Of a stretch of 42,375 nucleotides of DNA, positions 1 to 42,375 are shown in pieces. Every line of letters begins with the position of its first letter. The stretch's first letter is position 1. The notes below the pieces were generated by a model that searched no databases, was not told where the DNA came from, and was given only the letters and a program-made list of their open reading frames with translations. The stretch is from Pelagibacteraceae bacterium AG-325-C03. Lineage in GTDB: Bacteria; Pseudomonadota; Alphaproteobacteria; Pelagibacterales; Pelagibacteraceae. The stretch lies in assembly GCA_003283025.1 (NCBI GenBank), contig QBYC01000004.1:1-42375 (forward strand). The letters are read 5' to 3'. The position numbers and the translations under genes were made by a program.

Positions 1-23
1 GGTCACAAATTGATCACACTCAG
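1..23 (+). repeat. Left-end motif of element 1
   Basis: Contains two TCACA words 11 bp apart followed by CTCAG. The same motif, nearly identical, is at 3087-3109 and a diverged copy at 2014-2036; a related version heads each 145-bp right-end repeat. Short direct repeats next to a tRNA-derived core resemble recombinase arm sites; that role is inferred. Confidence 0.55.
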
Positions 24-30
24 ACTAGGA

Positions 31-405
31 TTAATTTAATTTTCTTCTTTCGCAATCTCTATCTATTGATTGCCAGTTTCCTTCTTCAAAAGAAATTCCT
101 ACATCATTAAGAATATTTTTAAGTTTTTCTAATCTATCTGATTTCTTTTTTAGATTTTTTAAGTACATATATATCCAATTGAAAGCAGATTTTCCTAGAC
201 CAGTTTTCTTTATATGAATCCAATTTTCATAATCCATACATTCTTTAGTATTATAAATAAATTCGTCATAACTAATTTTTTGATCATCCTCACTTAACGA
301 GTCTAACCAACTACAGAATTTATTATTTCCTTCATCTATAACTTTATATTCTTGATAATGATCCAATAGACTATTATCGCTAAAATTTAGCTTTAGTTGT
401 TTCAT
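31..405 (-). CDS. Unknown protein, 124 aa, element 1 cargo
   Basis: I do not recognise this protein. It is soluble, charged and Lys/Asp/Glu-rich, with no signal peptide or membrane segment. The middle (about residues 60-100) is Lys-rich and probably helical. It starts at an ATG at 405 and ends 8 bases inside the left-end motif, so the element end and the gene end nearly coincide. It is the most downstream minus-strand gene of element 1, separated by about 85 bp from the next gene. Codon use is as AT-rich as its surroundings. It could be an accessory or defence-type factor, but nothing in the sequence shows a function. Confidence 0.5.
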   Translation of the reverse strand: MKQLKLNFSDNSLLDHYQEYKVIDEGNNKFCSWLDSLSEDDQKISYDEFIYNTKECMDYENWIHIKKTGLGKSAFNWIYMYLKNLKKKSDRLEKLKNILNDVGISFEEGNWQSIDRDCERRKLN

Positions 406-491
406 CTTAGATTGTTGTTGAAGTTTATGTGTTAAAGAACTTTAACAATTATAAATATACACGTTAATAATGGCAAAATATTGTTATTAAG

Positions 492-893
492 TTAAAAATA
501 TTCAAAATATTTTAACCATAGCGCAATAGCCACAACAATATTTATTATAGATAGCGTTTGATAGTTTTTTATAACCCAATCATCAAACTTCGGTCTGCCT
601 CGCACTATATTTTCTAATATTGATGTATTAGATATAATTTTATCTGGCAAAAAACTAATTAATGTTAAAATCGGACCAAATGCAAAAATAATTATAATTG
701 GAACAAAAAAATACCATTTAACAATAAAAAAACCTAAAACTAATATTGTTTGCCAAGAAAGAATACCAAAAAGAATTAAAAAAGGGACTGGAGTTCCATC
801 GCTATGCAAGCCTCTAGCTGTTCTAAAAAAAGAGGCACATAAACACCAGCTAAAATACAAAATAACTAAAAAAATAATTTGCCAAACATTCAT
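492..893 (-). CDS. Small integral membrane protein, 133 aa, element 1 cargo
   Basis: Unrecognised family. It has four likely membrane segments: residues about 4-22, 36-58, 63-82 and a last one at about 112-130. A polar loop (about residues 83-110, containing RGRPKFDDW) separates segments three and four. The ATG at 893 gives a hydrophobic N-terminus (MNVWQIIFLVILYF) that is probably a first helix rather than a cleaved signal. It lies between two other minus-strand small genes of element 1. No catalytic motif is visible, so the function is unknown. Confidence 0.5.
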   Translation of the reverse strand: MNVWQIIFLVILYFSWCLCASFFRTARGLHSDGTPVPFLILFGILSWQTILVLGFFIVKWYFFVPIIIIFAFGPILTLISFLPDKIISNTSILENIVRGRPKFDDWVIKNYQTLSIINIVVAIALWLKYFEYF

Positions 894-935
894 AATTTTT
901 AACCCAGAACCACGATTGCTAAAAGTTTTTTCATT

Positions 936-1157
936 TTAATAATTTTTAACACAAGCTTTAAAAGCTTTTTTAGCGGCATAATCGGTTTGAGCTGATCTGA
1001 CGGCATAAGATTTTGAACAAAATGCTTTAGCATCAGATTTAAAGAACTTGTCCAAATAAGGTGAAGCAATATCAAAAATAAAACTAAGCCAGAATATAGC
1101 TACTAAGCCTCCCACAATCCATTGCCAGGGTTCTATTTTTTCATGTTCATTTTTCAT
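936..1157 (-). CDS. Small membrane-anchored protein, 73 aa, element 1 cargo
   Basis: The longest frame opens at 1211, but the ATG at 1157 (MKNEHEKIEPWQW) is preferred because it lies one base after the stop of the upstream gene (1159-1356), giving a two-gene unit. One membrane helix (about residues 12-30) follows a charged N-terminus. The rest is a hydrophilic helical tail with two cysteines about 20 residues apart (FCSKSY, KACVKNY), possibly a disulfide-linked hairpin. I do not recognise the family. Confidence 0.45.
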   Translation of the reverse strand: MKNEHEKIEPWQWIVGGLVAIFWLSFIFDIASPYLDKFFKSDAKAFCSKSYAVRSAQTDYAAKKAFKACVKNY

Positions 1158-1158
1158 A

Positions 1159-1356
1159 TTAAAATTTCCACCACTTTCCAAAAATTGGATCTTTAAATTG
1201 TTTTTTAGCACCGATATTTAATGCAATAGTTCCAATTATAAATAGTATCCACCACATTTTGTCGAAAAGATTATATTTCTGAAAATGAGAAATAATTGAA
1301 ACACAAACAAAAGCTACTAGTGCAGATCTTATTAAAATTTTTTGAGAAGCGGACAT
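1159..1356 (-). CDS. Small membrane protein, 65 aa, element 1 cargo
   Basis: A 65-residue frame with two predicted membrane helices (about 8-24 and 33-50) and a basic, tryptophan-containing tail (FGKWWKF). It sits immediately upstream of the 73-aa anchored protein with one base between stop and start, so the two are probably co-translated and may work together in the membrane. No family recognised. Confidence 0.45.
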   Translation of the reverse strand: MSASQKILIRSALVAFVCVSIISHFQKYNLFDKMWWILFIIGTIALNIGAKKQFKDPIFGKWWKF

Positions 1357-1357
1357 T

Positions 1358-1654
1358 TTAATTATTTGAGGAATAATACTTTATTAATCTTGCTTTGTGA
1401 TCTTTATAAACTCTGAGAAATATTCTGTTATAATATTTAATTGTATTATTTTGCCAAAGAGGCATATCTTTTGTCTCCTCGCCGTGCACATCTTGAACTC
1501 TATCTTGTAAAAATTGATCTTTATAATACCAGCTTCCAAGACCTAAAATTAATAAACGCTTTTCATTTTCCTCATGCTTAATCCATTTTTGCTCGTTTTC
1601 TCTAATTAACGTTTCTGTTTCGTTTTCGTTTATAAATTGCTCGACGTCAAACAT
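1358..1654 (-). CDS. Unknown protein, about 98 aa, element 1 cargo
   Basis: The frame extends to 1669, but the second Met at 1654 (MFDVEQF) is the better start because the longer version would overlap the apparent promoter of the divergent gene at 1679. It is a soluble, highly charged protein with an N-terminal Glu/Asn-rich helix and a basic C-terminus (FLRVYKDHKARLIKYY). It ends one base before the next minus-strand gene begins, so 1654 to 936 probably form one transcript. Function unknown. Confidence 0.45.
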   Translation of the reverse strand: MFDVEQFINENETETLIRENEQKWIKHEENEKRLLILGLGSWYYKDQFLQDRVQDVHGEETKDMPLWQNNTIKYYNRIFLRVYKDHKARLIKYYSSNN

Positions 1655-1664
1655 AACGTATAAT
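1637..1664 (+). promoter_or_regulatory. Candidate promoter of the 50-codon gene
   Basis: TTGCTC (1637-1642), a 16-bp spacer and TATAAT (1659-1664) precede the ATG at 1679 by 14 bases, so the leader would be only a few bases long. It overlaps the start region of the divergent gene. Called by pattern only. Confidence 0.35.
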
Positions 1665-1678
1665 ATCATTTATAAATA

Positions 1679-1831
1679 ATGTTTGAAACTATATTAATGG
1701 GTATAGGAATATGGGCGTTGATCATGGGTGTGATTGCCGTTGCGAGAGGCGCCCCCAAAGGTGATGAATTTGCGTGGGGGATAGGGGCTGCGATCGTCAC
1801 TTTGCTTTTAGTTTTAAACCAATTAGATTAG
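1679..1831 (+). CDS. 50-aa membrane miniprotein, G+C-rich, element 1 cargo
   Basis: An ATG at 1679 opens a 50-codon frame closed by TAG at 1829-1831. The product starts MFETILMGIGIWALIMGVI, continues through a short polar turn (RGAPKGDEF) and has a second hydrophobic segment (AAIVTLLLVL), so it looks like a two-helix hairpin in the inner membrane. Codons are strikingly G+C-rich for this window (runs such as GGCGCCCCC), unlike every neighbour. It lies just left of the right-end repeat and is the only plus-strand gene of element 1. Resemblance to phage or small toxin-like hairpins is only by shape; function unknown. Confidence 0.5.
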   Translation: MFETILMGIGIWALIMGVIAVARGAPKGDEFAWGIGAAIVTLLLVLNQLD

Positions 1832-1843
1832 AAAAATTTGTTC

Positions 1844-1988
1844 GTCACAAATTGGACTCACTCAGAAGCAAAATATGGTTTCAGGTTGCAAAAAAAGTAT
1901 TGTATAACGTTAAGAAGTGAAGGGTAGTGATCACCGCACAGGACTCATAAGCCTGGGGTCGGCGGTTCGAATCCGCCCCTCGCTACCA
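1844..1988 (+). repeat. 145-bp right-end repeat, copy 1
   Basis: Aligns without gaps to 2895-3039 and 5440-5584. By hand I count about 15 and 13 differences, concentrated in the first 25 bases and, against copy 2, in an 11-base block just before CAGG (1939). Layout: terminal motif, an A-rich stretch, TATAAC (1903-1908), then a 73-nt tRNA-like segment (1916-1988) ending in CCA. Interpreted as the right end of an integrated element plus the attachment core. Confidence 0.85.
1939..1988 (+). pseudogene. tRNA 3' half (CAT anticodon), attachment core copy 1
   Basis: Reads as anticodon arm (CAGGA-CTCATAA-GCCTG), variable loop, a perfect T arm (GGCGG-TTCGAAT-CCGCC), acceptor 3' strand CCTCGCT, discriminator A and CCA. 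The 5' side (1916-1938) has a partly pairing acceptor strand, but only 16 nt remain between it and the anticodon arm and no normal D arm forms, so it is not a standard tRNA. The loop fits an elongator Met or Ile2 tRNA. Likely an att remnant. Confidence 0.7.
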
Positions 1989-2013
1989 ATAATTAACTAA
2001 ATTATAAATTCTC

Positions 2014-2036
2014 GGTCCAATTTCGACACACTCAGA
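2014..2036 (+). repeat. Left-end motif of element 2 (diverged)
   Basis: GGTCCAATTTCG followed by ACACACTCAG matches the motif at 1 and 3087 in its outer parts with several central changes. It begins 25 bases after the CCA of the preceding tRNA half, against 47 bases for element 3. It shares the GATCCAATTT-type drift seen at the head of this element's own right-end repeat (2895). Confidence 0.45.
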
Positions 2037-2055
2037 ATTGAATTATTTTATTCGT

Positions 2056-2466
2056 TTAATATTTAAGTATTTGATTTTTAATATAATTATAATTTTCTAA
2101 ATTCTTTGCATCATTTCTCTTAATCATATCATAGTGATTTTCACCGTTCCTATCATACATAATTTTATATTTATCTAAATCTACAGCTGAGAGATAACCT
2201 AGTTGATACGTTAAAATTGTATGAACTCTATCGCCTTTAATAAGACAAGGATTAAGATTTGCTTCGAATTCTTTTGGATGAATTTTATTATCTACACAAT
2301 TATTATAATAATTCATTATTTCAGTTCCTTCTTCTAATGTTGGATTAGAGTCTATAGGTTCAAAATAATCTGAGAGATTTAAGTGGAGTTTAAAATTAGT
2401 ATTTCTCAATTTAAAATCTATGTTATTTAAAAAAATTTGGGAATTGATCAGATATTCCCTTAGCAA
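2056..2466 (-). CDS. Unknown protein, up to 136 aa, element 2 cargo
   Basis: The longest frame needs a TTG start at 2466 and overlaps the upstream gene by 44 bases, which is more than usual here, so the true start is uncertain; the first ATG in frame is far inside (residue 50). The product is soluble and Asn/Tyr-rich with a His/Tyr/Asp-rich C-terminal half (NGENHYDMIKRNDAKN). It might be a separate gene, or the remnant of a longer reading frame displaced by a frameshift near 2430-2460. No family recognised. Confidence 0.35.
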   Translation of the reverse strand: MLREYLINSQIFLNNIDFKLRNTNFKLHLNLSDYFEPIDSNPTLEEGTEIMNYYNNCVDNKIHPKEFEANLNPCLIKGDRVHTILTYQLGYLSAVDLDKYKIMYDRNGENHYDMIKRNDAKNLENYNYIKNQILKY

Positions 2467-2872
2467 CAGTCATACAAAAAATAAGGTCTTCTTTTATAAC
2501 ACCTGATATATAATCTCCATTTTTCTTTTTATAATATTTAGCATCCTCTCTATATTTTTTTTCAAAAAGCATCATTTTTTCTAATTGGTTATTTTTTGCT
2601 TCCTCTAAAGGTGTTTTATTTTGTTTATGATCTGTTAAGGCAGCTAATTTGCTAAAACCAATGTTAAGTTTTAAATATGTCTCAGCAACATCTCTCATAT
2701 TTTCATTTAAAATAATTCTCGAATAAACATAGTTAAAAAGTGCAGAGCATCTATTATGAACCATGATGTCGTTTCCTTCATCACCAGTTAATTTATTGAA
2801 ATTTAAATTTTTGGCGGAAACATTTGAGCTAAAAAAGATCAATAAAAATATTTGCAAAAAGACTTTTCTCAT
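2423..2872 (-). CDS. Putative secreted protein, 149 aa, element 2 cargo
   Basis: Begins with a clear Sec signal peptide (MRKVFLQIFLLIFFSSNVSA, probable cleavage before KN). The mature part is about 129 residues, charged and helical, with cysteines near residues 42 and 132 that could form a disulfide in the periplasm. No enzymatic motif is visible. It is the first gene of a two-gene minus-strand unit and starts 22 bases from the right-end repeat of its own element. Function unknown; the export prediction is fairly secure. Confidence 0.5.
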   Translation of the reverse strand: MRKVFLQIFLLIFFSSNVSAKNLNFNKLTGDEGNDIMVHNRCSALFNYVYSRIILNENMRDVAETYLKLNIGFSKLAALTDHKQNKTPLEEAKNNQLEKMMLFEKKYREDAKYYKKKNGDYISGVIKEDLIFCMTVAKGISDQFPNFFK

Positions 2873-2894
2873 AAAACTATAATACTTTATTTTT

Positions 2895-3039
2895 GATCCA
2901 ATTTGGACTCACTCACAAGCAAAATATTGTTTCAGGTTGAAAAAAAAGTATTGTATAACTTTAAGAAGTGAAGGGTAGATATCGTTGGCCAGGACTCATA
3001 AGCCTGGGGTCGGCGGTTCGAATCCGCCCCTCGCTACCA
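2895..3039 (+). repeat. 145-bp right-end repeat, copy 2
   Basis: Ungapped match to copies 1 and 3. It keeps TATAAC (2954-2959) and the last 50 bases unchanged, but the 11-base block before CAGG reads ATATCGTTGGC instead of TGATCACCGCA. A block swap of equal length next to an invariant core is what different element ends joined to the same attachment core would give. Confidence 0.85.
2990..3039 (+). pseudogene. tRNA 3' half (CAT anticodon), attachment core copy 2
   Basis: Identical over its 50 bases to 1939-1988, from the anticodon arm through T arm, acceptor 3' strand and CCA. The bases before it (GGC) extend the anticodon-arm pairing to CCAGG/CCTGG but do not restore a D arm. Total tRNA-like length from AGTGAAG (2967) is again 73 nt. 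Confidence 0.7.
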
Positions 3040-3086
3040 ATGAAATCAACGTTAATTAATTTTGGTAGAATTAAAATTATTTTTTT

Positions 3087-3109
3087 GGTCACAAATTGAT
3101 CACACTCAG
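3087..3109 (+). repeat. Left-end motif of element 3
   Basis: Matches the motif at position 1 base for base over 23 positions (GGTCACAAATTG then ATCACACTCAG), and is followed by a similar T-rich stretch. It lies 47 bases right of the preceding tRNA half. Confidence 0.6.
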
Positions 3110-3122
3110 AATGAGATTATTT

Positions 3123-3335
3123 TTATTTTTTTTTAAGATAAGTATAAATAGCAACCCAAATAGTTCCCAATAAAACTAAACTAGGTATACCCATATAGCC
3201 TATAAAACTTTTTAAACTTAAATCAATTTCGTTAGCACCAATGAAGATAAGATAGATCACTAATAAAACAATAAAAAACACACGAGCGTCTTTAAACCCA
3301 GAGCCTTTGAGAATATCTTTGAATTTTTTATTCAT
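3123..3335 (-). CDS. Small membrane protein, 70 aa, element 3 cargo
   Basis: Two predicted membrane helices (about residues 18-35 and 44-66) after a basic N-terminus (MNKKFKDILKGSGFKDAR) and a Lys-rich tail. It is divergent from the gene at 3368 with only 32 bases between the starts, so one short region must hold both promoters. Its stop lies about 12 bases from the left-end motif, as for the first gene of element 1. Unrecognised. Confidence 0.5.
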   Translation of the reverse strand: MNKKFKDILKGSGFKDARVFFIVLLVIYLIFIGANEIDLSLKSFIGYMGIPSLVLLGTIWVAIYTYLKKK

Positions 3336-3367
3336 ATATTCTATTAACCTAAATAACTAATATACCA

Positions 3368-3913
3368 ATGAATTTTAAAAAATATATATGGAAATGTAGA
3401 TTGTTAGTTTTGAATACGCCAAACTACACTAATCAAGAGTATAAAAATTCAAAAGATATTTATCAAAAACAAATTAAAGAATTTCATAAACGATTTATCA
3501 AATTAGTTACAAGATTAGACAAATCTAAAAACTTTAGTGTTAGTTTAATTGGCTTTGACGGAACTGAAAAAGTACAAATAGATACAATAAATCTCAAAAA
3601 GTTATTTACCTCAATCGATAAAATGCCAATGAATAAAATAATTAAAGATAAAAGTTTTAAACCTTTAAATCTTTCATTATTTTCTGATTATAAACCTGAG
3701 ACAACTTTACATGGCTTAGGTTTTAAGAATAAAGAAAAGGCACTTTATACAGTTAAAGCTATCAAAAAAAGATCAATCAAGTATCAAGTAAATGTTATTG
3801 CTACCATGCTTGGAAGAGCAAAAAATCATCCTAACAAAACAAAAGATATGGATGATGCAATAAGGATCTTTGACAAATGGATGAAAGATTATAAAAAAAA
3901 TAAGAATAGATGA
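3368..3913 (+). CDS. Unknown conserved-looking protein, 181 aa, upstream of photolyase
   Basis: A soluble, very basic protein with no signal or membrane segment. The central part has a beta-rich stretch (FSVSLIGFDGTEKVQID) and the C-terminal third has a Lys/Arg-rich helix pair (YTVKAIKKRSIKYQVNVIA, GRAKNHPNKTKDMDDA). The second is strongly polar and could bind nucleic acid, but that is only an impression from composition. Its stop overlaps the photolyase start by four bases (ATGA), so the two are translationally coupled. I do not recognise a named family; a role connected with the photolyase is suggested only by the coupling. Confidence 0.6.
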   Translation: MNFKKYIWKCRLLVLNTPNYTNQEYKNSKDIYQKQIKEFHKRFIKLVTRLDKSKNFSVSLIGFDGTEKVQIDTINLKKLFTSIDKMPMNKIIKDKSFKPLNLSLFSDYKPETTLHGLGFKNKEKALYTVKAIKKRSIKYQVNVIATMLGRAKNHPNKTKDMDDAIRIFDKWMKDYKKNKNR

Positions 3914-5361
3914 AAAAAATACTTTGGTTCAGACATGATTTAAGAATTGATGACAATGAAGCTTTCAATAAAGCTTGCAATGATGGAGAAGTATTACCAA
4001 TTTTTATTTATGATGAAGATTATTGGAAATTAGAAACATCTAGTTCATTTCATTTAAATTTTATGAGGGAAAGCTTAGAGGCATTAAATAATGAATTATC
4101 AAGCAAATATAATTCTAAAATTTCTATATTTTATGGAAATACAATTAAAATTTTAAATAAAATAATAAATCAATTTAAAATTACTGATATTTTTACCAAC
4201 CAAATATTTAGAAATAAATATATACTGGATTTAGATCAACAATGCTCTGAGTTCTTTGTTGAAAAAGGAGTTAATTGGCATCAATTTCAACAATTTGGAA
4301 TTCAACTTGAAAATAGAAAAAGAAATTATTGGGCTAATCAGTGGAATAAATTTATAGATATTGGGCCACAAACTAATAAAGCTAATTGTAAATTTTTAAC
4401 TTTTGAAGCACAAATTAGTGAAGTTAAAACTAATCAAATTGATGGCTCAAATATTCAAAAGGGTGGAAGAACTCATGCTCTCTCATTACTCAATAGTTTT
4501 TTAGAACAAAGATCTGAAAATTACCAAAAAGAAATGTCTTCACCAATCACAGGTGAGGTTGCTTGTTCAAGATTAAGTCCTCACATTACTTATGGAACTA
4601 TTTCATTGAGAGAAATTAATCATGCAATTGATAATACTAAACAAATCAATATGTCTTTTAATAAAGTTAAATCTTTAAGATCTTTTAGAAGTAGACTTGC
4701 TTGGCACTGTCATTTTATACAAAAACTTTATGATGAGCCTGAAATTGAATACCAAAATATGAATAGAGCTTATGACGGTGTTAGAGAAAATGATTTTAAT
4801 GATCAATATCACCAAGCTTGGAAGGACGGTTTAACTGGCTATCCTTTTGTTGATGCTTGTATGAGATATTTAAAATCAAATGGATGGATTAATTTTAGAA
4901 TGAGAGCTATGCTTGTGTCCTTTGCATCATATCAACTTTGGCTTGATTGGAAAAAAACTAGCAAACATTTAGCAAGATTATTTACCGACTATGAACCTGG
5001 AATTCATTATTCCCAGTTTCAAATGCAATCAGGTACAACTGGTATCAATACTATTAGAATTTATAACCCTATTAAACAATCAACAGATCAGGATCCAGAA
5101 GGTGAATTTATTAAAAAATGGGTGCCAGAGTTGAAAGAAATACCCAATAAATTAGTCCATGAGCCATGGAAACTTACTTACATAGATCAAAAGAGTCTAG
5201 GATTTGAAGTAGGAAAACATTATCCAAATCCAATTGTTGACCACCATTCTTCATCAAAGATTGCAAGAGATAAAATTTGGATGGTTAAAAAAACAGAAGA
5301 AGCAAAATTTAACGCTAAGAAAATACTAGAAAAACATGCAAGTGCTAAAGGTAGACATTAA
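3910..5361 (+). CDS. Cryptochrome/photolyase family protein (likely deoxyribodipyrimidine photolyase)
   Basis: 483 aa, full length for the family. The N-terminal alpha/beta photolyase domain starts at once (KKILWFRHDLRIDDNEAF). The FAD-binding helical domain follows: SRLSPHITYGTIS (about 220-232), GYPFVDACMRYL (310-321), GWINFRMRAM (325-334), and a region near 365-400 containing SGTTGINTIRIYNPIKQS and DQDPEG. Family members use blue light and FADH- to split UV-induced pyrimidine dimers; some are photoreceptors. The SGTTGINT variant differs from the textbook E. coli form, so CPD-repair specificity is probable, not certain. It is coupled to the upstream unknown gene and lies wholly within element 3. 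A real tRNA-type island carrying a photolyase would provide UV repair to surface-dwelling hosts. Confidence 0.9.
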   Translation: MKKILWFRHDLRIDDNEAFNKACNDGEVLPIFIYDEDYWKLETSSSFHLNFMRESLEALNNELSSKYNSKISIFYGNTIKILNKIINQFKITDIFTNQIFRNKYILDLDQQCSEFFVEKGVNWHQFQQFGIQLENRKRNYWANQWNKFIDIGPQTNKANCKFLTFEAQISEVKTNQIDGSNIQKGGRTHALSLLNSFLEQRSENYQKEMSSPITGEVACSRLSPHITYGTISLREINHAIDNTKQINMSFNKVKSLRSFRSRLAWHCHFIQKLYDEPEIEYQNMNRAYDGVRENDFNDQYHQAWKDGLTGYPFVDACMRYLKSNGWINFRMRAMLVSFASYQLWLDWKKTSKHLARLFTDYEPGIHYSQFQMQSGTTGINTIRIYNPIKQSTDQDPEGEFIKKWVPELKEIPNKLVHEPWKLTYIDQKSLGFEVGKHYPNPIVDHHSSSKIARDKIWMVKKTEEAKFNAKKILEKHASAKGRH

Positions 5362-5475
5362 ATCTTTTACAAGAAAATTTTATTTATATTTCCTGCTCCA
5401 TATATGCGTCAATGACATTGGTTCTTGACTAAGACTCTCGTCACAAATCAGTCATATCGAGAAGCAAATTATAGT

Positions 5476-5504
5476 TTTAGGTTGCAAAAAAAGTATTGTA
5501 TAAC
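5476..5504 (+). promoter_or_regulatory. Possible promoter in the right-end repeat
   Basis: TATAAC at 5499-5504 (also 1903-1908 and 2954-2959) is invariant in all three repeats and lies seven bases before the tRNA-like segment. The -35 side (about TTTAGG or TTCAGG, 17 bp upstream) is weak. In copy 3 it points at the methyltransferase gene at 5589, which has no other upstream room. Confidence 0.35.
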
Positions 5505-5534
5505 GTTAAGAAGTGAAGGGTAGTGTTCACCGCA

Positions 5535-5584
5535 CAGGACTCATAAGCCTGGGGTCGGCGGTTCGAATTCGCCCCTCGCTACCA
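5535..5584 (+). pseudogene. tRNA 3' half (CAT anticodon), attachment core copy 3
   Basis: Same as the cores at 1939 and 2990 except one C-to-T change in the T stem, turning a G-C into a G-U pair, so the fold is kept. It ends in CCA at 5584; the next start codon is at 5589. Confidence 0.7.
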
Positions 5585-5588
5585 AAGT

Positions 5589-6278
5589 ATGAGTAAAATA
5601 AAAAAAAAATATAAAATAAATTATTTTATTAATTTAGCATTTAAAGAATTTTTTTTTAAAAAAAAAATATCGATCAATTGGGATGATTACCCAAACAGAT
5701 ATGAATTAATAAATAGTATTATTTTAAAAAAAAATTTTAAAAATTACCTTGAAATAGGTTGCTTTAAAAACGAAAATTTTAATAAGATTAAGATCGATAA
5801 TAAAATTGGAGTTGACCCAGTTTGTGGAGGAAATATCCGTAAAACAAGTGATGAATTTTTTGAAAACTGCAAAGATTTTTTTGATATAATTTTTATTGAT
5901 GGTTTGCATCATTACGAACAAGTTAAAAAAGATATAATTAATGCCTTAAAATTTATTAACAAAGATGGTGTTATTTTAGTTCATGATTGCCTGCCCATAA
6001 AAGCCAGAGATCAGATGGTTCCTAGATCTCATGAAAAATGGAATGGAGATGTTTGGAAGTCTATTGTAGAATTTAGGACAAAAGAAAATGTTGATACTTA
6101 TGTATGTTTGGCAGATGAAGGTATTGGATTAATTTTAAATAGAGAAAATAAAAACAAACTAGATTTAGATGTTAATGATTTCAAAAGATTAAAGTTTTCT
6201 GATTATTATAATAATTACAAAAAATTTATGAATATAATTAGCCATAATGATATTTTCAAAATTTTAGATTTAAAGTGA
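5589..6278 (+). CDS. SAM-dependent methyltransferase (class I, surface-glycan type)
   Basis: 229 aa. The SAM-binding fold begins at about residue 53 (YLEIGCFK), followed by GVDPVCGG (about 75), and a motif IIFIDGLHHYEQVKKDI (about 99-115) that places an acidic/His cluster at the active-site edge. The family is common in glycan clusters and modifies sugars, though the substrate cannot be read here. A close paralogue is at 20425-21150, sharing these blocks plus DEGIG/DEGLG near the end. The start ATG is four bases after the CCA of the attachment core and has no clear ribosome site, so expression must come through element 3. It overlaps the next gene by GTGA. The N-terminal 40 residues are Lys/Phe-rich and low-complexity. 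Confidence 0.8.
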   Translation: MSKIKKKYKINYFINLAFKEFFFKKKISINWDDYPNRYELINSIILKKNFKNYLEIGCFKNENFNKIKIDNKIGVDPVCGGNIRKTSDEFFENCKDFFDIIFIDGLHHYEQVKKDIINALKFINKDGVILVHDCLPIKARDQMVPRSHEKWNGDVWKSIVEFRTKENVDTYVCLADEGIGLILNRENKNKLDLDVNDFKRLKFSDYYNNYKKFMNIISHNDIFKILDLK

Positions 6279-7087
6279 AAAATTTAAAAATATTTTGCAC
6301 ATCAATCGATTATTACAAAGTAATTGATAAGTTTCCGAATAATATTATTCCTTTAGGTTTAGGAAAAAATACTTTTCCGTCAAATTGGCTAGATGAAAAA
6401 ATAGGAAAAAATATATCAGAACTTAATTCTTATTATGGCGAGCTTACAGGAATATATTGGATATGGAAAAATAAAATTTCTGATATGAGAAAAGACGACT
6501 TAATTGGCAATTGTCATTATAGAAAACTTTGGTTGGAAAATCTATATATCAAAAAAAAAAAATTTACTTATACAAGTTTATATTCAAATTTATTAAATCA
6601 AAGTGAACTTTTAGGGAACATTGATAGTGTTCAAGTTCAGCCAATTGAATTTAAAGATAAAAATTTATTTACTGACTTTAGAGAAATACATAAAGTAGAT
6701 ATTTTAGAATATTGCGCCAATTTTTTAGAGGAAGATAATAAAAATTTATTTTTAAAACACATGAGTTCAAATATTTTATATCCGCTAAATATGTTTATAA
6801 CAAAAGTAGAATTCTTTGAAAAATACTGTGAATTAATATTTCCATGGCTTGAAAAATGTTTAAACCTTTGTATTAAAAAAAATTTATGTAAAGATTATAA
6901 TGAACGATTACCTGCATTTTTAGCAGAAAGATTTACTTCTTATTGGTTTTCCCAATTTAAAAAAAGAAAAATTTTATCATATGCTAGATTAGGTAAAATT
7001 TTTTTATCAAACAGACTAAATAATTTTGTAAGTCCAATAAAGTTTCCATTCACTTTTAGAATGTATCCAACAACACATAGGTACTAA
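6275..7087 (+). CDS. DUF4422-family protein (capsule/LPS glycan), copy A
   Basis: 270 aa with a GTG start overlapping the preceding stop. It has the hallmarks of DUF4422: an early PLGLG block, NISELNSYYGELTGIYWIWK (about 48-67), and NCHYRKLW (about 79-86). The C-terminal part has NMFITKVEFFEKYCELIFPW and ERFTSYWF. DUF4422 proteins occur in capsular and exopolysaccharide clusters and are thought to be glycosyltransferases; this is family knowledge, and no reaction is proven here. A close paralogue follows directly. A run of 12 A residues (6551-6562) lies inside the gene and could slip. Confidence 0.8.
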   Translation: MKNLKIFCTSIDYYKVIDKFPNNIIPLGLGKNTFPSNWLDEKIGKNISELNSYYGELTGIYWIWKNKISDMRKDDLIGNCHYRKLWLENLYIKKKKFTYTSLYSNLLNQSELLGNIDSVQVQPIEFKDKNLFTDFREIHKVDILEYCANFLEEDNKNLFLKHMSSNILYPLNMFITKVEFFEKYCELIFPWLEKCLNLCIKKNLCKDYNERLPAFLAERFTSYWFSQFKKRKILSYARLGKIFLSNRLNNFVSPIKFPFTFRMYPTTHRY

Positions 7088-7094
7088 AACTATA

Positions 7095-7910
7095 ATGAGT
7101 AAACTTAAAATGTTTTGCATAACAATAAGAGATCAGGATTTAGACTTAATTAAATCTATAGGTTATATTCCAGTTGGTTTAGGAGATAATATTACTTCAA
7201 AAGGTTTTTTGAGAGATAATAATCAAATAAATATTTCAAGTAAAAATCCATTTTATGGTGAATACACTTTTCATTACTGGTTATGGAAAAATTACTTAGA
7301 TGAACTTGAAGACGGTTGGTTTGGTTTTTGTCAATATAGAAAATTTTGGTCCAGTGAAATTTTATTGGAGGATGATACAAATTTTAATAATTTTAAAAAA
7401 AAGATTAAAACAAAGATTTCAGATGATGACAACAATTTTGAGAGTATTATTGGAGAAACAATAAATATTAATCAATTTAAATTATCAAAATTTTTAAAAA
7501 AAAATTTTTTTAAAATGTTAAAAAAACCTACCCTTTTTTTTAATAAACATAAAAGAACTATTAAATTCCATTTTGATTTAATGCATGGTGATGGAAATTT
7601 GAGCAAAGCAATAAATTTACTAGAACAGACAGAAAAAGAGGATTTCTCAAATTTTGTTAATAAAAATGTAAGTTTTAATCCTCACAATATGTTCATTTGT
7701 AATTCAAAAGGTTTACTAAAAAAATATTATTCTTCAGTTTTTCCTTGGCTTGAAAGATGTGAAAATGAATTTGGATTAAATTTGGAAGGATATGGTTTAA
7801 AAAGATTATATGGGTTTTTAGCTGAAAGATATATGTCATACTGGTTTAAAAAATACACAAATTATAAAACACAAATTATTACTTTTAAGGATTTATCAGA
7901 TTTTTATTAA
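7095..7910 (+). CDS. DUF4422-family protein (capsule/LPS glycan), copy B
   Basis: 271 aa, paralogous to the gene just upstream: VGLGDN, NPFYGEYTFHYWLWKN, CQYRKFW, NMFICNSKGL, FPWLERC and ERYMSYWF all align in order. It has a long Lys/Asn/Phe-rich insert at about residues 95-150 that the other copy treats differently. It is seven bases from the upstream stop and converges on rfbC with one base between the stops. The tandem pair suggests two related transfer steps or two linkage types on the same glycan. Substrate unknown. Confidence 0.8.
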   Translation: MSKLKMFCITIRDQDLDLIKSIGYIPVGLGDNITSKGFLRDNNQINISSKNPFYGEYTFHYWLWKNYLDELEDGWFGFCQYRKFWSSEILLEDDTNFNNFKKKIKTKISDDDNNFESIIGETININQFKLSKFLKKNFFKMLKKPTLFFNKHKRTIKFHFDLMHGDGNLSKAINLLEQTEKEDFSNFVNKNVSFNPHNMFICNSKGLLKKYYSSVFPWLERCENEFGLNLEGYGLKRLYGFLAERYMSYWFKKYTNYKTQIITFKDLSDFY

Positions 7911-7911
7911 A

Positions 7912-8442
7912 TCAAAGAGCTTTAAATCTTTTTAAAAAGGTTTTGAATGTAAGTAAATTCATGTCTTTTTTAGAAATCTTTATTTTCGAAGGCCATTTTA
8001 TTTTAATAATAGGATCATTATAAATTATTCCATTTTCATACTCAGGTGCGTAGTAATTATCTAATTTATAGTAAATAATATTTTCTTTACTATAACTATA
8101 ATAGGCGTGAGCAAACCCTGCTGGTATATATAATCCTAAAGCATTTTCTTTAGAGAGAATAATTTTAAATGTTTTCCCAAACGTTTTGGAATTTTTTCTT
8201 AAGTCAATCACAATGTCTAATATTTTTCCCTTTAAGACATTTACATATTTTGATTGTTTAAATTTAGATTGGAAATGAAAGCCTCTTAAAACATTGCTTT
8301 TTGATGTGGTGCAATATTCAAAGATGAACTTTTTTCTTAATATCTTATCATTAAAAACCTCTCTTAAACTACCTCGACTGTCAATGTTATTTTTTTGCTT
8401 TACAATTAATAAATCTTTAAATTTAGTTTTCTTTAGTATCAT
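7912..8442 (-). CDS. rfbC: dTDP-4-dehydrorhamnose 3,5-epimerase
   Basis: 176 aa, the usual RmlC length. Key blocks are DSRGSLREVF (about 21-30), VLRGFHFQ with the catalytic His at 56, a Gly-Lys stretch (VLKGKILDIVIDLR), PAGFAHAYYS and the tail motif YYAPEYENGI. The enzyme inverts C3 and C5 of dTDP-4-keto-6-deoxyglucose in dTDP-L-rhamnose synthesis. It is the last gene of rfbBADC, sharing one base with rfbD. The reader should note that the set is complete, so rhamnose or a close deoxysugar is probably part of the surface glycan. Confidence 0.9.
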   Translation of the reverse strand: MILKKTKFKDLLIVKQKNNIDSRGSLREVFNDKILRKKFIFEYCTTSKSNVLRGFHFQSKFKQSKYVNVLKGKILDIVIDLRKNSKTFGKTFKIILSKENALGLYIPAGFAHAYYSYSKENIIYYKLDNYYAPEYENGIIYNDPIIKIKWPSKIKISKKDMNLLTFKTFLKRFKAL

Positions 8443-9137
8443 TATTTAATTAATTTGCTTAATTTATTTAAGTTCATGTCTGTTCTTTTAGGAAATTCAC
8501 CTTTAGAAAAAATTTTTTTTATATTTTTTTTATATTTTTGTGCAAATTTAAATATAGTCTGGCTAGGACCACCAACATTAATTATTCCTTTTTTATTAAT
8601 AACTTTTAAAATTAATCTTGCAGCATCCTCTTGAAATATAAAATTTGATTTTACATTCGCGTAAGCTTTTTCGTGAACAAAAGGTTTCTCAGTCATGCAT
8701 AGTCTTATGATTAATGAGTTTTTATACATTTGCACAGCACATTCACCTCCAAGTTTTGACCATGAATAATTGTTCCATGGTTTTAAATAGTCTTGCTCCT
8801 TATAGTTTCCTCTATCACCGGGATAAACATAACTTGTTGACAAATATATAACTTTAATTTTAAATTCAGAGGCTGCTTTGACCACATTACAGCTACCTAT
8901 AATGTTTAAATCAATACTTTTGTTAATTTGTTTATCATGTATTTGCATTGGTCTGGATAAGCCAGCTAAATGCAAAATACAAAAAGGTTTAAATTTTATT
9001 AAATTTTTTTTAATAGAATTAATCGATAAAATATTTAATTCTTTTTTATTTCTAAAAATAAAATTTTTTCCTCTTAATTTTTGTAAAACTCTTCCAAATC
9101 TTCCATCTGAACCTGTGACAAGAATTTTTTTCATCAC
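8442..9137 (-). CDS. rfbD: dTDP-4-dehydrorhamnose reductase-like SDR
   Basis: 231 aa, NAD(P)-dependent extended SDR. The nucleotide-binding turn is TGSDGRFG (residues 8-15). The Ser-Tyr-Lys active site is visible as LSTSYVYPG (about 98-106) and YSWSKLGGE, the YxxxK motif (about 128-136). Position between rfbA and rfbC makes it the RmlD of the set. It is about 60 residues shorter than usual RmlD, mostly in the C-terminal substrate region, so a variant product (another 6-deoxysugar) is possible. It overlaps rfbA by four bases. Confidence 0.75.
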   Translation of the reverse strand: MMKKILVTGSDGRFGRVLQKLRGKNFIFRNKKELNILSINSIKKNLIKFKPFCILHLAGLSRPMQIHDKQINKSIDLNIIGSCNVVKAASEFKIKVIYLSTSYVYPGDRGNYKEQDYLKPWNNYSWSKLGGECAVQMYKNSLIIRLCMTEKPFVHEKAYANVKSNFIFQEDAARLILKVINKKGIINVGGPSQTIFKFAQKYKKNIKKIFSKGEFPKRTDMNLNKLSKLIK

Positions 9138-10003
9138 CTAATTAGAGATTTTAGATATTTTGAATATTCACAGTTACCATAAAAGACTAAAGAATTTTTA
9201 ATATTTTTAAAGTTTATCCATTTATTATTTAAAGCAATTTCCTCTAAACAGGCAATTTTTAATCCTTGTCTATTTTCAATCGCTGAAATAAAATTTGATG
9301 CATCGTAAAAATCACTTATACTCCCAGTATCTAGCCAAGAACCACCTCTACCAATAAATTCTGCTTTAAGTTCATTTTTCTTTTTATATACGTTAAGTAA
9401 ATCGATTATTTCTAATTCTCCTCTTTTTGAAGGCTTTAATTTTTTTGTAAATTTAATAACTTTATTATCGAAAAAATAAAGACCAGTTACTGCAAAATTG
9501 GATTTAATTTTTTTGGGTTTTTCAATTAAATTTATTACTTTTTTATTTTTATTTAATGTAGCTACACCGTAAAGGTGAGGATTTTTTACTGGGTGTATAA
9601 AAATTTTGGCTCCATTTTTTAAATTAATATTTTTTTTTAAAATTTTAGTAAGGCTTTGTCCATAAAAAAAATTATCTCCAAGAATAAGAGCAATACTTTC
9701 TTTGCCGATAAATTTTTCACCTATTGTAAAGGCTTCTGGTAAACCTCCTGGGTTTAATTGTTCTTTATACTCTATTGAAATGCCAAGATTATTTTTCTCA
9801 GGTAAAATTTTTCTAAATTGATTCAATTGACCTTTATTAATTATTATTAAAATTTTTTTTATTCCTGCCAACATCAAAACAGATAATGGATAAAAAATTA
9901 AAGGTTTATCGTATAAAGGCAAGAGTTGTTTATTGACAGCTTTTGTAAGCGGACTCATCCTAGTACCCATTCCTCCCGCTAAAATAATCCCTTTCTTGAT
10001 CAT
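9134..10003 (-). CDS. rfbA: Glucose-1-phosphate thymidylyltransferase
   Basis: 289 aa, standard RmlA length. The nucleotidyltransferase signature GGMGTRMSPLT is at about residues 11-21, with KQLLPLYDKPLIFYPL after it, the metal site in LILGDNFFYGQ (about 106-116), EKPKK, and WLDTGS near 223. It activates glucose-1-phosphate with dTTP, the first committed step to dTDP-rhamnose. It overlaps rfbB by four bases and rfbD by four, so the operon is translationally coupled. Confidence 0.93.
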   Translation of the reverse strand: MIKKGIILAGGMGTRMSPLTKAVNKQLLPLYDKPLIFYPLSVLMLAGIKKILIIINKGQLNQFRKILPEKNNLGISIEYKEQLNPGGLPEAFTIGEKFIGKESIALILGDNFFYGQSLTKILKKNINLKNGAKIFIHPVKNPHLYGVATLNKNKKVINLIEKPKKIKSNFAVTGLYFFDNKVIKFTKKLKPSKRGELEIIDLLNVYKKKNELKAEFIGRGGSWLDTGSISDFYDASNFISAIENRQGLKIACLEEIALNNKWINFKNIKNSLVFYGNCEYSKYLKSLIR

Positions 10004-11025
10004 ATTTTAAGACCTAACCTCTTTTCATAATCTTTTTTTAAAATTGATTTTAAAAATTTTTGATTGTTTAAGTACCATATGATTGTTTTTTTAAGACCTA
10101 CTTCAAATTTTACTTTTGGTTTCCAATTAAATTCTTTAAAAATTTTTTTATTATCTAATGCATATCTAAAATCATGGCCTGGTCGATCTTTGACAAATTT
10201 AATTTTTGTTTTTTTTCCAATTTTAATATTCAAAGTTTTACAAATTTTAATTATTTTTTTTACCAAATCTATATTATTTAAATTCAATCCTGAACCAACG
10301 TTATAACTTTCTCCATTTTTACCTTTTAAATAAAGCTTGAATAAGGCTTCACAATGGTCATCTACATGTATCCACTCTCTAGAATTTCTTCCTTTTGCAT
10401 AAATAGGCAGTTCTTTATTATTGAAAATATTCGAAATCATCTTGGGAATTAATTTTTCAGGAAATTGGTATGGACCATAGTTATTACAACAATTTGATAT
10501 TATAGCTTTTAATTTGTAAGTTCTGATGTAAGATTTTACCAAATGATCTGCACTTGCTTTAGAAGCTGAGTAAGGTGAACTAGGCTCATATTTATGCTTT
10601 TCGTCTGATCTTTGACCTATTTTAATATCTCCATAAACTTCATCAGTTGAAATATGTATAAGTTTTGGATTTATATTTTTTTTCTTCAACAATCTTAGGG
10701 ATTCAAGGATACTAAAGGTACCATTAATATTTGTATGAATAAAGTTTTCTGGACCGTCAATAGATCTATCAACATGGGTTTCTGCAGCTAAATTGAAAAT
10801 TACTTTTGGATTATATTTTCTTATTATATTTCTAACTTTATTTCTATCAATTATATCAAGTTTAATAAGTTTATAATTTTTTTTGTTTTTTAGATTATTT
10901 TTGTATTTATTAGAAGAATAAGTTAGTTTATCAAGATTAATTACATAAAAATTTTTTCTGATTAAAAAATTGACAAGGTTACTTCCTATAAAACCAGAGC
11001 CACCTGTTACGATGATTTTTTTCAT
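10000..11025 (-). CDS. rfbB: dTDP-glucose 4,6-dehydratase
   Basis: 341 aa. NAD-binding TGGSGFIGSN at residues 7-16; the catalytic HISTDEVYGD (Thr-Asp-Glu) at about 125-134; the YxxxK motif in YSASKASADHLVKSY (about 152); and NNYGPYQFPEKLIP. This is the classic RmlB order and length. It makes dTDP-4-keto-6-deoxyglucose. It is the first gene of the minus-strand rfbBADC operon and is divergent from the glycosyltransferase at 11102, with 76 bases between the two starts. Confidence 0.94.
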   Translation of the reverse strand: MKKIIVTGGSGFIGSNLVNFLIRKNFYVINLDKLTYSSNKYKNNLKNKKNYKLIKLDIIDRNKVRNIIRKYNPKVIFNLAAETHVDRSIDGPENFIHTNINGTFSILESLRLLKKKNINPKLIHISTDEVYGDIKIGQRSDEKHKYEPSSPYSASKASADHLVKSYIRTYKLKAIISNCCNNYGPYQFPEKLIPKMISNIFNNKELPIYAKGRNSREWIHVDDHCEALFKLYLKGKNGESYNVGSGLNLNNIDLVKKIIKICKTLNIKIGKKTKIKFVKDRPGHDFRYALDNKKIFKEFNWKPKVKFEVGLKKTIIWYLNNQKFLKSILKKDYEKRLGLKI

Positions 11026-11101
11026 TTTTATTAAAGATTTAAAAACTCAATGTGGTAAATTAGTAAAAGAATTGTCTTTTAAAATCAAATAATATTATTA
11101 T

Positions 11102-11935
11102 ATGGAGTTAACGAATCTTACTATTATAATCGTAACATATAAGAGCGAAGAAAAAGTACGTATTTGTCTTAATTCTATTTCTAATAAAATTCCAGTTATA
11201 ATAGTCGAGAACTCAAATGATAACAATTTTAAAAGGGAAATAGAAAAAAATTATAATAACGTAAATTGCATCCTATCTGGAGAAAATAAGGGCTATTCTA
11301 CAGCTAATAACATTGGTTTAAATAAAGTAAAAACAAAATATGCACTTGTATTAAACCCGGACACAATTCTAGAAAAAAATTCAATTAAAAACTTTTTAGA
11401 AACTGCTGAAAAATTTAAAGATTTTTGGTTAATTGGTCCAGGGAACGATCAAAATATCAAATCTAAGTTTACAATTAGACAGGTTACAGAAGTTGATAAT
11501 TTAAAAGGCTTTGCAATTTTTTTCAATATGTCAAATTTTAATAAAAAATTTTTTGATGAAAATTTTTTTCTTTTTTTTGAAGAAATTGATTTATGTAAAA
11601 CAGTAAAAAAAAAAAAAGGGAAAATTTACTTAGATAAAAATATTATTATTAATCATGAAGGAGGAAGTTCAGTCGACTCTATAAACAGTATAAAGCTTGA
11701 AAAGAGCAGAAATTGGCATTGGATGTGGTCAACCTTTTATTTTAAAAAAAAACATTCAGGATTTTTCTTTGCATTGATATTAATAATGCCAAAATTTTTA
11801 TCATCAATCATAAAAGCTATTTTTTATTTTTTGATTTTAAATAAAATTAAAAGGGACATTTATTTTTGTAGATTAAGCGGAATGTTTAATTCTATAATAG
11901 GAAAAAAATCTTGGTATAGACCATCAGAAGATTGA
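11102..11935 (+). CDS. Glycosyltransferase family 2 (rhamnosyltransferase-like)
   Basis: 277 aa, GT-A fold. Seen: IIIVTYKSEEKV (8-19), IVENSND (34-40), ENKGYSTANNIGL (61-73), the metal-binding LVLNPDTIL with NPD at 85-87, and FFLFFEEIDLCK (about 157-168). A hydrophobic region near 220-245 is probably a membrane-associated segment. It transfers a sugar from a nucleotide donor; proximity to rfbBADC suggests dTDP-rhamnose, as inference. A paralogue at 19563-20441 shares the ENxG, NPD and terminal YRP signatures. A run of 13 A at 11605-11617 codes for Lys residues and is a candidate slippage site. Confidence 0.85.
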   Translation: MELTNLTIIIVTYKSEEKVRICLNSISNKIPVIIVENSNDNNFKREIEKNYNNVNCILSGENKGYSTANNIGLNKVKTKYALVLNPDTILEKNSIKNFLETAEKFKDFWLIGPGNDQNIKSKFTIRQVTEVDNLKGFAIFFNMSNFNKKFFDENFFLFFEEIDLCKTVKKKKGKIYLDKNIIINHEGGSSVDSINSIKLEKSRNWHWMWSTFYFKKKHSGFFFALILIMPKFLSSIIKAIFYFLILNKIKRDIYFCRLSGMFNSIIGKKSWYRPSED

Positions 11936-11966
11936 TTTATTAATTTTTAAAAGATAGAAGACATTA

Positions 11967-12854
11967 ATGAAAAAAAAAAATAAAATTTTAGTTACAGGTG
12001 GCTCAGGTTTTGTCGGAACAAATTTAATAAAATATTTATTAAAGAAAACTAAATTTAAAATTCTAAGCATAGATAATTATTCTTCGGGAACTAAATCAAA
12101 TCATATAAAAGACAAAAGAATTACGTATATCAAAGGTAATACTGTTAATATTTCGAAGCTTATTAAAAAACCTGATGAAATTGAAACAATTTTTCATTTT
12201 GGTGAATTCGCAAGAATATATCAAAGCTTCTTAAAAATGAATGAATGTATAGAATCTAATTCTGTAGGTTCCAATGCTGTATTTAATTTTTGCCTGAAAA
12301 ATAATATTAAATTAATTTATTCTGCAACTTCAGCATCTTTAGGTAATAAAGGTAAAGATAAAAATTTATCACCTTACGCTTTTTCAAAATCAAAAAATTT
12401 AGAGTTATTAGAAAATCTAAAAAAATGGTTTAATTTTAAATATGAGGTAATTTATTTTTACAATGTTTATGGCCCATATCAGATATGTAAAGGTCATATG
12501 TCGACAGTGATTGGAATTTTTGAGGATCACTTTAAAAGAAAAAAACCTTTACCGGTTGTTAAGCCTGGGTCTCAAACTAGAAGGTTTACCCACATAGAGG
12601 ATACAATTTATATTTGTTATTTGGCCTGGAAAAAAAACCTCTGCAGGCATTACAGTATATCTAGTAGAGAGTCATATTCAATTTTAGAAGTTGCTAAAAT
12701 GTTTAATTCAAAAATTAAATTTTTACCAAAACGACCGGGTGAAAGGTATGTATCAGCATTAATAAATAAGAATTTGTCTAATAAGATGTATAAATATTAT
12801 GGAAAAGTTAGCTTAAAAAATTATATAGAGGAATTTTCACAAAAAAATTCTTAA
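11967..12854 (+). CDS. NAD-dependent sugar-nucleotide epimerase/dehydratase (extended SDR)
   Basis: 295 aa. Rossmann motif VTGGSGFVGTNLI at about residues 9-21, FHFGEFARIYQS (about 76-87), YSATSAS for the catalytic Ser/Thr, and YAFSKSKNLEL, the YxxxK motif (about 131). YFYNVYGPYQ and GSQTRRFTHIEDT are typical of UDP-glucose 4-epimerase-like SDRs. Substrate is not readable. It starts 31 bases after the glycosyltransferase and converges on apt with a four-base overlap. The start codon is directly followed by an 11-A run (11970-11980). Confidence 0.85.
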   Translation: MKKKNKILVTGGSGFVGTNLIKYLLKKTKFKILSIDNYSSGTKSNHIKDKRITYIKGNTVNISKLIKKPDEIETIFHFGEFARIYQSFLKMNECIESNSVGSNAVFNFCLKNNIKLIYSATSASLGNKGKDKNLSPYAFSKSKNLELLENLKKWFNFKYEVIYFYNVYGPYQICKGHMSTVIGIFEDHFKRKKPLPVVKPGSQTRRFTHIEDTIYICYLAWKKNLCRHYSISSRESYSILEVAKMFNSKIKFLPKRPGERYVSALINKNLSNKMYKYYGKVSLKNYIEEFSQKNS

Positions 12855-13378
12855 TGACCAGGGAATTCTATTAAACTTTCAGTTTTATAACCTTTATTTC
12901 TTAATAAGTTGTTTCCAGGCAAATCAAACAAATTAATTACAAAAATAAAAGCAGCTACATTGCCTCCAGAAATTTCAATAAGTTTTGCTGCAGCCTCAGC
13001 TGTGCCTCCAGTTGCAATAAGATCATCTATAATTAAAACTTTTTCATTTTTTTTAATAGAGTCTTTATGCACTTCTATTGTAGCTTTTCCATACTCTAAT
13101 TCGAAGTCAACAGAGTGAGATTCAGCAGGAAGTTTATTTTTTTTTCTTAATAGTATGAATGGTTTATTAAGAAGGTAAGAAACGGTAGATGCAAAAATAA
13201 ATCCTCTTGATTCTATCGCAGCAACTTTGTCAAAATTAACCTTTTTAGCCAATTCAATAATTTTATCATTAGTGTATTTAAATGCTTCAGCATTTTTAAT
13301 TAAAGTTGTTATATCTCTAAACAAAATCCCCTTTTTTGGATAATCAGGTATTGATCTAATATGCTTTTTTAGGTCCAT
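12851..13378 (-). CDS. apt: Adenine phosphoribosyltransferase
   Basis: About 175 aa from the ATG at 13378 (MDLKKHIRSIPDYPKKGI), which matches the usual family start; an in-frame ATG at 13390 would add four residues. The PRPP-binding signature VLIIDDLIATGGTA is intact, preceded by AAIESRGFIFAS and the RKKNKLPAE loop. It converts adenine plus PRPP to AMP. It is divergent from mtnP with about 30-45 bp between the starts; MtnP releases adenine, so the two are functionally matched. Confidence 0.93.
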   Translation of the reverse strand: MDLKKHIRSIPDYPKKGILFRDITTLIKNAEAFKYTNDKIIELAKKVNFDKVAAIESRGFIFASTVSYLLNKPFILLRKKNKLPAESHSVDFELEYGKATIEVHKDSIKKNEKVLIIDDLIATGGTAEAAAKLIEISGGNVAAFIFVINLFDLPGNNLLRNKGYKTESLIEFPGH

Positions 13379-13421
13379 AATTATCTTCAAGTCTTAGCAA
13401 AAAAGCATTAATAATTAAATA

Positions 13422-14297
13422 ATGAAAAAAAGAAAACTTGGGATAATTGGTGGAAGCGGTCTTTACAAAATGGAAGGTTTTAACAAAACGAATTGGAAAA
13501 AAGTTAAAACACCTTGGGGCAACCCATCAGACGAAATTTTGATTGCATCATTAAATAAAGAAGAAATATGTTTTATTCCTAGACATTCTAGAGGCCACAA
13601 AATTAATCCTTCAAATATAAACTTTAGAGCAAACATAGATGCAATGAAACAATTAGGAGTCACTGATATAATATCAGTTTCAGCAGTTGGATCTTTAAAG
13701 GATAACTTAGAACCTGGTAAATTTATAATTATAGATCAGTTTATAGATAGAACTTTTTCAAGAATAAAAACTTTTTTTGACGAAGAAATTGTTGCTCATG
13801 TGTCAATGGCAAAACCCACAAGCTCTAGCTTATCAGATTGCTGTGAAGTTGCATTAAAAAAATTAAATATTAAAAATCAAAGAGGTGGAACTTATATTGC
13901 GATGGAAGGTCCTCAATTTTCAACTTTAGCAGAGTCAAATTTGTACAAATCTTGGGGAGCAGATGTGATTGGTATGACCAATATGCCGGAAGCTAAATTA
14001 GCTAGAGAGGCAGAGATAAGATATTGCACTATTGCTATGGTTACTGATTATGATTGCTGGCATCCAGATCATGAAGAGGTAGATGTAAGTATAGTTATAA
14101 AAACATTGATGAAAAACGCAGCTAATGCCCAAAATATGATTAAAGAGGTTATAAAAACATTTAAAGATTTTTCTGCTGATAATGACCCAGCAAATAATTG
14201 TTTAGATGTAGCGATTATTACAGAACCTAAATTAAGATCAAAAAAAACAAAAAAAAAATTATCACATATTGCTGGAAGAGTTCTTAAAAATAATTAA
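13422..14297 (+). CDS. mtnP: S-methyl-5'-thioadenosine phosphorylase
   Basis: 291 aa. Phosphate and ribose-site motifs are GIIGGSGLY (7-15), RHSRGHKINP (54-63), AVGSL (88-92), YIAMEGPQFST (158-168), GMTNMPEAKLAREAEI (184-199) and TDYDCW (208-213). The two Asp residues in TDYDCW favour 6-aminopurine (MTA) over hypoxanthine-type substrates. It cleaves MTA to adenine and 5-methylthioribose-1-phosphate. It is the first gene of the seven-gene operon 13422-19562; the ten-base gap to the next gene shows tight packing. The C-terminus (from about 255) has a longer, Lys-rich tail. Confidence 0.93.
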   Translation: MKKRKLGIIGGSGLYKMEGFNKTNWKKVKTPWGNPSDEILIASLNKEEICFIPRHSRGHKINPSNINFRANIDAMKQLGVTDIISVSAVGSLKDNLEPGKFIIIDQFIDRTFSRIKTFFDEEIVAHVSMAKPTSSSLSDCCEVALKKLNIKNQRGGTYIAMEGPQFSTLAESNLYKSWGADVIGMTNMPEAKLAREAEIRYCTIAMVTDYDCWHPDHEEVDVSIVIKTLMKNAANAQNMIKEVIKTFKDFSADNDPANNCLDVAIITEPKLRSKKTKKKLSHIAGRVLKNN

Positions 14298-14307
14298 TAC
14301 TTAACTA

Positions 14308-14748
14308 ATGCCAACTTATACGGTCAAATATTCCAATTTAATATTATCACCAAAACAAAAAAAACTTATTGCTGATGGAATAACGAAAAAACATAGTAGA
14401 TTTACGGGAGCGAATACTTTTTTTGCTCAAGTAATCTTCCAGAAAAACGAAAATACCTCTCACTTCATAGGTGGAAAATTAGTTAAAAATAAAGAAATTT
14501 TTCTTAATGGACAAATTAGAGCTGGCAGGACCTTAGCAATTAAAAAGAAGTTAATTTTAGGACTTAGAGAAGTTTTAATTAAAAATACAAAATTAAAAAA
14601 GGATTTTGTTTGGGTTTATTTAGAAGATTTACCTCCACAACAAATGATTGAATATGGAGAAATTTTACCTAAATCAGGTAAAGAAAAAAAATGGTTCAAT
14701 TCATTATCTATTAGTTTGCAAAAAAGACTTAAAAGATTAGAAAAATAA
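14308..14748 (+). CDS. Tautomerase superfamily protein of the cis-CaaD / Cg10062 type
   Basis: 146 aa, the length of the cis-3-chloroacrylic acid dehalogenase family. After removal of Met the chain begins with Pro1. Counting from it, His28, Arg70, Arg73, Tyr103 and Glu114 all fall exactly where the six catalytic residues of cis-CaaD and Cg10062 are. Those enzymes hydrate 3-haloacrylates or acetylenic acids to malonate semialdehyde. A 3-halo substrate is unlikely to be the natural one here. The gene sits between mtnP and mtnA and shares one base with mtnA, so a role in MTA processing is plausible; a promiscuous tautomerase or hydratase is the safe description. Confidence 0.8.
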   Translation: MPTYTVKYSNLILSPKQKKLIADGITKKHSRFTGANTFFAQVIFQKNENTSHFIGGKLVKNKEIFLNGQIRAGRTLAIKKKLILGLREVLIKNTKLKKDFVWVYLEDLPPQQMIEYGEILPKSGKEKKWFNSLSISLQKRLKRLEK

Positions 14749-15818
14749 TGAAAATTAACGGAAAATCTTACAAGACTATTTGGTTTGAAAATAATTTAGT
14801 AAAGATTATAGATCAAACTAAACTGCCTCATCAATTTATAATAAAAGAATTAAAAACTGCAAAAGACTCAATAAATGCAATTAAACAAATGGAAGTTAGG
14901 GGAGCACCACTAATAGGAGCTACTGCTGCTTATGGATTAGTTTTATCTATTATTGAAAATAATAATATTTCATATTTAAAAAAAACTAGTGAAGAACTAG
15001 TTAATTCAAGGCCGACTGCAATCAATCTTAAATGGGCAGTCGATCGAATGATAAAAAAATTACTAGGAGTAAATAATAATGATATTTTAAAAAAAGCATT
15101 AGATGAAGCAAAAGCTATTACAATTGAAGATGAAAATTTTTGTAAAAATATTGGACTTTACGGTCTAAAAATTATTGAAGAAATAGCAAATAAAAAAAAT
15201 GATACGGTAAACATTCTTACTCATTGTAACGCAGGATGGTTAGCAACGATAGACTGGGGAACAGCAACATCACCGATATATCATGCTCATCAAAAAGGAA
15301 TAAAGGTTCATATTTGGGTAGATGAAACAAGACCTAGAAATCAGGGAGCTAATTTAACTTCTTATGAATTAAATGAAGAAGGAATTCCAAATACAGTCAT
15401 TACGGACAATGCTGGTGGGATTTTAATGCAAAGAGGACAAGTCGATATGTGTATTGTAGGCACGGACAGAACTTTATATAATGGAGACGTATGCAATAAA
15501 ATAGGAACTTATCTAAAAGCATTGGCTGCCAGAGATAATAATGTTCCTTTTTATGTAGCGCTTCCAAGTACAACAATAGATTGGAATATTAAAGACCATA
15601 AAGAAATACCAATTGAAGAAAGAAATACCGAAGAACTTTCCCACGTGGAGGGGATAGATGAAGAAAATATATTAAAAAAAGTAAGAATTTACCCACAAAA
15701 AAGTAAATCTTTAAACTTAGCATTTGATATAACTCCTGCTAAGTTTGTAACAGGATTAATTACAGAAAAAGGAGTTTGCGAAGCTTCAGAAAAAGGTTTG
15801 AAAGGATTATTTAAATGA
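14748..15818 (+). CDS. mtnA: Methylthioribose-1-phosphate isomerase
   Basis: 356 aa. The catalytic pair is visible: Cys160 in NILTHCNAG and Asp240 in VGTDR, the positions known for the B. subtilis enzyme. Other blocks: MEVRGAPLIGATAAYG (48-63), SRPTAINLKWAVDRM (87-101), ETRPRNQGANLTSYEL (193-208), DNAGG (220-224) and NKIGTY (250-255). It converts 5-methylthioribose-1-P to 5-methylthioribulose-1-P. It overlaps the neighbours on both sides by one and four bases. Confidence 0.94.
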   Translation: MKINGKSYKTIWFENNLVKIIDQTKLPHQFIIKELKTAKDSINAIKQMEVRGAPLIGATAAYGLVLSIIENNNISYLKKTSEELVNSRPTAINLKWAVDRMIKKLLGVNNNDILKKALDEAKAITIEDENFCKNIGLYGLKIIEEIANKKNDTVNILTHCNAGWLATIDWGTATSPIYHAHQKGIKVHIWVDETRPRNQGANLTSYELNEEGIPNTVITDNAGGILMQRGQVDMCIVGTDRTLYNGDVCNKIGTYLKALAARDNNVPFYVALPSTTIDWNIKDHKEIPIEERNTEELSHVEGIDEENILKKVRIYPQKSKSLNLAFDITPAKFVTGLITEKGVCEASEKGLKGLFK

Positions 15819-16945
15819 AAAAAATACTATTAATTTTATTTGCAGTTTTATTTTCAATTAGTCTATTAGCTCATTCACCTCCGCAATTTAACTCTAAGGA
15901 CAATTGTAGGAAGAAATTATCAATGCTTAATGCAATTTCTAAATTGAAAGGATATGGCGGGGGAGAAATAATAAAATTTAATTCATACACTGGATTTGAC
16001 CAAAGAACAGTTTTGACAGATGGTCATAAGAATAATCCTATTGAAATTACGGGATATCTTCGATTGCCAGAAGGAAAAGGCAAAGTTCCCATAGTAATTT
16101 ATACTCATAGTAGTGGAGGACCTGGAGATTATGTCTGGGATGATTTTGTATATCATGCTGCACAAAATCTTTTGAAAGAGGGGATAGGGGTTATGTATAT
16201 TGATAATTTTTGTTCAAGAGGTGCTAGAGAAACTTGGAGAGATCAATCAAGAGTTCCTCTGATAAATGGTGCAATAGATGCACTTATGGCTCTAAAACTT
16301 TTGCAAACTCATCCAAGATCTAATGGAAAATTTGGAACAACTGGTCATTCAAGAGGCGGGACTAATTCTTTTTTCTTAGCAGATGTTAAACTAACTTCTA
16401 AGTTCCTTGGAGGTACAAAAGGTTTTGATGCAATTCTCCCAGAAGCAGCAGAATGTAGGATGGCGGGTTTTTTTGCAGAACCAGAATTAACTTCTAATTC
16501 AACAATGCTTGTAGTGCATGGCGGAGCAGATGATTACACTTTAGCAAAGTTTTGTAAAGAGCATGCAGAGAGAATTAAAGCTCCACCAGGAAAAGTAAAA
16601 ATTGATATTAAAGAGGGCTGGTACCATGCATGGCATGCAGGTAAAAAACCTTGGAGAGAAAAAATGGCAATGACTGTTCATAAGTGTCCTGATTTTTACG
16701 TTGATAACGAAGGTCGATTTACCAATCCTACATGGGTAGAGTGGATGGTAAATAAACATAAAGTTTACCCTTCAGTTGAAGCGTTTTATGAGATGGCTCA
16801 AAAGAATCCAAGAAAAGCGTGGAAATCTGGCTTTAAAATTATGAAAAAAGAAAAATGTATTTCTAAAGGAGTTACTATAGGCGGAGATAATGCTGATGTT
16901 TATATGCCTCAATTCATTAATTTCTTTAAAGACAATTTATTATAG
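15815..16945 (+). CDS. Exported dienelactone-hydrolase-like alpha/beta hydrolase
   Basis: 376 aa. A signal peptide (MKKILLILFAVLFSISLLA, cleavage before HS) predicts periplasmic location. The alpha/beta hydrolase triad is visible: Ser179 in GTTGHSRGGT, an Asp in VVHGGADDYT (237-242) and His in GWYHAWHAG (about 268-276). The region after 300 is an extra C-terminal part with several Trp and Lys residues. The substrate is unknown. Its start overlaps mtnA's stop (ATGA), so it is part of the MTA operon although the cytosolic MTA steps and an exported hydrolase do not obviously fit. Confidence 0.8.
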   Translation: MKKILLILFAVLFSISLLAHSPPQFNSKDNCRKKLSMLNAISKLKGYGGGEIIKFNSYTGFDQRTVLTDGHKNNPIEITGYLRLPEGKGKVPIVIYTHSSGGPGDYVWDDFVYHAAQNLLKEGIGVMYIDNFCSRGARETWRDQSRVPLINGAIDALMALKLLQTHPRSNGKFGTTGHSRGGTNSFFLADVKLTSKFLGGTKGFDAILPEAAECRMAGFFAEPELTSNSTMLVVHGGADDYTLAKFCKEHAERIKAPPGKVKIDIKEGWYHAWHAGKKPWREKMAMTVHKCPDFYVDNEGRFTNPTWVEWMVNKHKVYPSVEAFYEMAQKNPRKAWKSGFKIMKKEKCISKGVTIGGDNADVYMPQFINFFKDNLL

Positions 16946-17871
16946 TGAAAAAATTTTTCTTTATTTTAATAATATTTCCTTCTTTAGCATTTGCGAGTAG
17001 TGATGATATAAAAAAAAGCGGCTTCTTAAAAAAACCAATAAGTACTAAAGTAGATAAATTGGAAATTACTGACGCTAAAAATAAAATAATTATTGTTTAT
17101 AATCATGGTCAGTCTTCTAATGATGCTAAAAAAAAGAATAAATGTACTTGGATAGGCAATGTTAGAAATATAGCATCACTTATTGGGAAAAATGTAAAAG
17201 ATAAAGAAATAATGGTGTACAATTTTTGTACTAATCATTTAGAAGGTGATCAAATGTTAGAAAAATACCCTTTATGGCACAAAAAATACGTAGGACCCTA
17301 TAAAGGAAAACATAAACTAGAAAAAAGGGTTGATGCAAACATCAAACTTATAGAGCAATTAATCGGTATGGGTGTTCCAAAAAAACAAATAATAATTACC
17401 GGGCATTCCTGTGGCGGGCTTATGACACTAATGCTTTTTGCTAAACATCCTAATGCAGCAGGTGGAGGTATTTCTTTCAATCAAGCTTGTTTTGGTAAGA
17501 TTACAAAAAAATATAAAGCTGTAAAAGTTGGCCCTGAAGCAGCTTTAGAAAGTTTTAAAAAAAAAAAACCAGGACCCTCAGTTGTTAGACAGTCACAAAT
17601 TGATGAAATAAAAAGTTCTAAAAATTTACCTTTACTTGCATTTACACATCCAAAAGATAGTTACGAAGGATTATTGTCTGACTGGCTTGATAATATACCT
17701 GGTTTAGAAAGAATTATTATTTCAGAAGACTACACAATCAATGGTCAAAAATGTTTTTTAGAATTTACCAATGGAAAAGAACCTGTTAAAGATGGTCATA
17801 GAATGGATCAAGCAACTTGTTTTCAATACTATAATCCAAAAATCTTAGATTATATATCTTCCAAAATTTAA
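16945..17871 (+). CDS. Exported alpha/beta hydrolase-like protein
   Basis: 308 aa, GTG start sharing one base with the upstream TAG. Signal peptide MKKFFFILIIFPSLAFA, probably cleaved before SS. The nucleophile elbow is ITGHSCGGL with Ser155; a distal acid could be in THPKDSYE and the His in DGHRMDQA near 288. Cysteines at about 67, 95, 156, 178, 270 and 289 could form disulfides in the periplasm. It differs enough from the preceding hydrolase not to be a recent duplicate. Substrate unknown. A run of 12 A (17557-17568) codes for a Lys tract. Confidence 0.7.
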   Translation: MKKFFFILIIFPSLAFASSDDIKKSGFLKKPISTKVDKLEITDAKNKIIIVYNHGQSSNDAKKKNKCTWIGNVRNIASLIGKNVKDKEIMVYNFCTNHLEGDQMLEKYPLWHKKYVGPYKGKHKLEKRVDANIKLIEQLIGMGVPKKQIIITGHSCGGLMTLMLFAKHPNAAGGGISFNQACFGKITKKYKAVKVGPEAALESFKKKKPGPSVVRQSQIDEIKSSKNLPLLAFTHPKDSYEGLLSDWLDNIPGLERIIISEDYTINGQKCFLEFTNGKEPVKDGHRMDQATCFQYYNPKILDYISSKI

Positions 17872-18515
17872 TGAGTAAGCAAAAGTCAGAAGTAATAAAA
17901 TATTCTAAAAAATTAAATATAACTAATTTATCCGCTTTAAGATCAGGTAACATTTCTGTGAGAGCTAAAGAAAAAGGAGTGAATGGTTTTTATATAACTC
18001 CATCAGGAAGAAAGTATTCATCTTTAAAAACAAAAGATATTGTATTTGTATCTCTTAAGGGCGTGTACGATAAAAAAAAAGGTAAACCTTCATCAGAATG
18101 GAGATTTCATCAAGATATATATGTGAATAAAAAAGAAGCTAAAGCAATTGTGCACGCACATTCAACATGCGCTACAGCTGTTTCGTCTCATCAAAAAAAT
18201 ATTCCTGCGTTTCACTATATGGTTGCAGTTGCTGGTGGTGAGGATTTAAAATGTACTAAATACGCAACTTTTGGGACAAAACAATTATCAAAAAATATTA
18301 TTAAAGCGCTTAAAAACAGATCAGCTTGTCTTATCGCAAATCACGGACAAGTTGCGTTTGGAGTTAATTTAGAAAAAACTTTTGAGCTTGCTCAAGAAAT
18401 CGAAAATATTTGCCATCAATATATAAATGCTCTAAGAATCGGAATACCTAAGATACTTTCAAAAAAAGAAATAAGAATAGTTTTAGGAAAGTTTAAAAAT
18501 TATAAAAAAGGATAA
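17871..18515 (+). CDS. Class II aldolase, FucA type (probable 5-methylthioribulose-1-P aldolase)
   Basis: 214 aa. Zinc-site residues Glu76 (SSEWRFH), His95 and His97 (VHAHS) and His158 (ANHGQ) are each three positions later than those of E. coli FucA. TPSGRKYSSL and IPAFHYMVAVAGG are the phosphate and substrate blocks. FucA-type Ald2 enzymes are known to split 5-methylthioribulose-1-P into DHAP and methylthio-acetaldehyde; annotation by similarity alone would say fuculose-phosphate aldolase. Placement with mtnP and mtnA, and no fucose genes, argues for the former. An MtnB-type dehydratase is the alternative. ATG overlaps the upstream TAA by one base. Confidence 0.82.
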   Translation: MSKQKSEVIKYSKKLNITNLSALRSGNISVRAKEKGVNGFYITPSGRKYSSLKTKDIVFVSLKGVYDKKKGKPSSEWRFHQDIYVNKKEAKAIVHAHSTCATAVSSHQKNIPAFHYMVAVAGGEDLKCTKYATFGTKQLSKNIIKALKNRSACLIANHGQVAFGVNLEKTFELAQEIENICHQYINALRIGIPKILSKKEIRIVLGKFKNYKKG

Positions 18516-18521
18516 TTTTAA

Positions 18522-19562
18522 ATGATCAAAGTAGGTCAACACATCACTTTAGATTTTTTAGGTGTTAAAAAAGACTATACTCCAGAATTTTACGAAAAAG
18601 TTATTTATAAAATTGCAAAAGCAGCAAAAGTAGAAATTTTAAATGTTGCTTCTCATAAATTTGAACCACAAGGTTTTACTTTAGTAGCTTTGTTATCTGA
18701 AAGCCACTTTAGCTTTCACACATTTCCAGAAAGAAGTGTAATAAGTTTTGATTTCTTCACTTGTGGTAAAGTAAATCCAAAAGTAGCATTGAAAATATTA
18801 AGAAATGAAATTCAACATGAAAGAGTTGTAACAAACGCTTTTGATAGAAGTAGCATAGGTCTATATGACGATATTTACAGTACACCTGGTCAAAAAAAAT
18901 ACTATGTTGTTAAAAACGTGCTCGAAAAATTCACTTCAAAAGCAGGTCAATTTGTTGAAGTAATGGATATTGAAGAATTTGGTCATGCTTTATTTATAGA
19001 TCATGAAATACAAGTTGCCGAAAAAGATGAAAAAATTTACAGCTCAACGTTTTTTAAATCTAGTTATGACTTAAGTAAAAAAAATAACAATATTGCTATC
19101 ATTGGTGGTGGCGACGGTGGAGTTGCAAGAGCTTGTTTAGAAAATAACTCAAATTTTATTGATTGGTTTGAACTTGATCCCGAAATAGTTGATGTTTGTT
19201 ATCGACATTTACCTAAAGTTTGTTCAAGAGTTAAAAAAAATAATAGAATTAAAACTTTTTGGGGAGACGCGTTTAAAAGTATCAAGGAAATTGAAGATTC
19301 AAAATATGATAAAATATTTGTAGATTTAAATGATGACCAATATTGTATCGATCTAGCAAAAAAAAATATGAAAAGTTTAAAAAGAATTTTAAAAAAAGGT
19401 GGTATAATAACTGCTCAAGTAGGTAGCAAAGATAAAAAACCTAAACAAGTAGAAAATTGGTGTAAAGTTTTGACAAAAAGTTTTGGAAATGTAAAAATTT
19501 CAGGCTCTTATGTCCCAAGTTTTGACTGTAACTGGAATTTTGCATCATCGATAATGAAATAA
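18522..19562 (+). CDS. Fused S-adenosylmethionine decarboxylase / spermidine synthase-like protein
   Basis: 346 aa. Residues 1-115 are a prokaryotic SpeD: the self-cleavage site Glu60-Ser61 (LLSESHFSFHT) yields the pyruvoyl group, with His66 and Cys81 (FFTCG) also in place. Residues about 125-346 are a SpeE-type aminopropyltransferase: GGGDGGVAR (195-203), ELDPEI (217-222), WGDAFKSI and FVDLNDD (267-272). The usual YHEM-like substrate block reads IYSSTF here, so acceptor choice may differ. Together the parts decarboxylate SAM, transfer aminopropyl and release MTA. It is last in the MTA operon, six bases after the aldolase. Confidence 0.88.
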   Translation: MIKVGQHITLDFLGVKKDYTPEFYEKVIYKIAKAAKVEILNVASHKFEPQGFTLVALLSESHFSFHTFPERSVISFDFFTCGKVNPKVALKILRNEIQHERVVTNAFDRSSIGLYDDIYSTPGQKKYYVVKNVLEKFTSKAGQFVEVMDIEEFGHALFIDHEIQVAEKDEKIYSSTFFKSSYDLSKKNNNIAIIGGGDGGVARACLENNSNFIDWFELDPEIVDVCYRHLPKVCSRVKKNNRIKTFWGDAFKSIKEIEDSKYDKIFVDLNDDQYCIDLAKKNMKSLKRILKKGGIITAQVGSKDKKPKQVENWCKVLTKSFGNVKISGSYVPSFDCNWNFASSIMK

Positions 19563-20441
19563 TTAATTTTTTGGCCTATAGTATGAACCCAAACAAGTAA
19601 TTGCAGAAAAAATCCCAAGCAATTCTATTGTATTTATTTTTAAATTTTTAAAATCCATCCTAAAAATATTGATGGTAAAGTTAATAAAAATTTTAATCAT
19701 GCTTGGAAATATTTTTTTCAGGGCATATAAGTAATTAAAATTTTTTTGAAAGTAATAAAATTTTGACCAATTATAATGAAATGCTCTAGTTTTGTTTACT
19801 AAATTCGAATAATTCTTAGGTAAAGAACTTGATCCATAGTGATGAAACTTTATTTTACGAGCTACATATAACTTTTCACCGTTTTTTTGAAGATTTCTGG
19901 TAAAATCTACTGTTTCAAAATACAAAAAAAATCTTTCATCAAATAAATAATTTTTAATAATATTTTTATTAACTAAAAAATTATTATCAATTGTATCTAC
20001 TTCTATAATATCAAATTCTTTAAAAACTTTTCGGGAATAAATATTTTTTAAAGATAAAATATTATAATTCTTGTAACTTTTTTCTTTTTTGTATATTGGA
20101 GATATAACACCAAAATTTTTAATCATTTTAGCACACTTAATAAGATTTTTTATTGCTTTATCATTTATATTTAAATCTGGATTATTTAAAAAAACTAACT
20201 TAGTTTTTGCTTTTTTTATACCTAAATTATAACTTGCAGCTAATCCTAGATTTTTTTTTGGTATCACAACATTAATATTTTTAAAATTATCCTCTAATCT
20301 TTTTTTTATTCTCACATCACATGAATTTTCAATAATTATTGTTTGATATTTATTCTTAAGTTGGTTTAGAATTTTATTTAAAAGATGTTCGCTTTTATAA
20401 GAACTAAAGACTAAAGTTAAATCATTATTCATATTTCTCAA
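19563..20441 (-). CDS. Glycosyltransferase family 2, paralogue of the 11102 gene
   Basis: 292 aa (a Met at 20432 is an alternative start). GT-A blocks: VFSSYKSEHLL (10-20), IIENSCD, KKNLGLAASYNLGIKKAKT (about 62-80), FLNNPDLN (84-91), ERFFLYFETVDF (about 168-179) and HHYGSSS. It ends in YYRPKN, like the YRPSED end of the 11102 gene. A hydrophobic basic segment near 240-260 may sit on the membrane. It converges on speD-speE with no gap and overlaps the upstream methyltransferase by 17 bases. Donor and acceptor unknown. Confidence 0.83.
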   Translation of the reverse strand: MRNMNNDLTLVFSSYKSEHLLNKILNQLKNKYQTIIIENSCDVRIKKRLEDNFKNINVVIPKKNLGLAASYNLGIKKAKTKLVFLNNPDLNINDKAIKNLIKCAKMIKNFGVISPIYKKEKSYKNYNILSLKNIYSRKVFKEFDIIEVDTIDNNFLVNKNIIKNYLFDERFFLYFETVDFTRNLQKNGEKLYVARKIKFHHYGSSSLPKNYSNLVNKTRAFHYNWSKFYYFQKNFNYLYALKKIFPSMIKIFINFTINIFRMDFKNLKINTIELLGIFSAITCLGSYYRPKN

Positions 20442-21150
20442 TAATTTTTATTAGATCTTCATATTCAATCAAATTTAAATATTCTTTATAATTATTTGCA
20501 TAATCATTAAATTTTAATTTTTTAAAATTATCTAAATTTAATTTTAGAAGATTTCTGTTTGTTCTGTTTAAAATTACTCCTAGGCCTTCGTCTGCGTAAC
20601 AACAATAAGTATCTAAATTATCTTTTGTCCTAACTTCTAAAAATGCTTTCCAAGTATCACCGTTCCAATTTAATTGAGATCTTGGCACTGCTTGATAATA
20701 GTAATTTCGCGGCATACAATCATGCATCATTATCATGCCTCCTTTGTTTAGAAATTTTAAGGAGTTAATAATATCCTTTTTAACTTGTGCATAATGATGA
20801 AGTCCATCAATAAAAATGAAGTCAAATGATTGATTATTTTCAATAAAAAAATTATCACTAGTCTTTCTTACATTGCCACCAGACACAGGATCTACACCTA
20901 TTTTTTTTTCGCATTTTATAAATCCATATAAATCATCTTTAAAGGTTCCAATTTCTAGATAACTTTTATAATTTTTAATATCTATAATATTTTGAACAAT
21001 TTGGGTTCTTTTTTTTTTATTATCAAATGAAATATTTATTTCCTTAGTATTTCTTCCTTCAACTACAAAATGAAAAAAGTATAATATTTTCATAAAATTT
21101 TTACTTATAAATAATCTTTGTATTTTTTTATTTAAATATTTTTTTAACAT
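20425..21150 (-). CDS. SAM-dependent methyltransferase, paralogue of the 5589 gene
   Basis: 241 aa. SAM fold: YLEIGTFKDD (about 65-74), GVDPVSGGNVRKTSDNFF (about 85-102), FIFIDGLHHYAQVKKDIIN, MMHDCMP, NWNGDTWKAFLEVRTKDNLD and ADEGLGVILNR. The same blocks, in order, are in the protein at 5589, with roughly half of residues shared by eye. It is transcribed first in a two-gene unit with the family 2 glycosyltransferase. It probably modifies a glycan sugar; the substrate is not visible. Confidence 0.8.
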   Translation of the reverse strand: MLKKYLNKKIQRLFISKNFMKILYFFHFVVEGRNTKEINISFDNKKKRTQIVQNIIDIKNYKSYLEIGTFKDDLYGFIKCEKKIGVDPVSGGNVRKTSDNFFIENNQSFDFIFIDGLHHYAQVKKDIINSLKFLNKGGMIMMHDCMPRNYYYQAVPRSQLNWNGDTWKAFLEVRTKDNLDTYCCYADEGLGVILNRTNRNLLKLNLDNFKKLKFNDYANNYKEYLNLIEYEDLIKIIEKYE

Positions 21151-21220
21151 TGTTTTTTATTCTTATTTTTTAACAATTATTTAGATAGATGAGAATTATT
21201 AATTAAGCTAGAATATATAC

Positions 21221-22018
21221 ATGTTTAAAGTTTCTTGTATACAATTAAAATCTAATAATAGTATTCAACAAAATATAATTAGAACTAAAAAATTAATAAT
21301 TAAAGCCGTTAAACAAAAAACTGATTTTATTTTGACACCCGAGGCATCGTCAGTTTTTTCATTAAAAAAAAAACAACTTTTAAATCATTGCACCTCCATG
21401 TCTAAAGATATTTATTTGAAGTCAATTAAAAACTTAGCAAAAAAATATAAAAAATGGATTTTAATTGGATCACTTATAATAAAGTTGCCAAAAAATAGAT
21501 TGGTCAATAGATCTGTATTAATTGATAAAAATGGAAAAATAAGAACTTTTTACGATAAAATCCATATGTATAATGTCAAATTAAGCAAAAAAGAGAAATA
21601 TTCAGAGTCAAAAATATTTTCGGCTGGAAAAAAATTAAAATCATTTAAACTTCCTTGGGGCAAAATTGGTCTCTCAATTTGTTACGATTTAAGATTTCCG
21701 AATTTATATAGAAAATTATCTAAAGCTGGATCAGTCTTTTTATCAATCCCATCTGCTTTTACAGAAACAACTGGTAAAAGACATTGGCATTCACTTTTGA
21801 AAGCAAGAGCTATAGAAAATTTTTGTTTTGTTTTTGCACCGGCTCAAGGAGGAAAACACTACGATGGTAGAAAAACTTTTGGGCACACAATGGTTATTTC
21901 GCCTGATGGGAAAATTTTAAAAGAGTTAAAAAAATCTGAGGGGGTAATTACAGTTTCTATTGATCCTGCATTACCAAAAAAATTGAGATCTATTATACCA
22001 AGCTTGGAAGCAGATTAA
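21221..22018 (+). CDS. Nitrilase-superfamily amidohydrolase
   Basis: 265 aa. The Glu-Lys-Cys triad is complete: Glu41 (LTPEASS), Lys114 (FYDKIHMYNV) and Cys155 (LSICYDLRFP). RHWHSLLKARAIENFCFV (about 188-205) and FGHTMVISPDG are family blocks. Close relatives are Nit1-type amidases that hydrolyse deaminated glutathione or omega-amidases acting on 2-oxo-acid amides; substrate choice cannot be read. It is divergent from the methyltransferase unit by 70 bp and converges on the DUF6165 gene with no gap. Confidence 0.88.
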   Translation: MFKVSCIQLKSNNSIQQNIIRTKKLIIKAVKQKTDFILTPEASSVFSLKKKQLLNHCTSMSKDIYLKSIKNLAKKYKKWILIGSLIIKLPKNRLVNRSVLIDKNGKIRTFYDKIHMYNVKLSKKEKYSESKIFSAGKKLKSFKLPWGKIGLSICYDLRFPNLYRKLSKAGSVFLSIPSAFTETTGKRHWHSLLKARAIENFCFVFAPAQGGKHYDGRKTFGHTMVISPDGKILKELKKSEGVITVSIDPALPKKLRSIIPSLEAD

Positions 22019-22414
22019 TTATTTGTAAGATTTTACCTCTTTAATATTAGATCCAAGAATGTTGTTAATAGCTAATTTAATTTTAGCTCTTTCATCATTA
22101 AATTTGTAGACGTTCCTCGCTAAATTTATAAAATTTTTTCCAAATTTGCTATTTTTTTCTGCATCTCGTTTTTTATTCTCCACATCCCAAAGCTTAGAAT
22201 TAATTTTTTTAAGTTCTTTTTTATAGGTTGAAATTGAGGTTTCATCAGGAATAAACTTTTTCATAGTTTCAATTAAAGAAGACAATTCCTTTTCAACATC
22301 AATAAGTTTTACTCTATCTTTTATCTTTTCTTTTTTTATTTCTAAAATTGTAATTTTATCTATGAGTTCCCCAGCTGAAATTTCAGCCAAAATTTTGTTT
22401 AATTTATTGATCAT
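22019..22414 (-). CDS. DUF6165-family protein
   Basis: 131 aa, almost entirely alpha-helical and charged, with heptad-like spacing. The N-terminal block LAEISAGELIDKITILEIKK (about 9-28), the repeated Lys/Glu-rich helices and SKLWDVENKKRDAEKNSKFG (about 73-92) fit DUF6165. Such proteins accompany glycosyltransferase or tetratricopeptide genes in polysaccharide clusters; their function is unknown. It is divergent from the GT9 gene at 22460 with 45 bp between the starts. Family call from memory of the sequence pattern. Confidence 0.7.
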   Translation of the reverse strand: MINKLNKILAEISAGELIDKITILEIKKEKIKDRVKLIDVEKELSSLIETMKKFIPDETSISTYKKELKKINSKLWDVENKKRDAEKNSKFGKNFINLARNVYKFNDERAKIKLAINNILGSNIKEVKSYK

Positions 22415-22459
22415 ATTTTACTTTACTATATCACTGTTAAAAATATACTCAGAATTATA

Positions 22460-23392
22460 ATGTCAAATATATTGATAATCAAACATGGATCTTTAGGCGA
22501 TCTAATACAAGCTAATGGAGCCTTTAAGGATATAAAAATCTTTTATTCAAATAGGAAAATTTTTCTACTTACTGTTCAACCTTATTCAATATTTATGTCT
22601 GAATGCCCTTATATAGATGGAGTAATCATAGATAAGAGACTTCCTAGGTGGAACTTATTTTATTTAAAAAATTTAAAAGATAATTTAGCTAGGTTTGACA
22701 TTACAAAAGTTTTTGATTTACAAAATTCTAACAGAACGAAATTTTATAAAAAATTTATAATTAAGAATGTAGAATGGTCATCTTCAGAAACATCCTTAGA
22801 ACCAGGTCAAACAAAAGAGGAATTTAATAAAGAGCCTGTTCTTGATAGAATGAAGATACAGCTTAAAAAAAATGGCATCGAAACAAAATATGTTAAAAAT
22901 ATTGATTTGAACTGGGCCACTAAAAATATTTCAAAGTTAATCAGACAATATGCAAATAATGAATATATCTTATTATTTCCATTCTGTTCAAAAAAACATG
23001 AAAAAAAAAAATGGCCTTATTTCAAGGAATTAATTTTTAAATTAAAAACAGATTATAAAAATAAATATCCGATACTTTTGGCCCCTGGACCAAATGAAAT
23101 TGACGAAGCTAGACAACTTAATGCTAAGGTAGTTTTAGAAAATAACAAACCTGTAGATATTAAAACTTTAATTTCACTTATAAATAATGCTAAATTTATC
23201 ATAGCTAATGATACAGGACCTGCCCATATAGCATCTCATTTAAACAAGAAGGGATTAGTTTTATTCGGTAGCCATACAACTGCAAAAAAAGTAAGTATTG
23301 AGAATCTTAATTTTAAAGCTTTAAGTGTAAAGGATCTTAAAGATTTAAATATTGAAAAAGTTGTAAGTGAAATTAAATCAAGATTAGATTAA
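22460..23392 (+). CDS. Glycosyltransferase family 9 (heptosyltransferase-like)
   Basis: 310 aa. N-terminal block ILIIKHGSLGDLIQANGAFK (about 4-23) is the GT9 acceptor domain start. In the C-terminal donor domain, LLFPFCSKKHEKKKWPYFKE corresponds to the usual P-G-S-x3-K-x-W region and ANDTGPAHIASHL (about 250-262) is the diagnostic nucleotide-sugar site. Members add heptose or related sugars to the LPS core. A partner lipid A or core pathway is not in the window. It converges with the GT4 gene at 23384 with a nine-base overlap. Confidence 0.85.
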   Translation: MSNILIIKHGSLGDLIQANGAFKDIKIFYSNRKIFLLTVQPYSIFMSECPYIDGVIIDKRLPRWNLFYLKNLKDNLARFDITKVFDLQNSNRTKFYKKFIIKNVEWSSSETSLEPGQTKEEFNKEPVLDRMKIQLKKNGIETKYVKNIDLNWATKNISKLIRQYANNEYILLFPFCSKKHEKKKWPYFKELIFKLKTDYKNKYPILLAPGPNEIDEARQLNAKVVLENNKPVDIKTLISLINNAKFIIANDTGPAHIASHLNKKGLVLFGSHTTAKKVSIENLNFKALSVKDLKDLNIEKVVSEIKSRLD

Positions 23393-24475
23393 TTCGATAT
23401 ATTTTTTAATAATTTTATTCCAACTAAAATCTTTTGAAAATTCTAATGCATTAGATCCGAGTTTTTTATAGTTATTATTATCTAAAATTTTTAGCGAAGT
23501 TTCATACAGTGAGTTTAGATCATTTCCGTTACAGAGATATCCAGTTAAGCCACTTTTTATTGCATCCTTCTCACCTCCATAAATACCACCTATCGATGGA
23601 GTTCCATATGATGCAGCCTCAATATACGTAATACCAAATCCCTCCACTGATTTTTTATAAATTACAGAGGGCATAACCAAAACATCTGATTTTTTCAATA
23701 AAGCAACTTTTTCTTGTTCGGTAGATTTAAAAATTAATTCTACTTTGTTATCTAAATCTAATTCACTTTTTAATTTTTCAAGATTTTTTCTCTCCTCACC
23801 ATCTCCTATAGAAACATATTTGAGACTTGGAAACTTTGGTAATAAGTTTTTAATTGTCATTATAATATTCCGGTGACTTTTTCTTCCATCTAGTCTAGAT
23901 ACAGTAATTAATTTTGGATTAGCAGCGCCAAAAACCTTTTCAGCAAATTCCATAGCTTCATCATTAATTACAATTGGATAGTTGCAACCAGGGTTTATGA
24001 CTTGAACGTTCTTAATTTTAACACCTATTTTTAAAGAGAGTTCTTTAGTAAATCTTGAGTTAGCTATTATATGGTCAGCTTTAGCTAAAGCTTTTAAACA
24101 TCTTTTATTTAAAGAGGAACCAACTTGATGGTTAATTTCTTTAGAATGTATTAAACAAAATGATTTAGTTTTTTTTAATATTTCCTCATTTATATTCTCA
24201 ATACTTTTCCAGTGATCAAAAAAAGAAGCCCTAGGACTGTTATTTGAAATAAATTCTTTTATTAAATTTGCTTTTCTGTATTTTCTAAATATTTTTAATC
24301 CAGTTACTCTTTCAATATTCAATTTAGAATTTTGATCGTAATTATCTGCATTGTCAAAGTTATCAGCAAAAACTTTTACAGGGCCATGATCAAGCAAAGC
24401 ATTTGATAAACCTTCCATAAGGTTTTGCATTCCCCCTAAGTCTGGAGGAAAATTTCTCGTTGCAACTAAGAACAT
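23384..24475 (-). CDS. Glycosyltransferase family 4
   Basis: 363 aa, GT-B fold. FPPDLGGMQNLMEGLSNAL (about 9-27) is the N-terminal glycine-rich acceptor block. ANSRFTKEL and INPGCN lie mid-chain; TVSRLDGRKSHRNI is the start of the donor domain; and SVEGFGITYIEAASYGTPSI carries the E-x7-E signature of retaining GT4 enzymes. It shares one base with the thioredoxin-like gene upstream. Donor unknown. Confidence 0.87.
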   Translation of the reverse strand: MFLVATRNFPPDLGGMQNLMEGLSNALLDHGPVKVFADNFDNADNYDQNSKLNIERVTGLKIFRKYRKANLIKEFISNNSPRASFFDHWKSIENINEEILKKTKSFCLIHSKEINHQVGSSLNKRCLKALAKADHIIANSRFTKELSLKIGVKIKNVQVINPGCNYPIVINDEAMEFAEKVFGAANPKLITVSRLDGRKSHRNIIMTIKNLLPKFPSLKYVSIGDGEERKNLEKLKSELDLDNKVELIFKSTEQEKVALLKKSDVLVMPSVIYKKSVEGFGITYIEAASYGTPSIGGIYGGEKDAIKSGLTGYLCNGNDLNSLYETSLKILDNNNYKKLGSNALEFSKDFSWNKIIKKYIELI

Positions 24476-25032
24476 TAATTAAACCACTTTATGTTACAGC
24501 CCATACTTGGAATTTGTTTATCGGGACCCTTTTGAGTTTTAGCTATTATTTTCATAGCCACTTTTAAATCACTTTCTGAATTATTAATTGGTTTAAAATC
24601 TTTAAGCGCTTTAAAACGACCTCTATACTGTAGCTCTAAATTTATATTATAACCAAAAAAATCGGGTGTGCATACCGCACCATATTTTCTAGCAACTTCT
24701 TGAGATTCATCAAATAAATAATTTATTTCACCAAATGTGTTTGACTTTGCAAACTCAGCCATTTTTTCAAAAGAATCTTCAGGATAATTTCTTACGTCAT
24801 TAGACATTATTGCAACAGAATTTATACCCTTTTTTTTTAATTCATTGCAATCTATTGCAAGGTCTTTGATAATAGCTTTCACGTAAGGGCAATGATTACA
24901 AATAAACATTACTAAAGTAGCTTTTTCACCTTTGATATCATCTAAAGTTATAAATTCATTATTAATTGATTTTAGTTTGAAATTCTCAGCTTTTTTTCCG
25001 AAATCGCATACTGGGGTTTTAGTAAGAGCCAT
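24475..25032 (-). CDS. Thioredoxin-family protein (AhpC/TSA-like fold)
   Basis: 185 aa without a signal peptide, so cytoplasmic. The redox site is Cys45-Asn-His-Cys48 (CNHCPYV), in the right place after a strand (ATLVMFI). YGAVCTPDFFGY contains a further Cys next to the cis-Pro; PSMGCNIKW closes the protein. Proteins of this group are probably thiol-disulfide oxidoreductases or peroxiredoxin-like. It heads a two-gene minus-strand unit with GT4 and is divergent from the carbonic anhydrase gene by 41 bp. Confidence 0.85.
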   Translation of the reverse strand: MALTKTPVCDFGKKAENFKLKSINNEFITLDDIKGEKATLVMFICNHCPYVKAIIKDLAIDCNELKKKGINSVAIMSNDVRNYPEDSFEKMAEFAKSNTFGEINYLFDESQEVARKYGAVCTPDFFGYNINLELQYRGRFKALKDFKPINNSESDLKVAMKIIAKTQKGPDKQIPSMGCNIKWFN

Positions 25033-25073
25033 AATGTATTATAAATTAATTAATTTTATATTACAGCAATATT

Positions 25074-25577
25074 ATGATTTACGATTTTGAGGGACATACT
25101 CCAAAAATAGATCCAGGAAGTTGGCTAGCTCCTAATGCTATAATCATCGGAAAGGTTGAACTTAAAAAAAATTCAAATATTTGGTTTAATACAACCTTGA
25201 GAGGGGACCTTGAACCTATCATCATTGGAGAAAATTCAAACATTCAAGACGGAAGTGTAATTCATACTGACCCAGGTTGTCCAACAATAGTTGGTAATGG
25301 CGTAACAGTAGGACACATGGTTATGCTTCACGGTTGTAAAATTGCAGATGATTGTTTAATAGGAATTGGTTCAACCATTTTAAACAAAACAAAAATTGGT
25401 AAAAATTGTATCATTGGTGCCAACACACTCGTGACAGAAAACAAAATCATACCGGAAAGATCACTGGTTCTTGGAAGCCCAGGTAAAGTAGTGAGACAAG
25501 TTACTGATGAAGAGATTAAACATATAAAAGAAAATGCCAAAGATTATGTCGAAAATTTTAAAAAATATAAGAAATAG
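25074..25577 (+). CDS. Gamma-class carbonic anhydrase-like hexapeptide protein
   Basis: 167 aa left-handed beta-helix built of hexapeptide repeats. Metal-ligand histidines are at 64 (SVIHTD), 81 (VGHMV) and 86 (LHGCK), the spacing of gamma carbonic anhydrases; Arg43, Asp45 and Gln58 of the trimer salt bridge and active site are also present (LRGDL, NIQDG). Family members hydrate CO2 or have lost the activity; activity is not provable here. Its end overlaps the start of the next gene in another frame by 44 bases (25534) or 32 (25546). Confidence 0.88.
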   Translation: MIYDFEGHTPKIDPGSWLAPNAIIIGKVELKKNSNIWFNTTLRGDLEPIIIGENSNIQDGSVIHTDPGCPTIVGNGVTVGHMVMLHGCKIADDCLIGIGSTILNKTKIGKNCIIGANTLVTENKIIPERSLVLGSPGKVVRQVTDEEIKHIKENAKDYVENFKKYKK

Positions 25578-26355
25578 TTTTTTTTTATTAGTATTTTTAC
25601 ATGCAGGGTTTTCAAATTTGGAAGCAAAGAATAGTAAAGATGTTTCTAATACTGAGGTGAAAAAAAAAACAATTTCCCACAAAAAAAAATATTCTTTAAA
25701 TTTAGTTAATAGTAAAGATGGTCACCCTGTAAGATCAGGAACAAAATCTTATAGATTTGAAGTTAGACTAGGCGATTGTGGCAAAGATAGTAGCCATGAT
25801 GATTGTAAAAAAGATAGACAAAGAACTGAACTTCAGTTTAAAAAACATCAAATGGGTAAAAAAGATCATTGGTATTCTGCATCAATATATTTAACCAAAG
25901 ATTATAAATCAATAGCTCCAGTCAGAACTACTTTTGTACAACTTTATGAAAGAGGCTGGAAACCTATACTTATGTTGACTGACAGAACTGGTGAGTGGTT
26001 TGAGGTTGGAAGAATGTGGAGCGGTGAGTATGTTGAAATGAAAAAGGCATTAAGGATAAATGATATGAGAGGTAAATGGACAGATGTGATAATTAATGCT
26101 CGGTACTCAAGAGAAGAAAGCGGCTATATAAAAGTTTGGGTAAATAATAAATTGATAATGAATGCTGAGAACATAAAAAATATTACACCATATACTAAAA
26201 GAGGTGTTGGATTGGATTTTGGAATCTATCAAACTTTCGTTAGTGGTTGGAAAAGACAACATGGAGAAAAGCTTTATCCAAATATGGTTGTTTATTTTGA
26301 TGAAGTAAATTTAGGTTCGACTAAAGAAAAGGTGATTAAAAATCTAGGGAACTAA
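25546..26355 (+). CDS. Exported polysaccharide-lyase-like protein (heparin-lyase I fold)
   Basis: About 269 aa from the ATG at 25546; the ATG at 25534 would add four residues. A signal peptide (MSKILKNIRNSFFLLVFLHA) ends near LEA-KN. The mature part fits the jelly-roll polysaccharide lyase group: YRFEVRLGDCG (about 67), DRQRTELQFK (about 87), WYSASIYL (about 106), and GVGLDFGIYQTF followed by VVYFDEVNLG at the end. Family members cleave acidic polysaccharides by beta-elimination or bind them. The exact substrate, and even activity, cannot be inferred. It converges on the PNPOx-like gene with a 12-base overlap. Confidence 0.75.
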   Translation: MSKILKNIRNSFFLLVFLHAGFSNLEAKNSKDVSNTEVKKKTISHKKKYSLNLVNSKDGHPVRSGTKSYRFEVRLGDCGKDSSHDDCKKDRQRTELQFKKHQMGKKDHWYSASIYLTKDYKSIAPVRTTFVQLYERGWKPILMLTDRTGEWFEVGRMWSGEYVEMKKALRINDMRGKWTDVIINARYSREESGYIKVWVNNKLIMNAENIKNITPYTKRGVGLDFGIYQTFVSGWKRQHGEKLYPNMVVYFDEVNLGSTKEKVIKNLGN

Positions 26356-26952
26356 CCAAGTAAATTTTTTGTATCCATTTAAATCAATTAATGCTCTTCT
26401 ATGACCTTTGGCTGCCAAATAAAGCCATTCAATACTTTTAATCTTACATTTAATTACACAAAAATTTTTATAACCGGCTTCACTTTCTTCTTTAGTAAAA
26501 TTAAAGTTGTCAAATTTATTGTCCAAACCTGATGTCGGTTTCTCCGACTTAGTGCCTGGCCCATTAGCCACTAAATAACATTTTCTGCTAATATGTCCTG
26601 TTTTTTCCCACGACTCTTTCGTAATATCATTTTTATAATTTACTTCACACTCCGATTTAATTCTAATTTGAATTTTTTCTTCTTTACTATAGAATATAAT
26701 TGAACAGTTAGAATTTTTTTTAATTTTTTCTATTTTTGAGGATCTAATATCACTATGATATTGGATAAAATTTTTTTTTTGATCTGCTTTTCTTAATACA
26801 ACAACTCTTCCATCTAAATCTTTATCATTCCCACAAATAAATACAGGAGTTCTAAATTCTGATGACCTATCTTTTACTGCATTAGATAATAGATCCCATA
26901 TTTTTTTTTCAATTTCTTTAGAATTTTCGTAATAACTTACTTTTTCAGACAC
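26344..26952 (-). CDS. Pyridoxamine-5'-phosphate-oxidase-like flavoprotein
   Basis: 202 aa, split-barrel FMN-binding fold. Seen: DGRVVVLRKAD (about 47-57), YHSDIRSSKIEKIKKNSNCS (about 67-86), a mid-chain IRIKSECEV strand, GPGTKSEKPTSGL and the final WLYLAAKGHRRALID, similar to the C-terminal substrate-binding part of PdxH-like proteins. It lacks some of the usual PdxH C-terminal sequence, so I call it PNPOx-like rather than pdxH. It follows the reductase gene at 26956 by three bases on the same strand. Confidence 0.78.
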   Translation of the reverse strand: MSEKVSYYENSKEIEKKIWDLLSNAVKDRSSEFRTPVFICGNDKDLDGRVVVLRKADQKKNFIQYHSDIRSSKIEKIKKNSNCSIIFYSKEEKIQIRIKSECEVNYKNDITKESWEKTGHISRKCYLVANGPGTKSEKPTSGLDNKFDNFNFTKEESEAGYKNFCVIKCKIKSIEWLYLAAKGHRRALIDLNGYKKFTWLVP

Positions 26953-26955
26953 GAT

Positions 26956-27825
26956 TTATTTTCTAAATCTTTTAATTAAGCTTGAGGTATCCCATCTTTG
27001 TCCACCCATTTTTTGAACTTCAGCATAATATTCATCAATAATTTTAGTAATGGGTAAGGGCGAATTATTTTTTTTTGCTTCATCCATTGCAATCTTTAAA
27101 TCTTTTCTCATCCAATCTACAGCAAAACCATAATCAAATTTATCTTCAATCATTGTTTTATGTCTATTTTCCATCTGCCAAGATTGAGCAGCACCTTTTG
27201 AAATTACTTCAATTACATCATACATATTTAATCCAGCATTAACTCCAAAATTAATTGCTTCAGATAAACCTTGAACGAGACCGGCAATGCAAATTTGGTT
27301 AACCATCTTAGTTAATTGACCACTTCCCGAAGGGCCAAGTAATTTTATCTTTTTACTATAGCAATCTATAATGGGCTCGGCTTTTTTGAATGGAGCTTCA
27401 TCACCTCCAACCATAACTGTAAGTATTCCACCTTCAGCCCCAGCTTGCCCACCTGAGATAGGGGCATCTAAGAAATCAAAACCTTTTACTTTCGCTTCTT
27501 GATATAACTCTTTAGCGATATTGGCTGAAGCGGTTGTATTATCAATATAGATCGAACCTTTTTTTGCTGTCTTAAACAATCCCTTATCACCTAAAGTTAC
27601 TTCTTTTAAATCATTATCGTTACCGACACATGTAAAAATAAAGTCACTATCTTTAGCTGCTTCCATAGGAGTATCCGCAACATTACCTTTGTATTCTTTT
27701 GCCCACTTTTCAGCTTTAGCTTTGGTACGATTATATACAGTTACATTGTGATTAGCTTTTGAAATATAACCAGCCATTGGATAACCCATGACTCCTAAAC
27801 CAATGAACGAAATTTTAAATGACAT
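26956..27825 (-). CDS. 2-hydroxy-3-oxopropionate reductase / 3-hydroxyisobutyrate dehydrogenase family
   Basis: 289 aa. NAD(P) site GLGVMGYPMAG (9-19); substrate loop DAPISGGQAGAEGG (120-133); and catalytic Lys173 with Asn176 in GSGQLTKMVNQ. Members reduce tartronate semialdehyde or oxidise 3-hydroxyisobutyrate. A divergent HpaI-type aldolase gene 83 bp away makes the tartronate-semialdehyde role (GarR/GlxR) the most likely one, by context only. It is the first gene of a two-gene minus-strand unit. Confidence 0.88.
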   Translation of the reverse strand: MSFKISFIGLGVMGYPMAGYISKANHNVTVYNRTKAKAEKWAKEYKGNVADTPMEAAKDSDFIFTCVGNDNDLKEVTLGDKGLFKTAKKGSIYIDNTTASANIAKELYQEAKVKGFDFLDAPISGGQAGAEGGILTVMVGGDEAPFKKAEPIIDCYSKKIKLLGPSGSGQLTKMVNQICIAGLVQGLSEAINFGVNAGLNMYDVIEVISKGAAQSWQMENRHKTMIEDKFDYGFAVDWMRKDLKIAMDEAKKNNSPLPITKIIDEYYAEVQKMGGQRWDTSSLIKRFRK

Positions 27826-27908
27826 AATTTTTTTCCTTAAATATAATTTGTTGAATTATTATCAAGTTTATAATATTTAGTATTTAATTATAGTATCATA
27901 TTTTATTT

Positions 27909-28700
27909 ATGAGAAAAAACAAACTTAAACAAATGTTTAAAAATGGTGAGCCTATAATTAATGGCTGGCTTCAAATTCCAAGTTCATTTTCATCAGAGGT
28001 AATGGCTCATCAAGGCTGGGATTCATGTACTATTGATATGCAACATGGTGTAGTTGATTATCCCAATGCCCTAGGAATGCTTCAATCAATATCAACAACA
28101 GATGTCACCCCTCTAGCTCGAGTTAACTGGAACGAGCCTGGACAAATAATGAAAATTTTAGATGCTGGTTGCTATGGAGTAATTTGCCCAATGGTTAGCA
28201 ACAAAAAAGAGGCAGAAAATTTTGTTCAAGCCTGCATTTATCCACCTAAAGGTTATAGAAGTTTTGGTCCAATCAGAGGTTTATTATATGGTGGAGTCGA
28301 TTACGCTAAACACGCCGATGATGAAGTTTTAAAGCTTGCTATGATTGAAACTAAAGAAGCTTTGGAAAAGCTAGATGAAATTTTAGATACTGAAAATTTA
28401 GATGGAATTTATATTGGACCTGCAGATCTAAGCTTAGCAGTAGGAGAGGAACCAGGTTTTGATAAACCTGAAAATACAACTGCATATAAAGAAATTTTAA
28501 GAATTTTAGAAGCCGCTAAAAAAAGGAATTTACTTGCTGGGATTCATAATGGATCCGCTGAATATGCCAAAAAAATGATTTCAAAGGGTTTTAATTTAGT
28601 TACGGTTGGATCTGATCAAAGATTTTTAAGTAGCGGTGCTAAAGAAACTATAGAAAAAATCAAAGGCAAAAGAGGCAAAGAAGGCACTAAGGGATATTAA
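27909..28700 (+). CDS. HpcH/HpaI-family aldolase
   Basis: 263 aa, the family's usual length. The active-site His46 (IDMQHGVVD), Arg71 (PLARVNW), the metal ligand region MIETKEALEKLDEIL (about 144-158) and IYIGPADLSLAVG (about 167-179) are all visible. It cleaves 2-keto-3-deoxy acids to pyruvate (or related) and an aldehyde, for example 2-keto-3-deoxyglucarate to pyruvate and tartronate semialdehyde. The divergent neighbour can reduce that aldehyde. The C-terminus is Lys/Gly-rich and looks flexible. MFS gene follows 38 bp later. Confidence 0.9.
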   Translation: MRKNKLKQMFKNGEPIINGWLQIPSSFSSEVMAHQGWDSCTIDMQHGVVDYPNALGMLQSISTTDVTPLARVNWNEPGQIMKILDAGCYGVICPMVSNKKEAENFVQACIYPPKGYRSFGPIRGLLYGGVDYAKHADDEVLKLAMIETKEALEKLDEILDTENLDGIYIGPADLSLAVGEEPGFDKPENTTAYKEILRILEAAKKRNLLAGIHNGSAEYAKKMISKGFNLVTVGSDQRFLSSGAKETIEKIKGKRGKEGTKGY

Positions 28701-28738
28701 ATATTTAAATTTTTCTAAACTAAAATTATTTTTCAGCA

Positions 28739-29953
28739 ATGTTAAAAAATTTAAATTTTAAAATTATCTCTTTTGGATTTATATTTACTTTCTTTTCGAG
28801 TTTTGGGCAGAGTTTTTTTTTGGGGTTATTTAATACTCCAATAAGAAATGAATTAGGAATTACTCATGGACAATTTGGCACAATATATTCTTTAGCAACT
28901 ATTTGTTCTAGTTTGTTATTAATTTGGGTTGGAAAAAAAATTGATGAATATGGTATTTTAAATTATTCTATTTTTGTAATAGTTTTATTATTTTTTTCGT
29001 CATTATTTTTTTCGTTTATTAATAATGTATATCTTTTGGCAGTTGGAATATTTTTAATGAGATTTTCTGGACAAGGTTTGATGAGTCATACTTCAACAAC
29101 TACTATCTCAAGATTTTTTGATAGATCAAGAGGAAAAGCTTTGAGCACGATCTGGTTTGGTTTATCTACTGCAGAATTTATTTTACCTTTATTTATTACT
29201 TATCTTTTTTTAATTTATTCTTGGAGAACTGTATGGCAAAGTATTGCCATAATAATAATACTATTTTTGCCCTTCGTAGTTTTTAATACGATAAAATCAA
29301 TAAATTTGGACTCAAGAGAAGTAGACCTTAATTTTAAAAATAAAAAAATTAAAATTAAAAATTGGAGAAGAAGAGATGTTTTAAAAGATTTTAGATTTTA
29401 TATTGTATCAATAAATATGCTCGCAATGCCTTGGATAGCAACTGGAGTTTTTGTTTATCAATCTTTTATATCTGACTCTAAAATGTGGGCCATTTACACA
29501 ATACCAAAAGCATTTATGGTTTATTCAGTAACTTCTATAGCTACATTATTTGTTTCAGGTTTTTTAGTTGATAAGTTTACAGGACGAAAATTAATTTTAT
29601 ATATGAACCTTCCATTATTACTTGCCATGATTATTTTATTTTTCTTTACAAATGAAATATTTGCTTATTTTTTTTTAGGATTGATTGGAGTTTCTAATGG
29701 ATTAGCAAACATTTTAGGTTCCTCTACTTGGGCTGAAATATATGGAGTTAAATACATAGGCAGCATAAAAGCTCTGACAACTGCGTTTATGGTTTTTTCT
29801 ACTGCATTCGGAACAGCGGTTTTCGGCCTTTTAATCGACAATGGATTTACTATTGAAAATATAGCTTTTGTAAGCGTTGTATATATCCTTATTTCATTAG
29901 TTCTATTAATTTTGATAAGAAAAACAATAGAACCTTCAAGTTTGTCAAATTAA
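28739..29953 (+). CDS. MFS transporter
   Basis: 404 aa with about twelve hydrophobic segments. Loop 2-3 has the MFS signature WVGKKIDEYG (about 62-71) and a central basic loop is near 195-215 (NKKIKIKNWRRRD). The second half repeats a related loop (VDKFTGRK). Such permeases carry organic anions or sugars; substrate not visible. It is downstream of the aldolase, so a sugar-acid substrate is possible by context. rpoZ starts 40 bases later. Confidence 0.83.
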   Translation: MLKNLNFKIISFGFIFTFFSSFGQSFFLGLFNTPIRNELGITHGQFGTIYSLATICSSLLLIWVGKKIDEYGILNYSIFVIVLLFFSSLFFSFINNVYLLAVGIFLMRFSGQGLMSHTSTTTISRFFDRSRGKALSTIWFGLSTAEFILPLFITYLFLIYSWRTVWQSIAIIIILFLPFVVFNTIKSINLDSREVDLNFKNKKIKIKNWRRRDVLKDFRFYIVSINMLAMPWIATGVFVYQSFISDSKMWAIYTIPKAFMVYSVTSIATLFVSGFLVDKFTGRKLILYMNLPLLLAMIILFFFTNEIFAYFFLGLIGVSNGLANILGSSTWAEIYGVKYIGSIKALTTAFMVFSTAFGTAVFGLLIDNGFTIENIAFVSVVYILISLVLLILIRKTIEPSSLSN

Positions 29954-29993
29954 ACTTGATTTATCAAATCTAATTGAATAAATAACGTTCATC

Positions 29994-30488
29994 ATGGCGA
30001 GAATCACTGTAGAAGATTGTTTAGAAAAAGTTAAAAATCAATATGATTTAGTTCTTTTAGCGAAAGAAAGAACTGTACAATTAAACGCAGGATCTCCATT
30101 GTTAGTTGAAGAAGATAACGACAAAAGAACTATTATTTCATTGAGAGAAATTGGTGATGGAAAAATTGATGTTAAAGAAATCGAAGCTAGTGCTATTAAA
30201 AGACTTAGAAAAGAACCAGATGAAATTGAACAACAAGATGAAATAGAGGAAGAAACAAATGATGATTTTGAAAATTTATATAAAGGACAGGTTTCTAAAA
30301 GCGGTGTTGCAATTTTACCATCAAAACGAACTAGAAGAATACCTGAGATTAAGAAACCTAGTTTAGTTGATGAAGCTTTATCAGAATTAAAAGCAGAACA
30401 ACCAGAAATTAATGAAGAAAACTTAGATACAGAAGAAGCTCCGCTTGAATTGAGCGAGGAAGCTACAACTGACGATGAAACTAAATAA
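29994..30488 (+). CDS. rpoZ: RNA polymerase omega subunit with an acidic extension
   Basis: 164 aa. The omega domain occupies residues 1-75: MARITVEDCLEKVKNQYDLV, AKERTVQLNAG and a region in which the ASAIKRL block follows. It is a folding chaperone for beta'. The rest (about 76-164) is very rich in Glu and Asp, disordered by composition, with only one basic segment (SKRTRRIPEIKKPS). Alphaproteobacterial omegas carry C-terminal tails, but this one is long and acidic. It converges with the CaiB-family gene, overlapping its end by eight bases. Confidence 0.9.
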   Translation: MARITVEDCLEKVKNQYDLVLLAKERTVQLNAGSPLLVEEDNDKRTIISLREIGDGKIDVKEIEASAIKRLRKEPDEIEQQDEIEEETNDDFENLYKGQVSKSGVAILPSKRTRRIPEIKKPSLVDEALSELKAEQPEINEENLDTEEAPLELSEEATTDDETK

Positions 30489-31623
30489 ATTCTTTTATTA
30501 TTTTTTCTCTATGTTCGTCTAAGTCCGGAATGTCACCTCTTGAAATAGAGTCTTTATAGTTAGAAAGCTTAATTGGATTACCAGCCAGTCGAAAATTGCC
30601 AATCCCTTTATGATATGCGCTTACAATCATATTTCTTGCTTTTACTTGATCGTTTTCTACAGCCTCTTTAATATTATTAATCGGTCCGCATGGAATTTTT
30701 TTAGGTGTTAATTCTTTAATCCACTCAGTGGTCGTTTTTCTTACTAAAATATCCTCAAAAATTATTTTTAGTTGATTCATATTCGAACATCTTTTTTCGT
30801 TTGACATAAACCTATCATCTTTAACCAAATCTTTTATTTCTAACGCTGAACATAATTCATTAAATAATTTATCGTTACCTGCAGCAATAATTATATAGCT
30901 ATCTTTTGTTTTAAAAGCCTCAAAAGGAGCTATCGAAGGGTGTCTAGAACCCATAGGCTTAGGAATTTCATTTTTAGATAGATATCTTGCGATCGCATTC
31001 TCTAAAATAGCAATTTGACAATCTAACATTGAAACATCAATAAACATTCCCTTTCCTGTTTTTTTTCTATCATAAAGAGCTGCATTAATACCTATAGCTG
31101 TAAAAAGTCCCGCTGTGATATCACCAATTGAAGTACCTACTCTTGTAGGTTCAGAGTCTGGTTGTCCTGTAACACTCATTAATCCACCCATACCTTGAAC
31201 AACCATATCATAAGCTGGTAAATCTTTGAGAGGTCCAGTTTGTCCGAAACCAGATGCAGAAGCATAAATTAATTTTGGGTTTTTTTTCTTAACATCGTTC
31301 CATCCATAACCCCATTTTTCTAAAGTACCTGGTTTAAAATTTTCTACTAAAATGTCTGCTTTAATTAATATCTTTTCAAAAATTTTTTTATCCTCCTGTT
31401 TTTTTAAATTTAATGCGATACTTTCTTTACCTCTATTTAAAGACATAAAATAGGCAGATTGATTATCAATAAATGGTCCAAATTTCCTAGAGTCATCTCC
31501 TGTATCAGGAGCTTCAACTTTAATTACTCTTGCTCCTAGATCTGAAAGTATCATAGTGCAATATGGTCCGACTAAAACCCTTGTTAAGTCTAAAACTAAT
31601 AAATTTTTTAAAGGGCCATTCAT
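30481..31623 (-). CDS. CaiB/BaiF (class III) CoA transferase
   Basis: 380 aa from the ATG at 31623 (MNGPLKNLLVLDLTRVLVGP). The longer frame to 31665 has a non-family N-terminus and would run through the dctP promoter. CoA-site blocks: GARVIKVEAPDTGDDSR (about 30), MSLNRGKESIALNLK, and the catalytic Asp in LPAYDMVVQGMGG (about 153-165). It moves CoA between carboxylic acids without a covalent Cys; substrates unknown. It is divergent from the TRAP operon. Some members activate dicarboxylates such as malonate or succinate, which would fit the neighbours. Confidence 0.88.
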   Translation of the reverse strand: MNGPLKNLLVLDLTRVLVGPYCTMILSDLGARVIKVEAPDTGDDSRKFGPFIDNQSAYFMSLNRGKESIALNLKKQEDKKIFEKILIKADILVENFKPGTLEKWGYGWNDVKKKNPKLIYASASGFGQTGPLKDLPAYDMVVQGMGGLMSVTGQPDSEPTRVGTSIGDITAGLFTAIGINAALYDRKKTGKGMFIDVSMLDCQIAILENAIARYLSKNEIPKPMGSRHPSIAPFEAFKTKDSYIIIAAGNDKLFNELCSALEIKDLVKDDRFMSNEKRCSNMNQLKIIFEDILVRKTTTEWIKELTPKKIPCGPINNIKEAVENDQVKARNMIVSAYHKGIGNFRLAGNPIKLSNYKDSISRGDIPDLDEHREKIIKEFI

Positions 31624-31651
31624 AATTAAGTATATCAACAAAATACGTCTG

Positions 31652-31680
31652 TTGACTCTTATCAATATCTTTCATTTAAT
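31652..31680 (+). promoter_or_regulatory. Promoter of the dctP transporter operon
   Basis: TTGACT (31652-31657), a 17-bp spacer and TTTAAT (31675-31680) form a near-consensus sigma-70 promoter. It is followed by a strong ribosome site (GGGGGA near 31697) before the ATG at 31711. It is the clearest promoter pattern in the window. Confidence 0.6.
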
Positions 31681-31710
31681 GGAATATAAATAATATAGGG
31701 GGAACAAATA

Positions 31711-32721
31711 ATGATTAAAAAAATATCTTTATTTTTAACTTCATTAGTTTTTGCATTCTTTACTATTGGAACGTCTTACGCTGAAACTTTAAAAGCTAGT
31801 CACCAATGGCCAGGAACACCAAGAGCTGATGGATCATTCGACCCTCGTCATGAAATGGTACAAATTATAGCTGACGAGGTAAAAAAAGCTAACGTTGGAA
31901 TAGATATAAGAATTTATCCAGCAAAGTCTTTATATAAACCAAAAGAACAATGGAAACCAATGACTACAGGTCAGCTAGATATTTCTGCTTTCCCGTTAGC
32001 ATATGCTTCAAAATTTCACCCAGAGTTTGACGCAACATTGATGCCTGGAACAGTAAAAAATCACAAACACGCACTAAGATTTAATAAAGGTCCTATGATG
32101 ACTGAAATTAAAAAAATTATAAATGATGCTGGCGTTGTGGTTTTATCTGATGCTTGGTTAGGCGGTGGTTTTGCCTCAAAAAGCAAATGTATCAAAAATC
32201 CTAGCGATGCAAAAGGTCAGGTTATGAGAGCAGCAGGAAAAGCATTCAATCAAATGCTAGAAGCTGCAGGCGCAGGAATTCAAAGTATGCCTTCTTCTGA
32301 AATCTATACTGGTCTTCAAACAGGAGTTTTGACTGGGGCAAATACTAGTTCAGGAAGCTTTGTGAGTTATAAAATTTATGAGCAAGTGAAATGTGCTACG
32401 CCTCCGGGAAAATTTGGTTTATGGTTTATGTATGAACCTATTCTAATGTCTAAAAAATCTTATGACGCATTAAGCTCAAAGCAGCAGAAAGCTTTAATGA
32501 AAGCTGGAAAAGTTGCTGAAAAATATATGACTGCTCAAGTAGAAAACTTAGATAAAAAATTTGAGGACGCATACAAAGCTGCAGGTGTAGAATTAGTGTA
32601 CATGGATGCTAAAGATCATGCAGCGTGGGTTGAAATTGCAAAAAAATCTTCCCATAAAGCATTTGCTGAAAAAGTTCCAGGTGGCGACAAGCTAATGGAA
32701 ATGGCTTTAGCAGTAAAATAA
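31711..32721 (+). CDS. dctP: TRAP transporter solute-binding protein
   Basis: 336 aa. Signal peptide MIKKISLFLTSLVFAFFTIG ending in SYA before ETLKASHQW. DctP-type layout: ISAFPLAYASKFHPEFDA (about 91-108), GGFASKSKCIKNPSDAKGQV (about 152-171), and the invariant carboxylate-binding Arg in GQVMRAAG (about 170-177), then QTGVLTGANTSSG. It binds an organic acid in the periplasm and delivers it to DctQM. Likely expressed well above the membrane parts because of the promoter, ribosome site and downstream hairpin. Ligand not readable. Confidence 0.93.
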   Translation: MIKKISLFLTSLVFAFFTIGTSYAETLKASHQWPGTPRADGSFDPRHEMVQIIADEVKKANVGIDIRIYPAKSLYKPKEQWKPMTTGQLDISAFPLAYASKFHPEFDATLMPGTVKNHKHALRFNKGPMMTEIKKIINDAGVVVLSDAWLGGGFASKSKCIKNPSDAKGQVMRAAGKAFNQMLEAAGAGIQSMPSSEIYTGLQTGVLTGANTSSGSFVSYKIYEQVKCATPPGKFGLWFMYEPILMSKKSYDALSSKQQKALMKAGKVAEKYMTAQVENLDKKFEDAYKAAGVELVYMDAKDHAAWVEIAKKSSHKAFAEKVPGGDKLMEMALAVK

Positions 32722-32735
32722 AATACTATATAAAG

Positions 32736-32770
32736 AACCCCTGTTTAATTTTTAAACAGGGGTTTTTTTT
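32736..32770 (+). terminator. Intercistronic hairpin between dctP and dctQ
   Basis: AACCCCTGTTTAA (32736-32748), a TTT loop and TTAAACAGGGGTT (32752-32764) form a perfect 13-bp stem, followed by T up to 32770. The dctQ ATG is at 32771. It should end most dctP transcripts and protect their 3' ends. Its GGGG arm is also the only ribosome-site-like sequence for dctQ. Confidence 0.85.
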
Positions 32771-33262
32771 ATGAAAAACAAATATTTAAATTTTTGTAAT
32801 TTAATGTCAAAAGCTTGTGGAACTTTTGCAGTTATAGCTCTACTATTATCTATTTTAATTATAGTGGAACTAGTATTTGAGAGATATTTTTTTCAGAGAC
32901 CAATTACTTGGCAAACAGAATTAGTGACTATGTTATTAGTTGCATCTACTTTTATAGGAAGTGCTTATGTACTCAGTGAGAAAGCTCATGTGAGTATGGA
33001 GTGGATATATGACTTTTTATCTAAGAAAAATATTTTAAGATTAAAAATATTTACTTCTTTTCTAAGTTTAATATTTTTTTTGATTTTGTTTTATTTTGGT
33101 TTTTTAATGGTTGAGGAAGCTTTTACTAAAAATTATTCAACTGGTACAGTTTGGGATCCTCCATTATGGATACCTTATTCTTCTATGATGATTGGAGCAA
33201 TACTGATGATTTTTCAGTATATTGCTGAGATAATAAAATTGATAGATGAAAAGGAGCTTTAA
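32771..33262 (+). CDS. dctQ: TRAP transporter small permease
   Basis: 163 aa with four membrane helices (about 15-35, 50-72, 93-116 and 133-155), the DctQ pattern. Motifs FQRPITWQTEL and FIGSAYVLSEKAHVSMEWI (about 58-76) are characteristic. It forms the accessory half of the DctQM membrane unit. Its start is directly after the T-tract of the dctP hairpin, so translation competes with the fold. An AAGGAG ribosome site for dctM lies at its very end. Confidence 0.9.
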   Translation: MKNKYLNFCNLMSKACGTFAVIALLLSILIIVELVFERYFFQRPITWQTELVTMLLVASTFIGSAYVLSEKAHVSMEWIYDFLSKKNILRLKIFTSFLSLIFFLILFYFGFLMVEEAFTKNYSTGTVWDPPLWIPYSSMMIGAILMIFQYIAEIIKLIDEKEL

Positions 33263-33265
33263 TAA

Positions 33266-34597
33266 ATGGATCCATTGATTATAGCTATAATTGTTGCAAT
33301 ATTTACTTTAGTAGTTCTTTTCTCAGGAATACCTATCGCTTTTGGTTTAAGTTTTGTCTCTGTTGTTTTACTAATTGCATTTGAAGGTATTCAGATGCTT
33401 GATGTGTTTGCAGAAACGTTCTATGCAGGTCTTAACTCTTTTGTTTTGTTATCTATACCAATGTTTATTTTGATGGGTATGGCAGTTGCTAATTCACCTG
33501 CCGGTAAAGATTTGTATACTGGATTAGATAGATGGTTGTGGAGGTTACCCGGCGGTTTAGTCATATCCAATATAGGGGCATGTTCTGTATTTGCAGCTCT
33601 TAGCGGCTCTAGTCCAGCGACTTGTGCAGCAATTGGAACAATGGGAATTCCCGAAATGCGTAAAAGAGGTTATTCTGATCAAATTGCAACAGGAACAATT
33701 GCAGCAGGAGGTACATTAGGAGTATTAATTCCACCAAGCATAGTTTTAATTGTTTATGGGATCGCAACTGGAACTTCTATAGGTAGATTATTCTTATGTG
33801 GTTTAATCCCAGGTTTTATGTTAGCCGGCATGTTTGCTTTATGGGCTTATATACATAGTTATTTCATCGACAAAGATTCTGCTAGAGCATTGAAAAATAG
33901 AAAACCACCTACTTTAAAAGAAAAAATTGAAGTGTTACCAAGAATTTTGCCATTCTTAGCAATCATATTCGGGGTTCTATATGTTTTGTATGGAGGCGTA
34001 GCCACTCCCTCTGAGGCCTCAGGAGTAGGCGCGTTTTTAGTATTTGTGATGATAGCTTTGGTTTACAAAATTTATCAGCCGAAAAAGATATGGAATATTG
34101 TTAAAGTTTCCATGAAAGAAAGTGTAATGATTATGTTTATCATTGCAGCTTCATATTTATTTGCATTCACATTATCTCAACTATACGTAACACAATCCTT
34201 AGCTCAAAGCATGATAGAATTAAGTTCAAATAAGTGGGTAATTTTTATTCTAATAAATATTTTTTTACTTGTTGCCGGTTTTTTTTTACCACCGGTTGCA
34301 GTTATAGTAATGACTTCTGCAATATTATTGCCTGTGATCACAACACTTGGTTTTGATCCTTATTGGTTTGCAATAGTGTTTACAATAAATATGGAAATTG
34401 GTTTAATTACACCACCTGTTGGACTTAACCTTTACATAATCAAAGGTATCACACCTGATGTAAGTTTATCTGAAATATTGAAAGGCTCAATACCTTTTAT
34501 GATAATAATGGCTATAGCAATTGTTATATTGTGTATTTTTCCAGAAATTGTCACTTGGTTGCCAGATAAAGTAATGGGTAAAGCACTTGGATATTAA
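33266..34597 (+). CDS. dctM: TRAP transporter large permease
   Basis: 443 aa with about 12 membrane segments. Family blocks: FGLSFVSVVLLIAFEGIQML, SGSSPATCAAIGTMGIPEMR (about 113-132), GGTLGVLIPPSIVLIVYG (about 147-164), and near the C-terminus VFTINMEIGLITPPVGLNLY. The duplicated glycine/proline hairpins carry the ion and substrate path. It works with DctQ and is driven by a sodium or proton gradient. It overlaps the dusA start by eleven bases. Confidence 0.93.
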   Translation: MDPLIIAIIVAIFTLVVLFSGIPIAFGLSFVSVVLLIAFEGIQMLDVFAETFYAGLNSFVLLSIPMFILMGMAVANSPAGKDLYTGLDRWLWRLPGGLVISNIGACSVFAALSGSSPATCAAIGTMGIPEMRKRGYSDQIATGTIAAGGTLGVLIPPSIVLIVYGIATGTSIGRLFLCGLIPGFMLAGMFALWAYIHSYFIDKDSARALKNRKPPTLKEKIEVLPRILPFLAIIFGVLYVLYGGVATPSEASGVGAFLVFVMIALVYKIYQPKKIWNIVKVSMKESVMIMFIIAASYLFAFTLSQLYVTQSLAQSMIELSSNKWVIFILINIFLLVAGFFLPPVAVIVMTSAILLPVITTLGFDPYWFAIVFTINMEIGLITPPVGLNLYIIKGITPDVSLSEILKGSIPFMIIMAIAIVILCIFPEIVTWLPDKVMGKALGY

Positions 34598-35591
34598 GCT
34601 CAAAATTAACAGGAAAGTATCTGTTGCGCCAATGATGGATTGCACCGATAGACATGACCGATTCTTTTTAAGATTAATGAGCAAAAATGTAATGCTTTAT
34701 TCAGAAATGGTAGCTACCAAATCTGCTATTTACGGAGATAGAAAAAAAATATTATCTTATAGTCCAGAGGAAAAACCTTTAGCATTACAAGTTGGAGGTT
34801 CAGATAAAAAAGAATTATCAGAGGTAGCTAAAATTGCCGAAGATTTTGGGTACGATGAAATAAACATTAATCTAGGTTGCCCTAGTAAAAAAGTTCAAAA
34901 AAATAAATTCGGCGCATGTTTGATAAAAGAACCTGATTTAGTTGCTGAGTGTATTTATGAAATGATTAATTCTTGCAAAATTCCTGTAACTGCAAAAACA
35001 AGAATAGGTTATGATGAAGTAGAAGATTTTGAATATTTGAATAGTTTTATAAATAAGATGAAATCTGCAGGATGTAAAACTTTCATTTTACATGCGAGAA
35101 AAGCTATTCTTAAAGGACTTACTCCAAAGCAAAATTTACATGTTCCAAAATTAAATTATCAAATGGTATATCAGTTAAAAAAAGAGAACCCTGATTTAGA
35201 GATAATTATAAATGGAGGAATTTCAAAAATAGCAGAAATTCAAAAACATTTAATTATTTGTGATGGAGTTATGATTGGGAGGTCTATATATCAAAATCCT
35301 TACTCTTTAATTGAGATAGAAAGGAGTATTTTTAATACAAAAATCTCTCCTACTAGAGAAGAGGTTGCTGAGAAATTGCTAGATTATCTTGAGAGAGAAG
35401 TAAAATTAGGAACAAAAGTTAATCATATTATGAGGCATACCGTAGGGTTATATCACGGTCAAACTGGCTCAAAAGCTTGGAAAAGATATTTAAGTGACAA
35501 CATGATGGCTAGAGACTCAGATTTTCAAAAAGCAAAACATATAATGACTATTGCCCAAAACAATGAAAAAGCTATACAAGCTGACTCATAG
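34587..35591 (+). CDS. dusA: tRNA-dihydrouridine synthase A
   Basis: 334 aa. SVAPMMDCTDRHDRFF (about 11-26) is the DusA-specific start; NINLGCPSKKVQKNKFGACL (about 93-112) holds the catalytic Cys; HARKAILKGLTPKQN (about 165-179) and INGGISK are FMN- and tRNA-binding blocks. It reduces uridines in the D loop. The frame begins with a TTG at 34587, inside dctM, and the first ATG is only at residue 16, inside the conserved block, so the rare start (or another non-ATG codon) is used. It shares one base with the following GTG start. Confidence 0.92.
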   Translation: MDIKLKINRKVSVAPMMDCTDRHDRFFLRLMSKNVMLYSEMVATKSAIYGDRKKILSYSPEEKPLALQVGGSDKKELSEVAKIAEDFGYDEININLGCPSKKVQKNKFGACLIKEPDLVAECIYEMINSCKIPVTAKTRIGYDEVEDFEYLNSFINKMKSAGCKTFILHARKAILKGLTPKQNLHVPKLNYQMVYQLKKENPDLEIIINGGISKIAEIQKHLIICDGVMIGRSIYQNPYSLIEIERSIFNTKISPTREEVAEKLLDYLEREVKLGTKVNHIMRHTVGLYHGQTGSKAWKRYLSDNMMARDSDFQKAKHIMTIAQNNEKAIQADS

Positions 35592-36427
35592 TGGAAAATA
35601 TTATCATATCTGAATTATCAAACTTAATAATCGTATTAACCATTGCAGCCTCAGTAGCAGGATTTATGGCTGGTTTACTTGGTATTGGAGGAGGAATTAT
35701 AATGGTTCCAGCACTTTATTACGCTTTTACTGTTTTAGATTTTGATATCTTAACTAGAATGCATTTGTCAATAGGAACCTCCTTAGCTATTATTATACCT
35801 ACTTCTATAATATCTACTAGAACCCATATGGAATTTGACGCTGTTGATTTCAAGATGGTAAAATCTTTTAGTTTTTTTATTTTATTTGGAGTTTTAGTTG
35901 GTACTTTTTTGGCTGTTAATCTAAAAACTCCTTCACTAGTTTTGTTTTTTTCTATATTTGCTCTTTTAATTGGATTGTTTTTTATTTTTTTAAGAGAGCA
36001 ATTTGTTGATAACCCAAAAAAAATTTCTAACTTTATTAAAAATATGTCAGGAATAATAATAGGAATTATATCGGTTCCGCTTGGTATTGGCGGTGGATCT
36101 TTGATGGTGCCGTTTATGAGAACTTTTGGATATGATATAAGAAAATCAATAGGCACAGCTGCAGCAGTAGGTTTTGTAATCGCTCTTAGTGCTTCTATAA
36201 CAATGATCATTAGTGGAGAAATGGTGAATAATGTTAACTCGCCTTATAGTTTTGGATACGTAAATTTACTTGGTTTTGTTGTTTTTGTCCCAGTTACAAT
36301 GTTAATGGCCAGAATTGGAGCAAAAGCGGTTTATAAAATCAATAAAAAATTATTAAGCAAAATATTTGGTATATTTCTTCTTGTGGTTTCAATAAGATCT
36401 TTTATTGAGTATCTTAATATTAATTAA
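35591..36427 (+). CDS. TauE/SafE-family membrane permease, copy A
   Basis: 278 aa, GTG start overlapping dusA's TAG. About eight membrane segments. The hallmark glycine-rich repeats are visible twice: AGLLGIGGGIIMVPAL (about 27-42) and PLGIGGGSLMVPF (about 162-174); each is followed by a RMHLSIGTSLA or RKSIGTAAAVG element. The family exports or imports small oxoanions and organosulfonates. A paralogue is at 37796, with malonyl-CoA decarboxylase between them. Substrate unknown. Confidence 0.88.
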   Translation: MENIIISELSNLIIVLTIAASVAGFMAGLLGIGGGIIMVPALYYAFTVLDFDILTRMHLSIGTSLAIIIPTSIISTRTHMEFDAVDFKMVKSFSFFILFGVLVGTFLAVNLKTPSLVLFFSIFALLIGLFFIFLREQFVDNPKKISNFIKNMSGIIIGIISVPLGIGGGSLMVPFMRTFGYDIRKSIGTAAAVGFVIALSASITMIISGEMVNNVNSPYSFGYVNLLGFVVFVPVTMLMARIGAKAVYKINKKLLSKIFGIFLLVVSIRSFIEYLNIN

Positions 36428-36444
36428 ATCTTTTTAAAATACTT

Positions 36445-37746
36445 ATGCTAGACCTAAAAAAAATTATTTCTTCAATAGCTGATGCCGGAAAAAAAATCTT
36501 TAAAAAGAAGGATATTAAGGAAAATGATTTAGTTTCAATTATATCTTTATGTGATGAACTTTTATCAAATAAGGGAATTGTTTTTGGTATTACTGTTGCC
36601 AGAGATATTACAAATTTATATCGAGTTTTATCGAACGAAAATAAGTTAAATTTTTTTAAAATGATTAATGATAAATATAAGCCTGACTTTTCTAAAGTTA
36701 ACGAAGCTATTGAGAATTTTACCAAATCTCAAAATGAAATAAATTTATCTTATTTGTTTAATGCTGCAGAGGGAAAAAGAAGAGAACTTTTTAGAAGACT
36801 TAACATTGCGCCTAATGGAACATCAATTATTGTTAAGATGAGAGAAGAACTTTTACGATTTTTGAAAGAAAATAAAAATCTTATTGGTTTAGATAATGAT
36901 TTAAGACATTTGTTTAAAGCATGGTTCAATCCTGGTTTTTTAAAGCTCGAGAAAATTACTTGGGAAACAAAGGCTTTAGTATTAGAGAAGATAATTAAGC
37001 ATGAAAGAGTTCATTCAATGAAAGATATGAACGATTTGAAGAGAAGATTAGGTGAAGATAGAAGATTTTTTTGTTACTTTCATCCTGCTCTAGAAGATGA
37101 GCCAATCATATTCGTACAAGTTGCATTAACTGAGGGATTAGGAAAATCAATTCAAGAATTAATGAAGCCAAAATCAAATAGTGAAAAAAAATTAAATACA
37201 GCCACTTTCTATTCCATTAGTAATTGTCAAGAAGGTCTTGCAAGAGTTACATTAGGTCATTTTTTAATTAAAAGAGTTCTATACGAAATACAAGAGGAAC
37301 TACCATATATTAAAAATTTTGGAACGTTATCTCCAATTCCTGGACTAGCAGAATGGTTTTTTCAACAAGATGAGAGCAAAATAAAAAATATTTTAGGTCA
37401 GAATAATGAAAATCTTTCTTTTTTAAAATCAGTTAATTTAAAAATTGGAGAACCAAGAATTGTCTCTAATAAAGACAATATACTTAAGTTAGTTGCTCAT
37501 TATCTAATTAATGAAAAAGACAATAATGGTTTTCCTTTAGGAGATGTAACAAGGTTCCATTTAAGAAATGGCGCAATGATAGATGACATAGTCATAAACG
37601 CAAATATTTCAGATACAGGTTATAAAAGGTCATTCGGGATCATGGTCAACTATTTGTATGAACTAAAAAATATTGAAAAAAATCACGAAGATTTTGTGAA
37701 CAATAAAAAAGTCGTTTATTCAAACAAATTAAAAAATTTTCTTTAG
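36445..37746 (+). CDS. Malonyl-CoA decarboxylase
   Basis: 433 aa, family length. An N-terminal helical domain (about 1-120) precedes the acetyltransferase-like catalytic domain. Blocks: HERVHSMKDMNDLKRRLG (about 192-209), RRFFCYFHPALEDEPIIFVQ, TATFYSISNCQEGLARVTLG, FGTLSPIPGL and RFHLRNGAMID (about 373-383), with the catalytic His. It converts malonyl-CoA to acetyl-CoA and CO2. It stands between two TauE/SafE permeases and near a TRAP transporter and CoA transferase, which together could bring in and activate malonate. No malonyl-CoA synthetase is visible. Confidence 0.92.
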   Translation: MLDLKKIISSIADAGKKIFKKKDIKENDLVSIISLCDELLSNKGIVFGITVARDITNLYRVLSNENKLNFFKMINDKYKPDFSKVNEAIENFTKSQNEINLSYLFNAAEGKRRELFRRLNIAPNGTSIIVKMREELLRFLKENKNLIGLDNDLRHLFKAWFNPGFLKLEKITWETKALVLEKIIKHERVHSMKDMNDLKRRLGEDRRFFCYFHPALEDEPIIFVQVALTEGLGKSIQELMKPKSNSEKKLNTATFYSISNCQEGLARVTLGHFLIKRVLYEIQEELPYIKNFGTLSPIPGLAEWFFQQDESKIKNILGQNNENLSFLKSVNLKIGEPRIVSNKDNILKLVAHYLINEKDNNGFPLGDVTRFHLRNGAMIDDIVINANISDTGYKRSFGIMVNYLYELKNIEKNHEDFVNNKKVVYSNKLKNFL

Positions 37747-37795
37747 GTGGAATTTAACAAAATAATGTAGAAAGCTTATATTAAATTTATTCAAA

Positions 37796-38626
37796 ATGAT
37801 TTCTTTGTTAATTAACGATTATCTATCCTACATAATAATGATGCTTTTAGCAGCAATTCCTGTGGGTTTTTTTGCAGGATTATTTGGCATTGGAGGTGGT
37901 TTAATTTCTGTTCCTTTCCTATTTTTTATATTTGATCTTTTAGAAATAGAAAAAAATTATTTGATGCATTTATCAGTGGGAACTGCTTTTTCAATAACGA
38001 TAATGACTTCTCTAGCTTCTGTTTTAACTCATATGAAACATAATGCAGTTAACTTAGACATTTTAAAAATATATGGTTTAGCAGTGATATTTGGAGTTTT
38101 TGCAGGTACTTTTTTAGCAGCAAATGTTAACACTAAATTTCTAATTTTATTTTTTTCAATTATAGTTTACTTCTTTAGTGTTTATCTTTTTGTCCAAAAA
38201 GAGAAGAATATAAAAATAATTCCTAATTTTAGTTTTTCTATAAAAATTTTCCTCGGATTTGTTTCTGGACTTATTTCAGCACCAATGGGCATAACTGGAG
38301 CAATGATGAATGTTCCAATACTTAAATATTTTGGATATGAAATTAAAATGGCTATAGGCAGCGCTGCAGCCGTAGGTTTTGTTATCTCTTTATTTGGTTC
38401 AATTGGTTTTTTCATTTCTGGATTAGCCTTAGACGCAAATTTACCTTTAAGTGTAGGGTTTATAAACATTCCTGCATTTTTAATTTTTGTTCCAATTACA
38501 ACTTTTATGGCAAGAGTAGGCGCTAATACGGTGCACAATATGGATAGAAGTAAGATACAAAAATATTTTGGAATATTTCTTTTTTTAATAGCCTCAAAAT
38601 TTTTATTTGAGTATTTTAATCATTAA
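37796..38626 (+). CDS. TauE/SafE-family membrane permease, copy B
   Basis: 276 aa with about eight membrane segments, paralogous to 35591-36427. Glycine-rich repeats: AGLFGIGGGLISVPFL (about 28-43) and SAPMGITGAMMNVP (about 162-175). The second lacks GGG, reading GITGAMM, so the two copies may differ in substrate. It lies 49 bases after malonyl-CoA decarboxylase and converges with the phosphomannomutase gene with a four-base overlap. Confidence 0.87.
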   Translation: MISLLINDYLSYIIMMLLAAIPVGFFAGLFGIGGGLISVPFLFFIFDLLEIEKNYLMHLSVGTAFSITIMTSLASVLTHMKHNAVNLDILKIYGLAVIFGVFAGTFLAANVNTKFLILFFSIIVYFFSVYLFVQKEKNIKIIPNFSFSIKIFLGFVSGLISAPMGITGAMMNVPILKYFGYEIKMAIGSAAAVGFVISLFGSIGFFISGLALDANLPLSVGFINIPAFLIFVPITTFMARVGANTVHNMDRSKIQKYFGIFLFLIASKFLFEYFNH

Positions 38627-40065
38627 ATTTTCTGGTCGTATTCACCAATTTTTCCCGTATCTTGAAGCAAATTATCTATAAAATTAAATATTTTTTTTTT
38701 TCGTTCATCTGATGCCGGACTTTCTACAACAACAACTAAAGATGGTTTGTTAGATGATGCTCGAATTAAGCCCCACGATCCATCTAAAAATGTGAATCTT
38801 ATGCCATTAATAGTTAAAACTTCATTAATTAATTGATTATCAATTTTGATATTTTGTTTTTTTAAAGATTTAATTTTTTTCACTATTTCATCTATCACTT
38901 TATACTTCTCCTCGTCTTTACAAAATGGAGCCATCGTCGGTGTTTGAAAAGTTTTAGGAAGATCGCTTATAACCTCGCTCATCTTTTTTCCTTGATTTTC
39001 TAACAAATGACAAATTTGTATTGCCGAGTTGATACCGTCATCATAGCCATATCCTAATGGTTTATTAAAAAAGAAATGACCACTTTTCTCAAATCCAGCT
39101 AAAGCTTTTTCCAAATTCACTTTCCTTTTTATATGTGAGTGTCCAGTTTTCCAATAGATGGTTTCACATTTATTTTTTAAAAGCACTTTATCTTTTGCAT
39201 AGAGACCTGTTGACTTAACATCAACTATAAATTTAGAGTTTTGATGTTCCAACGACAAATTTCTTGCAATTAGTAGACCAACTTTATCTGAAAAGATTTC
39301 ATTTCCTTCATTGTCTATTACTCCGCACCGATCTCCATCACCATCAAAACCAAATCCAATATCTGCATTATGATCTCTAACGGTCTTGGCTATTGCGTGA
39401 AGCATTTTTAAATCTTCAGGATTAGGATTATACTTAGGAAAAGTCCAATCTAATTTACAATCTAATTCAACAACCTCACAGCCTATGCCTCTCAATATCT
39501 CAGGAGCAAAAACACTTGCTGTACCATTTCCGCAAGCAACTACAGCTTTAATTTTTTTTTTAATCTTATTATTTTTTATTAAATTATTTATATAATTTTC
39601 TTTAAAATTATCTATATTTTTTACAAACCCTTTACCTTCAATAAACTTTTTACTTAATGTAATATCTTTGAGCTCACTCATTTCCTCTGGAGCGTGAGTT
39701 AGTCCTTTTTTGATACCCATTTTTACACCTGTCCAGCCATTCTCATTATGGCTTGCAGTGACCATAGCTATTGCATCTGAATTCAAATTAAATTGGGCGA
39801 AATAAACTGTAGGAGAAAGAGACAAACCTATATCTTCAACATTGCATCCTGTTGAGATTAAACCATTTACTAATGCTTTTTTGATAGCTTCACTATAAGA
39901 GCGATAATCATGACCTACAATAACTCTTGGGTTGTTATTATTTGTATGTTTAATTATTTGAGTTCCTAGACCTTTTCCTAAGTTTGTGATTCCATCTAGA
40001 TCAATGTCTTTTTCAAATATCCATCTCGCGTCATACTCTCTAAAACCATTTGGATTGATTTTCAT
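38623..40065 (-). CDS. Phosphomannomutase/phosphoglucomutase
   Basis: 480 aa, AlgC-type. The phosphoserine is Ser105 in TASHNENG; the metal loop DGDGDR is at 241-246; the sugar-specificity block FEKSGHFFFNKPLG has Glu and Ser for mannose/glucose; and a C-terminal phosphate-binding loop RASSNKPSLVV is near 449. It interconverts 6-P and 1-P of mannose or glucose. It would supply glucose-1-phosphate for RfbA and mannose precursors for surface glycans, though the genes are far apart. It is divergent from nrdA by 186 bp. Confidence 0.93.
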   Translation of the reverse strand: MKINPNGFREYDARWIFEKDIDLDGITNLGKGLGTQIIKHTNNNNPRVIVGHDYRSYSEAIKKALVNGLISTGCNVEDIGLSLSPTVYFAQFNLNSDAIAMVTASHNENGWTGVKMGIKKGLTHAPEEMSELKDITLSKKFIEGKGFVKNIDNFKENYINNLIKNNKIKKKIKAVVACGNGTASVFAPEILRGIGCEVVELDCKLDWTFPKYNPNPEDLKMLHAIAKTVRDHNADIGFGFDGDGDRCGVIDNEGNEIFSDKVGLLIARNLSLEHQNSKFIVDVKSTGLYAKDKVLLKNKCETIYWKTGHSHIKRKVNLEKALAGFEKSGHFFFNKPLGYGYDDGINSAIQICHLLENQGKKMSEVISDLPKTFQTPTMAPFCKDEEKYKVIDEIVKKIKSLKKQNIKIDNQLINEVLTINGIRFTFLDGSWGLIRASSNKPSLVVVVESPASDERKKKIFNFIDNLLQDTGKIGEYDQKI

Positions 40066-40192
40066 TTATAATAAATACTAAAGAATTAGGATATTTGTTA
40101 TTAAATGTTTATTAACAAAACTTTCCACTTGCAAAATAATTTAAATGTTCATATAATGTTCTATTGATTTAAAAGTTATTTGGTATATTCAC

Positions 40193-40217
40193 TATAATAT
40201 AACACAACATGTAGTTG
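40193..40217 (+). promoter_or_regulatory. nrdA promoter -10 with an NrdR-box-like palindrome
   Basis: TATAAT (40193-40198) is followed by ACACAACATGTAGTTG (40202-40217), matching the NrdR-box consensus at about 12 of 16 positions by hand and containing ACAAC/GTTGT arms. It would overlie the transcription start, where a repressor acts. The usual second box about 31 bp away is not convincing. The remaining spacer 40066-40192 shows nothing else I can name. Confidence 0.5.
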
Positions 40218-40251
40218 TTTTGTTAATAAATCAAGTAAAAATAGGCAAATT

Positions 40252-42201
40252 ATGAACAAAAACGTATCATTGGCAATAGAGAAAGCTGTCGGCAGTATAA
40301 ATCAAAAGCACCAGAGCGATCAAAAGAGCAACGGTCCAAAAAAACCAGATCTATTTTCTTTAACTGGTGAAACTGAACTATTTCAAAATGAAAGAGGCGT
40401 TACAATAAAAATTGATAGATCTAGAGATGCTAATTTAACTGATTTTGGAAAAGCAACCCTTAAAGATAGATACCTAGGACAGAACGAGAGTTTTCAAGAT
40501 TTATTTGCAAGAGTAGCAAGTGTTTATGCCGATGATAATTTACATGCACAAAGAATTTACAATTACATAAGCAACCTTTGGTTTATGCCAGCTACACCAG
40601 TTTTATCCAATGGAGGCACAGAAAGAGGATTGCCAATTTCTTGTTTTTTAAACGAAGCTAATGACAGTCTAGAGGGCATTACAAATCTTTGGGAAGAAAA
40701 TGTTTGGCTTGCTGCAAGAGGTGGAGGTATTGGAAGTTACTGGGGTAATTTAAGATCAATTGGAGAAAAAATAGGAAAAGTTGGAAAAACTTCTGGTATA
40801 ATTCCGTTTATTAAAGTTATGGACTCTTTAACTCTAGCTATTAGCCAAGGTTCATTAAGAAGAGGATCAGCAGCTTGTTATTTGCAAATAGATCATCCTG
40901 AAATAGAAGAATTTATTGAAATGAGAAGGCCGACAGGTGGTGACGTAAATAGAAGATCTCTTAATTTGCACCATGGAGTACTTGTTACAGATGAATTTAT
41001 GAGAGCCGTAGAAACAGGTGATCAATGGGCTTTAAGAAGTCCTTACGATGGTACAGTTCAATCAACTATACCTGCAAGAAATTTATGGATCAGATTGTTA
41101 ACTGCGAGAGTAGAAACTGGTGAACCATACATTATTTTTATCGACACGGTAAATAGACAAATTCCTCAACATCACAAATTAGCAGGCCTAAAAGTAAAAA
41201 CTTCTAATCTTTGTAGTGAGATTACATTGCCCACAGGTCAAGATAACGACGGTAATCAAAGAACAGCAGTTTGTTGCTTGTCATCCTTGAACATCGATAC
41301 TTATGATCAGTGGAGTGAAGATCCTCAATTTATAGAGGATGTAATGAGATTTTTAGATAACGTCATGACAGATTTTATAAATAGGGCTCCAGATGAATTC
41401 GCTCATGCAAAATATTCAGCTATGAGAGAAAGAAGTGTTGGTCTTGGAGTTATGGGTTTACATTCTTATTTTCAAATGAAAAATATTCCTTTTGGTTCTG
41501 TGATGAGTAAAGTCTGGAATAAAAAAATATTTAAAAACATACAAGAAAAAGTAGATTTAGCTTCAGTTAGCCTCGCAGAAGAAAGAGGAGCTTGTCCAGA
41601 TGCAGATGAGTATGGAATTAAAGAAAGATTTTCAAATAAAACAGCCATTGCGCCAACAGCTTCAATATCAATTATTTGTGGAGGTTCCTCACCGGGGATA
41701 GAACCTATTGCTGCAAACAGCTATACCCATAAAACTCTATCTGGATCTTTTAATGTTAGAAATAAATATCTTAAAAAGATTCTTCAGAAATACGAAAAAG
41801 ATACAGATGATGTTTGGTCTTCTATTACAACCAATCAAGGTTCAGTTGCTCATTTAGATTTTTTAACACTAGAAGAAAAAGATACTTTTAAAACTGCTTT
41901 CGAAATTGATCAAAGATGGATTGTGGAATTAGGTTCCGATAGAACACCTCATATCTCACAAGCTCAATCAATCAATATATTTATACCTGCAGACATTCAC
42001 AAAAAAGACTTACACGATCTACATTTTCAAGCTTGGAAAAAAGGTCTAAAAAGCCTTTATTATTGCAGATCTAAATCAATTCAAAGAGCGGAGAACGTTA
42101 ACAGAGGTTCATCAACAGATGTGACCAAAAATGTTTATTCTCAAGGCCAAGAATCGAATAATAAATCTAACAATTATGAGGAGTGTTTATCATGTCAGTA
42201 G
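40252..42201 (+). CDS. nrdA: Ribonucleoside-diphosphate reductase alpha subunit, class I
   Basis: 649 aa. Radical-site Cys321 in SNLCSEI with Asn319 and Glu323, redox Cys131 (PISCFLNEA) and Cys341/342 (VCCLS), the radical-transfer pair in LYYCRS (about 612) and the C-terminal shuttle CLSC (645-648) are all seen. It makes dNDPs from NDPs. The N-terminus enters the catalytic barrel region with only about 60 residues before it, so the ATP-cone (activity-site domain) is absent. It overlaps nrdB by ten bases. Confidence 0.95.
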   Translation: MNKNVSLAIEKAVGSINQKHQSDQKSNGPKKPDLFSLTGETELFQNERGVTIKIDRSRDANLTDFGKATLKDRYLGQNESFQDLFARVASVYADDNLHAQRIYNYISNLWFMPATPVLSNGGTERGLPISCFLNEANDSLEGITNLWEENVWLAARGGGIGSYWGNLRSIGEKIGKVGKTSGIIPFIKVMDSLTLAISQGSLRRGSAACYLQIDHPEIEEFIEMRRPTGGDVNRRSLNLHHGVLVTDEFMRAVETGDQWALRSPYDGTVQSTIPARNLWIRLLTARVETGEPYIIFIDTVNRQIPQHHKLAGLKVKTSNLCSEITLPTGQDNDGNQRTAVCCLSSLNIDTYDQWSEDPQFIEDVMRFLDNVMTDFINRAPDEFAHAKYSAMRERSVGLGVMGLHSYFQMKNIPFGSVMSKVWNKKIFKNIQEKVDLASVSLAEERGACPDADEYGIKERFSNKTAIAPTASISIICGGSSPGIEPIAANSYTHKTLSGSFNVRNKYLKKILQKYEKDTDDVWSSITTNQGSVAHLDFLTLEEKDTFKTAFEIDQRWIVELGSDRTPHISQAQSINIFIPADIHKKDLHDLHFQAWKKGLKSLYYCRSKSIQRAENVNRGSSTDVTKNVYSQGQESNNKSNNYEECLSCQ

Positions 42202-42375
42202 CAGAAAAAATTAAGTCAGAAATTATTCAACCAAAAAAGATGGGTCTATTAGTTGAAAATCCTGTTTATAAACCTTTTAGATATCCATGGTGCTATGACG
42301 CCTGGTTAACCCAACAAAGAATTCATTGGTTGCCAGAAGAAGTTCCACTTGGAGATGACGTAAGAGATTGGCAAA
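42192..42375 (+). CDS. nrdB: Ribonucleoside-diphosphate reductase beta subunit, N-terminal part
   Basis: The ATG at 42192, within the end of nrdA in another frame, opens a frame that runs off the window after 61 codons: MSVAEKIKSEIIQPKKMGLL, then NPVYKPFRYPWCYDAWLTQQ and HWLPEEVPLGDD. This is the typical N-terminus of NrdB with no extra ATP-cone ahead of it. The rest of the gene is beyond the window. Confidence 0.88.
   Translation, partial: MSVAEKIKSEIIQPKKMGLLVENPVYKPFRYPWCYDAWLTQQRIHWLPEEVPLGDDVRDWQ

Follow-up and report, generated by a model that had tools for sequence, protein, structure and literature searches.

In the ABC importers of Ruminiclostridium cellulolyticum, stem-loops located after the binding-protein genes give rise to monocistronic upstream mRNAs, as seen on Northern blots, with termination of 21-96% and with effects on mRNA stability; E. 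coli is predicted to have 15 stem-loops of this kind (PMC9045158). RNA elements are also known from SAR11 bacteria themselves. The SAM-V riboswitch of Candidatus Pelagibacter, a pseudoknot that binds a ligand, has a bistable helix covering a Shine-Dalgarno sequence (PMC6061858), and the rhtB element of Candidatus Pelagibacter ubique is a bulged hairpin with a conserved loop and bulge, found near rhtB and proC, about half of whose examples carry a tract of 6-9 U that was read as a possible terminator (PMC2704228). In SAR11 cells the periplasm is crowded with binding proteins (PMC8437039), and the literature that we found does not spell out how these gene-dense genomes with few promoters set the excess of binding protein over permease. 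Our search found no paper on SAR11 terminators at binding-protein genes or on a dctP-dctQ stem-loop.

The stretch of DNA analysed here (the window, 42,375 nt) comes from a SAR11 genome (Pelagibacteraceae; 50 contigs, 972 kb). At 31711-34597 it carries adjacent genes for the TRAP transporter binding protein DctP and the permease subunits DctQ and DctM (Pfam PF03480, PF04290 and PF06808), a dctPQM-type operon in which dctP lies directly 5' of the co-directional translocator genes (Table 1). The gap between dctP and dctQ measures 49 nt and reads AATACTATATAAAGAACCCCTGTTTAATTTTTAAACAGGGGTTTTTTTT, followed by the ATG. Just upstream of dctP, the divergent gene at 30481-31665 (reverse strand) appears by eye to be of the CaiB/BaiF CoA-transferase type, which may hint at the substrate pathway.

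Table 1. Features of the dctPQM operon and of the dctP-dctQ junction (window coordinates).
Feature	Position	Strand	Basis
AGGGGG, strong Shine-Dalgarno-like site of dctP	31697..31702	+	sequence; anti-SD duplex -9.3 kcal/mol, top 2% of genome
dctP, TRAP-type periplasmic substrate-binding protein, 336 aa with signal peptide	31711..32721	+	Pfam PF03480 E 5e-42; NCBIfam TRAP_S1
dctP stop codon TAA	32719-32721	+	sequence
Extended hairpin, predicted A-U pairing of upstream UAUAUAAAG with U-tract and start codon	32727..32773	+	MFE and centroid structure
Core hairpin of the putative terminator, 13 bp, loop UUU	32736..32764	+	sequence, fold, covariation
5' arm AACCCCTGTTTAA	32736-32748	+	sequence
Loop TTT	32749-32751	+	sequence
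3' arm TTAAACAGGGGTT, 13 perfect pairs with 5' arm	32752-32764	+	sequence
AGGGG in 3' arm, possible masked Shine-Dalgarno site of dctQ	32758..32762	+	sequence; duplex -6.0 kcal/mol, top 9%
U8 tract of the putative intrinsic terminator, abuts dctQ ATG (32771)	32763..32770	+	sequence
dctQ, small TRAP permease subunit	32771..33262	+	Pfam PF04290 E 5e-27; N-terminus MKxKYLxFC conserved in relatives
dctM, large TRAP permease subunit	33266..34597	+	Pfam PF06808 E 3e-95

The initial annotation had described a perfect 13-bp stem in this gap and an AGGGG within its 3' arm, 8 nt before the dctQ ATG, and both are exactly as described. With 13 bp, including 5 G-C pairs, a loop of 3 nt and a run of eight U, the junction has the layout of an intrinsic terminator. 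The RNA of 32715-32800 folds at -24.9 kcal/mol, compared to -9.9 +/- 2.6 kcal/mol for shuffled sequences (n=200; z -5.7; 0 of 200 as good), and the hairpin is therefore not a product of chance; these energies, like the others given here, take no account of co-transcriptional folding or proteins. Extending the folded RNA by 200 nt upstream does not alter the structure, and the pair probabilities are at least 0.97 for 12 of the 13 pairs. The extended fold covers the dctQ AUG weakly, and a similar A-U extension of the hairpin is found in most genus-level relatives.

In its position directly 3' of the binding-protein gene and 5' of the translocator genes, the element resembles the internal terminators of PMC9045158. 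Its stability falls within their range (-10 to -38 kcal/mol), its U-rich tail exceeds 5 U, as in their Type I, and the U-tract is likewise A-U paired with upstream sequence. It differs in belonging to a SAR11 TRAP operon, where termination is a prediction, in a U-tract that ends at the next start codon and in a 3' arm containing a possible Shine-Dalgarno site. With SAM-V it shares a helix over a Shine-Dalgarno sequence in SAR11, although here the helix is one perfect stem whose loop varies, with neither a ligand site nor an alternative fold; with the rhtB element it shares a conserved SAR11 hairpin, although the latter is not tied to a binding-protein/permease junction. Since the survey of PMC2704228 was aimed at long intergenic regions, a gap of 49 nt was probably outside it.

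Orthologous junctions were taken from assembled genomes, comprising 80 loci with DctM 93-97% identical and the junctions fetched after a family-wide search in which DctQ was matched in 114 of 397 genomes and 6 of 14 genera; 148 junctions were read, 98 of them distinct, and the two collections may share genomes. Within the window's genus only 2 of 151 genomes carry the operon, whereas it is common in a sister genus, which suggests patchy loss or transfer. The relatives consequently come mostly from other genera. A stable dctP-dctQ hairpin (-16.1 to -28.0 kcal/mol) was present in all 98 distinct junctions, which span several Pelagibacteraceae genera. As hairpins picked by their pairing make pair counts for closer and distant relatives partly circular, the fair test is covariation on a sequence alignment. 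Across 29 diverse aligned junctions, pairing held in 97.4% of the cells of 11 pairs, 7 of the 11 pairs had changed on both sides, and the covariation score was 0.355, against 0.174 when shuffled (0 of 500 as high); sliding by 1-3 columns lowered it to 0.102 or less. The universal folding of these junctions and their compensatory changes indicate that the RNA stem is under selection.

How much else is conserved depends on the distance of the relative. In the 84 closer relatives (DctQ identity at least 58%), the CCCC/GGGG base of the stem is almost invariant, the stem stops 7-11 nt short of the ATG and T always makes up 6-8 of the next 8 nt; AGGGG or GGGGG stands 7-11 nt before the ATG in 83 of them. 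The 13 distant relatives (DctQ identity below 46%) keep a hairpin of quite different sequence, 10-32 nt from the ATG, with a 3' arm that ends in ACTGG, GCCAG, ACCGG and the like and, in 8 of the 13, a short T-run (3-5 of 8); orthologs of one genus (g5, e.g. L210, L211, L215 and L217) have the hairpin without a long U-tract. The loop is not conserved among relatives. These comparisons suggest that the hairpin is the deepest-conserved part of the junction, since it persists where sequence, T-run, spacing and AGGGG differ, and that the AGGGG beside the ATG is a trait of the closer group. Conservation in relatives, which the initial annotation had proposed as a check, is thus borne out for the pairing and, among the closer orthologs, for the AGGGG; most of the 13 distant orthologs have lost the AGGGG while keeping the hairpin.

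We also read nearly the whole of the source genome, calling genes by a simple codon model, on which the gene starts rest, and scoring hairpins in all co-directional gaps. The hairpin definition was revised after a first scan had missed the dctP-dctQ target, whose stem reaches into the U-tract. The limits on hairpin score and gap length were set with this genome already in view and then applied unchanged to a complete genome of another genus (G153), which is the cleaner test of enrichment because the limits had been set on the first. In the source genome, 12 of 80 co-directional gaps of 40-100 nt have a strong hairpin, 10 of them after binding-protein genes (10 of 11 binding-protein gaps against 2 of 69 other gaps, p 4e-10), and in G153 the corresponding counts are 11 of 13 against 5 of 86 (p 2e-9). 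Together with the 98 of 98 orthologous junctions, this is the conservation and enrichment after binding-protein genes expected of an internal terminator like those of PMC9045158. The ten hairpin-bearing genes encode three DctP proteins, one protein of TAXI/NMT1 type, one Peripla_BP_4, two Peripla_BP_6, and one each of SBP_bac_3, SBP_bac_8 and NMT1 (Pfam), and transporter genes lie downstream, in one case (contig C3) after a short gene that precedes the permease. Most paralogous junctions also have 6-8 T after the stem. At least one binding-protein gene per genome with a 40-100 nt gap has no hairpin (one in the source genome), and no clear terminator was seen after two further binding-protein genes of the source genome whose gaps, 18 and 296 nt, fall outside the tested range. 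One exception is consistent: an SBP_bac_3 gene followed by a permease gene is without a hairpin in both genomes (contig C8, 18528-19316, reverse strand, L102; G153 712169-712936).

At four G153 binding-protein genes (400677-401804, 541591-542565, 818010-819407 (+) and 823586-824413 (-)), 7-10 nt separate the end of the hairpin from the next start. Their arms read CGCCC, AGGCC, GCCTG and TCGCC, none of them Shine-Dalgarno-like, and their T-runs vary in quality; among the five G153 start-abutting hairpins after binding-protein genes, AGGGG occurs in the dctP ortholog only. Judged from these two genomes, the dctP-dctQ element exemplifies a layout that is general in SAR11.

The junction is best explained, with a probability of roughly 0.78, by a partial intrinsic terminator, doubling as a 3' stabiliser, that follows the binding-protein gene inside the dctPQM operon and leaves the binding protein in excess; the reasons are a strong stem and U8 inside an operon, after a gene whose product is needed in excess. 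Most RNA polymerases would stop in the U-tract and yield a dctP-only mRNA, which would end in a stable hairpin that resists 3' exonucleases, whereas a minority would read through so that DctQM is made, with a large excess of DctP over DctQM as the outcome. In the read-through mRNA the same hairpin would lie inside the dctQ initiation region and probably make dctQ translation still weaker, an incidental effect of the compact junction and not a regulated switch. The terminator giving more binding protein than permease, as first proposed for this junction, is well supported by comparison, namely by the 98 orthologs, by recurrence in two SAR11 genomes and by experimental precedent elsewhere, while termination itself, partial read-through and the protein ratio are what we infer from the layout. 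Since the hairpin persists although a long U-tract is missing in the g5 orthologs and at a UgpB-like/permease junction, termination may be neither its sole nor its oldest role.

The UgpB-like (SBP_bac_8) junction (L114:18009-18060), where the perfect hairpin CAGGGGCGAAAGCCCCTG is followed by TTATAATT in place of a U-tract, also speaks for a hairpin that acts mainly as a 3' stabiliser, such that dctPQM mRNA is cut or degraded from the 3' side and the stem blocks exonucleases, leaving stable dctP mRNA with little termination. The short T-runs in 8 of 13 distant orthologs, which the hairpin has outlived, point the same way, and intercistronic hairpins are known stabilisers, as in the Rhodobacter capsulatus puf operon, to judge by a title cited in PMC6238624. 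However, the 6-8 T of 8 after the stem in the target and its 84 closer orthologs, and at most paralogous junctions, are the textbook layout of a terminator, and we consider a mainly stabilising role distinctly unlikely. A complete terminator for dctP with a separate promoter for dctQM would also suit the strong stem and long U-tract, and there is a weak promoter-like match at 32696-32724. A start from this match would still transcribe the hairpin, however, and the U-tract touches the ATG and leaves no room downstream; the region holds fewer promoter-like matches than its shuffled versions (14 vs 22.5). A dctQM promoter of its own was rejected on that count, so that a promoter for dctQ inside dctP, the objection that the initial annotation had itself raised, finds no support, and this explanation is very improbable.

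The initial annotation had further proposed a dual lock, in which the hairpin both ends dctP transcripts and buries the dctQ AGGGG on read-through mRNA until something melts the stem. Its structural half is sound as a prediction. The GGGG is paired with a probability of 1.0, AGGGG stands at the good Shine-Dalgarno spacing of 8 nt, and opening AGGGG would cost 18.9 kcal/mol and the whole site 22-24 kcal/mol (22.1 for -13..+12 of dctQ); with 23.6 kcal/mol for -18..+12 against a median of 5.9, dctQ is the hardest to open of 835 ATG starts. Opening the U-tract and start alone (-8..+12) costs 8.5 kcal/mol (rank 40) and the AUG alone 2.0 kcal/mol. Given these costs, initiation on AGGGG would be nearly impossible while the stem stands and initiation without it is conceivable; a lock of 19-22 kcal/mol makes the AGGGG almost unusable, and dctQ probably starts without it. 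This is not odd here because clear anti-Shine-Dalgarno matches are found at just 15% of starts (6% of control positions) in the source genome, for which the standard anti-Shine-Dalgarno sequence was assumed, as the 16S tail motif was not found in the incomplete genome. The statement that dctQ has no other ribosome-site-like sequence is correct for the 8 nt that remain ahead of its ATG, and matters less since most genes in this genome have no Shine-Dalgarno site. The only nearby alternative dctQ start, Met12, was rejected, being conserved in 3 of 65 relatives.

Masking is thus structurally real in the predicted fold, and the stem is likely in principle to damp dctQ translation, while a purposeful lock of the ribosome site is poorly supported. 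The retention of AGGGG or GGGGG in 83 of 84 closer relatives and the use of Shine-Dalgarno occlusion by SAM-V in SAR11 (PMC6061858) favor such a lock. Yet the GGGG is no better conserved than the 5' CCCC, a sequence with no part in ribosome binding, so that stem strength explains the conservation and the fixed GGGG is in itself no proof of a Shine-Dalgarno role; the distant orthologs have lost both AGGGG and the close spacing, and the arms of the four other G153 start-abutting hairpins suggest that the masked AGGGG probably arises incidentally from the position of the G-rich arm. Nor does the melting switch find support, since there is no competing fold within 200 nt (arm-to-flank duplexes -5.6 to -9.3 vs -19.1 kcal/mol for the stem), no conserved loop and no known RNA family, the Rfam scan of the hairpin giving only chance matches below the gathering score; neither an alternative open state nor a ligand-binding part was seen. 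Antiterminator pairing with dctP or dctQ sequence was also considered and rejected, as none was competitive. As a whole, the dual lock appears improbable. It is still unlikely, though conceivable, that the hairpin sets the ratio of binding protein to permease twice, first by ending most transcripts in its U-tract and then, as that tract makes up the entire leader of the permease gene, by damping with its stem the translation of each mRNA that reads through; the start-abutting terminator would then be a recurrent compact device of streamlined SAR11 genomes, with initiation on the U-tract rather than on a Shine-Dalgarno site.

The survey suggests a simple rule, that where a binding-protein gene precedes transporter genes across a gap of 40-100 nt, a strong hairpin nearly always lies between them; this rule accounts for most strong operon-internal hairpins in both genomes and makes the question of stoichiometry directly testable. 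The remaining hairpins follow, for example, proteorhodopsin, OmpA-family lipoprotein and sodium symporter genes, some of which are probably highly expressed. In both genomes a proteorhodopsin gene (L099:9124-9894, on contig C6 of the source genome; G153 369389-370165) is followed by a strong terminator hairpin before a co-directional gene, possibly the same expression-ratio device.
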